DNA of 64,000 bases from Rhodovulum tesquicola (GTDB lineage Bacteria > Pseudomonadota > Alphaproteobacteria > Rhodobacterales > Rhodobacteraceae): positions 62,001 through 126,000 of the forward strand of contig NZ_JAMYDV010000002.1 of the NCBI RefSeq assembly GCF_024128855.1. The letters are read 5' to 3'. Positions 1 through 64,000 of this stretch are shown here, piece by piece. Both the position numbers and the translations under genes were made by a program. The notes under the pieces are model-generated. The model was not told where the DNA came from and did not search any database. It saw only the letters and a program-made list of their open reading frames with translations. Position 1 is the stretch's first letter; every line of letters begins with the position of its first letter.

Positions 1-897
1 GGCACGATCTCGGCCGCGGCGGTGCTGCGCGGCGGCACGGGCTATCTGGTGGCGGTGCTTGGCCTGCCTTTCGCGCCGCTTATGCTGGCGCTGGGGGGCG
101 GGCTGGTGCTGGTGGCGGTGCTGGGGGTTCTGGAAAGCCTGGTGCTGGCCGCGGTGCTGACGGTGGTGGAACTGATCGGGCTGGGGCTGGTGGTCTATGC
201 CGGGGTCCTGGCCGCGCCGGTGGAGGACTGGATCCGGCCGGGCCCCTTGCCGCTGGCGGGGCTGGGGCTGGCCACGGTGCTGGCCTTCTTCGCCTTCATC
301 GGGTTCGAGGACATGGTGAACATGGCCGAGGAGGTCGCCGACCCCGCCCGCACATTGCCGCGCGCGATCCTGCTGGCGCTGGCGATCACGACGCTGGTCT
401 ATGCGGTCGTGTCCATCGTGACCCTGCGCGCCGTGCCCGTGGCCGACCTGGCCGCGAGCGAGCGCCCGCTGGCGCTGGTGTGGGAGCGGGGCACGGGCGG
501 GTCGGCGGCGTTCCTGTCGCTGATCGCGGGGGCGGCGGCGCTGAACGGGGTGCTGGCGCAGGTGGTGATGGCCGCCCGCGTGCTGTTCGGGCTGGGTCGG
601 CGCGAGGCGCGGCTGGCGGCCTTTCACCATGCCCATCCGCGGTTCGGCACGCCGGTTCTGGCGACGCTTGTCGTGGGTGGCGCGGTGCTGGTCGCGGCGC
701 TAGTGCTGCCGGTCGCGGCCCTTGCGGGGGCGACTTCGGTCGTGCTGCTGCTGGTGTTCGCGGTGGTGAACCTGTCGCTGATCGTGCTCAAGCGCCGCGC
801 GCCCGAGGCGCCGTTCCGGGTGCCCGCCTGGGTGCCCTGGGCGGGTCTGGGCGGGGCGCTTGCGGCGCTGGTGCTGTCGCTTGGGGGGCTGGCATGA
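1..897 (+). CDS. APC-family amino acid/polyamine permease, 5' truncated
   Basis: The open frame is already open at base 1 (first codons read Gly-Thr-Ile-Ser), so the start lies outside the window and 298 residues are visible. The protein is almost entirely hydrophobic, with about seven membrane-spanning stretches. The stretch GFEDMVNMAEEVADPAR at visible residues 101-117, preceded by FFAFI, matches the sixth-helix region and following loop of APC superfamily (YfnA/cationic amino acid type) permeases. It would import an amino acid or amine across the inner membrane; the substrate cannot be read from the sequence. It ends with TGA inside ATGA, where a 16-codon frame begins. Its position directly before the DUF2484-murB genes is unusual, since murC normally sits there in related genomes. 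Confidence 0.8.
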   Translation, partial: GTISAAAVLRGGTGYLVAVLGLPFAPLMLALGGGLVLVAVLGVLESLVLAAVLTVVELIGLGLVVYAGVLAAPVEDWIRPGPLPLAGLGLATVLAFFAFIGFEDMVNMAEEVADPARTLPRAILLALAITTLVYAVVSIVTLRAVPVADLAASERPLALVWERGTGGSAAFLSLIAGAAALNGVLAQVVMAARVLFGLGRREARLAAFHHAHPRFGTPVLATLVVGGAVLVAALVLPVAALAGATSVVLLLVFAVVNLSLIVLKRRAPEAPFRVPAWVPWAGLGGALAALVLSLGGLA

Positions 898-944
898 GCG
901 GGGCGGGGGACATCCGTCGCGCGGAGAAGGAGGCCACGCCATGA
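894..944 (+). CDS. 16-codon mini-ORF bridging permease and DUF2484 gene
   Basis: This 16-residue frame ([16 protein letters not shown]) starts at an ATGA that overlaps the permease stop and ends at a TGA inside the ATGA that starts the DUF2484 gene. It would let ribosomes pass without a break from the permease to the next gene, and its codons contain the GGAGAAGGAGG ribosome-binding site of that gene. No homolog is recognised. It may be a translational-coupling device rather than a functional peptide, or chance in a short spacer. Confidence 0.3.
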   Translation: MSGAGDIRRAEKEATP

Positions 945-1201
945 CCGTTTCGCTGATCCTGGCCTGTCTGTGGGTCGTTGTCGCGGCCGGGCTGGGGATG
1001 CTGCCCCAGCGGTATCACTGGCCCGCGGCCTATGGGCTGATCGCGCTGGGCATCCCGCTGCTGGGTTATGTCACCTATCAGAACGGCCCGATGCTGGGCA
1101 TGGTGGCGATGGCGGCGGGGGTGTCGGTGCTGCGCTGGCCCACGCTTTACCTGCTGCGCTGGCTCGCGCGGCCCTTGCGCCGCGGCCAGCGCGAGGAATG
1201 A
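941..1201 (+). CDS. DUF2484 family small membrane protein
   Basis: An 86-residue hydrophobic protein with about three membrane segments (roughly residues 3-20, 28-46 and 50-68) and a basic C terminus ([10 protein letters not shown]). I recognise it as the DUF2484 protein that Rhodobacteraceae carry next to murB. Its function is unknown; the constant location among peptidoglycan-precursor genes suggests an envelope role. The start at 941 is set by the strong purine-rich site GGAGAAGGAGG ending 7 bases before the ATG. The stop overlaps the next gene by 4 bp (ATGA), so the two are probably translationally coupled. Confidence 0.75.
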
Positions 1202-1464
1202 CCCTATTGCTGGTCTTTGCCGGTTGGGCGGCGGGTCCGATCGTGGTCTATGCCGCGCTGTCGCACGGGCTGCGCCGGGCCCTGCCCGAATTCCTGGCGC
1301 TGATCGGGGGCTATTCGGTCTTCGTCTGGCTGACCTGGGCGGCGCTGGCCCGCGGCGCGGGCGGTCCGGTTGCGCCGATGTCGGTGATCGGCCCCTGGGC
1401 AGGCGTTGCGGTGCTTTCGGGGCTGCTTTATGCCGTCGGCGCATGGATCGGACGCGACAGATGA
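1198..1464 (+). CDS. small hypothetical membrane protein
   Basis: An 88-residue protein with three hydrophobic segments (about residues 2-20, 30-50 and 60-83) and no soluble domain, so it should lie wholly in the inner membrane. It overlaps the DUF2484 gene upstream and murB downstream by 4 bp each (ATGA on both sides), which makes translation as part of the murB transcript almost certain. I do not recognise a named family. Base composition and third-position GC match the flanking genes, so there is no sign of recent acquisition. Function is unknown. Confidence 0.65.
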
Positions 1465-2393
1465 CCCCGATGCCCGCCGCGCGCGGCACCCTGACACCGG
1501 ACCGGCCGCTGGCCGATCTGACCTGGCTGCGCGTGGGCGGGCCGGCGGACTGGCTGTTCCAGCCTGCGGATGCCGAGGATCTGGCCGCCTTCCTCGCCGC
1601 CTTGCCTGCCGATGTGCCGGTGTTTCCGATGGGGGTGGGCTCGAACCTGATCGTGCGTGATGGCGGGATCCGCGGCGTGGTGATCCGGCTGGGTCGCGCG
1701 TTCAACGCGATCACGGTTCAGGGGGCGCGCGTCACTGCCGGGGCGGCGGCGCTGGATGCCCATGTGGCGCGGCGTGCGGCGGAGGCAGGCGTGGACCTGA
1801 CGTTCCTGCGCACCATTCCTGGCGCCGTGGGGGGCGCGGTGCGGATGAATGCGGGCTGCTACGGGCGCTATGTGGCCGATGTCTTCGTCTCGGCCCGGGC
1901 GGTGACGCGGGATGGCCGGATCGTGACGCTGGGCGCGGCCGATCTGGGCTTTCGCTATCGCCAGACCGACCTGCCCGAAGGCTGGGTGCTGATCGAGGCC
2001 ACATTCGAGGGACCGCCGGGCGATCCTGACGCGCTGGAGGCGGCGATGGCCGGTCAGATCGCGAAACGCGACGCGAGCCAGCCCACGAAGGAGCGCAGCG
2101 CGGGGTCCACCTTTCGCAACCCGGCGGGGTTCAGTTCCACGGGGCGGGCGGATGACAGCCACGAGCTGAAGGCCTGGACGCTGATCGACGCGGCGGGGAT
2201 GCGCGGTGCGCGGCGCGGCGGTGCGCAGATGTCGGAGAAGCATTCGAACTTCCTGCTCAATGCCGGGGGGGCAAGTGCGGCGGACCTGGAAGGGCTGGGC
2301 GAGGAGGTCCGAAAAAGGGTTTTTCAAAATGCCGGAATACAGTTAGAGTGGGAAATCATGAGGGTCGGTGAACCGGCCCCTGACAACGAATAG
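1461..2393 (+). CDS. murB: UDP-N-acetylenolpyruvoylglucosamine reductase MurB
   Basis: A 310-residue cytosolic flavoenzyme that uses NADPH to reduce UDP-GlcNAc-enolpyruvate to UDP-MurNAc, the second committed step of peptidoglycan precursor synthesis. The FAD-binding part shows [12 protein letters not shown] at 58-69 and NAGCYG at 130-135. SAGSTFRNP at 213-221 supplies the serine proton donor (Ser216), and KHSNF at 260-264 belongs to the C-terminal substrate domain. Length is typical for the shorter MurB class. The ATG overlaps the upstream stop by 4 bp. The last 60 bases are noticeably more AT-rich than the rest of the gene and may carry signals for ddl, which starts 39 bp downstream. Confidence 0.96.
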
Positions 2394-2398
2394 GCGAA

Positions 2399-2418
2399 CG
2401 GGGCCGACAGACGCCCCG
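2399..2418. other. small hairpin in the murB-ddl gap
   Basis: CGGGGC (2399-2404) and GCCCCG (2413-2418) are perfect inverted arms of 6 bp around an 8-base loop, lying in the 39-bp gap between murB and ddl. There is no T-run, so it is unlikely to be a complete terminator; it could affect message stability or translation of ddl, whose GTG start follows 15 bases later. Confidence 0.3.
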
Positions 2419-2432
2419 GAATTGAGGCAAAG

Positions 2433-3356
2433 GTGGCGGGCAGGTCGAGCAGGACAGCCCTCCGCGTGGCGGTAGTGATGGGTGGCCCCTCGGCCGAGCG
2501 CGAGGTGTCGCTGTCCTCGGGGCATGAATGTGCCGTGGCGCTGCGTGGGGAAGGCTTCGACGTCGTCGAGATCGACGCAGGGCAGGATCTGCCCGCGCGT
2601 CTGGCCGAGTGTGCCCCCGATGTCGTGTTCAACGCGCTGCATGGCCGCTGGGGCGAGGATGGCTGCGTGCAGGGCCTGCTGGAATGGCTGGGCCTGCCCT
2701 ATACCCATTCGGGCGTTCTGGCCTCGGCGCTGGCGATGGACAAGCAGCGGACCAAGGAGGTCTATCGCGCCGCGGGCCTGCCGGTGGTGGACAGCGTGAT
2801 CGCGCAGAAGGCCGAGGTCGCCGCGCGCCACATCCTGCCGCCGCCCTATGTCGTCAAGCCCAACAACGAGGGATCCTCGGTCGGCATCCATATCGTGCAG
2901 GCCGATGCGAACACGCCGCTGCGGATGGGCGAGGACATGCCCGATCTGGTCATGGTCGAAGCCTATGCGCCGGGCCGGGAACTGACCGTGACCGTCATGG
3001 GCGACCGGGCGCTGAGCGTGACCGATATCCTGACCGACGGCTGGTATGATTATCACGCGAAATACGTGACGGGCGGCTCGCGCCATGTCGTCCCGGCCGA
3101 ATTGCCCGGCGAGGTGTTCGACGCCTGTCTGGATTACGCGCTGCGCGCCCATCGCGCGCTGGGCTGCCGGGGCCTGAGCCGCACGGATTTCCGCTGGGAC
3201 GAGGCGCGCGGGCTGGACGGGCTGATCCTGCTGGAGACCAACACGCAACCCGGCATGACGCCCACCTCGCTGAGCCCCGAACAGGCGCGTCATTGCGGGA
3301 TACCGTTCGGCGCGCTCTGCCGCTGGATCGTGGAGGATGCCTCATGTGCGCGGTGA
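2433..3356 (+). CDS. ddl: D-alanine--D-alanine ligase
   Basis: A 307-residue ATP-grasp enzyme that joins two D-alanines in the cytosol, giving the dipeptide added by MurF to the peptidoglycan precursor. Visible signatures are [14 protein letters not shown] at 17-30 (N-terminal substrate lobe), [13 protein letters not shown] at 140-152 (ATP-grasp glycine-rich part) and [13 protein letters not shown] at 268-280 (metal and phosphate ligands near the C terminus). The chosen start is the GTG at 2433, which gives the usual N-terminal extension before the first beta strand; a start inside that extension cannot be excluded. The 3' end overlaps ftsQ by 13 bp. It lies between murB and ftsQ, the standard place for ddlB in a division and cell-wall cluster. 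Confidence 0.95.
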
Positions 3357-4222
3357 TCCTGCCGCCGCGCGATCCGGCGCCCTCGCGGTTGACCTACCGG
3401 ATGCAGCGGCTGTGGCTGACGCCGCTGTTCCGGCTTGCGGTGCTGCGCGGGCTGCCGCTGGCCGCGGTGCTGGCGATCCCGGCGCTGTGGTTTGGCGATG
3501 CCGACCGGCGGGCGGAGGTCGCGGGGCAGATCGCCGACATTCGCCGCCAGGTCGAGACGCGGCCCGAATTCATGGTCAAGCTGATGGCGGTCGAGGGCGC
3601 CTCTGCCCTGATCGACGCCGAGATACGCGAGACATTGCCGCTCGACTTCCCGGTATCCTCCTTCGATCTGGACTTGCAGCAGATGCGCCGGACGGTCGAG
3701 GCGCTGGATGCCGTCGAGACCGCCGAGTTGCGGGTGCGCCCGGGTGGCGTGCTGGATCTGAAGGTGGTCGAGCGGGTTCCGGCGGTTGTCTGGCGCGGCG
3801 CCGCGGGGCTGGAATTGCTGGACGCGCAGGGCAACCGGGTCGCGCCGATCGAGACGCGCAGCCTGCGTGCCGATCTGCCGCTGATCGCGGGCGAGGGCGC
3901 GCAGCGTGCGGTGCCCGAGGCGCTGGCGCTGGTCGCGGCCGCCGCGCCGATCGAGGAACGGCTGCGCGGGCTGGTGCGGGTGGGCGAACGGCGCTGGGAC
4001 GTTGTGCTGGACCGCAACCAGCGCATCCTCTTGCCCGGGCAGGACGCGGTGGCGGCGCTGGAGCGGGTGATCGCGCTGGACGGCGTGACCGACATGCTGG
4101 GGCGCGACATCGCGGTGGTCGATCTGCGCAATCCGGGGCGGCCGACGGTGCGGCTGGCGCCGGACGCGGTCGAGGAATTCAGGAAGATCAGAAGATCAGG
4201 GGCAGGAGCGACCAACGGATGA
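3344..4222 (+). CDS. ftsQ: cell division protein FtsQ
   Basis: A 292-residue single-pass inner-membrane protein linking early and late divisome components (FtsQ-FtsB-FtsL). The N terminus is a short cytosolic tail with basic residues, followed by one membrane segment at about 33-50. The periplasmic POTRA domain follows at about 85-155, with the family-typical pattern of a hydrophobic strand, an ERVP-like turn ([11 protein letters not shown]) and DAQG. The ATG at 3344 was preferred to the in-frame upstream start at 3293 because the latter would add 17 residues lying deep inside ddl. It overlaps ddl by 13 bp and ftsA by 4 bp (ATGA), so the three are co-translated. Confidence 0.9.
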
Positions 4223-5553
4223 CCGATCTCTACCAGGCGCAGCGGGCGATGCGGCGGATGCGCAAGCAGGCGATGGACCGGGGCGTGATCGCGATCCTGG
4301 ATGTGGGCAGTTCCAAGATCGCCTGCCTCGTGCTGCGCTTTGACGGCATCCGGCCGGTGGGCGGCGTCGAGCAGATCGGCGCGCTGGCCGGCCAGTCGCG
4401 GTTCCGGGTGATCGGCGCGGCGACGACACGTTCGCGCGGGGTGCGTTTCGGCGAGATCCACGGCATGCACGAGGCCGAGCGCGCGATCCGCACCGCCGTT
4501 CAGGCCGCGCAGAAGATGGCGCAGGTGCGGGTGGATCATGTGATCGCCAGCTTCTCGGGGGCCGAGCCGCGCTCCTACGGGCTGGACGGGCAGGTGGAGC
4601 TTGCCGACAGCATGGCGACCGAGGCCGATATCGCGCGCGTGCTGTCGGCCTGCGAGATGCCCGATATCGGCCCGGGGCGCGAGGTGCTGCATGCCCAGCC
4701 GGTGAATTTCGCGCTGGACCATCGGTCGGGGCTGGTCGATCCGCGCGGGCAGACCGGCAACCGGCTGGCCTGCGACATGCATCTTCTCAGCGTGGATGCG
4801 GGCGCGATCCAGAACCTTGTGCAATGCGTCAAGCGCTGCGACCTGGAACTGGCGGGGCTGGCCAGTTCGGCCTATGCCGCGGGCCTGTCGGCGCTGGTCG
4901 AGGACGAACAGGAACTGGGGGCTGCCTGCATCGACATGGGCGGCGGGGCCACGGGGCTGTCGATCTTCATCAAGAAGCACATGATCTATGCCGACAGCGT
5001 GCGCATGGGCGGCGAGCATGTGACCTCGGACATTTCCAAGGGCCTGCATGTGCCGGTCGCCACGGCCGAGCGGATCAAGACGCTGCATGGCGGCGTGGTC
5101 GCGACCGGGGTGGACGATCGCGAGATGATCGACCTGGGCGGCGACAGCGGCGATTACGAGCGCGACACGCGGCGGATCAGCCGGACGGAACTGATCGGCA
5201 TCATGCGCCCGCGGGTCGAGGAGATCCTGGAAGAGGTGCGCGTCCGGCTGGATGTGGCGGGGTTCGATCATCTGCCCTCGCGCCAGATCGTGCTGACGGG
5301 GGCAGGCAGCCAGATCCCGGGCCTCGACGGGCTGGCGGCGCGCATCCTGGGCCAGCAGGTGCGTTTCGGCCGGCCGCTGCGCATCCAGGGCCTGCCGCAA
5401 TCGGCCACGGGGCCGGGATTCGCGGCCTCGGTGGGCTTGTGCCTGTTCGCGGCGCATCCTCAGGACGAATGGTGGGATTTCGACATTCCCGCAGAACGCT
5501 ACCCGGCGCGCTCGTTGAAGCGGGCGGTCAGGTGGTTCAAGGAGAACTGGTAA
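4219..5553 (+). CDS. ftsA: cell division protein FtsA
   Basis: A 444-residue actin-like ATPase that tethers FtsZ filaments to the cytoplasmic membrane. The first phosphate loop is ILDVGSSKI at 26-34 and the second is CIDMGGGATGLSIF near 237-250. The C-terminal 15 residues (RSLKRAVRWFKENW) form the expected basic, aromatic amphipathic helix that binds membrane. A 20-residue basic N-terminal tail precedes the actin core and is longer than in E. coli, but common in this group. The start overlaps the ftsQ stop (ATGA). A 176-bp relatively AT-rich gap with inverted repeats separates it from ftsZ, suggesting that ftsZ also has its own control. Confidence 0.95.
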   Translation: MTDLYQAQRAMRRMRKQAMDRGVIAILDVGSSKIACLVLRFDGIRPVGGVEQIGALAGQSRFRVIGAATTRSRGVRFGEIHGMHEAERAIRTAVQAAQKMAQVRVDHVIASFSGAEPRSYGLDGQVELADSMATEADIARVLSACEMPDIGPGREVLHAQPVNFALDHRSGLVDPRGQTGNRLACDMHLLSVDAGAIQNLVQCVKRCDLELAGLASSAYAAGLSALVEDEQELGAACIDMGGGATGLSIFIKKHMIYADSVRMGGEHVTSDISKGLHVPVATAERIKTLHGGVVATGVDDREMIDLGGDSGDYERDTRRISRTELIGIMRPRVEEILEEVRVRLDVAGFDHLPSRQIVLTGAGSQIPGLDGLAARILGQQVRFGRPLRIQGLPQSATGPGFAASVGLCLFAAHPQDEWWDFDIPAERYPARSLKRAVRWFKENW

Positions 5554-5590
5554 CCGCAACATGTGGCACGATAGGCGAAATCCCGCGTAT

Positions 5591-5607
5591 CAACCGCAAG
5601 ACGGTTG
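5591..5607. promoter_or_regulatory. inverted repeat after ftsA, upstream of ftsZ
   Basis: CAACCG (5591-5596), a 5-base spacer CAAGA, then CGGTTG (5602-5607): perfect 6-bp arms, 38 bp past the ftsA stop. There is no immediate T-run, although a run of seven T lies about 24 bases further on. It could be a weak terminator for ftsA or a protein-binding site in the ftsZ control region. Confidence 0.35.
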
Positions 5608-5654
5608 CACATTTTGTGTGGGAACCGTGTTTTTTTGGTGACGATCTGTGAGCC

Positions 5655-5674
5655 CTTGCGTAGGATAACGCAAG
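5655..5674. promoter_or_regulatory. 20-bp dyad in the ftsZ leader
   Basis: CTTGCGT (5655-5661) and ACGCAAG (5668-5674) are perfect 7-bp inverted arms around AGGATA, ending 55 bp before the ftsZ start. The position fits an operator close to or just downstream of the ftsZ promoter, or an RNA hairpin in the ftsZ leader. I could not assign it to a known regulator: it is not a CtrA site (TTAA-N7-TTAA) or a GANTC methylation site. Confidence 0.4.
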
Positions 5675-5729
5675 ATTTAGGGGAAAACGCCCGGCGGGGC
5701 ACTAGAAAAGACAGCAGGCGGAAAAACCA

Positions 5730-7349
5730 ATGGCTTTGAACCTATCCATGCCCGAGCAAGACGAGCTGAAGCCCCGGATCACGGTCTTCGGTGTCGGTGG
5801 CGCAGGCGGAAACGCCGTCAACAACATGATCGAGAAATGCCTTGAGGGCGTCGAGTTCGTGGTGGCGAATACCGACGCGCAGGCCCTCAAGCAGTCGAAC
5901 GCGCCGCAGCGCATCCAGATGGGGGTCCGGGTGACCGAGGGTCTGGGCGCAGGCGCGCGGCCCCAGGTCGGCGCGGCCGCGGCCGAGGAATCCATCGAGC
6001 AGATCGTCGATCACCTGGCCGGGGCGCATATGTGCTTCATCACCGCCGGAATGGGCGGCGGCACCGGCACCGGGGCGGCCCCGATCATCGCGCAGGCGGC
6101 GCGCGAACTGGGCGTCCTGACGGTGGGCGTGGTGACCAAGCCGTTCCAGTTCGAGGGCGCCAAGCGGATGCGCCAGGCCGAGGAAGGCGTGGAGGCGCTT
6201 CAGAAGGTGGTCGATACACTGATCATCATCCCGAACCAGAACCTGTTCCGCCTGGCCAACGAGAAGACCACCTTTACCGAGGCGTTCTCGATGGCCGATG
6301 ACGTTCTCTACCAGGGCGTCAAGGGCGTGACCGACCTGATGGTGCGGCCGGGTCTGATCAATCTCGATTTCGCCGATGTGCGCTCGGTGATGGACGAGAT
6401 GGGCAAGGCGATGATGGGCACCGGCGAGGCCAGCGGCGAGGAACGCGCGATCCAGGCCGCGGAGAAGGCGATCGCCAACCCGCTGCTGGACGAGGTCAGC
6501 CTGAACGGCGCCAAGGGCGTGCTGATCAACATCACCGGCGGGTATGACCTGACGCTGTTCGAACTGGACGAGGCCGCGAACCGCATCCGCGACGTGGTGG
6601 ACCCGGACGCCAACATCATCGTCGGCTCGACGCTGGATCCGGCGATGGAGGGCATGATGCGGGTGTCGGTGGTCGCCACGGGCATCGACGCGGCCGAGAA
6701 ACCTGCCGAAATGCCGGTTCCGCGCCGCCCGATGAGCGAGCCTCTGCACCGGCCCGCGGCGGCGGCGGCACCCGCTGCGGCACCCGCGCCGAAAGCTGCG
6801 GAACCGGCGGTGACCCGCCCCGTCGCGGCGCAGGCCCCCGCGCAGGAGCCCTCGCTGTTCGAGGGGTTCGACCCGGCCGCCGCGGCGGCTGCGGCCCAGG
6901 CGCCCGTGGATGCCGCGCCGGACGATGTTCCGCCGCCGGCCTACCAGCCTGCCGAAGAGATCGAGCCCGAGGCCGAGGCCGCCTTTGTCGCGCCGCGTCC
7001 GCGCGCGCCCGGTCAGCCGACGCCCGAGGCGATGGCGCGTCTCGAACGGTTGCGCGATGCCGTCGGCAAGGCGGCGCCCCGTCAGGGCGGCGCCCCGGTG
7101 ACCGCCCAGCGCGCCGCGCCCCAGCCGCAGGCCGAGGAAGGCCGGGGCCGGTTCGGCATCGGCGATCTGATCAACCGCATGTCCGGCCATGGTCCCGGCG
7201 CGTCCGAGCGCGGGCATGCCCCGAGCGTGCGCCATCAGCCCCCGGTCTATGGCCGCGGGCCTGCGCTGAACCATCGCGACGAGGAAGAGCTGGATCCCGA
7301 ACAGGAACGCATCGAGATCCCCGCCTTCCTGCGCCGTCAGGCGAACTGA
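5730..7349 (+). CDS. ftsZ: cell division GTPase FtsZ
   Basis: A 539-residue tubulin homolog that polymerises into the Z-ring. The GTP-binding core occupies about residues 12-325, with [10 protein letters not shown] at 21-30 and the tubulin signature [10 protein letters not shown] near 108-118; NLDFADV carries the T7-loop aspartate region used for hydrolysis across the filament interface. Residues 330-520 are a Pro/Ala/Glu-rich, low-complexity linker, typical of the long FtsZ proteins of alphaproteobacteria. The conserved C-terminal peptide [10 protein letters not shown] (about 528-537) binds FtsA. The ATG at 5730 gives the standard N terminus. The 176-bp leader with two dyads and the terminator just after the stop suggest that ftsZ can be transcribed as a separate unit. 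Confidence 0.98.
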
Positions 7350-7378
7350 GCGGGCGTCATCGCCGCAAGCATGGCGCG

Positions 7379-7402
7379 AGGGGCCGGGAAACCGGCCCCT
7401 TT
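7379..7402 (+). terminator. ftsZ intrinsic terminator
   Basis: AGGGGCCGG (7379-7387), tetraloop GAAA (7388-7391), CCGGCCCCT (7392-7400) and following Ts make a perfect 9-bp stem with a stable GNRA-type loop, 29 bp past the ftsZ stop codon. The T-run is short, as is usual in GC-rich alphaproteobacteria. Confidence 0.75.
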
Positions 7403-7430
7403 CGCATGTCCGGCCCGTCACGAAATGGCG

Positions 7431-7472
7431 TCCCGCGCGGTCGATGCGTGATCCCGCGCGGTCGATGCGTGA
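7431..7472. repeat. two-copy 21-bp tandem repeat
   Basis: The 21-bp unit TCCCGCGCGG-TCGATGCGTGA occurs twice without mismatch (7431-7451 and 7452-7472) and a third partial copy follows (TCCCG then TGCGG). It lies between the ftsZ terminator and the lpxC leader. Two units are too few for a CRISPR array; it may be a slippage product or a tandem protein-binding site. Confidence 0.7.
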
Positions 7473-7684
7473 TCCCGTGCGGGGCGCGGGCCGTGTCGGC
7501 GCCGCTGCGATTCCCCGAAAGAAGCGGAAAATCCTGAGGTTGCAGCCCGATCCTGCGGCGCCGATCGGTGCGGGCGGGATGTTTCACACGGTTGCAAAGT
7601 TTGAATTGTGTCGAAAACGTCGCGGGCCTAACTCTGATGACATGGACCGGTCGAAGTCCGCAAAGAACATGAGCAGGTGGCACC

Positions 7685-8602
7685 GTGCAGACGACGCTGA
7701 AATCCCCGATCACCTTTTCTGGCATTGGCCTGCATACGGGCCGCGCCGTTCGCATGAGCGTGCATCCGGCCTCGGCCGAATACGGCATCTGGTTCCGCCG
7801 CACCGATCTGGACGGCCCCGACGCGCTGATCCCCGCGCGCTGGGACGCGGTCGTGCCCTCGCGGCTGTGCACCAAGCTGGCCAATGGCCGGGCCGAGGTG
7901 TCGACGGTCGAACATCTGATGGCCGCGCTGGCGGGCTGCGGCATCCATAACGCGCTGATCGAGATCGACGGCCCCGAAGTGCCGGTGATGGACGGATCGG
8001 CCCAGCCCTTTGTCGAGGGTTTCCTGTCGCGCGGGTTGCGCCGCCTGTCCGCGCCGGTGCGCGCGCTGCGCATCCTCGAACCGGTCGAGGTGAGCGAGGG
8101 CGATGCGCGGGCCAGCCTGTCGCCCGCCGACACGCTGGAGATCGATTTCGAGATCGACTTTGCCGACCGCGCCATCGGCCATCAGGCCAAGCGGCTGAGC
8201 ATGGCCAACGGCGCCTTCCTGCGCGAGTTGAGCGACAGCCGCACCTTCTGCCGCAATGCCGATGTCGAGGCGATGCGCGCGGCGGGTCTGGCGCTGGGCG
8301 GTTCGCTGAAGAATGCCGTCGTGGTCGAGGGCGACCGGGTGCTCAGCCCCGGCGGTTTCCGCCATGCCGACGAGGCGGTGCGCCACAAGATGCTGGACGC
8401 GCTGGGCGACCTGGCGCTGGCGGCTGCGCCGATCCTTGGCCGCTATCGCGGCGAACGGGCCGGGCACGCGCTGACCAACCGGCTGCTTCGCGCGCTCTTT
8501 GCCCGTCCCGGTGCGTTCCGGCTGGTGACCTGTTCGCCGGCCGAGGCCGCCCGGCTGCCGGGGGCCTGCCTTGAGGCGGCCGACCTGCGCGCGGTCGCCT
8601 GA
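7685..8602 (+). CDS. lpxC: UDP-3-O-acyl-N-acetylglucosamine deacetylase LpxC
   Basis: A 305-residue zinc amidase that removes acetate from UDP-3-O-acyl-GlcNAc, the committed step of lipid A synthesis in the cytosol. Zinc ligands are visible as His77 (in STVEHLMAAL), His234 and Asp238 (in HKMLDALGD), and His261 in AGHALTNR matches the catalytic histidine. DGSAQPF at 103-109 is the usual active-site loop. The GTG at 7685 gives the family N terminus MQTTLKSPITFSGIGLH; AGCAGGTGG upstream is an acceptable ribosome-binding site. It sits in the usual place after ftsZ in this cluster, and bamD follows. Confidence 0.96.
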   Translation: MQTTLKSPITFSGIGLHTGRAVRMSVHPASAEYGIWFRRTDLDGPDALIPARWDAVVPSRLCTKLANGRAEVSTVEHLMAALAGCGIHNALIEIDGPEVPVMDGSAQPFVEGFLSRGLRRLSAPVRALRILEPVEVSEGDARASLSPADTLEIDFEIDFADRAIGHQAKRLSMANGAFLRELSDSRTFCRNADVEAMRAAGLALGGSLKNAVVVEGDRVLSPGGFRHADEAVRHKMLDALGDLALAAAPILGRYRGERAGHALTNRLLRALFARPGAFRLVTCSPAEAARLPGACLEAADLRAVA

Positions 8603-8631
8603 GGCGCGCTTTTTTCCGCCCCAAAGGCGTT

Positions 8632-8658
8632 TTGCCTCCCGATTATCTGTGCTAGGAC
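8632..8658 (+). promoter_or_regulatory. candidate bamD promoter
   Basis: TTGCCT (8632-8637), 15-bp spacer, TAGGAC (8653-8658), about 70 bp before the bamD start. The same TTGCC...GCTAG arrangement recurs before other genes in the window. Spacing is one or two bases short of ideal, so this is tentative. Confidence 0.35.
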
Positions 8659-8729
8659 AGCCGCATAATCGCGCGCGGCGAACGCGCATGAACGGTGGTC
8701 GGACGATCCGAGGACGGGGTAGCGGGCAG

Positions 8730-9575
8730 ATGGCGAAGCGCAGCATACGCATCCGGGCAGTGGGGGCGGTCGTTCTCCTTGCGCTGACGGCCTCCTGCGG
8801 GGCGATCGGGTCGCGGCGCGAGCAGCCGCTGGAGACCTTCACCGCCGAACAGATCTACCAGAAGGCGGAGGTCGAGTTGGAGACCAACCGCAAGCCCCAG
8901 GAAGCGGCCCGCCTTTATGGCGAGGTCGAGCGGCTTTACCCCTATTCCGAATGGGCCAAGCGCGCGCTGATCATGCAGGCCTATGCCCATCACCGCGCGC
9001 GCGACTACGAGGACGCCCGCACCGCCGCGCAGCGCTATATCGACTTCTACCCGGCCGATGACGACGCCGCCTATGCGCAATACCTGCTGGCGCTGTCCTA
9101 TTACGACCAGATCGACCTTGTCGGGCGCGACCAGGGCCTGACCTTCCAGGCGTTGCAGGCGCTGCGCACGGTGATCGAGCGCTATCCCGACACCGAATAT
9201 GCCCGCTCGTCGATCCTGAAATTCGACCTGGCCTTCGACCATCTGGCGGGCAAGGAGATGGAGGTCGGGCGCTACTATCTGAAACGCGGCCACCACACCG
9301 CCGCGATCAACCGGTTCCGCGTCGTGGTCGAGGATTTCCAGACCACCACCCACACGCCCGAGGCGCTGCTGCGGCTGGTCGAGGCCTATCTTGCGCTGGG
9401 CCTCGATGCCGAGGCGCAGACCGCAGGCGCGATCCTCGGCCACAATTTCCAGGGCACCGATTGGTATGCCGATGCCTACAAGCTGCTCAAGGGCAGGGGG
9501 CTGGAGCCCGATCCGATCGGCACCGGCTTCCTGCGGACGGTTTATCGCCAGATGATCAAGGGCGAATGGCTCTGA
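8730..9575 (+). CDS. bamD: outer membrane assembly lipoprotein BamD
   Basis: A 281-residue outer-membrane lipoprotein of the BAM complex, which folds beta-barrel proteins into the outer membrane. The N terminus is a lipoprotein signal peptide with a basic start (MAKRSIRIR) and the lipobox TASC, giving lipid-modified Cys23. The mature part is a chain of helical TPR-like repeats (QIYQKAEVEL, EAARLYGEVERLYP, DARTAAQRYIDFYP, AINRFRVVVEDF), as expected for BamD. The ATG at 8730 was chosen over the in-frame ATG at 8688 because it gives a proper signal peptide. It lies between lpxC and recN, the usual order in Rhodobacteraceae. Confidence 0.93.
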   Translation: MAKRSIRIRAVGAVVLLALTASCGAIGSRREQPLETFTAEQIYQKAEVELETNRKPQEAARLYGEVERLYPYSEWAKRALIMQAYAHHRARDYEDARTAAQRYIDFYPADDDAAYAQYLLALSYYDQIDLVGRDQGLTFQALQALRTVIERYPDTEYARSSILKFDLAFDHLAGKEMEVGRYYLKRGHHTAAINRFRVVVEDFQTTTHTPEALLRLVEAYLALGLDAEAQTAGAILGHNFQGTDWYADAYKLLKGRGLEPDPIGTGFLRTVYRQMIKGEWL

Positions 9576-9599
9576 TCTGACCGGTCGAGGGGGGTGGCG

Positions 9600-11252
9600 A
9601 TGCTGCGCAGTCTCGACATCCGGGATGTGCTGATCATCGACCGGCTGGAGCTTGCGTTCCGGCCCGGTCTGAACGTGCTGACCGGGGAAACTGGGGCGGG
9701 CAAGTCGATCCTGCTGGATGCGCTGGGCTTCGTGCTGGGCTGGCGCGGCCGGGCCGATCTGGTGCGCGCAGGCGCCAGCCAGGGCGAGGTGGTGGCGGTG
9801 TTCGACCTGCCGCCCGGCCATGCCGCGCGCGCGGTGCTGGACGAGGCCGGGCTGCCCGGCGGGGACGAGTTGATCCTGCGCCGCGTCAACAGCGTGGACG
9901 GGCGCAAGACCGCCTGGGTCAATGACCGCCGCGCCGGGGGCGAGGTGCTGCGCGCGCTGTCCGACGCGCTGGTGGAACTGCATGGCCAGCAGGATGACCG
10001 CGGCCTTCTGAACCCGCGCGGCCATCGCGCGCTGCTGGATGCCTTTGGCGGGCTGGAGCCCGAGGTCGAGGCGCTGCGCGCCGCCTGGTCGGCGAAGGCC
10101 CGCGCCGAGCGCGCGCTGGCCGAGGCCGAGGCGGGGCTGGCCGCGTTGCGCGCCGAGGAGGAGTACCTGCGCCATGCCGTCGCCGAGCTTGACGCGCTTT
10201 CCCCCCTGCCCGGCGAAGAGGCAGATCTTGACGCGCGCCGCCGCGCCATGCAGGCGGCGGACCGCATCCGCGAGGATATCGCCCGCGCCCTGGCCGCGCT
10301 GGGGCCGGGCGAGGGCGCCGAGGGGCGGATGGGCGACGCGCTGCGCTGGCTCGACGGCGTGGCCGACCGCGCCGAGGGGCGGCTGGACGGGGCGATCGCG
10401 GCGCTGTCGCGCGCGCTGATCGAACTGGGCGAGGCCGGGCAGGGGGTGGAAACCTGCCTCGAGGCGCTCGAGTTCGACCCCGGCGCGCTGGACGCCACCG
10501 AGGAACGGCTGTTCGCGATCCGTGCGGCGGCGCGCAAGCATTCGGTGCTGCCCGACGATCTGGGCGGTTTCGCCGACGGGCTGCGCGCCCGGCTCGCCGC
10601 GCTGGATGCGGGCGCGCATGACCTTGCGGCGCTGGAAAAGGCGCGCGATGCGGCCGGAGCCGCCTATGATGCCGCCGCCGCCGCGCTGAGCGCGGCCCGC
10701 CATGCCGCGTCCCGCAGGCTCGATGCCGCCATGGCCGCCGAATTGCCGCCGCTGAAACTCGACCGCGCCAGCTTCGCCACCGCCATCACCCGCGCCGAGC
10801 CCGGCCCCGAAGGCATCGACCTGGTCAGCTTCACGGTCGCCACCAATCCCGGCGCGCCGGCCGGTCCGCTGGACAAGATCGCCTCGGGCGGCGAGCTGTC
10901 GCGCTTCCTGCTCGCGCTCAAGGTCTGCCTCGCGCAGGGCTCCAGCCCGCTCACGCTGATCTTCGACGAGATCGACCGCGGCGTGGGCGGCGCCACGGCG
11001 GATGCGGTGGGCCGCCGCCTCGCCGAGCTCAGCCGCAGCGCGCAGGTGCTGGTCGTCACCCATTCGCCCCAGGTCGCGGCACGCGCCGGCCATCACTGGC
11101 GCGTGGAAAAGCGCGTTGCGCATGGCAGCACGCTGTCCTCGGTCACCCCGCTCGACGCCCCGGCCCGGGTGGACGAGATCGCGCGCATGCTCTCGGGCGA
11201 CACGATCACCGACGAGGCCCGCGCCGCCGCCCGTGCCTTGCTGGCCGGGTAG
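9600..11252 (+). CDS. recN: DNA repair protein RecN
   Basis: A 550-residue SMC-like ATPase acting at double-strand breaks during recombinational repair. The Walker A motif GETGAGKS is at 29-36, the ABC signature IASGGELSRF near 428 and the Walker B LIFDEIDRGVGG near 453. The middle (about 150-370) is rich in Ala, Glu and Arg and should form the coiled coil. I chose the ATG at 9600, preceded by GAGGGGGG at suitable distance, over the GTG two codons upstream. No LexA-type box (GTTC-N7-GTTC) was seen in the short spacer, so SOS control is not evident. A 165-bp convergent gap with hairpins follows. Confidence 0.95.
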   Translation: MLRSLDIRDVLIIDRLELAFRPGLNVLTGETGAGKSILLDALGFVLGWRGRADLVRAGASQGEVVAVFDLPPGHAARAVLDEAGLPGGDELILRRVNSVDGRKTAWVNDRRAGGEVLRALSDALVELHGQQDDRGLLNPRGHRALLDAFGGLEPEVEALRAAWSAKARAERALAEAEAGLAALRAEEEYLRHAVAELDALSPLPGEEADLDARRRAMQAADRIREDIARALAALGPGEGAEGRMGDALRWLDGVADRAEGRLDGAIAALSRALIELGEAGQGVETCLEALEFDPGALDATEERLFAIRAAARKHSVLPDDLGGFADGLRARLAALDAGAHDLAALEKARDAAGAAYDAAAAALSAARHAASRRLDAAMAAELPPLKLDRASFATAITRAEPGPEGIDLVSFTVATNPGAPAGPLDKIASGGELSRFLLALKVCLAQGSSPLTLIFDEIDRGVGGATADAVGRRLAELSRSAQVLVVTHSPQVAARAGHHWRVEKRVAHGSTLSSVTPLDAPARVDEIARMLSGDTITDEARAAARALLAG

Positions 11253-11268
11253 GGGCACGCGGCCCGGG

Positions 11269-11291
11269 CTTCTTTTTGGTTCAAATACCCC
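11269..11291 (-). repeat. intergenic GGGTATTT...AAGAAG element, copy 1
   Basis: On the minus strand this reads GGGGTATTTGAACC followed by AAAAAGAAG. It is one of five copies in the window of a short element of the form GG(G/A)TATTT-N2/4-GCCAAGAAGAAG, always outside genes. This copy lies in the convergent gap between recN and the FAD oxidase gene. It may be part of termination or an interspersed repeat. Confidence 0.6.
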
Positions 11292-11348
11292 CGCGCGGAG
11301 CGCGCGCGCGCCCGCCCTGGCGGGTGCGCCCGGCCCAACGCCGGACAA

Positions 11349-11366
11349 GCGGGGCGCAAGCCCCGC
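11349..11366. terminator. hairpin in the recN/FAD-oxidase convergent gap
   Basis: GCGGGGC (11349-11355), loop GCAA, GCCCCGC (11360-11366) is a perfect 7-bp stem with a stable tetraloop. A second small hairpin, CCCGCC-CT-GGCGGG, lies at 11311-11324. Both are in the gap between two converging genes, so they probably end transcripts from one or both sides, though no T-run follows. Confidence 0.45.
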
Positions 11367-11417
11367 GCAGGCCGGGGGCGGGAGGGGTCGCCGGTGCGGG
11401 TCCGGCTCGGAACGGCC

Positions 11418-12794
11418 TCAGCCCTGGCGCAGCATCTTGCCCGGGTTCATCAGCCCCGCGGGGTCGAGCGCGCGCTTGATCTCGCCCATCACCTCCCAGG
11501 CCTCGCCATGCGCGGCGGCCATGTGGCCGAGCTTGCCCATGCCGATCCCGTGCTCGCCCGAGATCGTGCCGCCCAGCCGCAGCGCGCGCTCGACCATCTG
11601 GTGCGCAAGCCGCCTGGCCTCGGCCAGTTCGACCGCGTTGCGCGGATCGACCAGCAGGATCGCGTGGAAATTGCCGTCGCCCACATGGCCCAGGATCGGC
11701 CCCGGCACATGCGAGGCGGCGATGTCGGCGCGGGTCTCCTCGACCGCCTCGGCCAGCCGCGAGATCGGCACGCAGATGTCGGTCACCAGCGCCGTCGCGC
11801 CGGGACGCGAGGCGAGGCAGGCGTAATAGGCGTTGTGCCGCATGGTCCAGAGCGCGTTGCGTTCCTCGGGCAGCGACGACCAGGCGAAGCCCGAGCCGCC
11901 ATTGTCGGCCACGATCTCGCCGAAACCTTGCGCCTGTTCGGCGACGCCCGCGGTCGAGCCGTGGAACTCCACCATCAGATGCGGCTTTTCGGGGAAGCTG
12001 GCGCCCGCATAGGCGTTGACGGCCGCCGCCGTCGCGGCATCGACGAATTCGATCCGGGCCATCGGGATGCCCGACTGGATGGTCTGGATCACCGTCTCGA
12101 CCGCGGGCCCGATCGCGTCGAAGGCGCAGACCGCGGCCGAGATCGCCTCGGGCTGGCCGTAGAGCTTCACCGTCAGCTCGGTCATCAGGCCCAGCGTGCC
12201 CTCGGCCCCCACGAACAGCCCCGTGAGGTCATAGCCCGCCGCCGATTTGCGCGCCCGCGTGCCGGTGCGGATGACCCGCCCGTCGGCCAGCACCACCTGC
12301 AGCCCCAGCACGTTCTCGCGCATCGTGCCATAGCGCACGGCGGTCGTGCCCGAGGCGCGCGTCGAGGCCATGCCGCCCAGCGTCGCGTTCGCGCCCGGAT
12401 CGACCGGGAAGAACAGCCCCGTGGCGCGCAGCTCGACATTCAGCGCCTCGCGCGTGACCCCGGGCTGGACCACCGCGTCCATGTCCCCGGGGTTCACCTT
12501 CAGCACCCGGTTCATCCGGGTGAAATCGACGCTGATGCCGCCCTTGACCGCCAGCGCGTGGCCCTCCAGCGAGCTGCCCGCGCCCCAGGCGGTCAGCGGG
12601 CAGCCATGCGCGGCGCAGGCCCGCACGATCGCGGCGACTTCCTCGGTCGTTTCGGGATAGACCACCGCCTCGGGCGGGGTTGGCGGAAACCACGCTTCGC
12701 TGCGGCCGTGCAGGTCCAGATCGGATCGCGAAAGGCTGATCCGGTTGCCCAGGATGTTTCCCAACACGGTCACGGCTTCGGCGGGAAGGGGCAT
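11418..12794 (-). CDS. FAD-linked 2-hydroxyacid oxidase (D-lactate/glycolate dehydrogenase type)
   Basis: A 458-residue flavoenzyme with an N-terminal FAD-binding domain of the MurB/vanillyl-alcohol-oxidase type (about 36-215; WGAGSSLEGHA near 70-80) and a C-terminal oxidase domain with HVGDGNFH at 370-377 and SGEHGIGMGK near 412-421, which supply metal and substrate contacts. This layout is that of D-lactate dehydrogenase (cytochrome) and the GlcD subunit of glycolate oxidase. No glcE or glcF gene adjoins it, so a stand-alone D-lactate dehydrogenase is more likely; substrate is inferred. The start at 12794 is fixed by AAGGAG 7 bases upstream. A paralog lies at 20302-21720. Confidence 0.85.
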   Translation of the reverse strand: MPLPAEAVTVLGNILGNRISLSRSDLDLHGRSEAWFPPTPPEAVVYPETTEEVAAIVRACAAHGCPLTAWGAGSSLEGHALAVKGGISVDFTRMNRVLKVNPGDMDAVVQPGVTREALNVELRATGLFFPVDPGANATLGGMASTRASGTTAVRYGTMRENVLGLQVVLADGRVIRTGTRARKSAAGYDLTGLFVGAEGTLGLMTELTVKLYGQPEAISAAVCAFDAIGPAVETVIQTIQSGIPMARIEFVDAATAAAVNAYAGASFPEKPHLMVEFHGSTAGVAEQAQGFGEIVADNGGSGFAWSSLPEERNALWTMRHNAYYACLASRPGATALVTDICVPISRLAEAVEETRADIAASHVPGPILGHVGDGNFHAILLVDPRNAVELAEARRLAHQMVERALRLGGTISGEHGIGMGKLGHMAAAHGEAWEVMGEIKRALDPAGLMNPGKMLRQG

Positions 12795-13215
12795 CCGGCA
12801 ACTCCTTGCTCTGCGGGCGACGGCGGGCACCCTAGGCGAGACCGGCGGCAGGCGAAAGCAGAACGCGCGCCGCGTTGCCGAAAGGGGCGGAAAAGCGGGA
12901 TCCACCCTGCGCCAATGCGGATAATCTCAACCCGGAACGGAATCCGTGTCGCCGGGCACAACGATCGGTAGGCGCCCTGCCGGGCGGGACCGGGGTGGAC
13001 CCCCGGGACCGGTCCCGGCCGGTGCCGGGGCGGAGGTGACGGATTCGTCGCCGCGGCCGCCTGCCATCGGTCCGTCATCGGCCCGCACGGGCCGGGGCGG
13101 CGGGGGAAAAGCGTCCCGCGCGGAGGATGCCGGGTGGGGCCGCGGCGAGGGCGCATGGGGCGCGCGGGGTCCGGGCAGGGCGGGTCCATGGGGCGTTGCG
13201 GCTCGGGCGAAGAAG

Positions 13216-13245
13216 CCCCGCCCGCCACCGCAGCGGCGGGCGGGG
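13216..13245. terminator. strong GC hairpin upstream of cobS
   Basis: CCCCGCCCGCC (13216-13226), loop ACCGCAGC, GGCGGGCGGGG (13235-13245): a perfect 11-bp stem. It has the shape of an intrinsic terminator but no T-run and no gene upstream on either strand within range, so it might end an unannotated RNA or be a structural element. Confidence 0.35.
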
Positions 13246-13283
13246 TCCGCAAGTGCGTCCCGGCCTCGGGCGCACATGCGGCG

Positions 13284-13327
13284 ATCGCCGATGGAACTGA
13301 CAACCACGACACTCGCGTATCGGCGAT
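13284..13327. promoter_or_regulatory. 9-bp inverted repeat pair upstream of cobS
   Basis: ATCGCCGAT (13284-13292) and ATCGGCGAT (13319-13327) are exact reverse complements, 26 bp apart, about 220 bp before cobS. Such spaced arms could be two half-sites of a looping regulator or the stem of a leader RNA. No known site is recognised. Confidence 0.35.
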
Positions 13328-13547
13328 ACGTTCCCTGGAACCGTCGGAGCGGCGCGCCCGACCGTGACCCATATTCGCTGGGGCGTCACCCGGACAGTTC
13401 GTCTCGGCCACAAGATGCCTTGAAAAGATTGACAAACGGTTGCATCGCATGCGCCCCGGTCGCGTGGGATCCCGCCCTTCCCCTTGCGCGCCCGGGCGAT
13501 ATGTTCCACTACGTCGCGAGGAAAGCGAGCTGGACGGATCGAGCATC

Positions 13548-14516
13548 ATGAGCCTAGTCAAACCGACCGAGGAGATCTCGGTGCGCGAGGTCTTCGGGAT
13601 CGACACCGACATGGTGGTGAAGGGGTTCGAGGAGCGCACGGATCGCGTGCCCGACATCGACCCGACCTACAAGTTCGACCCGGACACGACGCTGGCGATC
13701 CTGGCGGGCTTTGCCCATAACCGCCGCGTGATGATCCAGGGCTATCACGGCACCGGCAAGTCCACCCATATCGAACAGGTCGCCGCGCGGCTGAACTGGC
13801 CCTGCGTGCGGGTCAATCTCGACAGCCATATCAGCCGGATCGACCTGATCGGCAAGGACGCGATCAAGCTGCGCGACGGCAAGCAGGTGACCGAGTTCCA
13901 GGAAGGCATCCTGCCCTGGGCGCTGCGCAATGCCTGCGCGATCGTCTTCGACGAATACGATGCCGGCCGCGCCGACGTGATGTTCGTGATCCAGCGGGTG
14001 CTGGAGGCGGACGGCAAGCTGACGCTGCTGGACCAGAACGAGGTGATCACGCCGCATCCCTTTTTCCGGCTGTTCGCGACCGCGAACACGGTGGGCCTGG
14101 GCGACACCACGGGGCTTTATCACGGCACCCAGCAGATCAACCAGGGCCAGATGGACCGCTGGTCGCTGGTCGCCACGCTGAACTACCTTTCCCATGACGC
14201 CGAATGCGCGATCGTGCTGGGCAAGTGCCCGCATTACAACACCGACAAGGGCCGCAAGACCATCGGCCATATGGTGACGGTGGCCGACCTGACGCGCACG
14301 GCCTTCATGAATGGCGATCTGTCCACGGTGATGAGTCCGCGCACGGTGATCGCCTGGGCGCAGAATGCCGAGATCTTCCGCAATGTGGGCTATGCGTTCC
14401 GGCTGACCTTCCTGAACAAGTGCGACGAGCTGGAACGCGCCACGGTGGCCGAGTTCTACCAGCGGCTGTTCGACGAGGAACTGCCCGAAAGTGCGGCGAG
14501 CGTCGCCGTCGGGTAG
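13548..14516 (+). CDS. cobS: cobaltochelatase subunit CobS
   Basis: A 322-residue AAA+ ATPase of the aerobic cobaltochelatase, which with CobT and CobN inserts cobalt into hydrogenobyrinic acid a,c-diamide during cobalamin synthesis. The Walker A motif GYHGTGKST is at 65-73 and the Walker B motif AIVFDEYD near 131-138. The N terminus [15 protein letters not shown] is typical of CobS. The ATG at 13548 was chosen to give that family N terminus; the upstream in-frame ATG at 13440 would add 36 unrelated residues. No strong ribosome-binding site is visible. cobT follows after 86 bp; cobN is not in the window. Confidence 0.95.
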
Positions 14517-14520
14517 GGGG

Positions 14521-14540
14521 ACGCGCCCTTGCGGGCGCGT
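14521..14540 (+). terminator. hairpin immediately after cobS
   Basis: ACGCGCCC (14521-14528), loop TTGC, GGGCGCGT (14533-14540): a perfect 8-bp stem starting 5 bp after the cobS stop. There is no T-run; it could attenuate read-through into cobT or protect the 3' end of the cobS message. The intergenic AAGAAG element follows directly. Confidence 0.45.
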
Positions 14541-14549
14541 GCCTCCGGC

Positions 14550-14573
14550 GGGGATATTTGAGGCCAGAAGAAG
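14550..14573 (+). repeat. intergenic GGATATTT...AAGAAG element, copy 2
   Basis: The sequence reads GGGGATATTTG followed by AGGCCAGAAGAAG, in the cobS-cobT gap, 29 bp before cobT. It belongs to the five-member family described for 11269-11291. Upstream, GCCTCCGGC precedes it just as GC-rich sequence precedes copy 1. Confidence 0.65.
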
Positions 14574-14602
14574 GGTGAGGGCGCGCGCGGCGCCGCGACG
14601 GG

Positions 14603-16477
14603 ATGAGCAAGCCATCTGACAACCCCGCCGATCCGTTCAAGAAGGCGCTGGCCGAGGCCACGCGCGTGCTGGCCGACGATGCCGATCTGGGCGTGTCCTA
14701 TTCGGTCGATCCGCCGGGGCTGATGGCGGATGCGGTGCGCCTGCCGCAGGTCAGCCGGCGGATGACGCGCGACGAGGTGCTGATCGCGCGCGGCACGGCT
14801 GACGGCTTTGCGCTGCGCCACAGGTTTCACGATGCGGGGCTGCATGCGCGCTATCGCCCCCAGGGCCAGATGGCGCGCGATCTTTACGAGGCGCTGGAGT
14901 CCGCCCGCTGCGAGGCGGTGGGCGCGCGCGCGATGCCCGGCACGGCGGGGAATATCGACGCGGTGATCGCCGCCGAGGCCGCCAAGCGCGGCTATGCCCA
15001 GGCGCGCGAGGCGGGCGAGGTGCCCTTGTCGGTGGCGGCGGGCTACATGCTGCGGCATCTGGCGACCGGGCGGCCGCTGCCCCGGGGGGCGGACAATGCG
15101 ATGGCGCTGTGGCGCGGCTTCATCGAGGAGCAGGCGGGCGGCACGCTGGAGCGGCTGGAGGAGGTGCTGTCCGATCAGGCGGGTTTTGCCCGCTTGGCCC
15201 GGCAGGTGATCTCGGATCTGGGCTATGGCGACCAGCTGGGCGACGATCCGGATGCCGAGCAGGACGAGTCCGAGGACGAGGGCGCCGAGACCGACGAGGA
15301 CGCGCCCGAGGAGTATGGCGAGGAGCAGGGCGAGGAGAGCGACGAGGCCGACGCCAGTTCCGAACGCTCGCAGGACGAGTTGCAGGATGCCGCCCAGGCC
15401 CATGTCAGCCCGGACGACCTGGCCGACATGGACATGGGCGAGGAGGCCGAGCTGCCCGAGGGCGAGGCCCCGCACGAGCCGCCGCCGCCTGCGCCCCATT
15501 CCGAGGCCGATCCGGATTACAAGGTCTTCACGTCCGTCTTCGACGAGGAGGTGAAGGCCGAGGACCTGGCCGAACCCGCCGAGCTGGAGCGGCTGCGCGC
15601 CTATCTGGACCAGCAGCTCGACCCGCTGAAGGGGGCGGTGGGGCGGCTGGCCAACAAGCTGCAACGCCGCTTGCAGGCACAGCAGAGCCGGTCCTGGGAA
15701 TTCGATTGCGAGGAAGGGATCCTGGATGCTGGGCGGCTGGCCCGCGTGGTGGCGAACCCGACCACGCCGCTGAGCTTCAAGGTCGAGAAGGATACCGAGT
15801 TCCGCGACACGGTGGTGACCCTGCTTCTGGACAATTCGGGGTCGATGCGCGGGCGGCCGATTTCCATTGCCGCGATCTGTGCCGATGTTCTGGCGCGGAC
15901 GCTGGAACGCTGCGACGTGAAGGTCGAGATCCTGGGTTTCACCACGCGGGCGTGGAAGGGCGGGCAGTGCCGCGAGAAATGGCTGGCCGAGGGGCGGCCG
16001 ATGGCGCCGGGGCGGCTGAACGATCTGCGCCACATCATCTACAAGGGGGCGGATGCGCCCTGGCGGCGGGCACGCCAGAACCTTGGGCTGATGATGAAGG
16101 AAGGCCTGCTGAAGGAGAATATCGACGGCGAGGCGCTGGAATGGGCGCATCGGCGGATGATGGCCCGGCCCGAGGCGCGGCGGATCCTGATGGTGATCTC
16201 GGACGGGGCGCCGGTGGACGATTCCACGCTGTCGGTGAATTCCGCGAACTACCTGGAAAAGCACCTGCGCGACGTGATCGCGATGGTCGAGCGGCGCAAG
16301 GCGGTCGAACTGATCGCCATCGGCATCGGCCATGACGTCACCCGCTATTACCAGCGCGCGGTGACGATTACCGATGTCGAGCAACTGGCCGGCGCGATGA
16401 CCGAGCAACTGGCCGCGCTGTTCGACAAGGACCCGCGCGGGCGGGCACGGATGATCGGGATCCGCAAGGCGGTCTAG
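14603..16477 (+). CDS. cobT: cobaltochelatase subunit CobT
   Basis: A 624-residue partner of CobS in the aerobic cobaltochelatase. The N-terminal third is helical; residues about 212-300 are a very acidic low-complexity linker rich in Asp and Glu. The C-terminal part is a von Willebrand A domain with the metal-site motif DNSGS near 409-413, and the family-typical YYQRAVTI near the end. With CobS it forms the two-ring chaperone-like motor that drives CobN. The ATG at 14603 gives the standard N terminus. It ends 6 bp before the convergent BLUF gene, leaving no room for a terminator between them. Confidence 0.95.
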
Positions 16478-16483
16478 CCCGGA

Positions 16484-16924
16484 TCACGCGGTTTCCGAGA
16501 TCTCCAGCCCGTTCTGTCGATTCGCATGGACCGCGAAGGCCCGGATCAGCGGCAGCGGGTCGATATCCGGGTCTGGGCGCAGCCAGGTGCGTTCGGCGAG
16601 GAGCCCGTCGGTCGGGAGGTTCTCGCTGGCGATCTGGCCCATGTCCCAGTCGGGAAAGAACCGGTCGTCGATCGTGCCTTCGGCCAGAAGCAGGAAATCC
16701 TTGTGGCGGCGGTCCTTGCGGATGCGCGCGGCGGTTCGCAGCAACGGCTCGCGCGGGCCTTCGATATATTGCAGGAAGCAGTCCCGTTCGACATGCAGGA
16801 AGCCGGTCAGCCCGTTTCGGGGATTGTTGCGCAGGCTCGCGAGCAGGATATCGGCGACGGTATCGCCGTCGAGCGGTCGGCGGGCGGTGCTGCGATAGAG
16901 CAGGAAGAACAGGTCCGGGGCCAT
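16484..16924 (-). CDS. short BLUF-domain blue-light sensor
   Basis: A 146-residue protein made mainly of one BLUF domain, which binds FAD and senses blue light through hydrogen-bond switching. The key residues lie at exactly the spacing of AppA: Tyr10, Asn34, Gln52, Trp93 and Met95, with NGLTGFLHV at 37-45 and FLQYIEG at 50-56. About 45 residues follow the domain core and form the C-terminal helices seen in PixD-like proteins. There is no output domain, so it must act through a partner protein. The ATG at 16924 is preferred to that at 16936 because GAGG lies 8 bases before it. It is convergent with cobT and 6 bp away. Confidence 0.9.
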   Translation of the reverse strand: MAPDLFFLLYRSTARRPLDGDTVADILLASLRNNPRNGLTGFLHVERDCFLQYIEGPREPLLRTAARIRKDRRHKDFLLLAEGTIDDRFFPDWDMGQIASENLPTDGLLAERTWLRPDPDIDPLPLIRAFAVHANRQNGLEISETA

Positions 16925-17019
16925 GCGCGACCTCATGCTTCGGGGCTGGATCTGGATAGCCTTTCAGGTTTAAGCGACGGTTAAGGGCGGCCCTGGTGGA
17001 CGGGGCGGATGCGCATGGC

Positions 17020-17047
17020 TTGCCGTCGATGCGCGGGCTGCTAGTCT
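17020..17047 (+). promoter_or_regulatory. candidate promoter of the M24 aminopeptidase gene
   Basis: TTGCCG (17020-17025), 16-bp spacer, TAGTCT (17042-17047), ending 46 bp before the start codon. The -10 contains CTAG, as in other candidate promoters of this window. Confidence 0.4.
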
Positions 17048-17093
17048 GGCGCTGACGGCGCCCTGCGGGGCGCCTTTCCGCGCAAGGCCCGCC

Positions 17094-18899
17094 ATGTTCC
17101 AGAGCTTCGAAAGCCCCACATCGCCGCAGGATGGCCCCCCGCGCCTTGCCGCCTTGCGCGCCGAGATGGCCCGGGCGGGGCTGGCCGGGTTCCTTGTGCC
17201 GCGGGCGGATGCCCATCAGGGCGAATATGTCGCCCCGCGCGACGAGCGGCTGGCCTGGCTGACGGGCTTCACCGGGTCCGCGGGCTTTGCCTGCGTGCTG
17301 ATGGACCGCGCGGGGGTGTTCGTCGATGGCCGCTACCGGGTGCAGGTCAGGAGCCAGGTGGATCCGGACCATTTCACGCCGGTCGACTGGCCCGAGACGC
17401 AGCTTGCCGACTGGTTGCGCGCGGCGCTGCCGCAGGGCGGCGTGGTGGGGCTCGACCCCTGGCTGCACACGCCCGAACAGGTGGAAAAGCTGAGCGAGGC
17501 ATTGCGGGATGCCGGGATTTCGCTGCGCGAGGTCGAGAACCCGATCGACCGCCTCTGGTCCGACCAGCCCGCCGCCCCGCAGGGCGCGATCTCGGCCTAT
17601 CCCGAGGCGCTGGCGGGGGCGAGCCATGCCGAGAAGCGCGCGCGCCTGGCCGAGACCCTGCGCAAGGCCGGGCAGGCGGCGGCGGTGCTGAGCCTGCCCG
17701 ATTCCATTGCCTGGCTGTTGAACGTGCGGGGGGCGGATGTGCCGCGCAACCCGGTGCCGCACGCCTTTGCGGTGCTGCATGACGATGCGCGCGTGACGCT
17801 GTTTGCCGACGCGGCCAAGGTTTCGGACGAGCTGCGCCGCCATCTTGGCCCCGATGTCACCCTGCGCCCCGTTGCCGCCTTTGGCCCGGGGCTGCGCAGC
17901 CTTGTCGGCCCGGTGCGGATCGACCCCGCCAGTGCGCCGCTCTGGGTGCTGCGCCAGTTGCAGGAGGCGGGGATCGAGGTCGCGCGGTGGGAGGATCCTT
18001 GCATCCTGCCCAAGGCGCGCAAGAGCGCGGCGGAACTGGCGGGCGCGCGGGCCGCGCATCTGCGCGATGCGGCGGCCATGGTCGAGTTCCTGGCCTGGCT
18101 CGATGCCGAGGCGCCGGGGGGCGAGCTGACCGAGATCGACGTGGTCAAGCGGCTGGAGGGGTTCCGGCGGGCGACCGGCAAGCTTTGCGATATCAGCTTC
18201 GACACCATCGCGGGGGCGGGGCCGAACGGGGCCATCGTGCATTACCGGGTCAGCGAGGCGACAAACCGGCGCGTGGTTCCGGGCGAGGTGCTGCTGGTGG
18301 ATTCGGGTGGGCAATATCTGGACGGCACCACCGACATCACCCGCACGGTGGCGGTCGGCACGGCGCCCGAGGCGGCGCGCGCGCCCTTTACCCGGGTGCT
18401 GAAAGGCATGATCGCGATTTCCCGCGCGCGGTTTCCCAAGGGGGTCGCGGGGCGCGATCTGGATGCGCTGGCGCGCTATCCGCTGTGGCTGGCGGGACAG
18501 GATTACGACCATGGCACGGGCCACGGCGTCGGTGCCTATCTGTCGGTCCATGAGGGGCCGCAGCGGATTTCGCGGCTGTCGCATGTGGCGCTGGAACCGG
18601 GGATGATCCTGTCGAACGAGCCGGGCTATTACCGCGAGGGCGCGTTCGGCATCCGGATCGAGAACCTGATCGTGGTTCAGCCCGCGCCGGTGCCGGAGGG
18701 CGGCGACGACCGCGAGATGCTGGGCTTCGAGACGCTGAGTTTCGTGCCCATCGACCGCCGCCTGATCGTCGCGGGGATGCTGAATGCCGAGGAGCGCGAC
18801 TGGCTGAATGCCTATCACGCGCGCGTTGCCGATCTGGTCGGCCCCGAGGTCTCGCAGCCCGCGCGCGACTGGTTGGCGGCGGCCACCCTGCCGATCTGA
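17094..18899 (+). CDS. Xaa-Pro aminopeptidase (M24B family)
   Basis: A 601-residue cytosolic metallopeptidase that removes an N-terminal residue preceding proline. It has the long three-domain layout of eukaryote-like aminopeptidase P: two creatinase-like N-terminal domains (about 1-300) and a C-terminal pita-bread catalytic domain. The five dinuclear metal ligands are visible as Asp403, Asp414, His477, Glu509 and Glu523, in VDSGG, TDITR, GTGHGVG, NEPGYY and RIEN. It is longer than E. coli PepP (about 440 residues) because of the extra domain and a C-terminal extension. It lies alone, preceded by a likely promoter. The physiological substrates are unknown. Confidence 0.92.
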   Translation: MFQSFESPTSPQDGPPRLAALRAEMARAGLAGFLVPRADAHQGEYVAPRDERLAWLTGFTGSAGFACVLMDRAGVFVDGRYRVQVRSQVDPDHFTPVDWPETQLADWLRAALPQGGVVGLDPWLHTPEQVEKLSEALRDAGISLREVENPIDRLWSDQPAAPQGAISAYPEALAGASHAEKRARLAETLRKAGQAAAVLSLPDSIAWLLNVRGADVPRNPVPHAFAVLHDDARVTLFADAAKVSDELRRHLGPDVTLRPVAAFGPGLRSLVGPVRIDPASAPLWVLRQLQEAGIEVARWEDPCILPKARKSAAELAGARAAHLRDAAAMVEFLAWLDAEAPGGELTEIDVVKRLEGFRRATGKLCDISFDTIAGAGPNGAIVHYRVSEATNRRVVPGEVLLVDSGGQYLDGTTDITRTVAVGTAPEAARAPFTRVLKGMIAISRARFPKGVAGRDLDALARYPLWLAGQDYDHGTGHGVGAYLSVHEGPQRISRLSHVALEPGMILSNEPGYYREGAFGIRIENLIVVQPAPVPEGGDDREMLGFETLSFVPIDRRLIVAGMLNAEERDWLNAYHARVADLVGPEVSQPARDWLAAATLPI

Positions 18900-18986
18900 C
18901 CTTTCCGCTGTCTGGACATTCCCGCCGCGATCGTGTGACTGAACGGCGGCGCGTCAGACGCCGAAACCAGCGAGGGGAGTGTAGCC

Positions 18987-19328
18987 ATGGCCGAACATGT
19001 CGCGATTCATCGGGCCGAGGGGGCCTGGGTGGTCCGGGCGGGCGGCGCGGTGATTGCCGAAAGCCGCAATGCGCTGGAACTGGTCGAGGGCGACCGCGCC
19101 CCGGTGATCTATTTCCCGCGCGAGGATGTGGCGATGGCCTTCCTCGAACGCTCGGACAGCCGGACGACCTGTCCGGTCAAGGGCGAGGCGAGCTATTACA
19201 CCCTGCATGCCAAGAGCTATGACATCCCCGATGCGGGCTGGTGCTACGAAAACCCGGGTCCGGGGGTCGAGCGGATCGCGGGCCATCTGGCCTTTCACGC
19301 CGACAAGGTGACGGTCGAGCAGTTGTGA
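18987..19328 (+). CDS. DUF427 family protein
   Basis: A 113-residue soluble protein with the DUF427 pattern: FPREDVAMAFLERS, then TTCPVKGEASYYTL, and a final AWCYENP-like stretch (AGWCYENPGPGVERIAGHLAFH). Members of this family form a small beta-rich fold of unknown biochemical function; one cysteine of the CPVKG motif is highly conserved and may be catalytic. GAGGGGAGTGTAGCC upstream of the ATG gives a good ribosome-binding site. It lies between the aminopeptidase gene and a secreted metallo-beta-lactamase-fold gene, without evidence of a shared pathway. Confidence 0.88.
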   Translation: MAEHVAIHRAEGAWVVRAGGAVIAESRNALELVEGDRAPVIYFPREDVAMAFLERSDSRTTCPVKGEASYYTLHAKSYDIPDAGWCYENPGPGVERIAGHLAFHADKVTVEQL

Positions 19329-19406
19329 TCGTGGCCCGCCCCGGTGGCGTGGCACCATGACAGCGGGCGGCGGCGCGCTATCCAGTCGCTCAGGAGGTGC
19401 CTGACG

Positions 19407-20237
19407 ATGATCCGATCCTGCCTGACCGCGCTTGCCGCCCTGCTGGCGCTGCCCGCCGCCGCCCAGGACCGCCGCCCCAGCCATTGCATCGCCATCGCCG
19501 AGGCCGATCCCGCGCTGGAATATGTCCAGCTTGCCGGTTTCGGCATGCCGCTGCCCGATCCGCATAGTGTGCGCATCAGTTTCGTCGATCACGCGACCTT
19601 CGTGATCGAGACGGCGGGCGGGCTGCGTGTCGCGACCGATTTCACGGGCTTTCTGGGCTCGACCCGGCTGATCCCCGATGTGGTCACGATGAACAACGCG
19701 CATCAGACCCATTTCACCGCCTTCCCCGATCCCGCGATCCCCCATGTGCTGGAAGGCTGGGCCAGGGATGGCGTGGCGGCGGATCATCACCTCGATCTGG
19801 GCGAGATGCTGGTGCGCAACGTGCCGACCGATGTGCGCGGCTTCGACCGCTCGGTGGTGCGCGAGAACGGCAATTCGATCTTCGTTTTCGAGGTTGCGGG
19901 GCTGTGCATCGGGCATCTGGGGCACCTGCATCACGAGCCCGACGAGATGCAATATGCCTCGCTCGGCCGGCTGGACGTTGTGATGGCGCCGGTCGATGGC
20001 GGGCTGACGCTGGATCTGCCGACGATGATCCGCGTGCTGGAACGGCTGCGCAGTTCGGTCGTGATCCCGATGCACTGGTTCGGGGCGCAGTCGCTGGAGC
20101 GGTTCCTGGCGGGCATGTCCGGCGAGTTCGTGATCCGGCGCGAAGGGGCGGGACATCTGGAGATCTCGCTGCGCACGCTGCCCGACCGGCCCACGGTGAT
20201 CGTGCTGGACCCGCAGCCGCTGCGCGATCCCGAGTGA
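19407..20237 (+). CDS. secreted metallo-beta-lactamase-fold hydrolase
   Basis: A 276-residue protein with a signal peptide of about 19 residues ending ALPAAAQ, so it is exported to the periplasm. The mature part resembles UlaG-like metallo-beta-lactamase-fold hydrolases: FVDHATFVIET, NNAHQTHFTAF in place of the usual HxHxDH loop, HLGHLHHEPD, MAPVDGG and MHWFG. The substrate is unknown and the metal ligands look only partly conserved (NAHQTH), so activity may differ from the named family. The ATG at 19407 was preferred over that at 19344 because AGGAGG precedes it and it produces a clean signal peptide. Confidence 0.8.
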   Translation: MIRSCLTALAALLALPAAAQDRRPSHCIAIAEADPALEYVQLAGFGMPLPDPHSVRISFVDHATFVIETAGGLRVATDFTGFLGSTRLIPDVVTMNNAHQTHFTAFPDPAIPHVLEGWARDGVAADHHLDLGEMLVRNVPTDVRGFDRSVVRENGNSIFVFEVAGLCIGHLGHLHHEPDEMQYASLGRLDVVMAPVDGGLTLDLPTMIRVLERLRSSVVIPMHWFGAQSLERFLAGMSGEFVIRREGAGHLEISLRTLPDRPTVIVLDPQPLRDPE

Positions 20238-20301
20238 CTGGCCCGAGTGACTTGCCAGCCGCGCGGGCTCTGTGCTTTGAGCTTGGGCGAAAGGACCGCC
20301 C

Positions 20302-21720
20302 ATGCTGAACCCCGTAACCGATGCCTTTGCCGCCGATCTGCGCGCCCGCCTGCCCGCGGCGTGTTTCCGTGACCTGACACCCGCCTATCTGGAGGAACCG
20401 CGGGGGCGCTATCGCGGGCAGGGCGGGCTGTTGCTGGCGCCGGGCCGGGTCGAGGAGGTGGCCGAGATCGTGCGCACCTGCGCCGCGGCGCGGGTGGGGG
20501 TGGTGCCCTATGGGGGCGGCACCGGGCTGGTCGGCGGGCAGGTGATGGAGAGCGGTCCCGCGCCGGTGATCGTGACGCTGGAACGGATGCGGGCGATCCG
20601 CGCGGTCTATCCGGCCGAGAATGTGCTGGTGGCCGAGGCGGGCGCGATCCTGGCCGAGGTGCAGGCGGCGGCCGAGGCGGCGGGGCGGCTGTTCCCGCTC
20701 TCGCTGGCCTCCGAGGGGTCGGCGCGGATCGGGGGCGTGCTGGCGACCAATGCGGGCGGGGTGAACGTGCTGCGCTACGGCAATGCGCGCGAGCTGTGCC
20801 TCGGCGTCGAGGCGGTGCTGCCCGACGGGTCGGTCCTGCACGGGCTGAAACGGCTGCGCAAGGACAACACGGGCTACGATCTGCGCCACCTGCTGATCGG
20901 GGCCGAGGGGACGCTGGGCATCATCACCGCCGCCGCGTTGAAACTGGCGCCGCGGCCTGCGCGCAGCGGCGCGGCGCTGCTGGCGGTGACGGATCCGCAG
21001 GCGGCGCTCGACCTGCTGGCGCTGGCGCAGGGGCGGATCGGCGAGGGGGTCTCGGCCTTCGAACTGATCCATCGGCAGGGGTTCGATTTCCTGGCCGAGA
21101 CCCTGCCCGAGATCCGCCTGCCCTGGCCCGATCCGCCCGAATGGTGCGTGCTGATCGACCTTGGCCTGGGCGCGGGACAGGATCCGGGCGCGGCGCTGGA
21201 GGGGCTGTTCGCCGAGGCGGCCGGGGCGGGGCTGGTCAGCGACGGGCTGATCGCGCAATCCGAGGCGCAGCGGGCCGCGTTCTGGGCGCTGCGCGAAAGC
21301 CTGCCGCTGGCCAACCGGAAGATCGGCGCGATCTCGTCCCACGACATCTCGGTGCCGCTGTCGGCGATCCCCGAATTCATCGCGCGGGCAGGCCCCGCGC
21401 TGGCCGGGCTGGGGTGGTTCCGGATCAACTGCTTCGGCCATGTGGGCGATGGCAATTTGCATTATAACGTCTTCCCCCGGAAGGGCGAGACGCGCGCCGA
21501 TCACGAGGACAAGCGCGCCGCGATCAAGCGTTGCGTGCATGACCTTGTGCATGCGCTCGGCGGATCGGTCAGCGCCGAGCATGGGGTCGGGCGGCTCAAG
21601 GTCGAGGACCTGGAACGCTATGGCGATCCGGCCCGGCTGGCGGCGATGCGGGCGATCAAGGCCGCGCTGGACCCGGCGGGGATCATGAATCCCGGCGTCC
21701 TGCTGCGCGCCCCTGCCTGA
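20302..21720 (+). CDS. FAD-binding oxidoreductase (D-2-hydroxyglutarate dehydrogenase-like)
   Basis: A 472-residue flavoprotein of the same superfamily as the gene at 11418-12794. The FAD domain (about 38-220) shows PYGGGTGLVGG and ATNAGGVNVLRYG; the C-terminal domain carries HVGDGNLHYN at 380-389 and SAEHGVGRLK near 424-433. The NLHYN variant and the ISSHDISVP stretch point to the D-2-hydroxyglutarate or D-2-hydroxyacid dehydrogenase branch rather than GlcD. It probably oxidises a D-2-hydroxyacid and passes electrons to a quinone or electron-transfer flavoprotein; the substrate is inferred. No GlcE/GlcF partners are adjacent. Two AAGAAG elements follow the stop codon. Confidence 0.85.
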   Translation: MLNPVTDAFAADLRARLPAACFRDLTPAYLEEPRGRYRGQGGLLLAPGRVEEVAEIVRTCAAARVGVVPYGGGTGLVGGQVMESGPAPVIVTLERMRAIRAVYPAENVLVAEAGAILAEVQAAAEAAGRLFPLSLASEGSARIGGVLATNAGGVNVLRYGNARELCLGVEAVLPDGSVLHGLKRLRKDNTGYDLRHLLIGAEGTLGIITAAALKLAPRPARSGAALLAVTDPQAALDLLALAQGRIGEGVSAFELIHRQGFDFLAETLPEIRLPWPDPPEWCVLIDLGLGAGQDPGAALEGLFAEAAGAGLVSDGLIAQSEAQRAAFWALRESLPLANRKIGAISSHDISVPLSAIPEFIARAGPALAGLGWFRINCFGHVGDGNLHYNVFPRKGETRADHEDKRAAIKRCVHDLVHALGGSVSAEHGVGRLKVEDLERYGDPARLAAMRAIKAALDPAGIMNPGVLLRAPA

Positions 21721-21748
21721 CGGGCGCGCCCGGCGGTGGCGTCGGGAC

Positions 21749-21772
21749 ATGGATATTTATGGCCAGAAGAAG
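21749..21772 (+). repeat. intergenic GGATATTT...AAGAAG element, copy 3
   Basis: Reads ATGGATATTTAT then GGCCAGAAGAAG, 28 bp past the stop of the FAD oxidase gene. With copy 4, which is inverted 37 bp downstream, it forms a potential long imperfect hairpin. Confidence 0.65.
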
Positions 21773-21809
21773 CAGGGCGCGCGCCGGGAAACCGCCGGGC
21801 CGCCTTGTG

Positions 21810-21831
21810 TTTCTTCTTGGCAAAAATACCC
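21810..21831 (-). repeat. intergenic GGGTATTT...AAGAAG element, copy 4
   Basis: On the minus strand it reads GGGTATTTTT then GCCAAGAAGAAA. It lies 49 bp beyond the 3' end of apt (minus strand) and faces copy 3, so each convergent gene has one element in its own sense orientation just after its stop codon. Confidence 0.65.
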
Positions 21832-21879
21832 GGATCCCGCGCTTGCGACCGGGCGCGCCCTGTGGTCGGGGCGCGGGGC

Positions 21880-22419
21880 TCAGTGGCCTGCGAAGTCGCA
21901 GAGCGCGTGAACCTCGATCCCCATCGACTCGAGCCGACGGCGGCCGCCGAGATCGGGCAGGTCCACCACGAAGGCGCAGCCGACGATCCGGGCGCCCAGC
22001 CGTTCGCAGAGCTTGATCCCGGCCTCGGCGGTGCCGCCGGTGGCCAGCAGGTCGTCCACGATCAGCACCTTGTCGCCCGCGACAAGCGCGTCGTCATGGA
22101 TCTCGACCACGGCCGAGCCGTATTCGAGCTGGTATTCCTCGGCGATGGTGGCGGCCGGAAGCTTGCCCTTCTTGCGGATCGGCACGAAGCCCTTGGACAA
22201 CTGGTGCGCGATGGCGCCGCCCAGGATGAAGCCGCGCGCCTCGAGCCCGACCACCTTGTCGATCTGCTGGCCCGCATAGGGGTGCAGCATCTGGTCGATC
22301 GCCATGCGGAAGCCGCGCGGATCGGCGAAGAGCGTGGTCACGTCGCGGAACATGATCCCTTCATGCGGGAAATCGACGATGGTGCGGATGTAATCCTTGA
22401 CGGAATTGTTCGACGGCAT
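21880..22419 (-). CDS. apt: adenine phosphoribosyltransferase
   Basis: A 179-residue cytosolic enzyme converting adenine and PRPP to AMP. The PRPP-binding motif [13 protein letters not shown] is at 118-130 and the N terminus shows [13 protein letters not shown], typical of Apt. Length is standard. It lies 123 bp downstream of mtnP on the same strand; MtnP releases adenine from methylthioadenosine, so the two genes catalyse successive steps of adenine salvage. A GC-rich hairpin between them (22504-22528) suggests that apt may also be transcribed on its own. Confidence 0.95.
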
Positions 22420-22503
22420 GGCGGGGGCCCTTTCGGTCTGTGCCTGGTCCGGGTGTCGCCCAGGCGGGGCGGGTGGTGCAAGATTGCGGTTTGCCGCAAG
22501 GAC

Positions 22504-22528
22504 GGGGGCGGGGCCAGACCCCGTCCCC
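22504..22528 (-). terminator. hairpin between mtnP and apt
   Basis: GGGGGCGGGG (22504-22513) and CCCCGTCCCC (22519-22528) pair over 10 bp with one G-T wobble around CCAGA, 15 bp beyond the mtnP stop. There is no run of U in the minus-strand transcript, so it is a possible attenuator or weak terminator. Confidence 0.45.
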
Positions 22529-22542
22529 GCGCCGGGATGCGC

Positions 22543-23415
22543 CTAGCGGTTCAGCACGCGCCCGGCGACCGCGTCGAGCTTCGCGACCAGCGCGGGGTCG
22601 CGCTTTTCCGGCGCGGTGATCAGAGCGTATTCCAGCGCCGTGTCGCAGCCCTTGTCGCAGGGCTTGTGCGCGCCCAGAAGGCCGGGCAGGCGGGTGACCA
22701 TGGCGCGGGCCTTTTCGGCATTGCCGATCAGGGTCTTCACGATGTCGGCGACTTCGACCGCGTCGTGATCGGGGTGCCAGCAATCGTAGTCGGTGACCAT
22801 GGCGATCGAGGCATAGCAAAGCTCGGCCTCGCGGGCGAGTTTCGCCTCGGGCATGTTGGTCATGCCGATCACGTCGCAGCCCCAGTTCTCGCGGTAGAGC
22901 TTCGATTCCGCCAGCGTCGAGAATTGCGGCCCTTCCATTGCCAGATAGGTGCCGCCCTGGTGGATGGTGATCCCCTCGTCGCGGGCGGCCTGAAGGCAGG
23001 CGGCCGACAGCCGCCCGCAGGTCGGGTGCGCCACGCTGACATGGGCGACGCAGCCCTGGCCGAAGAAGCTTTTCTCGCGGGCGAAGGTGCGGTCGATGAA
23101 CTGGTTCACCACCACGAAATCGCCCGGCGCCAGTTCCTCGCGGAACGAGCCGCAGGCCGAAACCGAGACCACATCGGTCGCGCCCAGCCGTTTCAGCGCG
23201 TCGATATTGGCGCGGTAGGGCACGGTCGAGGGCGAATGGACATGGCCCCGGCCGTGGCGCGGCAGGAAGGCCATCTTCACGCCGCCCAGCGTGCCGGTCA
23301 GGATCTCGTCGGAGGGTTGGCCCCAGGGGCTGTCCACCGCCTGCCAGCGCGCATCCTCCAGCCCCTCGATGTCATAGACGCCCGAGCCGCCGATCACCGC
23401 GATCATCCGTTCCAT
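22543..23415 (-). CDS. mtnP: S-methyl-5'-thioadenosine phosphorylase
   Basis: A 290-residue purine-nucleoside phosphorylase-family enzyme that splits 5'-methylthioadenosine with phosphate into adenine and 5-methylthioribose-1-phosphate. Visible motifs are GGSGVYD at 9-15, PRHGRGH, SVSACGSFREE and the MEGPQFST and MTNMPEAKLAREAE regions that identify MtnP rather than general purine phosphorylases. AGAGGGAC precedes the ATG at 23415; a second in-frame ATG three codons later is possible. Adenine from this reaction is the substrate of Apt, encoded just downstream. No gene for further methylthioribose recycling is seen in the window. Confidence 0.94.
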   Translation of the reverse strand: MERMIAVIGGSGVYDIEGLEDARWQAVDSPWGQPSDEILTGTLGGVKMAFLPRHGRGHVHSPSTVPYRANIDALKRLGATDVVSVSACGSFREELAPGDFVVVNQFIDRTFAREKSFFGQGCVAHVSVAHPTCGRLSAACLQAARDEGITIHQGGTYLAMEGPQFSTLAESKLYRENWGCDVIGMTNMPEAKLAREAELCYASIAMVTDYDCWHPDHDAVEVADIVKTLIGNAEKARAMVTRLPGLLGAHKPCDKGCDTALEYALITAPEKRDPALVAKLDAVAGRVLNR

Positions 23416-23507
23416 GGTCCGTCCCTCTTTCCGGTTTCACGAGTCGGCCCCTTTTAGGGGGCGGGGCGCGCGACGGAAAGCCTGTGCGTGGCCGCAGGTC
23501 CGGCGGG

Positions 23508-24113
23508 CTATTCGCCGGGGCGGCGGAGTTCGAACACCTCGCGGATCACGGCATAATCGCGATAGCCCATGCGTGCGAGCGGCTGGAAGCGGGTCACGTC
23601 GAAGCGGCCATCCACCACGCAATCGTCGCGCAGGTGGATGCCGGTCACCTCGCCGAAGACGGCGAAATTGGCCTCGCCCGGCAAGTGCACGATCCGGGTG
23701 AGCCGGCATTCCAGGCTGGCGGGGGCGGCGGCGACGCGGGCGCAGGCGATGGTGTCGCAGGCGGCTTTCGCGATGTCGGCGTGGGCGAATTCGTCCACAT
23801 CGCGCGGCCATGGACCGGAGGTCAGGTTCATCGCGTCCTTCATCGTGACCTCGACGATGTTGACGCAGAAGACGCCGGTCTCGCGGATATTGGCCACGCT
23901 GTCCTTGGTGCCGTCGCGGTCGGGCTTGGCCGAGGTCGAGGCGAACATCACCTGCGGCGGCACATAGGCGACCGCGTTGAAGAAGGAATAGGGCGCGAGG
24001 TTGTCGGCCCCGTCCGCGGCGCGGGTCGAGATCCAGCCGATCGGGCGCGGCGTGACGATCGCGTTGAACGGGTTGTGGGGGAACGGGTGGCCGTCGGCGG
24101 GGCGGTAGAACAT
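23508..24113 (-). CDS. flavin reductase-like FMN-binding protein
   Basis: A 201-residue protein of the flavin reductase split-barrel family. It shows the N-terminal pattern PFNAIVTPRPIGWIST, then APYSFFNAVAYVPPQVMFAS and the TGVFCVNIV stretch, all around the FMN site. It probably reduces flavin with NAD(P)H or uses bound FMN on an unknown substrate in the cytosol. AAGGAG lies 5 bases before the ATG. It is divergent from the GNAT gene and 92 bp upstream of mtnP on the same strand, with no functional link visible. Confidence 0.85.
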   Translation of the reverse strand: MFYRPADGHPFPHNPFNAIVTPRPIGWISTRAADGADNLAPYSFFNAVAYVPPQVMFASTSAKPDRDGTKDSVANIRETGVFCVNIVEVTMKDAMNLTSGPWPRDVDEFAHADIAKAACDTIACARVAAAPASLECRLTRIVHLPGEANFAVFGEVTGIHLRDDCVVDGRFDVTRFQPLARMGYRDYAVIREVFELRRPGE

Positions 24114-24131
24114 GGGGCTCCTTTCGCGCGT

Positions 24132-24160
24132 TTGCCCCCGTCATAGCCCCGTGCTAGGGC
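24132..24160 (+). promoter_or_regulatory. candidate promoter of the GNAT gene
   Basis: TTGCCC (24132-24137), 17-bp spacer, TAGGGC (24155-24160), ending 25 bp before the GTG start. The -35 and spacing are good; the -10 is weak but contains the recurring GCTAG. Confidence 0.4.
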
Positions 24161-24185
24161 CGTTTCCAGAAGCAGGGAGGGGCGG

Positions 24186-24677
24186 GTGATCCGGCTGGCC
24201 GAGGAAACGGCGGAGGATTGGTGGGAGGTCGAGGCGCTTTACGACCTCTGCTTTGCCCCGGGGCGCTCGGCGCTGTCGTCCTACCGGCTGCGCGAGGGGG
24301 TCGATCCGGTCCCGGGCCTGTGCATGACCGCGCGGGATGGGGACGGGATCCTCGCTGCCGCGATCCGCTACTGGCCGGTTCTGGTGGGCGGGGCGCCCGC
24401 GCTGCTGCTGGGGCCGGTGGCGGTGCACCCGACGCGGCAGGGCGAGGGGCTGGGGGCGCTCTTGATCCGCGAGTCGCTGGAGCGCGCGCGGCTGCTGGGG
24501 TTCGGCCGGGTGATGCTGGTGGGCGATGCGCCCTATTACGGGCGGTTCGGGTTCGTGCGGCTGGACGGCGTCGAGATGCCGCCGCCCACCAACCCCGACC
24601 GCGTGCTGGGGATTGCGCTGGTGCCGGGTGCCTGGGACGGGGTCGCGGGGCCGGTGATGCGGGCGGCCGAAGGCTGA
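24186..24677 (+). CDS. GNAT family N-acetyltransferase
   Basis: A 163-residue acetyltransferase of the YhbS-like branch. The acetyl-CoA binding motif A is visible as [22 protein letters not shown] (about 79-100, with the QGEGLG pyrophosphate loop), followed by [12 protein letters not shown], characteristic of this branch. It should transfer acetyl from acetyl-CoA to an unknown amine in the cytosol. The start is a GTG with GCAGGGAGGGGCGG before it. msrA follows after 67 bp on the same strand. Confidence 0.88.
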
Positions 24678-24744
24678 CGCGGCGATCTGGGCGGCGCGGC
24701 GCGGCGTCCTATATCGAGCCACGACCCAAGAGGGAGTTCGCCGC

Positions 24745-25395
24745 ATGTTTTCCTTTCTCAGCCGCAAGACCGACATGGTCGCCGAGGCCGATGCCTGGCC
24801 CGGCCGCCCCGATCCGATCCCGACCGCCGAGACGCATTTCGTCTTTGGCCGCCCGCTGAAGGCGCCGATCCCCGAGGGGATGGAGGAAGCCGTCTTCGGC
24901 ATGGGCTGTTTCTGGGGCGTCGAGCGCAAGTTCTGGCAGTTGCCGGGGGTGTGGATGACGGCCGCCGGATATGCGGGCGGCTTCACGCCCAACCCGACCT
25001 ATGAGGAGGTCTGCACCGGCAAGACCGGCCATACCGAGGTGGTGCGCGTGGTCCATGACCCGGCAGAGATCAGCTATGAAACGCTGCTGCGCCATTTCTG
25101 GGAGGGGCATGATCCGACGCAGGGGATGCGGCAGGGCAACGACCGGGGCACGCAGTATCGCTCGGCGGTCTATACCTTTACCGCGGCACAGGAGGCCGCC
25201 GCCGAGGCCAGCCGCGCCGCCTATCAGGAGCGTCTGCGCAAGGCGGGCTTTGGCGCCATCACCACCGAGATCCGGGCGGCGCCGCCCTTCTACTATGCCG
25301 AAGGCTATCACCAGCAATATCTTGCCAAGAACCCGGGCGGCTATTGCGGGTTGGGAGGCACGGGGGTCAGTTGCCCGGTGGGCATCGGCGCCTGA
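24745..25395 (+). CDS. msrA: peptide methionine (S)-S-oxide reductase MsrA
   Basis: A 216-residue repair enzyme that reduces methionine-S-sulfoxide in proteins with thioredoxin. The active-site motif GCFWG is at 54-58, so Cys55 is catalytic, and two C-terminal cysteines (about 201 and 210, in [12 protein letters not shown]) are placed to act as recycling cysteines. YAGG and EGHDPTQ patterns complete the family signature. A 45-residue N-terminal lead precedes the core, as in the longer MsrA class. GAGGGAG gives the ribosome-binding site. It forms a short co-directional group with the GNAT and kinase-like genes. Confidence 0.95.
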
Positions 25396-25407
25396 TCCCC
25401 TGCGGCC

Positions 25408-25965
25408 ATGGGTCGGCGCATCCTGATCCTGGGCGCTGCGGGGGCGGGCAGTTCCACGCTGGCCCGCGCGCTGGCGGACCGGCTCTCCTCGCAGGTTTTC
25501 GACGCGGACGATTTCCTGTGGCAGCCGACCGAGCCGCCCTTTCGCAAGACCCGCCCGCCGGACGAGCGGGTGGCGCTGATGCAGGCGATGTTCGCGCCGC
25601 GCTCGGACTGGGTGCTGGCGGGCGCGATATGCGGCTGGGGGGATGCGCTGATCCCGCGGCTGACGCAGGTGCTGTTCCTGACCGCACCCAAGGAAACCCG
25701 GATCATCCGTCTGCGCCGCCGCGAGCGCCAGCGCCACGGCGCGGCGGTGGCCCCGGGTGGCGCGCGGGCGCAGGAGTTCCGGGCGTTTCTCGACTATGCC
25801 TCGGGCTATGACGATCCCGCCTTTGCCGGGCGCAGCCGGGTGCAGCACGAGGCGTGGCTGTCGGCGCTGGCCTGCCCGGTGATCCGGCTTGACGGCAGCG
25901 AACTGCACGGCGTTCTGGCCGAGCGGGCGCTTGCCGCGCTTGACCAGGCGGCGCAGGGGGCCTAG
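25408..25965 (+). CDS. P-loop adenylate-kinase-like protein
   Basis: A 185-residue cytosolic protein with an N-terminal phosphate loop GAAGAGSST (about 9-17), the DADDFLW region of small nucleotide kinases and an arginine-rich lid-like segment RLRRRERQRHG. The usual Walker A lysine is replaced by serine, as in the GT/S-type loops of some nucleoside-kinase relatives. It probably phosphorylates a small molecule, but neither nucleotide nor substrate can be told from sequence. It starts 12 bp after msrA with only a weak ribosome-binding site, and prmA follows after 33 bp, which suggests one transcript. Confidence 0.7.
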   Translation: MGRRILILGAAGAGSSTLARALADRLSSQVFDADDFLWQPTEPPFRKTRPPDERVALMQAMFAPRSDWVLAGAICGWGDALIPRLTQVLFLTAPKETRIIRLRRRERQRHGAAVAPGGARAQEFRAFLDYASGYDDPAFAGRSRVQHEAWLSALACPVIRLDGSELHGVLAERALAALDQAAQGA

Positions 25966-25998
25966 GCGCTGGGGCGACCCACCGCAGGAGACCCGCCC

Positions 25999-26874
25999 AT
26001 GCCCACCTTCACAGCGCTGACCACCCTTTCCGGCAAGGACCAGGCCGAGGCGCTGGGCGAGGCGATGGAGGATCTCGACCCCGAGCCTACCGGCGTCGGC
26101 GTGTTCGAGATCGAGGACGGCTCGGGCCTGTGGGAGGTGGGCGGCTATTTCACCGAAGCCCCCGATGCGGCGGGGCTGGCGCTGCTGGCCAGCATGTATG
26201 GTGCACGCGATTTCGCCGTTTCGGAACTGCCAGAGACCGATTGGGTGGCCAAGGTGAAGCGCGAACTGGCGCCGGTCGAGGCCGGGCGCTTCTTCGTCTA
26301 TGGCAGCCATGATGCCGACCGCGTGCCCGAGGACCGGATCGCGCTGCTGATCGAGGCGTCGATGGCGTTCGGCACGGGCCATCACGGCACCACGCAGGGC
26401 TGTCTGCGCGCGCTGGACCGGCTGGCGGCGCAGGGCGCCACGCCGCGCGCGGTGGCCGATATCGGCTGCGGAACGGCGGTGCTGGCGATGGCGGCGGCGC
26501 GGTTGTGGGATGTGCCGGTGCTGGCCTCGGATATCGACCCGGTCGCGGTCGAGGTGGCGGCCGAGAATGTCGCGGCCAATGGGCTGACGGGCCGGGTGCA
26601 ATGCCTGGAGGCTGCGGGGCTCGATCATCCCGATCTGGAGGCGGCGGCGCCCTTTGGCCTTGTTTTCGCCAATATCCTCAAGGCGCCGCTGCTGGAGCTG
26701 GCGCCCGGGATTGCGCAGCGAATCGCGCCCGGGGGGCATGCGATCCTGTCGGGGCTGTTGATCGAACAAGGCCCCGAAGTGGCGACGCGCTATGCTGAAA
26801 ACGGGCTGATCGTCCACGAAACCGAGGAAATCGGCGACTGGATCACCCTTTGTCTGCGGAAACCGTCGCTCTAG
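25999..26874 (+). CDS. prmA: ribosomal protein L11 methyltransferase PrmA
   Basis: A 291-residue SAM-dependent methyltransferase that trimethylates ribosomal protein L11. The C-terminal Rossmann part carries MAFGTGHHGTT, DIGCGTAVLA (SAM-binding motif I) and FANILKAPL (motif IV with NI). The N-terminal substrate-binding domain is about 110 residues. AGGAG lies 9 bases before the ATG. It is co-directional with the msrA group upstream. E. coli prmA mutants are viable, so this is a modification gene rather than an essential one. Confidence 0.92.
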   Translation: MPTFTALTTLSGKDQAEALGEAMEDLDPEPTGVGVFEIEDGSGLWEVGGYFTEAPDAAGLALLASMYGARDFAVSELPETDWVAKVKRELAPVEAGRFFVYGSHDADRVPEDRIALLIEASMAFGTGHHGTTQGCLRALDRLAAQGATPRAVADIGCGTAVLAMAAARLWDVPVLASDIDPVAVEVAAENVAANGLTGRVQCLEAAGLDHPDLEAAAPFGLVFANILKAPLLELAPGIAQRIAPGGHAILSGLLIEQGPEVATRYAENGLIVHETEEIGDWITLCLRKPSL

Positions 26875-26944
26875 GCCGTAATTTCGCCCCGTTTTCGTCG
26901 CAGTATCGCCTTGGGTGAGGCGAATGGGGCAATGGGGCAAGGTC

Positions 26945-27295
26945 ATGCACGATCCGCAATATGAGGAATTCCGCGACCGCCTTGCGCGGCTGGATCGCAT
27001 GCGCCGGCAGGGCTACGGGTTCGAGGCGCCGGGGACGCTTGGCCGGTCGTTCTACCGTCGCCGCGCCCATGACGGGGTTCCGGTCTGGCGCGTGATCGGC
27101 ATGATCGCGCTGTGCATGCTGATGGTGAAGGCGTTGATCCTGATGCAGATCGGGCCGGAAGCCTATTCTGCGCATCTGGACCGCGCCGCGGGCGATGGGG
27201 TCGTGCAGAAGGTCACGGTCTTCGTGATGCAGATCGACCCGATCACCGACTGGCTGGCGGGCGAGATGCGCCGGGTGCTGGGTCTGTTCGGCTGA
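26945..27295 (+). CDS. hypothetical single-pass membrane protein
   Basis: A 116-residue protein with a basic, aromatic N-terminal cytosolic half (EEFRDRLARLDRMRRQGYGFE, and SFYRRRAHDG), one membrane segment at about 52-68 (VIGMIALCMLMVKALILMQI) and a short C-terminal domain. I do not recognise a named family. The ATG at 26945, preceded by GGGGCAAGG, is preferred; in-frame starts at 26915 (GTG) and 26924 are alternatives. It ends in a convergent gap with a strong terminator. Function is unknown. Confidence 0.6.
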   Translation: MHDPQYEEFRDRLARLDRMRRQGYGFEAPGTLGRSFYRRRAHDGVPVWRVIGMIALCMLMVKALILMQIGPEAYSAHLDRAAGDGVVQKVTVFVMQIDPITDWLAGEMRRVLGLFG

Positions 27296-27346
27296 CCCCC
27301 GGCGGTCGGGCGGCGCGCCGGGCCGCGTTGGAGGGCCTGAATGCGA

Positions 27347-27376
27347 ACGCCCCGGCAGGAGAACCTGCCGGGGCGT
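27347..27376. terminator. bidirectional terminator
   Basis: ACGCCCCGGCAGG (27347-27359), loop AGAA, CCTGCCGGGGCGT (27364-27376): a perfect 13-bp stem, followed by CTTCCC on the plus strand. It lies between the convergent hypothetical membrane-protein gene and the DUF1127 gene, and is the longest perfect stem in the window. Confidence 0.8.
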
Positions 27377-27522
27377 CTTCCCGTCCGTGAGTTGGCGGGA
27401 GGGCCGACCCGCCCGGCTGCCGCGAAATGGCGGTCCGGAACGAGCCGGTCGAGACCGGAGCAAGGCGCGACCCCGGGGGGGTTAAGGCCGCGTGCTCCGG
27501 ATCCGGGTGTGTGGTTCGGGTC

Positions 27523-27756
27523 CTACATCGCAAGCGGCCGGTCGGACGGCGCCCGGCGCGCGATAAGGTCGATCTCGGCCCGATTCAGCCCGATATCGTC
27601 CAGTTCCCTGTCGGTCAGCTGCGAGAGCAGCTTTCGGGTGAGGCGGGCGTCGTTCCACGCCGCCAGTTGCCCGGCAAGCCCTGCGATGAGCGCATGCAGC
27701 CCGCCTTGGGGATGGCGGGTGGCGGGAGGTCGGCGGTTCAGGGGGATAACGGTCAT
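27523..27756 (-). CDS. DUF1127 family small protein
   Basis: A 77-residue protein whose C-terminal half (about 42-63, KLLSQLTDRELDDIGLNRAEID) is the arginine-rich DUF1127 motif. Small proteins with this motif are common in alphaproteobacteria; some relatives affect RNA turnover and phosphate or stress responses, but the role of this one is unknown. AAGGA lies 10 bases before the ATG at 27756. Upstream is a relatively AT-rich region with a 17-bp palindrome that may control it. A strong terminator lies 3' to the gene. Confidence 0.85.
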   Translation of the reverse strand: MTVIPLNRRPPATRHPQGGLHALIAGLAGQLAAWNDARLTRKLLSQLTDRELDDIGLNRAEIDLIARRAPSDRPLAM

Positions 27757-28082
27757 CTTGCGCTGTCCTTGCGAGGCCCGGGCGGCAACCTTGCCGCACG
27801 ACTTCGATGGGCGAGGTAAGCGCGCGCACCGCCATTCGCAATCCACAAAAAACGCAAGGGACACATGCAGTCGCTGCATGGCGACAAAGATCCGTAACAC
27901 ATTGGTGATAAATGGAAAAAACGGGTTCAAAAATGTCGCTTTCGGATGCTGAAACGGCGATTTCGGCCCGTCCCGATGCCCTTTGACTGGCGTGGCCGGA
28001 CCCGGCCCGATCCGATTGCCGCTGGCCGATGTTCGCTTTTCGTGCTAGTTCGTGGCAAAAGACACAACAAAGCGGGGTGCGC
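27757..28082. other. 326-bp divergent region DUF1127/ruvC
   Basis: No gene is supported. The part from about 27840 to 27950 is the most AT-rich intergenic stretch in the window and should contain the promoters for DUF1127 and ruvC; several TTG-type -35 boxes exist but none has a convincing -10. It holds the palindrome at 27864-27880. The run-up to ruvC contains GCTAG (28044) in a -10-like position. Confidence 0.5.
27864..27880. promoter_or_regulatory. 17-bp palindrome in the DUF1127/ruvC gap
   Basis: CATGCAG (27864-27870), TCG, CTGCATG (27874-27880): perfect 7-bp arms around a 3-base centre, about 110 bp before DUF1127 and 200 bp before ruvC. The dyad and central spacing fit a dimeric repressor or activator. 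It does not match the LexA box of this group. Confidence 0.45.
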
Positions 28083-28589
28083 ATGCGTGTTCTGGGCATT
28101 GATCCCGGCCTTCGCAGCACCGGATGGGGCGTGATCGAGCAGGCGAACGGGCGGCTGGCCCATGTGGCGAACGGCATCTGCCGTTCGGGAGAGGGGGTGC
28201 TGGCCGCGCGCCTGCTGTCGCTGCACGACCAGCTTTGCGAGATCGTGGCTCGCCACGCCCCAGACGCGGCGGCGGTGGAACAGACCTTTGTCAACCGCGA
28301 TGGGGCGGGCACGCTGAAGCTGGGCCAGGCCCGCGGCATCGCGGTGCTGGTGCCCGCGCGGGCGGGGCTTGCGGTGGGGGAATACGCCCCGAACGCGGTC
28401 AAGAAGGCGGTGGTGGGCGTGGGGCACGCCGACAAGCGGCAGATCGACCACATGGTGCGCCTGCAATTCCCCGGCATCGAGATCGCGGGCCCGGATGCGG
28501 CCGACGCACTGGCGATCGCGCTGTGCCATGCGTTTCACCTGACGGCGGGCGGGCGGCTGGCCGCGGCATTGGCGAGGGCGGGCGCTTGA
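28083..28589 (+). CDS. ruvC: Holliday junction resolvase RuvC
   Basis: A 168-residue endonuclease that cuts Holliday junctions symmetrically, working with RuvAB. The catalytic acids are visible as Asp7 (GIDPGL), Glu66 (AAVEQTF), Asp138 and Asp141 ([11 protein letters not shown]). Length is typical. The ATG at 28083 gives the family N terminus MRVLGIDPG; the upstream in-frame ATG at 28029 would add 18 unrelated residues. Its TGA overlaps the TTG start of ruvA by 4 bp. It is the first gene of a long co-directional run that continues through ruvAB to the tol genes and ftsH. Confidence 0.96.
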
Positions 28590-29242
28590 TCGGGCGCATC
28601 GCCGGGCGGCTGATCCATCGCGGTCCCGACCACGTGATGATCGACGTGGGCGGCGTGGGTTACATCGTGCAGGTCTCGGACCGCACGCTGACGGGGCTGC
28701 CGCCGGTGGGCGAGGCGGTCGCGCTCTATACCGATCTGCTGGTGCGCGAGGATCTGCTGCAGCTTTACGGCTTTCCCACGATGCTGGAACGCGAATGGCA
28801 CCGGCTGTTGATGGGCGTGCAGGGGATCGGGGCCAAGGCGTCGATGGCGATCCTGGGTACGCTGGGGGCCGAGGGCGTGGGCCGCGCCATCGCGCTGGGC
28901 GACTGGAACACAATCAAGGCCGCGCCGGGCGTCGGACCCAAGATCGCGCAACGCGTGGTCAACGAGTTGAAGGGCAAGGCGCCGGGCGTCATGGCGCTGG
29001 GCGGGACAATGGTCGAGGCTGCGGGTGCCGCTCCCGCGCAGGCCGGGCCGGTCGGCACGGCACCGCCGCGCCCCGCGCCCTCGGCCGCGGCGCAGGCCGA
29101 GGCGCTGTCGGCTCTGGGCAATCTGGGCTACGCCCCGGCCGATGCGGTGCAGGCCGTTGCCCGGGCTGCGAACGAGGCGCCCGAGGTCGACACGCCCGAG
29201 TTGATCCGCGCCGCGCTGAAGCTGCTGGCGCCCAAGGGGTAG
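28586..29242 (+). CDS. ruvA: Holliday junction helicase subunit RuvA
   Basis: A 218-residue protein that binds Holliday junctions as a tetramer and loads RuvB. The N-terminal OB fold ([12 protein letters not shown]...VGYIVQVS), the two helix-hairpin-helix motifs ([14 protein letters not shown] near 75-90 and [16 protein letters not shown] near 110-127) and the small C-terminal RuvB-binding domain (about 168-216) are all visible, joined by an Ala/Pro-rich linker. The start is TTG, overlapping the ruvC stop as TTGA; no ATG or GTG in a better position exists, so a TTG start coupled to ruvC translation is the best reading. Confidence 0.93.
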
Positions 29243-29245
29243 GAC

Positions 29246-30274
29246 ATGACCGAACCCGACCCCAGCCTGCGCCCCGACAAGCGCCCCGAGGATGCCGACC
29301 GCGCGATGCGGCCCGAGACGCTGGACGAATTCGTCGGCCAGGCCGAGGCGCGGGCGAATCTGCGTGTCTTCCTGCAAAGCGCGCGCCAGCGTGGCGAGGC
29401 GATGGATCATGCGCTGTTCCATGGCCCCCCCGGTCTGGGCAAGACCACGCTGGCCCAGATCGTGGCGCGGGAGTTGGGCGTGAGCTTTCGCATGACCTCG
29501 GGGCCGGTGCTGGCCAAGGCGGGCGATCTGGCGGCGATCCTGACCAATCTGGAGGCGCGCGACGTCCTGTTCATCGACGAGATTCACCGGCTGAATCCGG
29601 CGGTCGAGGAAGTGCTGTATCCGGCGCTCGAGGATTTCGCGCTGGATCTGGTGATCGGCGAGGGACCGGCCGCGCGCACCGTGCGGATCGAGTTGCAGCC
29701 CTTTACGCTGGTCGGCGCCACGACGCGGCTGGGGCTGTTGACGACGCCTCTGCGCGACCGCTTCGGCATCCCGGTCCGGCTGCAATTCTACACTGTCGAG
29801 GAGCTGGAGCTGATCGTTGCCCGCGGCGCGCGGATGATGGGGGTGCCGGCGGATGCGGACGGGCTGAAGGAAATCGCCCGGCGCGCGCGCGGCACGCCGC
29901 GGATCGCAGGGCGGCTGTTGCGCCGGGTGGTGGATTTCGCGCTGGTCGAGGGCGACGGGCGGATTACCCGCGCCGTGGCCGATCATGCGCTGACGCGGAT
30001 GGAGGTGGATGGACTCGGGCTCGATGGCGCAGACCGGCGCTATCTGCGGCTGATCGCGGAAAGCTATGCGGGCGGGCCGGTCGGGATCGAGACGCTGTCG
30101 GCCGCGCTGTCGGAATCGCGCGATGCGCTTGAGGAGGTGATCGAGCCCTATCTGTTGCAGCAGGGCCTGATCCAGCGCACCCCGCGCGGCCGGATGCTGG
30201 CCTCGAAGGCCTGGGCGCATCTGGGCCTGCCCGCCCCGCGCCCGCCCGGGCAGGGCAGCCTTTTCGACGGCTGA
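29246..30274 (+). CDS. ruvB: Holliday junction helicase motor RuvB
   Basis: A 342-residue AAA+ ATPase that drives branch migration as a hexameric ring on each side of RuvA. Walker [10 protein letters not shown] is at 60-68, Walker [11 protein letters not shown] near 106, sensor 1 GATTRLG and sensor 2 [12 protein letters not shown] follow, and the C-terminal winged helix ends with RTPRGRMLA...WAHLGL. It starts 3 bp after ruvA with AAGGGG as ribosome-binding site. The three ruv genes are in the classical C-A-B order. Confidence 0.97.
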
Positions 30275-30314
30275 GGCCCTTGCCCGGCGGCGGGCGGGCG
30301 GATAGGGCAGGGCC

Positions 30315-30339
30315 ATGGGTATTTTCGCCAAGAAGAAGG
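30315..30339 (+). repeat. intergenic GGGTATTT...AAGAAG element, copy 5
   Basis: Reads ATGGGTATTTTC then GCCAAGAAGAAGG, in the 72-bp gap between ruvB and the next gene. It lies only 8 bp before that gene's start codon, so AAGAAGAAGG may also act as its ribosome-binding region. An in-frame ATG within the element is not used in any convincing gene. Confidence 0.65.
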
Positions 30340-30346
30340 GGCGGGC

Positions 30347-30973
30347 ATGACGCCGGGCGAGTTGCGCGCGCTGTTCACGGGGCAGGACGGCGGCTATCGG
30401 TTCGCCCGTTGGGGCCGTCCGATCGCGCCCGTGGTCTTTGGCGTCAGCGACGAGACGCTGGCCACGCTCAAGGGCGCCTGCGAGGCGGTCGTGGCGCTGG
30501 CCGGGCATCAGATGGCCGAGACCGACCCCGAACTGGGCGCGAACCTGATGGTGTTCTTCTTTCGCGACTGGTCCGAATTGCCGCTTGTGCCGAACCTTGA
30601 CCGGCTGGTGCCCGATCTTGGCCCGCTGGTCGAACGACTGGCCGCGGCGGGGGCGACGCAATACCGGCTGTTCCGCTTCGATGCGGATGGGGCGATCCGC
30701 GCGGCCTTTGTCTTTCAGCGGGTCGATGACGCGATTGCCGCGCTGCCCGCCGAGGCGATCGCGCTGAACCAGATTGTGCAGGTGATCCTGCTGTGGTCCG
30801 AGAGCGCCTTTGCCGAACGAAGCCCGCTGGCCCGGCTGCCCGATGGCAGGCTGGTCCTGCGCCCCGAGATCGCCGGGGTGATCCGGGCGGGCTATGATCC
30901 CGTGATGCCGCCGGTGGCCAGCGACCCGGCGCATGCGCTACGGCTGGCGGCGCGGTTGGAGGGCGGGCAATGA
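30347..30973 (+). CDS. conserved-looking hypothetical protein
   Basis: A 208-residue soluble protein, acidic and mixed alpha/beta in character, without a signal peptide or membrane segment. Recognisable stretches include FARWGRPIAPVVFGV, ANLMVFFFRDWSELP, and FRFDADGAIRAAFVF; none matches a family I know. Codon use fits the neighbours, the frame is intact, and the stop overlaps ybgC by 4 bp, all of which support a real gene co-translated with ybgC and so tied to the tol transcript. Function is unknown. Confidence 0.7.
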   Translation: MTPGELRALFTGQDGGYRFARWGRPIAPVVFGVSDETLATLKGACEAVVALAGHQMAETDPELGANLMVFFFRDWSELPLVPNLDRLVPDLGPLVERLAAAGATQYRLFRFDADGAIRAAFVFQRVDDAIAALPAEAIALNQIVQVILLWSESAFAERSPLARLPDGRLVLRPEIAGVIRAGYDPVMPPVASDPAHALRLAARLEGGQ

Positions 30974-31377
30974 CCCATCGTTTTCCGGTCCGCGTCTATT
31001 ACGAGGACACCGATCTTGCGGGCATCGTCTATTACGCGAACTACCTGAAATTCATCGAACGCGCGCGCAGCGAATGGGTGCGCGGCCTGGGCGTGGACCA
31101 GGTCCGTCTGAAGGCGGAGAGGGGCATCGTCTTTGCCGTCCGCCGCGTCGAGGCGGATTACCTGTCGCCCGCCCGCTTCGACGATCTGCTGGAGGTCGAA
31201 ACCCGGTTGGCCCAGGTCACGCCCGCCCGGTTGATCCTGGACCAGCGGGTTCTGCGCGGGGACGCGGTGCTGTTTTCCGCGCGCGTGACCCTTGTCGCGC
31301 TGGGCGAGTCCGGCCGGCCGGTGCGCTTGCCGGCGGAGCTTTGCCAGGGGGCAGCGGCCCCATCGGCGGCGGGGTGA
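30970..31377 (+). CDS. ybgC: acyl-CoA thioesterase YbgC
   Basis: A 135-residue hotdog-fold thioesterase located, as in most Gram-negative bacteria, at the head of the tol-pal genes. The active-site segment YEDTDLAGIVYYANYL (about 11-26) carries the catalytic Asp15 and is followed by FIERARSEW. It hydrolyses short or long acyl-CoA or acyl-ACP thioesters in the cytosol, possibly in phospholipid metabolism. The ATG overlaps the upstream stop (ATGA). A 108-bp gap with a likely promoter separates it from tolQ. Confidence 0.92.
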   Translation: MTHRFPVRVYYEDTDLAGIVYYANYLKFIERARSEWVRGLGVDQVRLKAERGIVFAVRRVEADYLSPARFDDLLEVETRLAQVTPARLILDQRVLRGDAVLFSARVTLVALGESGRPVRLPAELCQGAAAPSAAG

Positions 31378-31406
31378 CCGGATCGCGGCGCGGTGATGCG
31401 GTTGTG

Positions 31407-31436
31407 TTGGCATTCCCCATGAAAAACGGGTAGAAT
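31407..31436 (+). promoter_or_regulatory. candidate tolQ promoter
   Basis: TTGGCA (31407-31412), 18-bp spacer, TAGAAT (31431-31436), ending 49 bp before tolQ. Both boxes match sigma-70 consensus well (4/6 and 5/6), and the region is locally less GC-rich. GTTAAGGAGG follows at 31439-31448. Confidence 0.55.
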
Positions 31437-31485
31437 CACGTTAAGGAGGCCGGGAGAACACGGCCCTCAGCAACGAGCAGGCAGA

Positions 31486-32181
31486 ATGGAAACCGAAACC
31501 CTTGCGTTGGCGCAGGAGATTGACTTCTCCCTGCTTGCCCTTTTCGCGCGCGCGACCTTTACGGTGCAGGTCGTGATGCTGTTGTTGGTCCTGGCCTCGT
31601 TCTGGTCATGGGCGATCATCATCCAGAAGACGATCAATTTCCGCAAGGCGCGGGTTCAGGCGCTGGGCTTTGACGAGGCGTTCTGGTCGGGCGAGCCGCT
31701 GGACGAGCTGTTCGACAAGATCGGCCCCGAGCCGCAGGCTGCGCCCGAGCGGATATTCGCCGCGGGCATGATGGAATGGCGGCGCAGCCACCGGCAGGAT
31801 GGCGGGTTGATCGCGGGGGCTGCGGCGCGGATCGACCGGTCGATGGATGTGGCCATCGCCAAGGAGGCCGAGGAGCTGAATGGCGGGCTGTCCTTCCTGG
31901 CCACGGTCGGGTCCACCGCGCCCTTCGTCGGGCTGTTCGGCACGGTCTGGGGGATCAAGCACGCCTTCGAGCAGATCGCCTTGCAGCAGAACACCAACCT
32001 TGCCGTCGTGGCGCCCGGTATCGCCGAGGCGCTGCTGGCGACCGGGCTGGGGCTTCTGGCGGCGATCCCGGCGGTGATCTTCTACAACAAGCTGTCGTCG
32101 GACAGCGACCGGATCGTGGGCGGCTACGAATCCTTCGCCGACGAATTCTCGACCATCCTTTCGCGCCAGCTGGATACCTGA
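31486..32181 (+). CDS. tolQ: Tol-Pal system protein TolQ
   Basis: A 231-residue inner-membrane stator protein of the proton-driven Tol-Pal machine, which constricts the envelope at division and keeps the outer membrane intact. It has three membrane segments (about 25-45, 137-157 and 168-190) with the large cytosolic loop between the first two. VGSTAPFVGLFGTVWGIKHAF and ALLATGLGLLAAIPAV are family signatures lining the proton path. The ATG at 31486 begins a short N-terminal tail. A likely promoter lies upstream; tolR follows 1 bp after the stop. Confidence 0.95.
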   Translation: METETLALAQEIDFSLLALFARATFTVQVVMLLLVLASFWSWAIIIQKTINFRKARVQALGFDEAFWSGEPLDELFDKIGPEPQAAPERIFAAGMMEWRRSHRQDGGLIAGAAARIDRSMDVAIAKEAEELNGGLSFLATVGSTAPFVGLFGTVWGIKHAFEQIALQQNTNLAVVAPGIAEALLATGLGLLAAIPAVIFYNKLSSDSDRIVGGYESFADEFSTILSRQLDT

Positions 32182-32182
32182 G

Positions 32183-32659
32183 ATGGGCGCGACGCTCACC
32201 CCTCGGCAGAACTCGGGCGGCAAGCGCGTGCGGCGCCATCGGCGGCATCCGCCCGCGATGTCCGAGATCAACGTCACGCCCTTTGTCGACGTGATGCTGG
32301 TGCTGCTGATCATCTTCATGGTGGCCGCGCCGCTGCTGACGGTGGGCGTGCCGGTCGAGTTGCCGCGCACCGCCGCCGAGGCGCTGCCTGCCGCGCAGGA
32401 GGAACCGCTGGCGGTGACGCTGACGGCGGATGGCCGCATCCTGTTGCAGGAGACAGAAGTCGAGGCGGCCGGGCTGATCCCCAAGCTGCGCGCCGTGGCG
32501 GCCGAGCGGCGGGACAACAAGGTCTATCTGCGCGCGGATGGCGCGATTTCCTATGAGCGCGTGGTGCAGGTGATGGGTGCGCTCAATGCCGCGGGATTCC
32601 GCGATATCGGGCTTGTGACCGACAGCGGCGGGCCGCGGCTCGACGAGTCGGACGGCTAG
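32183..32659 (+). CDS. tolR: Tol-Pal system protein TolR
   Basis: A 158-residue protein with a short basic cytosolic tail, one membrane segment at about 34-53 (VDVMLVLLIIFMVAAPLL) and a periplasmic ExbD-like domain that binds peptidoglycan. The aspartate in FVDVMLV is the conserved proton-carrying residue shared by TolR and ExbD. MSEINVTPFVDV is the family hallmark. It starts 1 bp after tolQ, and tolA begins 8 bp after its stop, so all are in one message. Confidence 0.95.
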   Translation: MGATLTPRQNSGGKRVRRHRRHPPAMSEINVTPFVDVMLVLLIIFMVAAPLLTVGVPVELPRTAAEALPAAQEEPLAVTLTADGRILLQETEVEAAGLIPKLRAVAAERRDNKVYLRADGAISYERVVQVMGALNAAGFRDIGLVTDSGGPRLDESDG

Positions 32660-32667
32660 GTGAGGGC

Positions 32668-33873
32668 ATGGACCGGGGCACCCAGATTTCGGGGGCGGTG
32701 CACCTCCTGTTGGTGGCATGGGTGCTGTTCGGCGGGCTGTTCACCACGCCGAAGCCCCGGCCGATGCAGGTGACGGATGTCACCATCCTGTCGGGCGAGG
32801 AATTCGCCGCGCTGACCGCCCCCGCGGCCGCGCCGCAAGCCCCCGCCCAGCAGGTCGAGACGCCGCGCAGCCCCGTGGTGACAACGTCGCCCCGGCCCGC
32901 GCCTGCGCCCGAACGCAGGCCCACGCCGCCCGCGCCGCCGCCCCCGCAGGACCGCCCCGCGCCCGATCCGGCGCCCGATACCAGTGCGTTGCAGCCCCCG
33001 CCCGAGGCCGAGGTGACCGATACGCTGCCGCCGCTGGCCGCCCCGCCCCCGGTCAGCACCACCGGCCCGGAGGCCCCCGTGGCCGATACCGCACCGCCGC
33101 GCCCCGCGCCGCGGGTGGCGCCCGAACCGGCCGCGCCGCGGCCCGAGGATGTGGCGGTCGCGCCCCAGCCGCGCGAGGCGGTGCGCCCCTATGCCGCCGC
33201 GCCGAGCCCCGCGCCCGAGGTCGAGGCCGCCGCCCCCGAAGAGGCCGCGCCGCAGATCGTGACCGAGGCCGAGGAGCGGGTCGAGACGGGACAGATCCTG
33301 GCCAGTTCGCCCCGCCCGCGCGTGCGCCCCGAGCGACCGCCCGAACCGGCGCGCGAGACCCAGACCGCCGCCACGCCGCCGCCGACGCCCCAACCGACGC
33401 CCGCGCCGGAGCCGCAGCGCGCACCTGAGCCACCCCAGCCGCCCGCCCAGGACAACCTGGCCGATGCGGTGGCCGGTGCCGTGGCCGATGCGCTGGCCTC
33501 GGGCGCGGACGAGACGCCGCGGGCGGGCACCGGCACCGCCGCCTCCGGGCCGCCGATGACCGCCGGAGAGCGCGACGCGCTGCGCGTTGCGATCTCGCGC
33601 TGCTGGAATGTGGGCGCGCTGTCGACCGATGCGCTGATGACCAGCGTGGTGGTGGCGCTGGACATGCGCGAGGATGGACGCCCGGTGATCGAGTCGATCC
33701 GGCTTGTGTCCTCGTCGGGCGGGTCCGACATGGCGGCGCGGCAGGTCTTCGATTCGGCGCGCCGCGCGATCGTGATGTGCGGTTCGTCGGGCTTTCCGCT
33801 ACCCGTTGAAAAATATGACCAGTGGCGGCAGATCGAGATGACATTCAATCCCGAGAACATGAGGATCCGGTAG
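32668..33873 (+). CDS. tolA: Tol-Pal system protein TolA
   Basis: A 401-residue protein spanning the periplasm, anchored by one N-terminal membrane segment (about 7-25, ISGAVHLLLVAWVLFGGLF). The middle (about 50-290) is extremely rich in Pro, Ala and Glu and lacks the long Lys/Ala helix of E. coli TolA; this rigid proline-rich form is usual in Rhodobacteraceae. The C-terminal TonB-like domain (about 300-401, AISRCWNVG... and SARRAIVMC with two cysteines) should contact TolB and Pal. Its stop codon abuts the tolB ATG with no spacer. Confidence 0.85.
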   Translation: MDRGTQISGAVHLLLVAWVLFGGLFTTPKPRPMQVTDVTILSGEEFAALTAPAAAPQAPAQQVETPRSPVVTTSPRPAPAPERRPTPPAPPPPQDRPAPDPAPDTSALQPPPEAEVTDTLPPLAAPPPVSTTGPEAPVADTAPPRPAPRVAPEPAAPRPEDVAVAPQPREAVRPYAAAPSPAPEVEAAAPEEAAPQIVTEAEERVETGQILASSPRPRVRPERPPEPARETQTAATPPPTPQPTPAPEPQRAPEPPQPPAQDNLADAVAGAVADALASGADETPRAGTGTAASGPPMTAGERDALRVAISRCWNVGALSTDALMTSVVVALDMREDGRPVIESIRLVSSSGGSDMAARQVFDSARRAIVMCGSSGFPLPVEKYDQWRQIEMTFNPENMRIR

Positions 33874-35205
33874 ATGTTGCGCGTTTTGACCCCGCTTTTT
33901 GCCCTTGCGCTTGGCGCCATGCTGGTCCCCGCCGCGGGGCTGGCCCAGGGCGGTCCGCTGCGCATCGAGATCGACGAGGGCGTGATCGAGCCCTTGCCCT
34001 TCGCCGTGCCGGATTTCGTGGCCGAGAACGCGGCCGCGGCGGAATTCGCGCGCAATATCGCGCGGGTCGTGGCCGCCGATCTGGCGGGGACGGGGCTGTT
34101 CCGCGAGATCCCGGCCGAGGCGCATCTGGCGCGGGTGACGAATTTCGCCAGCCCCGTGCAATATTCCGACTGGAAGGCGATCAATGCGCAGGCGCTGATC
34201 ACCGGGGCGGTGTCGGTCGATGGCAACGGGCGGCTGAACGTCAAGTTCCGCCTGTTCGACATCTATTCCGAGGCGCCGCTGGGCGACGGGCTGCAATTCG
34301 GGGGCTCGGCCGCGAACTGGCGCCGCGTGGCGCACAAGGTCGCCGATCAGGTCTATTCGCGGATCACCGGAGAGGGCGGCTATTTCGACAGCCGCGTGGT
34401 CTTCGTCGCCGAGACCGGACCCAAGAACGCCCGCCAGAAGCGGCTGGCGATCATGGATTACGACGGCGCGAATGTGCAATACCTGACCGATGCCGCGTCG
34501 ATCGTGCTGGCGCCGCGCTTCTCGCCGACGGGCGACCGGGTGCTTTATACCAGCTACGAATCCGGGTTCCCGCGGATCTATGTGCTGGATCTTGCGACCG
34601 GGGGACGGCGGGGGCTGGACGATCAGCCCGGCTCGATGACCTTTGCGCCGCGCTTTGCGCCGGACGGGCGGCGGGTCGTGTTCTCGCTGGCGCAGGGCGG
34701 CAATACCGACCTTTACGAGCTTGACCTGTCGAACGGGCGGCGCACGCGGCTGACCTCGGCCCCGTCGATCGAGACCGCGCCCAGCTATTCGCCCGATGGC
34801 CGCCAGATCGTGTTCGAGAGCGACCGTTCGGGCGTGCCGCAGATATACGTCATGGCCGCCTCGGGCGGCGAGGCGCGGCGCATCTCTTTCGGGCAGGGGC
34901 GCTATGGCACGCCGGTCTGGTCGCCGCGCGGCGACTACATCGCGTTTACCAAGCAGCATCAGGGCCGTTTCCATATCGGCGTGATGCGCACCGATGGATC
35001 CGAGGAACGGCTGCTGACCGCGTCCTTCCTGGACGAGGGGCCGAGCTGGGCGCCGAACGGGCGGGTCATCATGTTCACCCGCGAAAGTGCCGGGGCCGAG
35101 GGGGCACCGGCGCTGTTCTCGGTCGATATCACCGGCCGCAACCTGCGCCGCGTGCCGGTGCAGGGATCGGCCTCGGACCCGTCCTGGTCACCGCTTCTGC
35201 CCTAG
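33874..35205 (+). CDS. tolB: Tol-Pal system protein TolB
   Basis: A 443-residue periplasmic protein with a signal peptide of about 24 residues ([14 protein letters not shown]), an N-terminal alpha/beta domain that meets TolA and a six-bladed beta-propeller that binds Pal. Propeller repeats are visible as [72 protein letters not shown] and DPSWSP, one per blade. It begins immediately after the tolA stop. pal follows after 89 bp. Confidence 0.96.
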
Positions 35206-35214
35206 GGGGCCACA

Positions 35215-35243
35215 TTTTCAAACCGCGATCCGGCTGATAGGAT
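35215..35243 (+). promoter_or_regulatory. candidate pal promoter
   Basis: TTTTCA (35215-35220), 17-bp spacer, TAGGAT (35238-35243), in the tolB-pal gap and 51 bp before pal. An internal promoter before pal would be in keeping with the high level of Pal needed relative to the other Tol proteins. The match is moderate. Confidence 0.4.
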
Positions 35244-35294
35244 GTCTCCATCGGTCCGGCACGGACAATCAGGCAAGACACAAGGAAGATCCGC

Positions 35295-35810
35295 ATGACC
35301 CCGATTTCCAAGACCCTGATGGTGGTGGCCGCGCTGGCCGTTGCCGGTTGTTCCAATCCCGACCGTTTCGGTTCCGGCAGCGGTGCCGGCATGGGCGCGG
35401 GCGGCAGCGGCTTCGGCATGGACGGCGTTGCGTCCGATCCGCGCTCGGTCGCCTATTTCAACCAGACGGTGGGTGACCGCGTGCTGTTCGCCGTGGACCA
35501 GAGCACGCTGAGCGATACCGCGCGCGCCACGCTGGACGGTCAGGCGCGCTGGCTGATGGACAATCCCGAATATTCCGCCACCATCGAGGGGCATGCCGAC
35601 GAACAGGGCACCCGCGAATACAACCTCGCGCTGGGGGCCCGGCGTGCCAATGCGGCGCAGGAATACCTGATCTCGCGCGGCGTTTCTCCCGCCCGGCTGC
35701 GCACCGTCAGCTATGGCAAGGAGCGGCCCATCGAGATCTGTTCGAACGAGGCCTGCTATTCGCAGAACCGCCGCGCCGTGACCGTGATCGCCGCGGGCGC
35801 GGGCGTCTGA
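35295..35810 (+). CDS. pal: peptidoglycan-associated lipoprotein Pal
   Basis: A 171-residue outer-membrane lipoprotein. The signal peptide ends at the lipobox VAGC, giving lipid-modified Cys19, followed by a Gly/Ser/Met-rich spacer to about residue 45. The OmpA-like peptidoglycan-binding domain shows IEGHADEQGTREYNLALGARRA (about 100-121), with the aspartate and arginine that grip diaminopimelate, and SYGKERP. AAGGAAG precedes the ATG. It completes the Tol-Pal complex encoded upstream. Confidence 0.96.
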   Translation: MTPISKTLMVVAALAVAGCSNPDRFGSGSGAGMGAGGSGFGMDGVASDPRSVAYFNQTVGDRVLFAVDQSTLSDTARATLDGQARWLMDNPEYSATIEGHADEQGTREYNLALGARRANAAQEYLISRGVSPARLRTVSYGKERPIEICSNEACYSQNRRAVTVIAAGAGV

Positions 35811-35820
35811 GGGTCGCCCG

Positions 35821-36651
35821 ATGCGCCGTTTCGCCATTCTGCTGACCGTTTCCGTCGCGCTGGGCGCGGCCTTGCCCGCCGCCGCCCAGTCGCGTCAGGA
35901 AACGCTGGCCGATATCCGGCAGGAAATGTCGATCCTTCATGTCGAGATCCAGCGCCTGAAGCGCGAGCTGTCCACCACCGGGGCGCCGGGCGGCGCGGCC
36001 GGGGGCGGTTCGGCGCTGCAGCGGCTCGACCTGATCGAGCAGGAATTGCAGCGGCTGACCTCGAAGACCGAGGAACTGGAGTTCCGCATCCAGCGGATCG
36101 TCGAGGATGGCACGCGGCGGATCGGGGATCTGGAATTCCGGCTGGTCGAGCTTGAGGGCGGCGATGTCAGCAAGCTGGGCCAGACCAGCACGCTGGGTGG
36201 CGCGGACCTCGCCCGTCCCGCGCCCGCCCCTTCGCCGGCGCCTGCGATCTCGAACGGGGCGCAGCTTGCCGTTGGGGAACGGGCCGATTTCGACGCGGCG
36301 AAGGCGGCGCTGGACGGGGGCGACGCCGAAACGGCCGCTGCGGGATTCGCCGCCTTTACCGAGGCCTATCCCGGCAGCCCCCTGTCGGGCGAGGCGCATT
36401 TCCTGCGTGGCGAGGCGCTGACCGCGCAGGGCGACACCTCGGGCGCGGCGCGGGCCTATCTCGACAGTTTCTCGGGCAGCCCGGACGGGCCGCGCGCGGC
36501 CACCGCCCTTTACCGGCTGGGGCTGGCGCTGGACGGGCTGGGCCAGCGGCGCGAGGCCTGCGTCACGCTGGTCGAAGTGGGCACGCGCTTTCCGGGCAGC
36601 GCCGAGGCGCAGCAGGCCGAGTCCGCGCTGGACGCCATCGGGTGCAACTGA
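35821..36651 (+). CDS. cpoB: cell division coordinator CpoB (YbgF)
   Basis: A 276-residue periplasmic protein that couples Tol-Pal constriction to peptidoglycan synthesis. It has a signal peptide ending ALPAAAQ (about residue 23), a coiled-coil segment at about 25-110 (LADIRQEMSILHVEIQRLKREL and further heptads) and a C-terminal TPR domain at about 150-270. The ATG follows the pal stop by 10 bp, and the 3' end overlaps tilS by 10 bp. Gene order matches the standard tol-pal-cpoB operon. Confidence 0.9.
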   Translation: MRRFAILLTVSVALGAALPAAAQSRQETLADIRQEMSILHVEIQRLKRELSTTGAPGGAAGGGSALQRLDLIEQELQRLTSKTEELEFRIQRIVEDGTRRIGDLEFRLVELEGGDVSKLGQTSTLGGADLARPAPAPSPAPAISNGAQLAVGERADFDAAKAALDGGDAETAAAGFAAFTEAYPGSPLSGEAHFLRGEALTAQGDTSGAARAYLDSFSGSPDGPRAATALYRLGLALDGLGQRREACVTLVEVGTRFPGSAEAQQAESALDAIGCN

Positions 36652-37868
36652 GCCCCATCGCCCGCGCGCTGGAGGCGGCCCTGTCCGCCTCCTGCCCGGG
36701 CGATGCGCCGCTTGGGGTCGCGGTCTCGGGCGGGGGGGATTCCGTGGCGCTGTTGCTGGCGCTGGCCGGGCGGCGCGTTCACGCGGTCACCGTCGATCAC
36801 GGGCTGAGGCCCGAGGCCTCTGCCGAGGCGCGCTTCGTGGCCGAAACCTGCGCTCGGCTGGGCCTGCTGCATGAAACGCTGCGCTGGCGGGGCTGGGACG
36901 GGCAGGGCAATCTTCAGGATGCGGCGCGCCGGGCGCGCTATCGGCTGATCGCCGATTGGGCGGCGGGGCAGGGGATCGGCCGGGTCGCACTGGGCCATAC
37001 GCGCGACGATCAGGCCGAAACGGTGCTGATGCGGCTGGCGCGCGGGGCGGGGGTGGACGGGCTGTCGGCGATGGCGCCTGCGCGCGATGCGCTGGGGGTG
37101 ACCTGGCTGCGGCCCTTTCTGGGCCTGTCGCGGGCCGATCTGCGCGCCTTCCTGACCGAGCGGGGGCAGGGCTGGATCGAGGATCCCTCGAACGAGGATG
37201 CGCGTTTCGACCGGGTGCAGGCCCGCCGCGCGCTGGCCACGCTGGCGCCGCTGGGGATCACCGCCGAAGGGCTTGCGGCGACCGCTGCGCGCATGGGCTC
37301 GGCCCGCGCGGCGCTGGAGGCGGCGACGCTGGCGGCCGCGCGGCATGTGGCGTGCGAGGAGCGGGGCGATGTGGTTCTGGCCCGGGCGGGGCTGGACGCG
37401 CTGCAAGACGAGATCGCCCGCCGCCTGCTGGTCGCGGCCTTGTGCTGGGTTGCCTCGTCCGACTATCCGCCGCGGGCCGAGGCGCTGGCCGAAACGCTGG
37501 CCGCGCTGGACAGCGCGCCGCGGGCCACGCTGCATGGCTGCTTGATCGCGCGAGAGGGCGAGTGTCTGCGCATCGCGCGGGAGCCTGCCGCGGTGGCCGG
37601 AACGGTCGCGCAAGCGGATGCGCTCTGGGACGGGCGCTGGCGGCTGGACGGACCCTCGGGGCCGGGGCTGGAGATCCGCGCGCTGGGCGAGGCCGGGCTG
37701 GGCGATTGCCCCGACTGGCGTGCGACCGGCCTGCCGCGTGCCTCCCTGCTGGCATCGCCGGGCATCTGGCAGGGCAAGCAGCTGGTCGCGGCGCCGCTTG
37801 CGGGGCTGTCCAACGGCTGGCAGGCCCGGCTCACGACAACGTTAAGCCAGCGGATCATCTCGCATTGA
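36642..37868 (+). CDS. tilS: tRNA(Ile)-lysidine synthase TilS
   Basis: A 408-residue ATP-dependent enzyme that adds lysine to C34 of the CAU-anticodon tRNA-Ile, changing both its codon recognition and its charging. The PP-loop motif SGGGDS is at 29-34, followed by VDHGLRPEASAEA and GHTRDDQAETVLMRLARG, typical of TilS. The start is the GTG at 36642, overlapping cpoB by 10 bp, so translation is probably coupled. ftsH lies 78 bp downstream, the conserved tilS-ftsH neighbourhood. Confidence 0.94.
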   Translation: MQLSPIARALEAALSASCPGDAPLGVAVSGGGDSVALLLALAGRRVHAVTVDHGLRPEASAEARFVAETCARLGLLHETLRWRGWDGQGNLQDAARRARYRLIADWAAGQGIGRVALGHTRDDQAETVLMRLARGAGVDGLSAMAPARDALGVTWLRPFLGLSRADLRAFLTERGQGWIEDPSNEDARFDRVQARRALATLAPLGITAEGLAATAARMGSARAALEAATLAAARHVACEERGDVVLARAGLDALQDEIARRLLVAALCWVASSDYPPRAEALAETLAALDSAPRATLHGCLIAREGECLRIAREPAAVAGTVAQADALWDGRWRLDGPSGPGLEIRALGEAGLGDCPDWRATGLPRASLLASPGIWQGKQLVAAPLAGLSNGWQARLTTTLSQRIISH

Positions 37869-37934
37869 ACATGATCGCCTGATCGCTATCTTAGGCCAAC
37901 GGGCATGCCCCCGGCCTGTCCGTGCCGTCATTTC

Positions 37935-37940
37935 AAGGAG
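37935..37940 (+). promoter_or_regulatory. ribosome-binding site fixing the ftsH GTG start
   Basis: AAGGAG ends 6 bases before the GTG at 37947. It decides between that GTG and the upstream in-frame ATG at 37905, which would add 14 residues (MPPACPCRH...) not found in FtsH proteins and has no ribosome-binding site. Confidence 0.8.
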
Positions 37941-37946
37941 AACGCC

Positions 37947-39857
37947 GTGGGCAACGCGCGACAAATCGCATTCTGGGTGGTCCTGTTCCTGCTGATCCTC
38001 GCCCTGTTCAACCTGTTCAGCGGCGGCCAGGGGACCATGTCCTCGCGCTCGATCAGCTATACCGAGTTCCTGAGCAGCGTGGAAAACGGCGAGGTGGCGA
38101 GCGTCACGCTGGACGGCGAACGCGCCGTGATCCGCGCAAATGACGGCAGCACGGTCACGACCATCATCCCGCGCGGGGCGGACATCACCGACCGCCTGCT
38201 GGCCCGCAATGTCGATGTGCGCGCCGAGCCGCAGGAGCAAAGCGGGCTGCTGGCCTATATCGGCACGCTGCTGCCCTTCATCATCCTGATCGGGATCTGG
38301 CTGTTCCTGATGAACCGGATGCAGGGCGGCGGGCGCGGCGGCGCGATGGGCTTCGGCAAGTCCAAGGCGAAACTGCTGACCGAAAAGCATGGCCGCGTGA
38401 CCTTCGACGACGTGGCGGGCATCGACGAGGCCAAGGAGGAACTTGAGGAGATCGTCGAGTTCCTGCGCAACCCGCAGAAATTCAGCCGCCTGGGCGGCAA
38501 GATCCCGAAAGGCGCGCTGCTGGTCGGCCCGCCCGGCACCGGCAAGACGCTGCTGGCGCGCGCGATCGCGGGCGAGGCGGGCGTGCCCTTCTTCACCATC
38601 AGCGGTTCCGATTTCGTCGAGATGTTCGTGGGCGTCGGCGCGTCCCGCGTGCGCGACATGTTCGAGCAGGCCAAGAAGAACGCCCCCTGCATCGTCTTCA
38701 TCGACGAGATCGACGCGGTCGGCCGGTCGCGTGGTGTGGGCTATGGCGGCGGCAATGACGAGCGCGAGCAGACGCTGAACCAGCTTCTGGTCGAGATGGA
38801 CGGGTTCGAGGCCAACGAGGGCATCATCATCGTGGCCGCGACCAACCGCCCCGACGTTCTGGACCCCGCGCTGCTGCGCCCCGGCCGGTTCGACCGGCAG
38901 GTGCAGGTGCCCAATCCCGACATCAAGGGCCGCGAGAAAATCCTGGGCGTGCATGCCCGCAAGGTGCCGCTGGGCCCCGATGTGGACCTGCGCATCATCG
39001 CGCGCGGCACGCCGGGTTTTTCGGGCGCGGATCTGGCGAACCTCGTGAACGAGGCGGCGCTGATGGCCGCCCGCGTCGGCCGGCGCTTCGTCACGATGGA
39101 GGATTTCGAGAACGCCAAGGACAAGGTGATGATGGGCGCCGAGCGGCGGTCCATGGTCATGTCCGAGGACGAGAAGAAGCTGACCGCCTATCACGAGGCC
39201 GGCCATGCCATCGTCGGGCTGAACGTGCCGCAGCACGATCCGATCCACAAGGCGACGATCATCCCGCGCGGCCGCGCGCTGGGTCTGGTGCTGTCGCTGC
39301 CCGAACGTGACCAGCTTTCGGTCAGCTATACCAAATACACCTCCAAGATCGCGATGGCGATGGGCGGACGGGTGGCCGAGGAACTGGTCTTCGGCAAGGA
39401 GAACGTGACCTCCGGCGCGGCCTCCGACATCCAGCAGGTCAGCCGGATCGCCCGGGCGATGGTCACCCAGTTCGGCTTTGCCGAGGAACTGGGCTATATC
39501 GACTACGCGAACGAGCGGGAAAGCTATCTGGGCACCTATGGCGGCGGCGCGCAGCATTCGGCGGCCACGCAGAAGCTGATCGACGACAAGGTCAAGGAAC
39601 TGGTGGACCAAGGCTATGAGACCGCCAAGCGTATCCTGACCGAGAAGCGCGACGACCTCGAAAGGCTCGCGCAGGGTCTGCTGGAATACGAGACGCTGAC
39701 CGGCTCCGAGATCACGAGGGTCATCGCGGGCGAGCCGCTGAACCGCGGCGACGATGGCGATGTGCCGCCCAAGGGGGGCGACACGCCCTCGGTCACGGCG
39801 ATCCCGAAGACCAAGCCGCGGCCCAAATCGGGGCTGGAACCCGAACCGCTGGCCTGA
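37947..39857 (+). CDS. ftsH: ATP-dependent zinc metalloprotease FtsH
   Basis: A 636-residue inner-membrane AAA+ protease that degrades misassembled membrane proteins and short-lived regulators; in E. coli it controls LpxC, whose gene is also in this window. Two membrane segments (about 8-24 and 106-124) flank the periplasmic part. Walker A GPPGTGKT is at 194-201, Walker [16 protein letters not shown] follows, and the zinc site HEAGH is at 416-420. The C-terminal tail is Pro/Lys-rich. The start is GTG, chosen by its AAGGAG site. A strong terminator follows. Confidence 0.97.
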
Positions 39858-39879
39858 TCCGTTTCGCAGTGACGGACAG

Positions 39880-39912
39880 AAACCCCGGAACCCGGACAAG
39901 GTTCCGGGGTTT
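39880..39912 (+). terminator. ftsH intrinsic terminator
   Basis: AAACCCCGGAAC (39880-39891), 9-base loop, GTTCCGGGGTTT (39901-39912) and then TCGTTTG: a perfect 12-bp stem whose last bases supply a U-run, 22 bp past the ftsH stop. It ends the long ruv-tol-ftsH run. Confidence 0.85.
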
Positions 39913-40038
39913 TCGTTTGTGACCTGTGTCGGCTGGCGTGCGCTCGGTCGCTTCGGCGCCTAATCCTTATGTATGCTGGTCCTGCCTTCCTGCTGCCGCT
40001 ATCTCTGGCACAAACCGGCCTTGAGGGAGGAAACGAAC

Positions 40039-41715
40039 ATGGCCCCGAAATCCGATATCGAGATCGCCCGCGCGGCGCAGAAACGCCCGATCCAAGAGAT
40101 CGGCGCCAGGCTGGGCATCCCCGAGGCGGATTTGCTGCCATTTGGCCATGACAAGGCCAAGGTCGGGGCGGAGTTCATCGCGGGGCTGCAGGACCGGCCC
40201 AATGGCAAGCTGGTCCTCGTGACCGCGATCAACCCGACGCCCGCGGGCGAGGGCAAGACCACGACCACCGTGGGCCTTGGCGACGGGCTGGCGCGGATCG
40301 GCAAGAAGGCCGCGATCTGCATCCGCGAAGCCTCGCTCGGGCCGTGCTTCGGGATGAAGGGCGGCGCTGCGGGCGGCGGCTATGCGCAGGTCGTGCCGAT
40401 GGAGGACATGAACCTTCACTTCACCGGCGATTTCCACGCGATCACGTCCGCCCATAACCTGCTGGCGGCGATGATCGACAACCATATCTACTGGGGCAAC
40501 GAACTGGGCATCGACCAGCGCCGCGTAAGCTGGCGGCGCGTGATGGACATGAACGACCGGGCCTTGCGCGACATGGTCTGTTCGCTGGGCGGGGTGGCGA
40601 ACGGCTATCCGCGCGAGACCGGCTTCGACATCACCGTGGCCTCGGAAGTCATGGCGATCCTGTGTCTTGCGACCGACATCCATGACCTGCAAAAGCGGCT
40701 GGGCGACATCATCGTGGGCTATACCCGCGACCGCGCGCCCGTGCATGCGCGCGATCTGAAGGCGGACGGTGCGATGACCGTGCTGCTGAAGGATGCGCTC
40801 CAGCCGAACCTCGTGCAGACGCTGGAGAACACGCCCGCCTTCGTGCATGGCGGGCCGTTTGCCAATATCGCGCATGGCTGCAATTCGGTCATGGCGACCA
40901 CCACCGCGCTGAAACTGGCCGATTACGTCGTGACCGAGGCCGGTTTCGGGGCCGATCTGGGCGCCGAGAAGTTCATGAACATCAAGTGCCGCAAGGCCGG
41001 GCTGGCGCCGTCCGCGGTGGTGATCGTGGCGACCGTGCGCGCGCTCAAGATGAATGGCGGCGTGGCCAAGGCCGATCTGGGGGCCGAGAACGTGGATGCC
41101 GTCCGGGCGGGCTGCGCGAATCTGGGCCGCCATATCGAGAACGTGAAATCCTTCGGCGTGCCGGCGGTTGTCGCGATCAACCATTTCGCGGGCGATACCG
41201 AGGCCGAGATCGCCGCCGTGCAGGAGTTCGTCTCGCATCAGGGGTCCGAGGCGATCCTGTGCAGGCATTGGGCCGATGGCAGCGCGGGGATCGAGGCGCT
41301 GGCACAGCGCGTCGTCGCGCTGGCCGAGGCCGACCATCACGGGTTCGCGCCGCTCTATCCCGACGAGATGGGCCTGTTCCACAAGATCGAGACCATCGCC
41401 AAACGCATCTATCGCGCGGGCGAGGTGATCGCCGACAAGAAGATCCGCGACCAGCTGCATGCCTGGGAACAGGCGGGCTATGGCCATTTGCCGATCTGCA
41501 TGGCCAAGACGCAATATTCCTTTACCACCGATCCGAATGTCCGCGGCGCGCCCGAGGATCATTCCGTGCCGGTGCGCGAGGTGCGGCTGGCGGCAGGGGC
41601 TGGGTTCGTCGTGGCGATCTGCGGCGAGATCATGACCATGCCCGGCCTGCCCAGCAAACCGGCGGCCGAGACCATCGGGCTGAACCCCGAGGGCCAGATC
41701 GAGGGGCTGTTCTGA
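40039..41715 (+). CDS. fhs: formate--tetrahydrofolate ligase
   Basis: A 558-residue cytosolic enzyme that makes 10-formyl-tetrahydrofolate from formate, tetrahydrofolate and ATP. The P-loop [11 protein letters not shown] is at about 66-76, and [24 protein letters not shown] (about 95-118 in part) and [10 protein letters not shown] are family signatures. GGGAGGAAAC before the ATG at 40039 fixes the start, excluding the upstream frame from 39973. It is followed by a chorismate-mutase-like gene and folD; Fhs and FolD together interconvert formate and methylene-tetrahydrofolate. Confidence 0.97.
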
Positions 41716-41782
41716 GGGTCGGATTGCAGGCCAGCGGAGGGCAGGCTAACAGGGGCGGGACTTAGGACCGACGCAAGGAAAG

Positions 41783-42097
41783 ATGCCGATGATCCCGCCC
41801 CAGGACTGCCGGAGCATGGCCGAACTGCGCGCCCAGATCGACGCGCTGGACGGCGATCTGGTGGCGCTGCTGGCCGAACGCGCGCGCTATATCGACCGGG
41901 CGGCGGAACTGAAACCCGCCGAGGCCCTGCCCGCGCGGATCGGCGCGCGGATCGACGAGGTGATCGCCAGGGTCCGGGCGCGGGCCGAGGCGGAGGGGCT
42001 TGACCCCGAACTGGTGGAACGGCTCTGGCGCGAACTGATCGAATGGTCGATCGCGCGCGAAGAGGTGGCGATGGGACAGGGGGAGAACAAGGCATGA
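41783..42097 (+). CDS. AroQ-type chorismate mutase-like protein
   Basis: A 104-residue all-helical protein matching the AroQ chorismate mutase / isochorismate-pyruvate lyase fold: [30 protein letters not shown] aligns with the first long helix of this fold, with the expected early Arg and later Arg/Lys, then [15 protein letters not shown] and [10 protein letters not shown]. At the position of E. coli Gln88 a Glu seems to be present, as in yeast chorismate mutase. Activity is inferred. Starts at 41783 and 41789 are both possible; AAGGAA spacing favours the second. The stop overlaps folD by 4 bp (ATGA), so it is co-translated with a folate gene. Confidence 0.75.
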
Positions 42098-42996
42098 GTG
42101 CGGAAATCATCGACGGCAAGGCATTCGCCGCCACGATCCGCGGCAAGGTGGCCGAGCATGTGGCGCGGCTGCATTCCGAACACGGGCTGACGCCGGGGCT
42201 GGCGGTGGTGCTGGTGGGCGAGGATCCGGCCAGCCAGGTCTATGTGCGCAACAAGGGCCAGCAGACCGAAGAGTCCGGCATGGCCTCGTTCGAGCATCGA
42301 CTTCCGGCCGAGACCTCCGAGGCCGATTTGCTGGCGCTGATCGCGCGGCTGAACGCGGCGCCTGCGGTTCATGGGATCCTCGTGCAACTGCCGCTGCCCG
42401 ATCATATCGACTCGGCCAAGGTTCTCGACGCGATCGATCCGGCCAAGGATGTGGACGGCTTTCACATCTCGAATGTCGGGCTTCTGGCGACGGGGCAGAA
42501 GGCGCTGGTGCCCTGCACGCCGCTGGGCTGTCTGATGCTTCTGCGTGACCGGCATGGGTCGTTGGCGGGGATGGATGCGGTGGTCGTGGGCCGGTCGAAC
42601 ATCGTGGGCAAGCCGATGGCCCAGCTTCTGCTGCGCGACAGTGCAACCGTGACCATCGCCCATTCCCGCACCCGTGACCTGGCCGGGGTGTGCCGCCGCG
42701 CCGATATCCTGGTGGCCGCCGTGGGTCGGCCCGAGATGATCCCCGGCGACTGGATCAAGCCGGGCGCCACGGTGATCGACGTCGGCATCAACCGCATCCC
42801 CGCGCCCGAGAAGGGCGATGGCAAGTCGCGGCTGGTGGGGGATGTGCATTTCGACAGCGCCGTGCAGGTCGCAGGCGCGATCACGCCGGTACCGGGGGGC
42901 GTGGGGCCGATGACCATCGCCTGCCTGCTGGCCAACACGCTGACCGCGTTTTGCCGGGCGCATGGCCTGGCCGAGCCCGAGGGGCTGACCGCCTGA
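42094..42996 (+). CDS. folD: methylenetetrahydrofolate dehydrogenase/cyclohydrolase FolD
   Basis: A 300-residue bifunctional cytosolic enzyme that oxidises 5,10-methylene-tetrahydrofolate with NADP and hydrolyses the methenyl form to 10-formyl-tetrahydrofolate. The catalytic Tyr50 and Lys54 (in [10 protein letters not shown]) lie at the same positions as in E. coli Fol[22 protein letters not shown] and [11 protein letters not shown] are further signatures. The ATG overlaps the preceding stop. It ends 6 bp before the convergent thioesterase gene. Confidence 0.97.
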
Positions 42997-43002
42997 GCGC
43001 GG

Positions 43003-43437
43003 TCAGGGGCTGACCGGCACCATCGTCCCCAGCAGCGTCGCCACATGGCGGCGCGCGCCGTCCGCCTCGGCATGGACATCGGCGCGCACCACGATCAGCC
43101 GCCGCCCCGCGCGCACCACTTCGCCCCGGGCGATCAGCCGCGCGCCCATCGCGGGGGCAAGCAGGTGGATCGTCATTTCGCTGGTCACGACTTCCTGCCC
43201 CGGCGCCATCAGGCTCAGCGCCGCATAGCCCGCCGCGCTGTCGCCCAGCGAAAAGGTCAGCCCGGCATGGGCCATGCCCTGCTGCTGGCCGAATTCGGGC
43301 CGGATCGGGGCAGCGATCTCGACCAGACCGGGGGCGAGCGAGACGATATCCGCGCCGATTGTCCGCATCATGGCCTGCCGGGAAAAGCTGTCTCTGACGG
43401 TCGGATCATAGTCGGGATTGCGGGGGCTGTGGGTCAT
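43003..43437 (-). CDS. PaaI-type hotdog thioesterase
   Basis: A 144-residue hotdog-fold protein of the PaaI thioesterase branch, recognised by QQGMAHAGLTFSLGDSAAGYAA (about 52-73, where the Gly-Met-Ala-His-Ala turn and the following Asp form the active site) and the strand RLIVVRADVHAE. It hydrolyses an acyl-CoA in the cytosol; the natural substrate is not evident, as no phenylacetate genes are nearby. A likely promoter with a CTAG-type -10 lies upstream. It is convergent with folD. Confidence 0.85.
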   Translation of the reverse strand: MTHSPRNPDYDPTVRDSFSRQAMMRTIGADIVSLAPGLVEIAAPIRPEFGQQQGMAHAGLTFSLGDSAAGYAALSLMAPGQEVVTSEMTIHLLAPAMGARLIARGEVVRAGRRLIVVRADVHAEADGARRHVATLLGTMVPVSP

Positions 43438-43467
43438 GCGCAGGGCCTCGTTGACGGGGTCGGAGTG

Positions 43468-43497
43468 AGGCTAGCCCGGTCCCCCGGCTCTGTGCAA
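43468..43497 (-). promoter_or_regulatory. candidate promoter of the PaaI-type gene
   Basis: On the minus strand: TTGCAC (43497-43492), 18-bp spacer, TAGCCT (43473-43468), 31 bp before the start codon. The GGCTAGCC core is palindromic, so a -10 element could also be read on the plus strand. Confidence 0.45.
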
Positions 43498-43619
43498 CTG
43501 CGGGCCGTGGCAGGGCTTGCGCGTGCAGCCCTTACGCGGCATTCTGGAGCCCGTCTAACGAATTGGCGTCTTTGCGTTTACCGCAATTCATTGGTCTGGT
43601 TAAGGTTATCCGGTTTCTG

Positions 43620-44396
43620 ATGTCGCAAGAATTTGGTCGTGTCCTGTTTCATCCCTCGACCCTGTTGCTCTGGATCGGGCTGTCGCTCCTGCTGGCGCTG
43701 GGCGGCCCGTTCGGCACCTATGCGGCGTCCCTGTCGCAGCGCCTGGCCTTCTGGCCGCTTGTGGTCGGGGCTGGGCTGGCCGGGGGGGCGGCGCTGCGTG
43801 TCGTGCTGCGGCACCATCTGTGCTGGCTGGGGTTCTGGCAGCGTGCCCTGGTCAAGGCGGGCGTGCTGACAGCGGTTCTTGCAGTGCCGGTGTTCCGGAT
43901 GGCCGAGGGTCTGGGTCCCGAGGTGATCGAGCGGGACGCGACGAAAGGTATTGCCGAGGCCGCGCTGGGCGTTTTCGGGCTGTCGATGGGGCTGAGCGCG
44001 CTGCATATCGCGCTGGCGCGACGCAGGGAGGCGGCGACGGCGGGCGCGGACTGCCCCTTGCTGAGGCGTCTGCCTGCGGAGCGGCGCGGGGCGGTGATCC
44101 GGCTGAGTTCGTCGGACCATTACGTTCAGGTCGTGACCGAGCGTGGCACGACACCGATCCTGATCCGTTTCGCCGACGCCATCGCGGAACTTGGCGGGGT
44201 CGAGGGGCTGCGCGTGCATCGTTCGCACTGGGTCGCGCTGGATGCGGTGACCGGGGCGCGGCGGTCGGGCGGGCGGCTGTTCCTGACGCTGTCGGATGGG
44301 ACCGAATTGCCTGTCAGCCGCCGTCACCGCGCAGAGGTCGAGGCGCTGGGCCTTGCGCCGGGCGCATCGGAAGCGGAACCGCCCGCGTCCCGGTAA
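43620..44396 (+). CDS. membrane-anchored LytTR-family transcription regulator
   Basis: A 258-residue protein with four hydrophobic segments in the first 140 residues (around 13-30, 38-55, 68-85 and 108-128) and a C-terminal LytTR DNA-binding domain (about 150-245: VIRLSSSDHYVQVVT, LRVHRSHWVALDAV, LFLTLSDGTELPVSRRH). It probably senses a membrane or small-molecule signal and binds promoter DNA from the membrane; no partner kinase is adjacent. The ATG at 43620 is preferred, though TTG at 43563 would extend it by 19 residues. The last 83 bp overlap the 3' end of pdeM on the other strand. Confidence 0.85.
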   Translation: MSQEFGRVLFHPSTLLLWIGLSLLLALGGPFGTYAASLSQRLAFWPLVVGAGLAGGAALRVVLRHHLCWLGFWQRALVKAGVLTAVLAVPVFRMAEGLGPEVIERDATKGIAEAALGVFGLSMGLSALHIALARRREAATAGADCPLLRRLPAERRGAVIRLSSSDHYVQVVTERGTTPILIRFADAIAELGGVEGLRVHRSHWVALDAVTGARRSGGRLFLTLSDGTELPVSRRHRAEVEALGLAPGASEAEPPASR

Positions 44397-45018
44397 GGAT
44401 GGCGATGGCCTCCTGTCCCATCAGCGCGTCCAGCACCGGGGCATCTGTCGCAAGCCCCCCGGTATAGGCACCGAAGGCGGGCAGGATCACCCGCGCCGCA
44501 TCGGCCAGGAAACAGGGCCGCGCGATGCGCCGCCCGCCGAGGGAAAGCCGTGCCTTGGGGTGGTAATGGCCCGAGATCTCGGCGGTTTCGCCGGGCTGCG
44601 CGATGTGGCGGAAGGTCAGCGGGCCTTCGCGCCATTCGGCCAGATGGGTGCCGGGCAGAGTGACCGGGCCGGGATCGTGATTGCCCGCGATCCAGATCCA
44701 GCGCCGCCCCGCCATCAGACGCAGCAGCCGGTCCTCGGCCCCCGGCGGCAGGGCGCGGGCGGCCGCGTCGTCGTCGAAACTGTCGCCGAGGCAGACGACC
44801 ATTCGCGGCGCGGTGCGGGCGATCTCGGCCTCCAGCCGGGTCAGTGTCTCGGCGGTGTCATAGGGCGGCAGCAGCGCGCCGCCGCGCCGCGCCAGCCGCT
44901 CGGCCTTGCCCAGATGCAGGTCGGAAACCACCAGCAGCCCGGCGTCGGCCCAGTAAAGCGCGCCGGAGGGCAGGGCGGAGAGCGGGGCGCCGGACAGGGT
45001 GAAGGCATGGGCGGTCAT
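44314..45018 (-). CDS. pdeM: ligase-associated DNA damage response phosphoesterase PdeM
   Basis: A 234-residue calcineurin-like phosphoesterase. Metal ligands are visible in SDLHLGKAE (Asp33, His35), LGDSFDDD, GNHDPG and SGHYHPKA, the five motifs of this fold. The protein belongs to the group encoded beside ATP-dependent DNA ligase, an exonuclease and an Lhr-like helicase in many bacteria. Here the helicase gene is directly upstream on the same strand (38-bp gap) but ligase and exonuclease are missing from the window. The 3' end overlaps the convergent LytTR gene by 83 bp. Confidence 0.92.
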   Translation of the reverse strand: MTAHAFTLSGAPLSALPSGALYWADAGLLVVSDLHLGKAERLARRGGALLPPYDTAETLTRLEAEIARTAPRMVVCLGDSFDDDAAARALPPGAEDRLLRLMAGRRWIWIAGNHDPGPVTLPGTHLAEWREGPLTFRHIAQPGETAEISGHYHPKARLSLGGRRIARPCFLADAARVILPAFGAYTGGLATDAPVLDALMGQEAIAILTGTRAVPLPMRPAQGPAPRPLRGDGG

Positions 45019-45056
45019 GGCTCGTCTTCACCCGATCCGCGACCGCCCGCAAGGGG

Positions 45057-47459
45057 TCAGGCCAGCCTCGCCTCGGCCATCAGCAGCTCTGCCGCGGCGT
45101 CGATCAGGCGCTGTTCCGCCGCGCCCCGAACCGGGATGCGCCCGGCCTCAAGGAACAGCGGCGCGGCCAGCGGGGTGACGCGGGGGCGGCGGATGTGGTC
45201 GATCCGGCCCTTGACGCGGGCCAGCATCGCCTCGATCCGGCCGAAATCGACCAGGCCCTTCATCGCCTCCTCGCGGGTGATCTCGAGCATCAGGTGGTGG
45301 GGGTCGTATTTCATCAGCGTGTCATACAGGATGTCCGAGGAAAACGTCGCCTGCCGCCCGGTCTTGCGCGTGCCGGGCAGGTTGCGCGCGATCAGCCCGG
45401 CGATCACGGCGGATGTGCGGAAGGTGCGCTTCATCACCGCGTTTCCCGCAAGCCAGGTCTCGAACGCGGCGCGCAGTCCGGTGGCGTCCAGCAGATCGGC
45501 CGGGGCCGTCACCTCGTCCAGCCCCCAGATCAGCGTGGCGTAATCGGTCGAGACGAAGCCCAGCGGCGCCAGCCCCGCCGCTTCCATCCGCTGCATGACC
45601 AGAAGGCCCAGCGTCTGCTGCGCGTTCCGGCCCGCGAAACCGTAGATGCACAGGTGCTGGCGGCCATCCTGCGGGAAGGTCTCGACCAGCAGCCGGTCGC
45701 GTTCGGGCAGGCGCGAGACATCGCGTTGCAGCGCCAGCCATTCGGCGGTGTGGGTGGGCAATTCGGGCCAGTCGGGCGCGCGGAACATGGTCAGGATGCG
45801 GTCCGACAGGCGGGTGGAGGTGGCGAACTTGGTGCCTGCGAAGACCGCGATCTTCGGCTCGCGGCCGGGGCTGCGGCTGACCTCGACCACCATTTCGCGC
45901 AGGCCCTCGTAGCGCACGACCTGCCCGCCGATCAGGAAGGTGTCACCCGGGGTCAGGGTCGCGGCAAAGGCCTCCTCGATCTCGCCCAGCGCCGCGCCGC
46001 CGCGCGCGGGTTTCATCCGCACCTTGAGCTTTTCCTCCTCGACGATGGTGCCAAGGTTCATCCGGATCGCCTGTGCGGCGCGCGGATCGCGCAGCGCCCA
46101 GCGCCCGTCGGGCTGGCGTTTCAGCCGCTGCCAGCGGTCATAGGCGCGCAGCGCATAGCCCCCCGTTGCCGCGAAATCGAGGCAGGCATCGAAGCGCGCG
46201 CGCGTCAGCCCGGCATAGGGACCGGCGGTGGTGATCTCGGCGAACAGGGCATCGGCCTCGAACGGCCCGGCGGCGGCGGTGGCCAGGATATGCTGGCAGA
46301 GCACGTCGCCGGGGCCGGGGCCGCGCGGTTCGCCATCCAGATCGTTCTCGCGCACCGCCTGAAGGGCTGCGACACATTCCACCACCTCGAAGCGGTTCGC
46401 GGGCACCAGCAGCGCCTTGGATGGTGCGTTGTAGCGGTGGTTCGCCCGCCCGATCCGCTGGACCAGCCGCTTGACGTTCTTTGGCGCGCCGACCTGGATC
46501 ACCAGATCGACATCGCCCCAGTCGATGCCCAGATCCAGCGAGCCGGTGCAGACCACCGCGCGCAATTGGCCCGCCGCCATCGCCTGTTCCACCTTTTCGC
46601 GCGCCTCGCGCGACAGGCTGCCATGGTGGATCGCGACGGGCAGGGCGTCCTCGTTCGCCAGCCAGAGGTCGCGAAAGAACAGTTCCGCCTGCGCGCGGGT
46701 GTTGTGAAAGATCAGCGTCGTGCGGTGCCGCGCGATCTGGTCCAGCACCGCCGGGATCGCATAGCGCCCGCCGCCACCCGCCCAGGGCGGGGCCGCGCCG
46801 GTGTCGAGCATCGCGATATCGGGGGCCGGGCCGGGATCGGCTGTCAGGATCTCGCAAGGGTCCGGGTGCCGCGCGAGGAAGCGGGCGAGGGCGGGCGGAT
46901 CCTCGACGGTGGCCGACAGCCCCACCCGGCGCAGGCCGGGGCACAGCGTCGAGAGCCGGGCAAGACCCAGCATCAACTGGTCGCCGCGCTTCGATTCGGC
47001 CAGCGCGTGGATCTCGTCCACGATCACCCGTTTCAGCCCCGCGAAAATGCGCGGCGCGTCCTCGTAGGACAGAAGCAGCGCCAGGCTTTCGGGCGTGGTC
47101 AGCAGGATATGCGGCGGGTCGGCGCGCTGGCGGCGGCGCTGGGTCCGGGTGGTGTCGCCGGTGCGGTCCTCGATGCGGATGGGCAGGCCCATTTCCTCGA
47201 CGGGCGCGCGCAGGTTGCGCCTGATATCGGCGGTCAGCGCCTTGAGGGGCGAGATATAGAGCGTATGCAGCCCCGGGGCCGGACCTTTGGCAATCTCGGC
47301 CAGCGACGGCAGGAACCCCGCCAGCGTCTTGCCCCCGCCCGTGGGGGCGATCAGCAACAGCGCGGGCGCCCCGGAGCGGTCCAGCATCGCGCGCTGGTGG
47401 GGGTGGATGGTCCAGCCGCGCGCGGCAAACCAGCTTTCAAAGGTCTCGGGCATGAGCAT
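45057..47459 (-). CDS. lhr: ligase-associated DEXH-box helicase (Lhr family)
   Basis: An 800-residue superfamily 2 DNA helicase of the bacterial Lhr core type. Walker A APTGGGKT is at 38-45, the DEIH box lies in VDEIHALAESKRGDQ near 147, motif III is GLSATVED, and helicase motif VI is QRIGRANHR. A DNA-binding WH and Lhr-specific C-terminal region follow (about 400-800). It would act with PdeM, and elsewhere with a dedicated ATP-dependent ligase and exonuclease, in repair. The ATG at 47459 gives a start close to the Q-motif; an ATG two codons later is also possible. Confidence 0.93.
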   Translation of the reverse strand: MLMPETFESWFAARGWTIHPHQRAMLDRSGAPALLLIAPTGGGKTLAGFLPSLAEIAKGPAPGLHTLYISPLKALTADIRRNLRAPVEEMGLPIRIEDRTGDTTRTQRRRQRADPPHILLTTPESLALLLSYEDAPRIFAGLKRVIVDEIHALAESKRGDQLMLGLARLSTLCPGLRRVGLSATVEDPPALARFLARHPDPCEILTADPGPAPDIAMLDTGAAPPWAGGGGRYAIPAVLDQIARHRTTLIFHNTRAQAELFFRDLWLANEDALPVAIHHGSLSREAREKVEQAMAAGQLRAVVCTGSLDLGIDWGDVDLVIQVGAPKNVKRLVQRIGRANHRYNAPSKALLVPANRFEVVECVAALQAVRENDLDGEPRGPGPGDVLCQHILATAAAGPFEADALFAEITTAGPYAGLTRARFDACLDFAATGGYALRAYDRWQRLKRQPDGRWALRDPRAAQAIRMNLGTIVEEEKLKVRMKPARGGAALGEIEEAFAATLTPGDTFLIGGQVVRYEGLREMVVEVSRSPGREPKIAVFAGTKFATSTRLSDRILTMFRAPDWPELPTHTAEWLALQRDVSRLPERDRLLVETFPQDGRQHLCIYGFAGRNAQQTLGLLVMQRMEAAGLAPLGFVSTDYATLIWGLDEVTAPADLLDATGLRAAFETWLAGNAVMKRTFRTSAVIAGLIARNLPGTRKTGRQATFSSDILYDTLMKYDPHHLMLEITREEAMKGLVDFGRIEAMLARVKGRIDHIRRPRVTPLAAPLFLEAGRIPVRGAAEQRLIDAAAELLMAEARLA

Positions 47460-47511
47460 CAGCCGGATCTAGCGCAAGGCGGGGCCGATTTCATGCCGTA
47501 TTCGCGGGGTG

Positions 47512-47949
47512 CTAGGACTCGATCCAGATCGTCACCGGCCCGTCATTGACCAGCGCCACCTTCATGTCGGCCCCGAACCACCCCTTTGCCACCGGCACGC
47601 CCTGCGCGGCCAGCGCGCGGGCGAAATGCTCGTAAAGCCCTTCGCCCCGGTCGGGCGGGGCGGCGGCGGAAAAGCCCGGGCGGTTCCCGCGCGAGGTGTC
47701 GGCGGCCAGCGTGAACTGGCTGATGACCAGCGCCGCGCCGCCGGTATCCAGAACCGACAGGTTCATCTTGCCATCCGCGTCGCGGAAGATGCGCATGCGG
47801 GCGATCCGTGCGGCCAGACGGTCGGCCTCGGCCTCGGTATCGGCGGCCATGGCGCAGACGAGGATCATCAGCCCCGGACCGATATGGCCCAGCACCTCGC
47901 CATCGACGCGCACAGCCGCTTCGCTGACGCGCTGGACAAGCGCCCTCAT
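47512..47949 (-). CDS. dtd: D-aminoacyl-tRNA deacylase
   Basis: A 145-residue enzyme that removes D-amino acids (and glycine from tRNA-Ala) mis-attached to tRNA. The N terminus [13 protein letters not shown], the catalytic SQFTLAAD stretch (about 78-85) and the VNDGPVTI segment at the C terminus carrying the NxGPxT signature identify bacterial Dtd. The ATG overlaps the stop of the upstream sugar-kinase gene by 4 bp (ATGA), so translation is coupled. It lies 52 bp before lhr on no shared transcript that can be inferred. Confidence 0.94.
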
Positions 47950-48869
47950 GCCAGTTCCTCGCGCCAGGGCGGGTTCGCGCCCGCGCGGCTGACCGTGACC
48001 GCCGCGGCCCGGCTGGCCAGATCCAGCGCGCCGACAAGGGCGGCATGCGACAGGCAGCCAAGCCCCGCCTTCGACAGATGCCCCCCGGCCCTGAGTGCCG
48101 CCAGAAGCCCGGCGTTGAACGTGTCGCCCGCGCCGAGGGTATCGACCGGCTCGACCGGGCGGGCGGGAATCTCGGCCTCCGCCGTGCGGGCAAAGGCGCG
48201 GGCGCCATCGGCCCCCAGCGTCAGGACCACCAGTTTCGGGCCGCGTTCCAATAGACCGCGGGCCAGTTCCGCCGCATCGCCCGGCCCGAGAAGCCAGCGC
48301 AGATCGTCGAGCGACAGCTTGACGATATCGGCCGCCGCGATCATCGCCGCAAGACGGGTGCGCAGGGCGGCTTCGTCGGCGGCGAAACCGGGGCGGATAT
48401 TGGGGTCGAGCATCGTCACCCGCGCCCCCGCCTCGCGCAGCATCAGCGCCTGATAGGCCGCGCCGCACGGCTCGACCGCCAGCGAGATGCCGCCGAGGAA
48501 CAGCGCCTCGATCCGGTCGGGCAGGGTGGGCAGATCGGCGGCGGTCAGCATCCGCCCGGCGCTGTTCTCGTCGTAGAAGGCATAGCTGGCCTGGCCATCA
48601 CTCAGCGCCACGAAGGCCAGCGTCGTCGGCCGGGCCGAACGGATCGCGAAGCCCGCATCGACCCCCGATGCAATCAGCGCCCGGTCCAGCATCTGGCCGA
48701 ACAGATCCCCCGACAGCCCCGAGAAGAACCCGGTCGGTGCGCCCAACCGGCCCAGCGCGATCGCGGTGTTGAAGACCGACCCGCCCGGATGCGGCACGAA
48801 GGCCGGTTCGCCCGCCCCGGTCCGGCCGGGCAGCATGTCGATCAGGGCCTCGCCCGCACAAAGGATCAT
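47946..48869 (-). CDS. PfkB-family carbohydrate kinase (fructokinase-like)
   Basis: A 307-residue ribokinase-superfamily kinase. The N-terminal [10 protein letters not shown] with [15 protein letters not shown] (about 27-41) and the C-terminal [13 protein letters not shown], which contains the catalytic aspartate and anion hole, are both clear. These features are closest to fructokinase, but 2-keto-3-deoxygluconate or another ketose/hexose is possible; no transport or catabolic partners are adjacent. AAGGAG precedes the ATG at 48869. It overlaps dtd by 4 bp. Upstream lies a perfect 14-bp palindrome shared with hsp20. Confidence 0.87.
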
Positions 48870-48944
48870 GGCGCATCTCCTTGCCGTGTCCCAGCCATAC
48901 CCGGCCCCTTGGCCCGGCGCAAACCCGCCGCGCGGCGTCGCGCC

Positions 48945-48958
48945 TTGACGGCCGTCAA
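48945..48958. promoter_or_regulatory. 14-bp perfect palindrome between kinase and hsp20
   Basis: TTGACGGCCGTCAA reads the same on both strands. It lies 76 bp before the kinase start (minus strand) and 66 bp before hsp20 (plus strand), the natural place for an operator serving one or both divergent genes. TTGACG also resembles a -35 box on either strand. Confidence 0.5.
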
Positions 48959-49023
48959 CGACAGGCGGGCAGGGGCGGGGAATCCTGCGGCCATTGCAGC
49001 ATTCCACTAGACAGGAGGTCGAG

Positions 49024-49443
49024 ATGGTCGAGAAATCGCACAGCGCGGGCTTCTGGCCCTCGCTTTACGAACCCTTCCGCGGGCTTGGCGCGCGGATGGC
49101 CGACTGGTTCGCGCCCGCATCCGAGGCGTCGGTCGGCGAGGACGGCTACAGCATCCGGATGGAACTGCCGGGGGTCGAGGAAAAGGACGTCAAGGTGTCG
49201 CTGGCCGATGGCGTCGTCACCGTGCGCGGCGAAAAGCAGTCGAGCCGCGAGGAAAAGGGCGAGACCTGGTATTTCAGCGAACGCGAATATGGCGCGTTCT
49301 CGCGCAGCTTCCGGTTGCCGCCCGATGCCGATGCGGGCGCGGTCAAGGCCGACCTGAAGGACGGCGTGCTGACGGTCAGCATCGGCAAGAAGGCGTCCGA
49401 CGAGACGGCAGGCAGCACCGAGATCCCGATCGGCCGGGGCTGA
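49024..49443 (+). CDS. small heat-shock protein, Hsp20 family
   Basis: A 139-residue chaperone with an alpha-crystallin domain at about 40-130: YSIRMELPGVEEKDVKVSL, GVVTVRGEKQ, YGAFSRSFRLP and the AxLKDGVLTV strand (DLKDGVLTVSIGKK). It holds unfolded proteins in a refoldable state. AGGAGG lies 5 bases before the ATG at 49024, excluding the upstream in-frame ATG at 48994. A clear sigma-32 promoter was not found. It is convergent with the membrane-stress-like cluster at 49487-54951, separated by a terminator. Confidence 0.93.
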   Translation: MVEKSHSAGFWPSLYEPFRGLGARMADWFAPASEASVGEDGYSIRMELPGVEEKDVKVSLADGVVTVRGEKQSSREEKGETWYFSEREYGAFSRSFRLPPDADAGAVKADLKDGVLTVSIGKKASDETAGSTEIPIGRG

Positions 49444-49451
49444 GGATGCGT

Positions 49452-49486
49452 GGCGTTCCGGGGCAAGGGGGGGTGCCCCGGACGCC
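49452..49486 (+). terminator. hsp20 terminator
   Basis: GGCGTTCCGGGGCA (49452-49465) and TGCCCCGGACGCC (49474-49486) pair over 13 bp with one bulged T, around AGGGGGGG, then CTATTG. It begins 8 bp past the hsp20 stop and ends exactly at the stop codon of the convergent zinc-ribbon gene. Confidence 0.7.
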
Positions 49487-50623
49487 CTATTGCCAGTCGA
49501 CCATGCCCACGGCGCCCTGATCGAGCGCCACCAGATAGCCCACCGCCCCCGCAAGGATCAGCCCCAGCAGGACGGCAAGGGCGATCTTCCAGACCGACCA
49601 GGGCCGTTCACCCTGCACCCGCCCCGTGCGCCCGTTCACCACGAAGCGATAGCTCTTGCCGCGATAACGATAGGCGGCCAGCCAGACCGGCAGCAGGATA
49701 TGCTTGAAGGTGACGTCCGAAACCTCGGTATCCAGCCGGTCGATGCGTTGCTGGTCGCCGCCGATGTCGCGCATCACGTCGCGCCGGATCTGGCCGTCCA
49801 TGACCGCGCGCGCCGTGGCAAGGCCCTGCTCCAGACCGACGGTATAGCCCTCGGCGCCGAACCCCGCGAGATAGTCGGGCCGGTAGGGTTCCAGTTGCGC
49901 AAGGTCCCAGGGTTGCAGCCCGTCGGTATGCCGCCGCGGCAGGCTGGTCGAGCCCAGCACCAGCACATCGTCGAAATCCCGCGCCACCCGGCCCGAAACC
50001 GGGCTCCAGCGGATCGTCTGCACCCGCTCGGCCTGGCGCTGGCCGTTGCGTGTGACCATCCGCGTCTCGTAATGGATCGTGCCGCGCGCGCCGGAATAGC
50101 GTGACCTCGTCCGGGCGTCATAGGTCCAGAAGGGGACATAGATGCCCTGCATCGGGCGGCCCCGGCGGGCGAATTCGGTCAGTCCCGAGGGTGCGAACCA
50201 TAGCCGGCCCAGCCAGTCGGTCATCGCCTTGTGCGCCTCGCGTTCGCTGAGCGCGAAGGGCAGCACGGCCTGCGGCTTGATCCGGCGCTGGCGGCCGGTA
50301 TCGGTGACGACGGGGGTCGCGCAGAACGGACAGGAAGCGGCATGGGTCTGGTCGTCCAGTTCGACCTCGGCGCCGCAATTGGGGCATTTCAGCCGCCGCA
50401 CCTCCTCCATGTCGTCGGGGGGCAGGGCGGCGGCCAGCGCGGCGCGATAGTCCAGCTCGTGCAGGTGCCGCGCGTCCGGTCCCGCCCCGGCGATCGGTTC
50501 GGCATGGCCACAATGGGCGCACACCAGTTGCCGCGCGCCCGGATCGTAGCGCAGGTTCGCGCCGCACTGGTCGCAGGGGAAGCGGTGGTCATGCGGCGCG
50601 GGCGGGGGCGCGGTGTCGGGCAT
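49487..50623 (-). CDS. double zinc-ribbon membrane protein (TFIIB-type)
   Basis: A 378-residue protein with two N-terminal zinc ribbons (Cys17/Cys20/Cys35/Cys38 and Cys80/Cys83/Cys98/Cys101), a central domain with repeated Trp/Tyr-rich strands (GIYVPFWTYDARTRSRY, LLPVWLAAYRYRGKSYRFVVNG) and one membrane segment near the C terminus (about 346-368). Proteins of this layout are encoded next to SPFH-domain genes in other bacteria; B. subtilis YdjG is a remembered counterpart, known from a PspA-linked operon. It starts 18 bp after the SPFH gene and is the last gene of a six-gene run. The exact role is unknown. Confidence 0.75.
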   Translation of the reverse strand: MPDTAPPPAPHDHRFPCDQCGANLRYDPGARQLVCAHCGHAEPIAGAGPDARHLHELDYRAALAAALPPDDMEEVRRLKCPNCGAEVELDDQTHAASCPFCATPVVTDTGRQRRIKPQAVLPFALSEREAHKAMTDWLGRLWFAPSGLTEFARRGRPMQGIYVPFWTYDARTRSRYSGARGTIHYETRMVTRNGQRQAERVQTIRWSPVSGRVARDFDDVLVLGSTSLPRRHTDGLQPWDLAQLEPYRPDYLAGFGAEGYTVGLEQGLATARAVMDGQIRRDVMRDIGGDQQRIDRLDTEVSDVTFKHILLPVWLAAYRYRGKSYRFVVNGRTGRVQGERPWSVWKIALAVLLGLILAGAVGYLVALDQGAVGMVDWQ

Positions 50624-50641
50624 CGGGCGCAGGCGGCGCGA

Positions 50642-51742
50642 TCAGGCGTCAGGCGGGGGCGGAGGGGGCGCGACGGTGAAAAGCTGGGCAAGCTCCGTCA
50701 CCTCCTCGGCGCGTTTCCAGCCGTCCTGGCCCGGGGTCCAGACGAGACTCTCGCGCCGGAGCGTTCCGGCCATCGCCATCCGTCCCAGATCGGCCTTGGA
50801 GAATGGCCCCGTCGTCGCGCCCTTCTCGGCGATGTGCCAGACATGTTCGACCGGCGGGGGCGGCGGGGCGGCGCCGGGCATCGGCCCCCATGGCCCCTGC
50901 TGCGCGATCTGTGCGCCCATCGCCATGCCCATCCCGGCGCCGAGCCCCGCGGCCATGCCGCCGCCCTCCTGGCCTTGCGCCGATGTCATCGCCTCGGCCG
51001 CCGAATACTGGGTGAACCGGCCCAGATCGCCCGCGATCCCCATAGAGGTGCGCTTGTCCAGCGCCTTTTCCACCTCGGGCGGCAGGCTGATATTCTCGAT
51101 GTAGAATTCGGGCATGCTCAGCCCGTAAGCCTCCAGCGTCTTCGAGACTTCGGTCGCGATCAGCCGGCCCAGGTCGTCGGTATTCGCCGCCATGTCCAGC
51201 ACCGGGATGCCGGACCGCGCGATCACCCGGGAAAATTCCTGCACGATGATGTTGCGGATCTGGAAGGCGATCTCGTCGCGGGTGAACTCGCCATCGGTGC
51301 CCACGATCTCGACCATGAAGCGGGCGGGGTCGGTGATGCGGATCGCGCAGGTCCCGAAGGCGCGCAGCCTGAGCGGCCCGAATTCCGGATCGCGCAGGAT
51401 CACCGGGTTCTTGGTGCCCCATTTCAGGCCGGGAAAGCGGGTGGTGGCGACGAAATAGATCTCGGACTTGAAGGGCGAGCGGAAGCCGTGATCCCAGTGC
51501 TGCAGGGTCGTCAGCACCGGCATGTTGTTGGTCTCCAGCATGTAGAGCCCGGGCGTGAACACATCGGCCAGTTGCCCCTCATGGACGAAGACGGCGGCCT
51601 GCCCCTCGCGCACGGTCAGCTTGGCGCCATACTTGATCGCGTGGCCCTGCCGCTCGAACCGCCAGACCATGGTATCGCGGGTATCGTCCACCCAGTGGAT
51701 GACGTCGATGAACTCGCCGGACAGGAAGTCGAAGATGCGCAT
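50642..51742 (-). CDS. SPFH-domain protein with C-terminal GYF_2 domain
   Basis: A 366-residue protein. Residues about 20-235 form an SPFH (stomatin/band 7-like) domain of the YdjI branch, with QAAVFVHEGQLADVFTPGLY, RDPEFGPLRLRAFGTCAIRITDP and LGRLIATEVSKTLEAYGL. A Gly/Met/Ala-rich hydrophobic link (about 250-285) leads to a GYF_2 domain (about 300-356: HIAEKGATTGPFSKADL and SLVWTPGQDGWKRAEEV), a putative peptide-binding module. There is no signal peptide, so it would sit on the cytosolic membrane face as an oligomeric scaffold. It is followed at 18 bp by the zinc-ribbon membrane gene. Confidence 0.85.
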   Translation of the reverse strand: MRIFDFLSGEFIDVIHWVDDTRDTMVWRFERQGHAIKYGAKLTVREGQAAVFVHEGQLADVFTPGLYMLETNNMPVLTTLQHWDHGFRSPFKSEIYFVATTRFPGLKWGTKNPVILRDPEFGPLRLRAFGTCAIRITDPARFMVEIVGTDGEFTRDEIAFQIRNIIVQEFSRVIARSGIPVLDMAANTDDLGRLIATEVSKTLEAYGLSMPEFYIENISLPPEVEKALDKRTSMGIAGDLGRFTQYSAAEAMTSAQGQEGGGMAAGLGAGMGMAMGAQIAQQGPWGPMPGAAPPPPPVEHVWHIAEKGATTGPFSKADLGRMAMAGTLRRESLVWTPGQDGWKRAEEVTELAQLFTVAPPPPPPDA

Positions 51743-51823
51743 GGGTCTGGTCCTTCGGGTCGGGTTGCTCCGAGTATACGCGCGACGCCCCGCTCAGGTC
51801 ACGCACAAGCGCGACCCCGCCGG

Positions 51824-52762
51824 TCAGCTTTCGCCCCCCATCAGTTCCGTCGCGATGGTCTCGATGATGGGGCGGGCCTCGGGCTCGCGCATGCCGGGGC
51901 GCAGGCGGCGGTCGTAGAGGATGCGAAGCAGCAATTCGTCATGCGGTGTGAGCAGCGCGAATTCCTCGTCATCGTTGAAGATCGAGGGGCGGGCGGTCGG
52001 GCTGTCATTGGCCAGCCCCAGCCCCTGGGCCAGTTCCTCGTGGATGCAGGACCGGCGCAGACGGTCGGGATGTTCGCCCCGGATCACCGCGACCGCGTGG
52101 GAATAGACGCTCGACTCGCCGCTGGAAAACGCCAGCACCAGGCAGAAGGTCGAGCGCGGCATGCCCTCGATCGTGCGGATGGCGGTGGCGTCGATGCCGG
52201 GCACCATCGCACGCAGGCGCGGCCCGATGGTGCGGCGTTCGTCCTCGTTCAGGATCAGGATGTGGAAATTCGCCTTTTCCGGTTCGACCTGCCGCATCGC
52301 CAGCCCGGTCAGCCCGGACAGCCGCCGGGCATAGGCGTCGATCTCGGCCCGGTCCTTCGCGCGCCGCGTTTCGGTCACGGTGTCGCCGAAGACCAGCCCC
52401 AGCCCGATCGGCTGTTGCCAGCGGCGCAGTCGGCTGGGCGTTTCGCGCGGCACAAGCGCGCCCGCGCGCGTGACATATTCATCGTAAAGCGCGATGCGGA
52501 TGAAGTTCTCGACCACGGCCCGGCGCGCGAAGGGCGCGTCGGGGGCAGCGCCCTCGGTCCGGAGCAGCCCGCGCGACAGAAGGTCGGCCTCCACCCGTGC
52601 AAAATGCCGGGCGATCGCCTCGCTTTCAGGCGAGGGCGCTGGGCGCACCAGATCGGGGCGCGGCACCGGGCGCGGGCTGGTCGCAGGGGGCGCGACCTGA
52701 CAGCCGGCCAGCGCCCCCAGGACGAAACCGCATATCAGAAGGGGGCGGAGGCGCAGCTTCAC
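51824..52762 (-). CDS. DUF2927 family lipoprotein
   Basis: A 312-residue lipoprotein: the signal peptide ends with LAGC, so Cys21 would carry lipid, and a Pro-rich spacer follows. The C-terminal half has the DUF2927 pattern and includes CIHEELAQGLGLAND at about 239-253, an HEE motif resembling a metallopeptidase active site, and FNDDEEFALLTPHDE. Neither activity nor target is known. The start is a GTG 7 bp after the TelA stop, so translation is probably coupled. It is the only periplasm-facing protein of the cluster. Confidence 0.78.
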   Translation of the reverse strand: MKLRLRPLLICGFVLGALAGCQVAPPATSPRPVPRPDLVRPAPSPESEAIARHFARVEADLLSRGLLRTEGAAPDAPFARRAVVENFIRIALYDEYVTRAGALVPRETPSRLRRWQQPIGLGLVFGDTVTETRRAKDRAEIDAYARRLSGLTGLAMRQVEPEKANFHILILNEDERRTIGPRLRAMVPGIDATAIRTIEGMPRSTFCLVLAFSSGESSVYSHAVAVIRGEHPDRLRRSCIHEELAQGLGLANDSPTARPSIFNDDEEFALLTPHDELLLRILYDRRLRPGMREPEARPIIETIATELMGGES

Positions 52763-52769
52763 CGAAGTA

Positions 52770-53948
52770 TCAGGCCCCCGGAACCGCGCCCGCGGCCTGC
52801 GCGCGGGACTTGGCAGAGGCCAGCGTGTCGCGCAGTTCGGACTCCATCTTCTTGAGGTCTTCCTCGGCCCGGGCGCGGTGCGCCTTGCCCGCGTCGGCGA
52901 TCTGCAGGCTTTCCTCGATGGTGGCGACCAGCGTGGCATTGGCCGTCTTGACCGCCTCGATGTCGAACACGCCACGCTCCATCTCTTCGCGAACGATCTT
53001 GTTGGCCTCGCGCAGGTTCTCTGCATTGGCGGTCAGCAGCTCGTTGGTCAGGTCGGACGCTGCGCGCACCGCCTCGGCCGCTTCGCGCGAGCGCTGGATC
53101 GTCACCGCCTGCGCAAGCTGGGTTTCCCAGAGCGGCACGGTATTGACCAGCGTCGAGTTGATCTTGGTGACCAGCGACTTGTCGTTTTCCTGCACCAGCC
53201 GGATCGAAGGCAGCGACTGCATCGTGACCTGGCGGGTCAGCTTGAGATCGTACACGCGCCGTTCCAGATCGTCCCGCGCGGCGCGCAGGTCGCGCAGCTC
53301 CTGCGCCCTGATGACCTGGTCGCCCTCGGGCGCGGCGCTGACCGCGGCCTCGCGCGCGGGGATGTCGCGGCTGTCCAGATCGGCCAGCTTCGCCTCGCCT
53401 GCCGCGATGTAAAGCGCCAGTTCGTCGTAGAAGCCCAGCGTCTTTTCATAAAGCTTGTCCAGCGACTTGATGTCCTTGAGCAGCCGGTGCTCATGGGTCA
53501 GCAGATCGTCGGTGATCTTGTCGATCTGGCCCTGCACGGTCTCGAACTGCGCCATGAAATTCGCGATGGGCGCGGCACGGCGGGTCAGTTTCTCCCACCA
53601 GCTGCGCTTGCGCCCGGCATCCAGTTCGCTGACCGAAAAGCCGCGGATCGTGGTCACGATCTCGCGCAAGGAGTCGCCCGCGGGCCCAGCATCCTTGTTG
53701 CGCACATCGGCCAGCATCGCCTGGCTGATCTGTTGCAACTCGGCCTGGGCCGAGGCGCCGAAGGAGATGATCGAGCCGCTGTCGGCCATGTCGATCTCGG
53801 CCATGCGGGTGCGGATGCCCAGCGCCTGCTTGTCGTCGGCGGCGGCCAGCGGCACCACCTCGGCGGCGGGGGCGGGCAGAATCACGGCGCTCAGTTGCTC
53901 GACCTCGGAAAGGGCGGCCTGGGCCTTCTGTCTGACGTTCTCGGACAT
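52770..53948 (-). CDS. telA: TelA family toxic-anion-resistance-type protein
   Basis: A 392-residue, highly helical cytosolic protein of the TelA family, recognised by FMAQFETVQGQIDKITDDLL, MQSLPSIRLVQENDKSLVTKIN and WETQLAQAVTIQRSREAA. The family is named for tellurite resistance on plasmids, but chromosomal members are tied to membrane stress and cell-envelope functions; the mechanism is unknown. The ATG at 53948 is preferred to the GTG 3 codons upstream because GGAGAG is correctly spaced from it. The upstream xpaC-like stop overlaps this leader. The TelA-XpaC pair also occurs in Firmicutes. Confidence 0.9.
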   Translation of the reverse strand: MSENVRQKAQAALSEVEQLSAVILPAPAAEVVPLAAADDKQALGIRTRMAEIDMADSGSIISFGASAQAELQQISQAMLADVRNKDAGPAGDSLREIVTTIRGFSVSELDAGRKRSWWEKLTRRAAPIANFMAQFETVQGQIDKITDDLLTHEHRLLKDIKSLDKLYEKTLGFYDELALYIAAGEAKLADLDSRDIPAREAAVSAAPEGDQVIRAQELRDLRAARDDLERRVYDLKLTRQVTMQSLPSIRLVQENDKSLVTKINSTLVNTVPLWETQLAQAVTIQRSREAAEAVRAASDLTNELLTANAENLREANKIVREEMERGVFDIEAVKTANATLVATIEESLQIADAGKAHRARAEEDLKKMESELRDTLASAKSRAQAAGAVPGA

Positions 53949-53953
53949 GGTTT

Positions 53954-54868
53954 TCACTCTCCAGAATTTGGCATGGCGGACGCAGTGCGCACGCCTTCAC
54001 GCTGCAGCCTGTCGCGCAGCACTTCGATTTCGACGTCCAGATCGGCCCGGTCGTCCAGCAACAGGGCGCGCGTTCGGGCCGCGAAATTTTCCTCAAGATC
54101 GTTCAGCAGCGCCTCGTAATCCGCCCGCACGCCCGCGTCGCGGGTGCGGGCGTAAAGCTCGGCGAACTTCACGGTCGCATCACGCGCGCCCAGCAGGTAG
54201 ACCACCAGATAGCGCCGCGCGGACGTCAGGTCGCGGGGATCTTCCTCGACCGAGCGGAACATCTCGCGCACGGTGGCCTGGAACCGCTCGAGTCGCGCCT
54301 CCAGCCGCCGGTCGCCCGCGCGAAGGATCGCCTCGGACATGGTGCGCAGGTGCTTCTCGGCCTCGTCGATCACGCGCGCCACCCGCTCGCGCTGCAGGCT
54401 GTCGGCGCCCTCGATCCCCTTGTCGCGCATCGGGTCCACACCAAAGGCGGCGGAGTGCAGGACGATCCCGAGGACGGCAAAGATCGCGGGGGCCAGGAAC
54501 CCCGCACCGGGCGCCATGCCCGCCAGGAACAGTCCCGCCCCGGTGAGTGCCGAGCCGAACATCTTGCGCGGGATCGCCGGGCGGCGGGCGACCTTGCGCG
54601 CGGCCCAGGCATCCTCGGCCTTCAGCCCCTCGCGCGTCAGCCAGGCCGCCAGCAGAAGCACGCCCAGCGCGATCAGCGTGAGCGCCATCCCGGTCGGATC
54701 GGACAGGAAGGCGCGCGGCACAAGGGCCAGCGGCACCACGAACATCAGGTTGGCCCGGCCGCGGGACCGGGCGGCACGCTGGCCCTGGAACGGGTGACGC
54801 GGCGGCGGCGCGCTCCCGTCGCCGGGCCGCGGATCGGGGCTGTATTTCCCGCCATAGCGCTGTGCCAT
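53954..54868 (-). CDS. XpaC-family (BCIP-hydrolysis-type) membrane protein
   Basis: A 304-residue protein with a Pro/Gly-rich basic N terminus, then two hydrophobic hairpins (about 40-85 and 105-140, including MFVVPLALVPRAFL, LTLIALGVLLLAAWL and FLAPAIFAVLGIVLHSAAF) and a helical cytosolic C-terminal half (about 150-304). This matches the 5-bromo-4-chloroindolyl-phosphate hydrolysis (XpaC) family, whose true role is not enzymatic as far as known. It is encoded directly before TelA, as in other genomes, and its ATG overlaps the stop of a 27-residue membrane peptide (TGATG). Confidence 0.82.
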   Translation of the reverse strand: MAQRYGGKYSPDPRPGDGSAPPPRHPFQGQRAARSRGRANLMFVVPLALVPRAFLSDPTGMALTLIALGVLLLAAWLTREGLKAEDAWAARKVARRPAIPRKMFGSALTGAGLFLAGMAPGAGFLAPAIFAVLGIVLHSAAFGVDPMRDKGIEGADSLQRERVARVIDEAEKHLRTMSEAILRAGDRRLEARLERFQATVREMFRSVEEDPRDLTSARRYLVVYLLGARDATVKFAELYARTRDAGVRADYEALLNDLEENFAARTRALLLDDRADLDVEIEVLRDRLQREGVRTASAMPNSGE

Positions 54869-54951
54869 CAGCCGCCCCCCACGATCGCGACATAGAGGAT
54901 CAGCGCGACCAGCAGGAAGAACGCCAGTTTCTGTAGCCCGGATTCGGACAT
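54868..54951 (-). CDS. 27-residue single-pass membrane peptide
   Basis: A 27-codon frame starting MSESGLQKLAFF and ending IVGGG. Residues 9-24 are a continuous hydrophobic stretch long enough to cross the membrane, after a short polar N terminus with one lysine. Its TGA overlaps the ATG of the XpaC-family gene as TGATG, the arrangement of translational coupling, and GGGATGGG lies upstream as a possible ribosome-binding site. It is too short for most gene finders. No homolog is recognised, but the overlap and hydrophobicity argue for a real first gene of the cluster. Confidence 0.6.
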   Translation of the reverse strand: MSESGLQKLAFFLLVALILYVAIVGGG

Positions 54952-54976
54952 CGACCCATCCCGTTTCGCTCTCCCC

Positions 54977-55005
54977 ATCATATGGGATGCGAGCGCGTTC
55001 CGAAA
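54977..55005 (-). promoter_or_regulatory. candidate promoter of the XpaC-TelA cluster
   Basis: On the minus strand TATGAT (54982-54977) is a 5/6 match to a -10 box, 25 bp before the 27-residue peptide gene. The sequence 17 bp upstream is TTTCGG, a weak -35. The region lies in the 73-bp gap after rluB and is the only likely start point for the six-gene run. Confidence 0.4.
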
Positions 55006-55024
55006 AGCAAGCCCGACGCGGGCC

Positions 55025-55834
55025 TCAGCGCCGCTTCGGCGGCCCGGCCTTGCGTACCGTGCGCTTCGGTCGCGGGGGTGTCGCCGGCTGGAAATCGTGG
55101 TCGAGCCCCAACTGGTCGCGCAGCACGCGCGAGCGCACCTCCTCGACCTCGCCGGGTTTCAGATCGGCCAGCCGGAACGGGCCATAGCCCACGCGGATCA
55201 GCCGGTTCACGACCAGCCCCACCGCCTCCATCGCGCGGCGGATCTCGCGGTTCCGGCCTTCGCGGATACCCACGGTGAGCCAGGCATTCGCGCCCTGCTG
55301 GCGGTCAAGGCTCACTTCCATCGGCTGGAACCGCTCGCCCTCGACGGTGATGCCCGCGCGCAGGGGGGCCAGCGTCTCGTCCGACGGTGTGCCCTTGATG
55401 CGGACGCGGTACTTGCGCAGCCAGCCGGTCGAGGGCAGTTCCAGCCGTCGCTTGATCGCGCCGTCATTGGTCAGCAGCAGCAGCCCTTCGGAATTGAGGT
55501 CGAGCCGGCCCACCGACATCACCCGCGGCATGTCCTCGGGCAGGGCGTCGAACACGGTGGGGCGGCCCTTCTCGTCCTTCTCGGTGGTCACCAACCCGCT
55601 GGGCTTGTGATAAAGCCACAGCCGCGGGGGTTCGGCCTCGGCGATGGGCTGGCCGTCGACCTCGATCCGGTCCTTGGCGGTCACGTTCAGCGCGGGGCTG
55701 TCGATCCGCTTGCCGTTGACCGCGACGCGGCCGGCCTCGATCATGCGCTCGGCCTCGCGGCGCGAGGCGATGCCGACGCGGGCCAGCACCTTGGCGATGC
55801 GATCGCCCTCTGGGGTATCCTGTTCCATGGGCAT
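55025..55834 (-). CDS. rluB: 23S rRNA pseudouridine synthase, RluB/RsuA family
   Basis: A 269-residue enzyme that isomerises uridine in 23S rRNA. An S4 RNA-binding domain occupies about 10-60 (AKVLARVGIASRREAERMI) and the catalytic domain carries GRLDLNSEGLLLLTNDG with active-site Asp112. YHKPSGLVTT and REGRNREIRRAMEAVG are further signatures. The C-terminal tail is Pro/Lys/Arg-rich. RluB (position 2605) is the most likely specificity, but RsuA or RluE relatives cannot be fully excluded by eye. It is divergent from tadA across 68 bp. Confidence 0.88.
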   Translation of the reverse strand: MPMEQDTPEGDRIAKVLARVGIASRREAERMIEAGRVAVNGKRIDSPALNVTAKDRIEVDGQPIAEAEPPRLWLYHKPSGLVTTEKDEKGRPTVFDALPEDMPRVMSVGRLDLNSEGLLLLTNDGAIKRRLELPSTGWLRKYRVRIKGTPSDETLAPLRAGITVEGERFQPMEVSLDRQQGANAWLTVGIREGRNREIRRAMEAVGLVVNRLIRVGYGPFRLADLKPGEVEEVRSRVLRDQLGLDHDFQPATPPRPKRTVRKAGPPKRR

Positions 55835-55902
55835 CGTTTACGCGGGTTTCGGGGCGTGGGAAAGCGGCTTGCGCGGGGGCGGGGCTGGGGCGATGAAGGG
55901 GG

Positions 55903-56355
55903 ATGAGCCCGTTTCGCAGCCATATGGAAACCGCCCTTGCCGAGGCCCGCGCCGCCGCCGCACGCGGCGAGGTGCCGGTGGGCGCGGTTGTCGTTTCACC
56001 CCAAGGCGTTGTGGTTTCCGCCGCGGGAAACCGCACGATCGAGTTGCGCGATCCCACGGCGCATGCCGAGATCCTGGCGATCCGGGCGGCCTGTCAGACG
56101 TTGGGATCCGAGCGGTTGGGGGGGTGTGATCTTTATGTCACCCTGGAGCCTTGCCCGATGTGTGCCTCGGCGATCAGCCAGGCGCGGATCGGGCGGCTGT
56201 ATTACGGGGCGGCGGATCCGAAATCGGGCGGCGTGGCGCAGGGGCCGCGCGTGTTCGAGCATCCGCAATGCCACCATGTTCCTGAAATCTATGACGGAAT
56301 CAACGCGGCCGAGGCCGAGCGGCTGTTGCGCGAGTTCTTTGCCGCGCGGCGCTGA
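55903..56355 (+). CDS. tadA: tRNA adenosine(34) deaminase TadA
   Basis: A 150-residue zinc deaminase that converts A34 of tRNA-Arg(ACG) to inosine, an essential step in decoding. The zinc and catalytic residues are visible in HAE at 54-56 (His54, Glu56) and PCPMC at 83-87 (Cys84, Cys87). VPVGAVVV and GAADPKSGGV complete the signature. The ATG at 55903 has GAAGGGGG before it. The gene is convergent with xerC; the gap holds the four-unit 11-bp array. Confidence 0.95.
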   Translation: MSPFRSHMETALAEARAAAARGEVPVGAVVVSPQGVVVSAAGNRTIELRDPTAHAEILAIRAACQTLGSERLGGCDLYVTLEPCPMCASAISQARIGRLYYGAADPKSGGVAQGPRVFEHPQCHHVPEIYDGINAAEAERLLREFFAARR

Positions 56356-56404
56356 ACCGGCGCGGGGGGCGGTTTCGCCGGGCTGCGACGAGGTGCTGGC
56401 CGTT

Positions 56405-56448
56405 ATCGGAATTCCATCGGACTTTCATCGGAATTCCATCGGACTTTC
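56405..56448. repeat. tandem array of four 11-bp units
   Basis: The 22-bp unit ATCGGAATTCC-ATCGGACTTTC occurs twice without mismatch (56405-56426 and 56427-56448). Each half is itself an 11-mer of form ATCGGA-N-TT-N-C, so there are four units at about one helical turn each. It is AT-richer than its surroundings, contains two GGAATTCC dyads, and lies in the convergent gap 50 bp past the tadA stop and 29 bp past the xerC 3' end. Confidence 0.8.
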
Positions 56449-56476
56449 ATATGGCAGATCGTCGGGCTGTCCGCGG

Positions 56477-57400
56477 TCAGGCGCGGGGATGGGCGGCCTC
56501 GTAGACCTCCATCAGGCGGGCGGTGTCGACGGCCGTATAGGCCTGGGTGGTCGAGAGCGAGGCGTGGCCCAGAAGTTCCTGGATCGCGCGCAGGTCGCCG
56601 CCTGCGGCGAGCAGATGCGTGGCGAAGCTGTGGCGCAGGGCGTGCGGCGTGGCGGTGGCGGGCAGGCCGAGCCGACCCCGCGTCTGTTCCATCGCGCGGG
56701 CGACGAGACGGGCATTGAGCGGGCCGCCGCGGGCACCGCGAAAGAGCGGCGCGTCGGGGGCCAGTTCGAACGGGCAGAGCCGCAGATAGGTGGCGACCGC
56801 CTCGCGCGCGGCGGGCAGGACGGGCACGATGCGTTCCTTGCCGCCCTTGCCGACGATCCGCAGGCTGTCGGGCAGGGGCGCGTCGCGGCGCAGAAGGCCC
56901 AGCGCCTCGGAGATGCGCAGCCCGCAGCCATAGAGCAGCGTCACCACCGCCCCGTCGCGCGCCGCGATCCAGGGGTCGCGCGCGCTGTCGCCGACCGTGT
57001 CGAGCACCGCGCGGGCGGCATCCTCGGCCAGCGGGCGGGGCAGCTTGCGCCGGATTTTTGGCGCGCGCACCGACAGCACGGCGGTCGGCTCGAACCCCTC
57101 GCGCCGCCCATACCAGCGGAAGAAGCCCTTGACCGCCGACAGCGCCCGGGCGAGCGAACGTGCGCCCAGCCCCCGGCCGCGTTCATGCGCCATCCAGGCG
57201 CGCAGGTCGCGCAGCTCGATCGCGGCCAGCCGCGCAGGCCCCGCGGGCGCCCCGTCATATTCCGCAAGGAAGGCCAGAAAGCCGGTCACGTCCGCGCCAT
57301 AGGCGCGGATCGTGTTCGCGGCCGCGCCGTTCAGGGCGCGTTCCTCGGCCAGCCAGTCCGACAGCGCCGCCCGCGCGGCGGGGCTCAGCGCAAGGCTCAT
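56477..57400 (-). CDS. xerC: tyrosine recombinase XerC
   Basis: A 307-residue site-specific recombinase that with XerD resolves chromosome dimers at dif. All catalytic residues are visible: Arg162 (CGLRISEA), Lys185 (VGKGGKER), His253 and Arg256 (HALRHSFATH), His279 (LGHASLS) and nucleophile Tyr288 (TTQAYT). The N-terminal SAM-like core-binding domain covers about 1-110. XerC versus XerD is assigned by the upstream DUF484 gene, a common xerC neighbour. The ATG overlaps the DUF484 stop by 4 bp. Confidence 0.9.
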   Translation of the reverse strand: MSLALSPAARAALSDWLAEERALNGAAANTIRAYGADVTGFLAFLAEYDGAPAGPARLAAIELRDLRAWMAHERGRGLGARSLARALSAVKGFFRWYGRREGFEPTAVLSVRAPKIRRKLPRPLAEDAARAVLDTVGDSARDPWIAARDGAVVTLLYGCGLRISEALGLLRRDAPLPDSLRIVGKGGKERIVPVLPAAREAVATYLRLCPFELAPDAPLFRGARGGPLNARLVARAMEQTRGRLGLPATATPHALRHSFATHLLAAGGDLRAIQELLGHASLSTTQAYTAVDTARLMEVYEAAHPRA

Positions 57401-58104
57401 CCCAGGAAGCGGCGCATCGTCCGTTCGACGAGGCCCGCGAAGAAGGTCAAGAGGTCCGTGCCCTGGTTCGGCGCGAATTGCTGCGCATCCTCGGAGCCCA
57501 TGGCGAGCATGCCCGGCAGCCGGTCGGGGCCGAAATCCAGCCTGAGCAGCGCCTCGGAGCGGATCGGGCTGCGCCTGTCGCCGTAAAGCGCGCCGTTTTC
57601 CGGCAGCTTCTGGCGCAGGGTCACGACGCGCGCGCCGCGCCCATGCAGACCGCCCGCATAAGCCTCGACAAAGCCTTCGGGGGCGAGTTGCACCACCGCG
57701 CCCAGCCGGGACAGCGCCTCGGCCGCGTCGCCCTGATGGCTTTCCAGCACCAGCCGCAGGCCGTCGAGCCGCAGGATCGCGGCCACCTCGCCCGAGAGCG
57801 TGGCGATGAAGTCCGGAAAATCCCCGGGCTCCAGCAGGGCCAGCGCGGCGCGGTGGATCTGGTTGGTGCCCGACAGGTTCTCGTAGGCGGCGGCGATGAC
57901 GGAGCGGTGGGTTTCCTCCAGCCGGTCGAGCCGGGCCTCGAGCCGTTCCATCGCGATGCCGCGCAGATCGACGATATTGGCGCCCATCATCCGTTCGTTC
58001 GCGGCGACAAGCGCGCGCATCACGTCCGGGTCGTCGAGGATCACGTCGGGATCGGCCAGAATCTGCGCGCGAAGATCGTCCGCGACGGCGGGGGAACTGC
58101 TCAT
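57397..58104 (-). CDS. DUF484 family protein
   Basis: A 235-residue protein of the DUF484 family, which has a GAF-like fold. The N-terminal helices (about 1-80, ILADPDVILDDPDVMRALVAAN and ARLDRLEETHR) precede the GAF-like part with RSEALLRLDF and GMLAMGSEDAQQFAPNQGTDLLTFFAGLVE. The family is nearly always encoded next to xerC, but its function is unknown; a role in dimer resolution or signalling has not been shown to my knowledge. It overlaps xerC by 4 bp. Confidence 0.9.
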   Translation of the reverse strand: MSSSPAVADDLRAQILADPDVILDDPDVMRALVAANERMMGANIVDLRGIAMERLEARLDRLEETHRSVIAAAYENLSGTNQIHRAALALLEPGDFPDFIATLSGEVAAILRLDGLRLVLESHQGDAAEALSRLGAVVQLAPEGFVEAYAGGLHGRGARVVTLRQKLPENGALYGDRRSPIRSEALLRLDFGPDRLPGMLAMGSEDAQQFAPNQGTDLLTFFAGLVERTMRRFLG

Positions 58105-58149
58105 GTCTGCCTCGTTGTTATGGTCGTTTTGTGCGATCTTACACCAAGG

Positions 58150-58803
58150 CTACAGGATTTTCTGCCCCGTTTTTTCCCAATCCGCCAGGAACGTGGCCAG
58201 ACCCTTGTCGGTCAGCGGATGGGCGGCCATCTGTTTCAGCACGCCGGGCGGCGCGGTGACCACATCGGCGCCGATCTTCGCGGCGTCGGTCACATGGTTG
58301 ACCGTGCGGATCGAGGCGGCCAGTATCTGCGTCCCGAAGCCGTAATTGTCGAAGATCGTCCTTATGTCGGCGATCAGGTCCATGCCGTCGAGATTGATGT
58401 CATCGAGCCGCCCGATGAAGGGCGAGACGAAGGTTGCGCCCGCCTTGGCGGCCAGAATCGCCTGCGCGGCGGAAAAGCAGAGCGTGACATTGACCATGTG
58501 CCCCTCGCCGCTGAGCGCCTTGCACGCCTTGAGCCCGTCCCAGGTCAAGGGCACCTTGACCGCGATATTGGGGGCGATCCGGGCAAGCTTGCGGCCCTCC
58601 TCGATCATCGCGGGTGCCTCGGTCGCGATCACCTCGGCCGAGACGGGGCCGGAGACGATGCCGCAGATCTCGCGCGTGACCTCGAGGATGTCGCGGCCCG
58701 ATTTCAGGATCAGCGAGGGGTTGGTGGTCACGCCATCGGCCATGCCGAGATCGTTCAGTTCGCGGATCGCGTCCACATCGGCGGTATCGACGAAGAATTT
58801 CAT
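58150..58803 (-). CDS. fsa: fructose-6-phosphate aldolase / transaldolase
   Basis: A 217-residue Schiff-base aldolase of the small transaldolase branch. The N terminus [29 protein letters not shown] and the catalytic Lys83 (in NIAVKVPLT, matching E. coli FSA Lys85) are clear. In many alphaproteobacteria this short form serves as the transaldolase of the pentose phosphate pathway; FSA activity is the alternative, and sequence inspection cannot decide. GAGGCAG precedes the ATG. It is divergent from priA and 46 bp upstream of DUF484 on the same strand. Confidence 0.88.
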
Positions 58804-58892
58804 GGGGCTGCCTCGGGGCTGGATGCGTCTTGTCGCGCCCGTGATAGCCGAGGCGGGGATCGGGCGGAACCCCGTCTTTGGGCGGCCCGCGC

Positions 58893-61082
58893 ATGGCTGA
58901 TCGGTTCGCCGAAGGGGCGCGGGTGGGCGTGCTGACGGCCGAGCGGCTGGACCGGGTGCTGGATTACCTGGCGCCCGAGGGCGGCTGCGGGACGGGCGAT
59001 TTCGTCGAGGTGCCGCTGGGCCCGCGCCGGGTGCTGGGCGTGGTCTGGGGGGCGGGCGAGGGCGGCTTTGACGCCGCAAGGCTGCGCAGCGTCGCCCGGG
59101 TGCTGGATGCCGCGCCGATGCGGGACGAATTGCGCGCCTTCCTGGAGCGGGCGGCGGATTACACGCTGACGCCGCTATCGGCGATGCTGCGGCTGGCGAC
59201 GCGGGCGCCGGGGCTGGGGGACGCGCCCTCGATGCAGAAGATCTATCGCCGGGGCGCGGGTCTGCCGGGGCGGATGACCGAGCCGCGGGCGCGGGTGATC
59301 GAGCTGCTGGAGGGCTATGGCGGGCTGGCCTTCACGCTGGGGGAACTGGCGGGCGAGGCGGGCGTGTCGCCGACGGTCGTCAAGGGGCTGGTGGCCAGCG
59401 GTGCGGTGCTGGAGGAGGACACGCCGCGCGACCGGCCCTATCCGCGTCTCGATCCGGCCCGGCCGGGGCTGGCGCTGGAAGGGGATCAGGCGGCGGCGGC
59501 GGCGCGGCTTTGTGCGGGCGTGGCGGGCGGGGGCTATGGCACGACGCTGCTGAAGGGGGTGACCGGGTCGGGCAAGACCGAGGTCTATCTGGAGGCGGTC
59601 GCGGAATGCCTGAGGAAAGGACGGCAAGCCCTTGTCCTGCTGCCGGAAATCGCGCTGACCGCCGAGTTCCTCGCGCGGGTCGAGCGCCGCTTCGGCGCGC
59701 GGCCGGCGGAGTGGCATTCGGGGGTCACCATGGTCGAACGCCGGCGGTTGTGGCGGATGGTCGGGCGGGGCGAGGCGCAGTTGGTGGTGGGGGCGCGCTC
59801 GGCGCTGTTCCTGCCGTTCCGCGATCTGGGGCTGATCGTGGTCGATGAGGAACATGACAGCTCCTACAAGCAGGAGGAGGGCGCGCTTTACAATGCTCGC
59901 GACATGGCCGTTCTGCGCGCCACGCTGGCCTCGGCGCAGGTGGTGCTGGCCTCGGCCACGCCGTCGCTGGAAAGCTGGGCCAATGCCGAGGCGGGGAAAT
60001 ATGCCCGCCTCGATCTGAGCGCGCGGTTCGGTCCGGCGGAACTGCCCGAGATGGCGACGATCGACATGCGGGCCGAGGATGTGCCCGCGGGGCGCTGGAT
60101 CTCGCCCAGGCTTCAACGGGCGGTGGCGGCGCGGCTGGCGGCGGGGCGGCAGTCGCTGTTGTTCCTGAACCGCCGGGGCTATGCGCCGGTCACCGTCTGC
60201 CGGGCTTGCGGGCACATGATCGGCTGCGATCACTGCGATGCGCGGATGGTGGAGCATCGCTTTCTGAAACGCCTCGTCTGCCACCAATGCGGCGAGACGA
60301 AACCGATCCCCGAGACTTGCCCCTCCTGCGGTGCGGCGGACAAGCTGGCCCCGGTCGGCCCCGGCGTCGAGCGGCTGGCCGAGGAAACCGCGGCGCTGTT
60401 CCCCGGGGCGCGGGTGGCGGTGCTGTCCTCGGACCTGTTCACCACCGCGCGGGCGTTGAAAGCGCAGATCGAGGCCATCGCGGGCGGCGAGGCCGACATC
60501 ATCATCGGCACGCAACTTGTTGCGAAGGGGCATAATTTCCCGCTTTTGACCCTGGTGGGCGTGATCGACGCGGATCTGGGGCTGCAAGGGTCCGACCTGC
60601 GCGCGGCGGAGCGAACCTTCCAGTTGATGCGGCAGGTGGCGGGGCGCGCGGGGCGGGGGGCCGAGCAGGGCGTGGCGCTGTTGCAGACCTTTCAGCCCGA
60701 GCATCCGGTGATCCGCGCGATCCTGACCGGCGACGAGGAAGGGTTCTGGCGGGCCGAGGCGGCCGAGCGGCGCGCGGCGGGGATGCCGCCCTATGGGCGG
60801 CTGGCGGGGATCATCCTTTCGGCGCCCGAGGCGCGGGCGGCCTTCGATCTGGGCACCCATCTGGCGCGCAACGACGCGGCGCTGCGCCGGATCGGCGCGC
60901 AGCTTTACGGCCCCGCGCCCGCACCGATCGCGCGGATCCGCGGCCGCCATCGGGTGCGGCTGCTGGTCAAGGCGGCCAAGGGCGCGCCCCTTCAGGCGGC
61001 GATCCGCGACTGGCTGGCCCCCGTGAAGCTGCCCGCGCAGGTGCGGCTGGCGGTCGATATCGACCCGCAGAGCTTTTTCTGA
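58893..61082 (+). CDS. priA: primosomal replication restart helicase PriA
   Basis: A 729-residue superfamily 2 helicase that reloads DnaB at stalled forks. Walker [11 protein letters not shown] begins at about 224, the DEEH box is in VVDEEHDSS near 317, and the eight-cysteine zinc region is visible as [17 protein letters not shown] and CHQCG...CPSCG (about 435-480). The N-terminal 3'-DNA-binding domain and the C-terminal domain are intact. The ATG at 58893 was chosen over the TTG five codons upstream. A 102-bp gap with a likely promoter precedes the next gene. Confidence 0.95.
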
Positions 61083-61103
61083 GGCCGCGCCCCGGGCGTG
61101 CGG

Positions 61104-61133
61104 TTGATGCGGGCGGGTGCAAGGCGCTAGACA
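61104..61133 (+). promoter_or_regulatory. candidate promoter of the SLC13-type transporter gene
   Basis: TTGATG (61104-61109), 18-bp spacer, TAGACA (61128-61133), ending 51 bp before the start codon. The -10 contains the recurring GCTAG. A small dyad GGCGC-TAGACA-GCGCC surrounds it. Confidence 0.4.
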
Positions 61134-61184
61134 GCGCCTGAGCCTGCCCGGCCAGCGGCGCGGGACGGGCAGGCGGGGGCGGCG

Positions 61185-63020
61185 ATGACGGGCGAACTGG
61201 TGATGATCCTGGGGCTGCTGGGGGTGGCCCTGGTGCTGTTCGCGCTGGGAAGGCCGCGGATGGATGCGGTCGCGCTGATGCTGGTGGCGGTGCTGCCCTT
61301 TACCGGCGTCGTGTCGGTGCCCGAGGCGCTGTCGGGCTTTTCCGATCCTTCCGTGATCCTGATCGCCGCGCTGTTCGTGATCGGCGATGCGCTGGTGCGC
61401 ACGGGGGTCGCGCAATGGATCGGCGACCGGATGGTGCGGGCCGCGGGCGGGCGCGAGACGCGGCTGATCGCCTTCCTGATGCTGGCCGCGGCCGGGCTGA
61501 GCGCGGTGATGAGTTCCACCGGCGTCGTCGCGATCTTCGTGCCCATCGTGCTGCGCATCGCGCGCGCGGCGCGGGTGGCGGTGGGGCGGCTGATGATGCC
61601 GCTGTCGATGGCGGCGCTGATCAGCGGGATGCTGACGCTGGTCGCCACGCCGCCCAACATGGTCGTCAACGCCGCGCTGGTGCGCGAGGGGCATGAGGGG
61701 TTCGGGTTCTTCGCCTTTACCCCGTTCGGATTGCCGATCCTGGTTCTGGCGATCCTTTACATGCTGGCGGTGCGGGGCTGGCTGACAAGGGGGGAGGATG
61801 CGCCGCCGCCGCGCCGTCTGCGGATGCGGGATCTGGCGGCGAGCTATGCCCCGGACGGGCGGCTGGCGCGGTTGCAGGTCGGCGCGGGATCGGCGCTGGC
61901 GGGGCAGAGCCTGGATGCGCTGGACCTGCCCGCGCGGGCCGGGATCACGGTGGTCGCGATCGAGCGGCGCGGGCGGCTGGGCGCCGAACTGGTCGAGCCG
62001 GTGGCGGCAACCCGGCTGCAAACGCAGGACATCCTGTGGCTGGGCGTGGTCGGCGAAGGGTTCGACGCGGCGGCGTTTGCCGCGGGCAACGGGCTGACCC
62101 TGCTGCCGCTGAGGGGGCGGGACCTGGCGCGGCCGGGGCGGGAATACGGGCTGGTCGAGGCGATGGTGCCGCCCGGGTCGGCCTTTGCCGGTCGTTCGCC
62201 TGCCGCGGCACGGATGCGCGACGTTCTGGGGCTTTCGGTGATCGCGGTCCGGCGCGGGCAGGCGGTGCTGCCCGGTCCCGCCTCGGACAATGCGCTGCGC
62301 GAGGGGGACACGCTGCTGCTGGCCGGGCCGTGGCGGGTGATCCGTCCGCTGGCGGGGCAGCGGCGCGATCTGGTGCTGCTGGACCTGCCCGAGGAGGCCG
62401 AGGAATTCGTGCCCGAGCGGCGCCGCGCGCCGATTGCGGTGGCCGTTCTGCTGGGCGTGGTGGCGGCGATGGCGACGGGGGTGGTGCCGAATGCGCAGGC
62501 CGCGTTGCTGGGCTGTCTGGCGCTGGGGCTGTTCGGGGTGATGGACACGCGGTCGGGCTATCGGGCGATAAGCTGGCAGACGCTGGTGCTGATTGCCGGG
62601 ATGATGCCCTTTGCGCTGGCCCTGCAGCGCACGGGGGGCGTCGATCTGGCGGCCAATGCGGCGCTTGAGCTGATCGGGCCGGGCGAGCCGCGGCTGTTGC
62701 TGGCGGCGCTGTTCATCGCGACGACGACATTGAGCCTGTTCATCTCGAACACGGCGACGGCGGTGTTGATGGCGCCCGTCGCGCTGGCGATTGCGCAGGG
62801 GCTGGGCGCCTCGCCCTATCCGTTCGCGATGTGCGTGGCGCTGGCGGCCTCGACCGCGTTCATGACGCCGGTCTCCTCGCCGGTGAACCTGCTGGTGCTG
62901 GCGCCGGGGGGGTATCGGTTCATGGATTTCGTGCGGATCGGCACGCCGTTCACCGTGGTCACGCTGGTCGTGTCGGTGACGCTGTTGCCGATCCTGCTGC
63001 CGTTGGGGATTGCGCCCTGA
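61185..63020 (+). CDS. SLC13-family permease with two TrkA-C domains
   Basis: A 611-residue inner-membrane transporter. Two hydrophobic halves (about 1-195 and 415-611, each with five or six membrane segments) flank a soluble centre (about 215-400) that shows two TrkA-C-like beta-rich domains (LQVGAGSALAGQSLDAL and EAMVPPGSAFAGRSPAAARM). The signatures MSSTGVVAIFVPI, ATPPNMVVN and LFISNTATAVLMAPVA match SLC13 divalent-anion/citrate-type carriers. Bacterial members transport dicarboxylates, sulfate or related anions; the substrate is not evident here. It ends 3 bp before the convergent aminotransferase gene. Confidence 0.85.
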   Translation: MTGELVMILGLLGVALVLFALGRPRMDAVALMLVAVLPFTGVVSVPEALSGFSDPSVILIAALFVIGDALVRTGVAQWIGDRMVRAAGGRETRLIAFLMLAAAGLSAVMSSTGVVAIFVPIVLRIARAARVAVGRLMMPLSMAALISGMLTLVATPPNMVVNAALVREGHEGFGFFAFTPFGLPILVLAILYMLAVRGWLTRGEDAPPPRRLRMRDLAASYAPDGRLARLQVGAGSALAGQSLDALDLPARAGITVVAIERRGRLGAELVEPVAATRLQTQDILWLGVVGEGFDAAAFAAGNGLTLLPLRGRDLARPGREYGLVEAMVPPGSAFAGRSPAAARMRDVLGLSVIAVRRGQAVLPGPASDNALREGDTLLLAGPWRVIRPLAGQRRDLVLLDLPEEAEEFVPERRRAPIAVAVLLGVVAAMATGVVPNAQAALLGCLALGLFGVMDTRSGYRAISWQTLVLIAGMMPFALALQRTGGVDLAANAALELIGPGEPRLLLAALFIATTTLSLFISNTATAVLMAPVALAIAQGLGASPYPFAMCVALAASTAFMTPVSSPVNLLVLAPGGYRFMDFVRIGTPFTVVTLVVSVTLLPILLPLGIAP

Positions 63021-63023
63021 GGC

Positions 63024-64000
63024 TTACAGGCTTTGCGCCAGCGCGCTGTCCAGCTTGGTCACGATCTCGTCGATATGGGTGTCTTCCAGGATGAAGGGCG
63101 GCGCCAGGAGCACATGGTCGCCCTGCCGCCCGTCGATCGTGCCGCCCATCGGGTAGCAGATCAGGCCGGCCTCGAAGGCGGCGGCCTTGAGGCGGGCATG
63201 CAGCTTGCGGGCGGGGTCGAAGGGCTGTTTCGTCTCGCGATCCGCGACGAGTTCGAGCCCGAGGAACAGGCCCCGGCCGCGGATGTCGCCGATATGGGGG
63301 TGCTGGCCGAAGGCGTCCTGCAGCGCGGTGCGCAGGCGGGTGCCCATGGTCCGGGCGCGGGCAACCAGACCGTCATCGGTCAGCCGTCCCAGCACCGCCA
63401 GCGCGGCGGCGGCGGCGACCGGGTGGCCCATATAGGTGTGGCCGTGCTGGAAGAAGCCGGAGCCTTCGGCGATGGCGTCGTGGATCGCGGCGGTGCACAG
63501 CATCGCGCCGACCGGCTGATAGCCCGCGCCCAGCCCCTTGGCGATGGTCAGGATGTCGGGGGCGATGCCGTCCTGGGTGCAGGCGAAGAGCGTGCCGGTG
63601 CGGCCCATGCCGCACATCACCTCGTCCAGGATCAACAACACGCCGTAAGTATCGCAAATCTCGCGAATTCGGCGGAAATAGCCGTCGACGGCGGGCACCG
63701 CGCCCAGCGTGGCGCCGACGACGGGTTCGGCGACGAAGGCCAGCACGGTTTCGGGGCCGAGGCGGAGGATCTCGGCCTCCAGCTCGTTGGCGACGCGCTG
63801 GCCGTAGTCGAATGCGCCTTCGCCTTCGGCCTGGCCGCGATAGGCGTAGCAGGGCGCGATATGGGTGGTCTCGATCATCAGGGGCGCAAAGGGTTCGCGC
63901 CGCCACATGTTGCCGCCGGTGGCCAGCGCGCCCAGCGTGTTGCCGTGATAGCTTTGCCGTCTTGCGATGACCCGGTGGCGGGCGGGCTGGCCGGTTTCCA
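63024..64000 (-). CDS. class III PLP-dependent aminotransferase, 5' truncated
   Basis: The frame is open to the end of the window on the minus strand, so the N-terminal third is missing; about 325 residues are visible. Reading in, SYHGNTLGALATGGN leads into the PLP domain, with LILDEVMCGMGRTG, and the PLP lysine in ILTIAKGLGAGY. Family members are omega-amino-acid or amine:pyruvate transaminases. The exact donor is not apparent; AKGLGAGYQPVGA and the FFQHGHTYMGHP loop place it among aspartate aminotransferase-family proteins of subgroup class III. It is convergent with the SLC13-type gene, 3 bp apart. Confidence 0.85.
   Translation of the reverse strand, partial: ETGQPARHRVIARRQSYHGNTLGALATGGNMWRREPFAPLMIETTHIAPCYAYRGQAEGEGAFDYGQRVANELEAEILRLGPETVLAFVAEPVVGATLGAVPAVDGYFRRIREICDTYGVLLILDEVMCGMGRTGTLFACTQDGIAPDILTIAKGLGAGYQPVGAMLCTAAIHDAIAEGSGFFQHGHTYMGHPVAAAAALAVLGRLTDDGLVARARTMGTRLRTALQDAFGQHPHIGDIRGRGLFLGLELVADRETKQPFDPARKLHARLKAAAFEAGLICYPMGGTIDGRQGDHVLLAPPFILEDTHIDEIVTKLDSALAQSL

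Follow-up and report, generated by a model that had tools for sequence, protein, structure and literature searches.

A conserved gene order joining XpaC and TelA to an SPFH and zinc-ribbon pair in Rhodovulum tesquicola and its family

Closest described systems and the gene set of the window

Among the closest described systems are three Bacillus subtilis operons, pspA-ydjGHI, xpaC-yaaN and yceCDEFGH, all of which are reported to belong to the sigma-W regulon. The first encodes PspA, the zinc-ribbon membrane protein YdjG, the TPM protein YdjH and the SPFH protein YdjI. It was reported that membrane placement of YdjI and PspA needs the membrane proteins YdjG and YdjH (PMC8581546), and that YdjG has two zinc ribbons, a YpeB-like domain and a transmembrane (TM) segment (PMC11237479). 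PMC12791056 cites a Listeria mutant of lmo1967 (YaaN/TelA) whose sensitivity was raised 4-fold for nisin and 2-fold for tellurite. In B. subtilis, exoenzymes are reported to receive their metal from TerC proteins (PMC10550928), and the TerC gene yceF is placed in yceCDEFGH. In an Enterococcus liaR mutant, xpaC was up 7-fold. Within yceCDEFGH, we take yceH to be TelA and yceCDE to be TerD.

The window (the whole 64,000-nucleotide stretch analysed) contains six ORFs within 49487-54951, all real, in the 5'->3' order peptide, XpaC, TelA, DUF2927, SPFH-GYF, zinc ribbon (Table 1). The stop of the peptide and the start of XpaC overlap by 1 nt, and the following gaps are 5 (XpaC/TelA), 7 (TelA/DUF2927), 81 (DUF2927/SPFH) and 18 nt (SPFH/zinc ribbon). 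Coordinates, strand and spacings agree with the sequence-only reading, which had described six co-directional genes with overlaps or gaps of at most 81 bp. The rluB gene lies 73 nt upstream of the peptide on the same strand. An alternative GTG start of TelA at 53957 is possible.

Table 1. Features of the locus in the window
Feature	Coordinates	Strand	Basis
27-aa single-TM microprotein MSESGLQKLAFFLLVALILYVAIVGGG	54868..54951	-	profile matches, pN/pS
XpaC family (PF10112)	53954..54868	-	Pfam
TelA family (PF05816)	52770..53948	-	Pfam; ATG start
DUF2927 lipoprotein (PF11150)	51824..52762	-	Pfam; GTG start
SPFH (Band_7_1)-GYF_2 (PF13421 + PF14237)	50642..51742	-	Pfam
Double zinc ribbon + conserved domain + C-terminal TM	49487..50623	-	invariant Cys; TM by eye
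rluB/peptide intergenic region with CTTTTCGG...CATCCCATAT	54952..55024	-	sequence

XpaC matched the Halogen_Hydrol family with 98.6 bits (cut-off 29.8, E 6e-28); judged by eye, about four TM helices would be followed by a conserved cytosolic domain. TelA matched with 359 bits over residues 48-377 (cut-off 30, E 3e-107) and is predicted to be soluble and helical; a sequence search for a solved relative gave none. The SPFH protein matched Band_7_1 with 333.8 bits (cut-off 24, E 5e-100), a family also matched in B. subtilis as control genome, and GYF_2 with 66.7 bits (cut-off 25.8, E 2e-18). It has a proline-rich linker and tail and a Gly/Ala/Met-rich stretch, and by eye it appeared to have no TM anchor. 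The N-terminus of XpaC was considered as a target of the GYF domain and was ruled out, as the proline-rich stretch of the window's protein is not conserved in relatives. Pfam ribbon matches of the last protein were weak and below every cut-off; Cys17/20/35/38 and Cys80/83/98/101 were invariant in 14 relatives, forming two Cys4 ribbons ahead of a C-terminal hydrophobic stretch. A defence system was rejected: PADLOC, run on the five larger proteins, hit only the zinc-ribbon protein, twice and weakly (E ~0.05), and none of the other four.

Like pspA-ydjGHI, where a soluble partner is placed at the membrane, the locus sets an SPFH gene beside that of a double zinc-ribbon membrane protein, which resembles YdjG in architecture (PMC8581546, PMC11237479). 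Unlike pspA-ydjGHI, the locus has no PspA and has TelA and XpaC instead, its SPFH protein carries GYF and not a zinc ribbon, and it encodes two further products, the DUF2927 lipoprotein and the microprotein. The order XpaC then TelA is shared with the Firmicute envelope-stress operon xpaC-yaaN; in that unit xpaC and yaaN stand with a short transcript segment, whereas here XpaC-TelA is joined to SPFH-zinc ribbon, DUF2927 and the microprotein. With yceCDEFGH and Ter systems the locus shares the TelA family, and TerC adjacency in 16/82 relatives, but no TerC adjoins the operon of the window.

Conservation of the order and of the microprotein

In a sample of 100 genera of the window's family, with one genome per genus, TelA was present in 89 genomes; seven of these were left out, giving 82 neighbourhoods. 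XpaC-TelA-DUF2927-SPFH-zinc ribbon occurred in this order on one strand in 70 of them, and this linkage is far above chance. It had been stated beforehand that a unit would be refuted if other Rhodobacteraceae did not keep the genes linked; linkage was looked for and it held. Among the remaining 12 loci, two stop at a contig edge, and ten are real departures because at least 2.6 kb of sequence is present where the missing gene was expected. All gaps were within 220 bp in only 35/82 loci. In a named set, which was chosen by similarity of the zinc-ribbon protein and has organisms in part common with the family sample, all five genes were found in 64/80 loci; 13 of the 16 incomplete ones run out of sequence within 0.7 kb on the upstream side, unlike the other three, L157, L178 and L215. 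ORFs of one related group lie between SPFH and zinc ribbon in 13/82 family loci, one scanned member being cytochrome b561-like, and other inserts were seen in a few loci. The earlier statement that the run contains no unrelated gene therefore does not extend to all relatives.

The peptide is 27-29 residues long across relatives. Its profile scored above 12 bits in 127/152 XpaC-upstream regions (132/152 when a wider stretch was taken) and gave 0 matches in reverse-complement and shuffled controls. A pN/pS of 0.36 was obtained from the 113 peptides above 20 bits for which a start codon was found. The peptide is a genuine microprotein, and it had no match in the copies of Pfam and NCBIfam that were searched. 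It is duplicated with XpaC and lost with XpaC: in 13 of the 18 loci with two XpaC genes an additional TM ORF ends at the extra copy of XpaC, and two Paracoccus records and L112 lack both XpaC and the microprotein while TelA-DUF2927-SPFH-zinc ribbon remain. By the same criterion, a TM ORF was found at TelA in 0/147, at DUF2927 in 0/143, at SPFH in 1/147 and at zinc-ribbon starts in 13/153 cases.

Other loci showed further partial sets. Four alphaproteobacterial families besides that of the window have XpaC-TelA-SPFH-zinc ribbon; DUF2927 and the peptide were added within the window's family. The SPFH-zinc ribbon pair occurs without TelA/XpaC in other classes and also on a Vibrio plasmid. XpaC-TelA-DUF2927 is separate from SPFH-zinc ribbon in Rhodosalinus, ∼13 kb separates SPFH from zinc ribbon in R. 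euryhalinum, two family loci (L066, L068) hold XpaC-TelA only, and two others (L057, L106) are without DUF2927. The locus thus looks assembled from modules, and since these are separable, there is no single obligate six-part complex everywhere. The proposed joining of a TelA/XpaC module to an SPFH/zinc-ribbon module is real, with the parts also occurring separately. No description of the combination was found in the open-licence literature; the papers listed deal with Firmicutes or, judged by title, with other subjects.

The region upstream of the operon

Upstream regions were compared as 109 distinct sequences among 113. A promoter-like element, TTCCCCCTAGCAA-N-CCTAAGTT, was present in 42/109 relatives (~40% of loci) and absent in the window; in whole genomes it is nearly private to this operon. 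A sigma-70 consensus scan of the window's operon found no site before the peptide and two sites, against 0.4 expected, inside TelA and in the 81-bp DUF2927/SPFH gap. The suggestion of one likely promoter was supported only in part. A terminator-like match near the end of rluB was observed; such matches were no commoner than in shuffles. Rfam gave no match in the window between positions 49000 and 55900, nor in ten loci out of 19 that hold the element.

By eye, TTCCCCC and the G-rich ribosome-binding site could form a hairpin. Measured against simple base shuffles, CYATAT (16 vs 3.3) and TGATCC (13 vs 2.9, max 7) were enriched in the upstream regions, the latter being a sigma-E-type -35 in R. 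sphaeroides. The window's CTTG...CCCATAT had raised the idea of an RpoH-type promoter, which was rejected: the spaced pattern occurred in 3/109 upstream regions (shuffled mean 0.5, max 3) and CTTG was not enriched (39 vs 38 in shuffles). In its main text, the R. sphaeroides RpoH regulon paper contains no TelA or tellurite term.

DUF2927 and the possible working of the unit

The DUF2927 protein (207.8 bits, cut-off 26.2, E 2.5e-61) has by eye an LAGC lipobox, and no paper on DUF2927 was found in the open-licence literature. Its C-terminal motif EExxQxxGxxN is the counterpart of the matrixin HExxHxxGxxH. The motif count took rows scoring above 60 bits from the family and named sets and above 25 bits from the class set; both E were found in 143/143 and Q in 142/143 of the family and named rows. 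An hhalign comparison with seven matrixins, a set picked after the first M10 comparison, gave a score of 23.3 (E 0.002, 86 columns, Probab only 13%), which was above all 200 column shuffles, the best of them close at 22.4. The first comparison, with a mixed M10 set (23 of 30 fetched loci), had given a Probab of 0.6%, and four unrelated families gave 0.1% each. In this later alignment the C-terminal motif and helix were collinear with those of matrixins; in contrast to the metzincin zinc site HExxHxxGxxH/D, the zinc ligands are replaced. A relationship of DUF2927 to the matrixins, with other residues in place of the zinc ligands, is possible, and we hold this assignment weakly.

By analogy with B. 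subtilis PspA-YdjGHI, it seems about an even chance that the six genes form one conserved functional unit, an inner-membrane maintenance complex that might act under envelope stress. The tail-anchored double zinc-ribbon protein would hold an SPFH-GYF oligomer at the cytosolic membrane face, in the roles of YdjG and YdjI. Multi-TM XpaC, with the microprotein as partner subunit, would recruit soluble TelA, so that TelA might stand in the place of PspA and XpaC in that of YdjH. The DUF2927 lipoprotein could be a periplasmic arm, as sensor or substrate-binding part. Expression would start before the microprotein, and the promoter there would in many genera include the near-private upstream element. 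PspA/IM30 (PF04012) was found neither in the operon nor, as a match, in the window's genome, and therefore the system is Psp-like at most by analogy. Over its cut-off PspA was found in 21/100 family genomes, namely 19/89 with and 2/11 without TelA; complementarity of PspA and TelA was rejected, there being no anti-correlation.

The separation in Rhodosalinus, the SPFH-zinc ribbon pairs without TelA/XpaC in other classes and the sigma-70-like match in the gap before SPFH would also fit a pair of modules that work independently (microprotein-XpaC-TelA-DUF2927; SPFH-zinc ribbon), adjacent through need under the same stress and not in a single complex. We consider this rather unlikely, as five alphaproteobacterial families share the order XpaC-TelA-(DUF2927)-SPFH-zinc ribbon. 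A bolder form of the one-complex reading is doubtful, namely a lineage-defining trans-envelope stress machine in which the microprotein would be an obligate XpaC subunit, the EExxQ DUF2927 lipoprotein a metalloprotease-derived periplasmic sensor, and the operon in many genera the single target per genome of a dedicated regulator.

TerC lies upstream and co-directional in 16/82 family loci, and the metalation of exoenzymes by B. subtilis TerC proteins, the position of yceF and the strictly conserved acidic motif of DUF2927, which could hold a metal, would suit metal loading or quality control of exported proteins: TerC would give Mn to secreted proteins, and DUF2927, XpaC/TelA and SPFH would help to fold or clear them. 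This appears improbable, since no TerC match was found in 66/82 fetched loci, among them the window stretch with RluB upstream. A role in tellurite resistance alone, which the TelA family name, the TerC neighbours and a review's citation of R. sphaeroides telA as a tellurite locus suggest, is very improbable, because TelA in 89/100 genera seems too general for a rarely met metalloid and the Listeria mutant was hit harder by nisin than by tellurite.

The names TelA and XpaC (tellurite resistance; dye-substrate hydrolase) carry no mechanism. The fixed order in five alphaproteobacterial families ties them to an SPFH protein and a zinc-ribbon protein, a type of pair on which PspA depends for its membrane placement in Bacillus, and raises the question of TelA's job where PspA is missing. 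The locus also provides a microprotein family new to the searched copies of Pfam and NCBIfam, a possible descent of DUF2927 from metzincins, and a cis-element whose occurrences in whole genomes lead almost exclusively to this operon, which would allow its binder to be isolated directly.

Gene order and origin of the operon

It was found that the operon was held together across relatives of the window. When 100 Rhodobacteraceae genera were sampled, 89 genomes carried TelA and 95 carried DUF2927, the latter mostly in at least two copies. Of the 89 TelA neighbourhoods, 82 were taken in, the window included, and 70 of them carried XpaC, TelA, DUF2927, SPFH and zinc-ribbon genes in the same order on one strand; every gap was at most 220 bp in 35 of the 82. 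Two of the 12 departing loci were truncated by a contig end, and at least 2.6 kb was present at the place of the missing gene in the other ten. These real departures lacked DUF2927 (two), XpaC (one) or the zinc-ribbon gene (two), or held XpaC-TelA alone (two) or XpaC-TelA-DUF2927 alone (three). Among named organisms, represented by the best 80 of at least 585 matches ranked by zinc-ribbon protein similarity, 64 loci contained all five genes, and for 13 of the remaining 16 no more than 0.7 kb of sequence was left on the upstream side of the detected genes; this set overlaps the family set in organisms, and the counts are not additive. The sequence-only reading had proposed one six-gene unit, to be checked by linkage in other Rhodobacteraceae; the linkage was upheld, and the unit is real. 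Separations were observed in Rhodosalinus, where the two operon halves lay apart (loci L081 and L215 were treated as the same genome on equal TelA coordinates), in Pacificoceanicola (∼108 kb from TelA to the zinc-ribbon gene) and in R. euryhalinum (∼13 kb from SPFH to the zinc-ribbon gene).

In the window, the XpaC, TelA and DUF2927 proteins matched the Pfam families PF10112, PF05816 and PF11150, respectively, and the SPFH protein matched Band_7_1 (PF13421) and GYF_2 (PF14237); no Pfam match of the zinc-ribbon protein reached the cut-off. The closest named relative was Rhodovulum steppense, with 98% identity over the zinc-ribbon protein. PADLOC gave two weak matches only on the operon. The 3.5 Mb host genome had no PspA match, and PspA exceeded the cut-off in 21 of the 100 family genomes. 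The sigma-70-like match before SPFH could serve the SPFH-zinc ribbon pair as an internal promoter. The plus-strand ORF beside the operon resembles, by eye, an ORF of other loci which we take to be Hsp20-like, and it is followed by a carbohydrate-kinase-like gene on the minus strand.

Coordinates of the operon and of associated features
Feature	Position	Strand	Remark
Six operon ORFs	window 49487-54951	minus	spacings -1, 5, 7, 81, 18 nt
Sigma-70-like match	window 51773-51802	minus	within 81-bp gap before SPFH
ORF beside the operon	window 48994-49443	plus	resembles, by eye, the downstream ORF of six other loci
Second, longer DUF2927 protein	G000:C3:118693-119298 (L038:7535-8902)		same genome
ORF between SPFH and zinc ribbon	L035:9897-10499		cytochrome b561-like (PF01292)

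As for neighbouring genes, an rluB-like gene was matched in 67 of the 82 family loci, at most 2.5 kb upstream in 63. TerC was found in 16 (including L057, L060 and L065), always upstream and co-directional, and in 15 of them its distance to the XpaC ORF was at most 300 nt. ORFs of one related group stood between SPFH and the zinc ribbon in 13 family loci; the tabulated ORF was the sole member scanned.

Beyond the family, 190 genomes were sampled from the class, three of them belonging to the window's family, and XpaC-TelA-SPFH-zinc ribbon without DUF2927 was seen in four genomes of four other families (L138-L141). These four gave no microprotein match, even when the scan ran from 600 nt ahead of the start of the XpaC ORF to 900 nt past it. 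The zinc-ribbon profile matched 35 of 299 genomes of a phylum sample. Twelve loci lying beyond the class were taken in, five belonging to a single genus. In 11 of the 12 the zinc-ribbon gene adjoined an SPFH gene, and the twelfth contig stopped at that point; among these 11 pairs, the SPFH score was weak in two (23-25 bits) and SPFH was split across two ORFs in one. The pair also occurred on a Vibrio coralliilyticus plasmid. None of the 12 loci contained TelA, XpaC or DUF2927. On this distribution, SPFH and zinc ribbon appear to be an old unit of two genes, to which TelA/XpaC were joined in Alphaproteobacteria. DUF2927 and the microprotein look like additions within the window's family, the order of events being read from distribution alone. 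In three loci of other families (L143, L149 and L152), TelA was followed by an XpaC-like gene on one strand, 1.4-1.7 kb apart with sequence between, and no SPFH or zinc-ribbon match was present in the stretch examined; this is perhaps another TelA system.

The XpaC-linked microprotein and its upstream element

Using a profile of 12 seeds from these same loci, a microprotein was detected above the 12-bit threshold directly before XpaC in 127 of 152 upstream regions (family 63/81, named 63/64, other 1/7), and in 132 (family 68/81) when a wider stretch was scanned. Reverse complements and three base shuffles each gave 0/152 above 12 bits, as did reverse complements of the wider stretch. Typical forms were MSETGLQKLAFVLLVILILYVSIAGGV (27 aa) and MSGTGVQKLAYAALLVLLFGVCTGVLGGL (29 aa), and no Pfam match was obtained for the 27-residue form or two longer forms scanned. 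The pN/pS was 0.36 over 1614 non-independent pairs. Six family loci had no match of any score in the wider scan; in one of them, L060, a similar peptide was visible by eye.

Among 18 loci with two XpaC genes (some genomes counted in both sets), 13 had an additional transmembrane ORF of ∼65 residues ending at the extra XpaC. The same criterion was satisfied at 0/147 starts of TelA, 0/143 of DUF2927, 1/147 of SPFH and 13/153 of the zinc-ribbon gene, which is sometimes preceded by another membrane protein. XpaC and the peptide were both absent from two Paracoccus records and from the relative L112, which kept the other four genes. The peptide and XpaC thus behave as a pair. Such an XpaC-linked microprotein is unexpected to a specialist.

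Upstream of the peptide, TTCCCCCTAG was observed in 42 of 109 distinct regions. In 34 of the 42 it lay 64-69 nt ahead of the start codon, and in 38 it was followed 25-32 nt further on by YTANNTT, giving the consensus TTCCCCCTAGCaa.cc..cc.c.cAtc.CcTAagTT. Across 100 whole genomes there were 19 occurrences of the spaced pattern, 18 of them immediately before the operon as judged against the TelA matches and the other in a genome without TelA; reversed, it occurred once. Unspaced TTCCCCCTAGCR occurred 31 times, 19 at the operon, as counted from the listing, versus 61 for the backward control. No known RNA family matched. The element is promoter-like and nearly private to the operon, and a specialist would not expect one. 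It was absent from the window and R. steppense, which had CTTTTCG...CATCCCATAT instead; among the 67 regions without TTCCCCCTAG, 32 had TATA within 75 nt. Separately, relatives carried TGATCC, presumably a sigma-E-type -35 hexamer, ahead of the microprotein gene in 13 of 109 regions, versus 2.9 in shuffles.

The DUF2927 protein

The DUF2927 protein begins with an apparent signal sequence and an LAGC lipobox, whose Cys was kept in at least 90% of 56 alignment rows. Its C-terminal motif, xEExxQxxGLxND...SIFND...LTxxDxxLLxxLY, retained both Glu and Gly in 143/143 family and named rows and Gln in 142/143; both Glu and Gln were present in 20 of the 22 class rows having residues there. Against seven alphaproteobacterial matrixins, hhalign aligned this motif to HExxHxxGxxH and the terminal helix to the LxxDDixgixxLYG helix of matrixins, with a score of 23.3 (E 0.002, probability 13%). 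The best of 200 column shuffles scored 22.4 and the reversed profile 18.1; in an earlier comparison, against 23 M10 domains of mixed kinds, the probability was 0.6%. Neither a Pfam zincin nor a solved relative was matched. Judging from these alignments, the protein is somewhat more likely than not to be related to the metzincins, its zinc ligands having been replaced, a possible origin beyond specialist expectation. Family genomes with DUF2927 mostly had two or more matches, and in both loci checked (L037 and L038) the longer DUF2927 protein was followed by a VWA_CoxE protein.

Relation to known membrane-stress systems

We take B. subtilis yceH to be TelA. In the literature, xpaC-yaaN, yceCDEFGH and pspA-ydjGHI of B. 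subtilis are each listed under sigma-W control (PMC3498285), and yceF is TerC, whose family metalates exported enzymes (PMC10550928). YdjI and PspA foci were reported to depend on two membrane proteins, YdjG and YdjH, and alkaline shock deformed cells lacking either one (PMC8581546). YdjG was described as combining a pair of zinc ribbons with a YpeB-related domain and a transmembrane segment (PMC11237479). A Listeria YaaN/TelA mutant is sensitive to nisin and tellurite (as cited in PMC12791056), and a 7-fold rise of xpaC is reported for an Enterococcus liaR mutant (PMC10269926). The telA of R. sphaeroides, which may correspond to the operon gene, has been cited as a locus for tellurite (PMC6955997). 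An RpoH regulon paper (PMC3441632) was of no help for the operon, and among the papers listed from an open-licence library none dealt with the combination. The link drawn from sequence to TelA/XpaC and YdjFGHI was right. By analogy with PspA-YdjGHI, the operon products would form a membrane complex in which TelA/XpaC stand where PspA/YdjH do in B. subtilis; this is the best mechanism for the operon, plausible but unproven.
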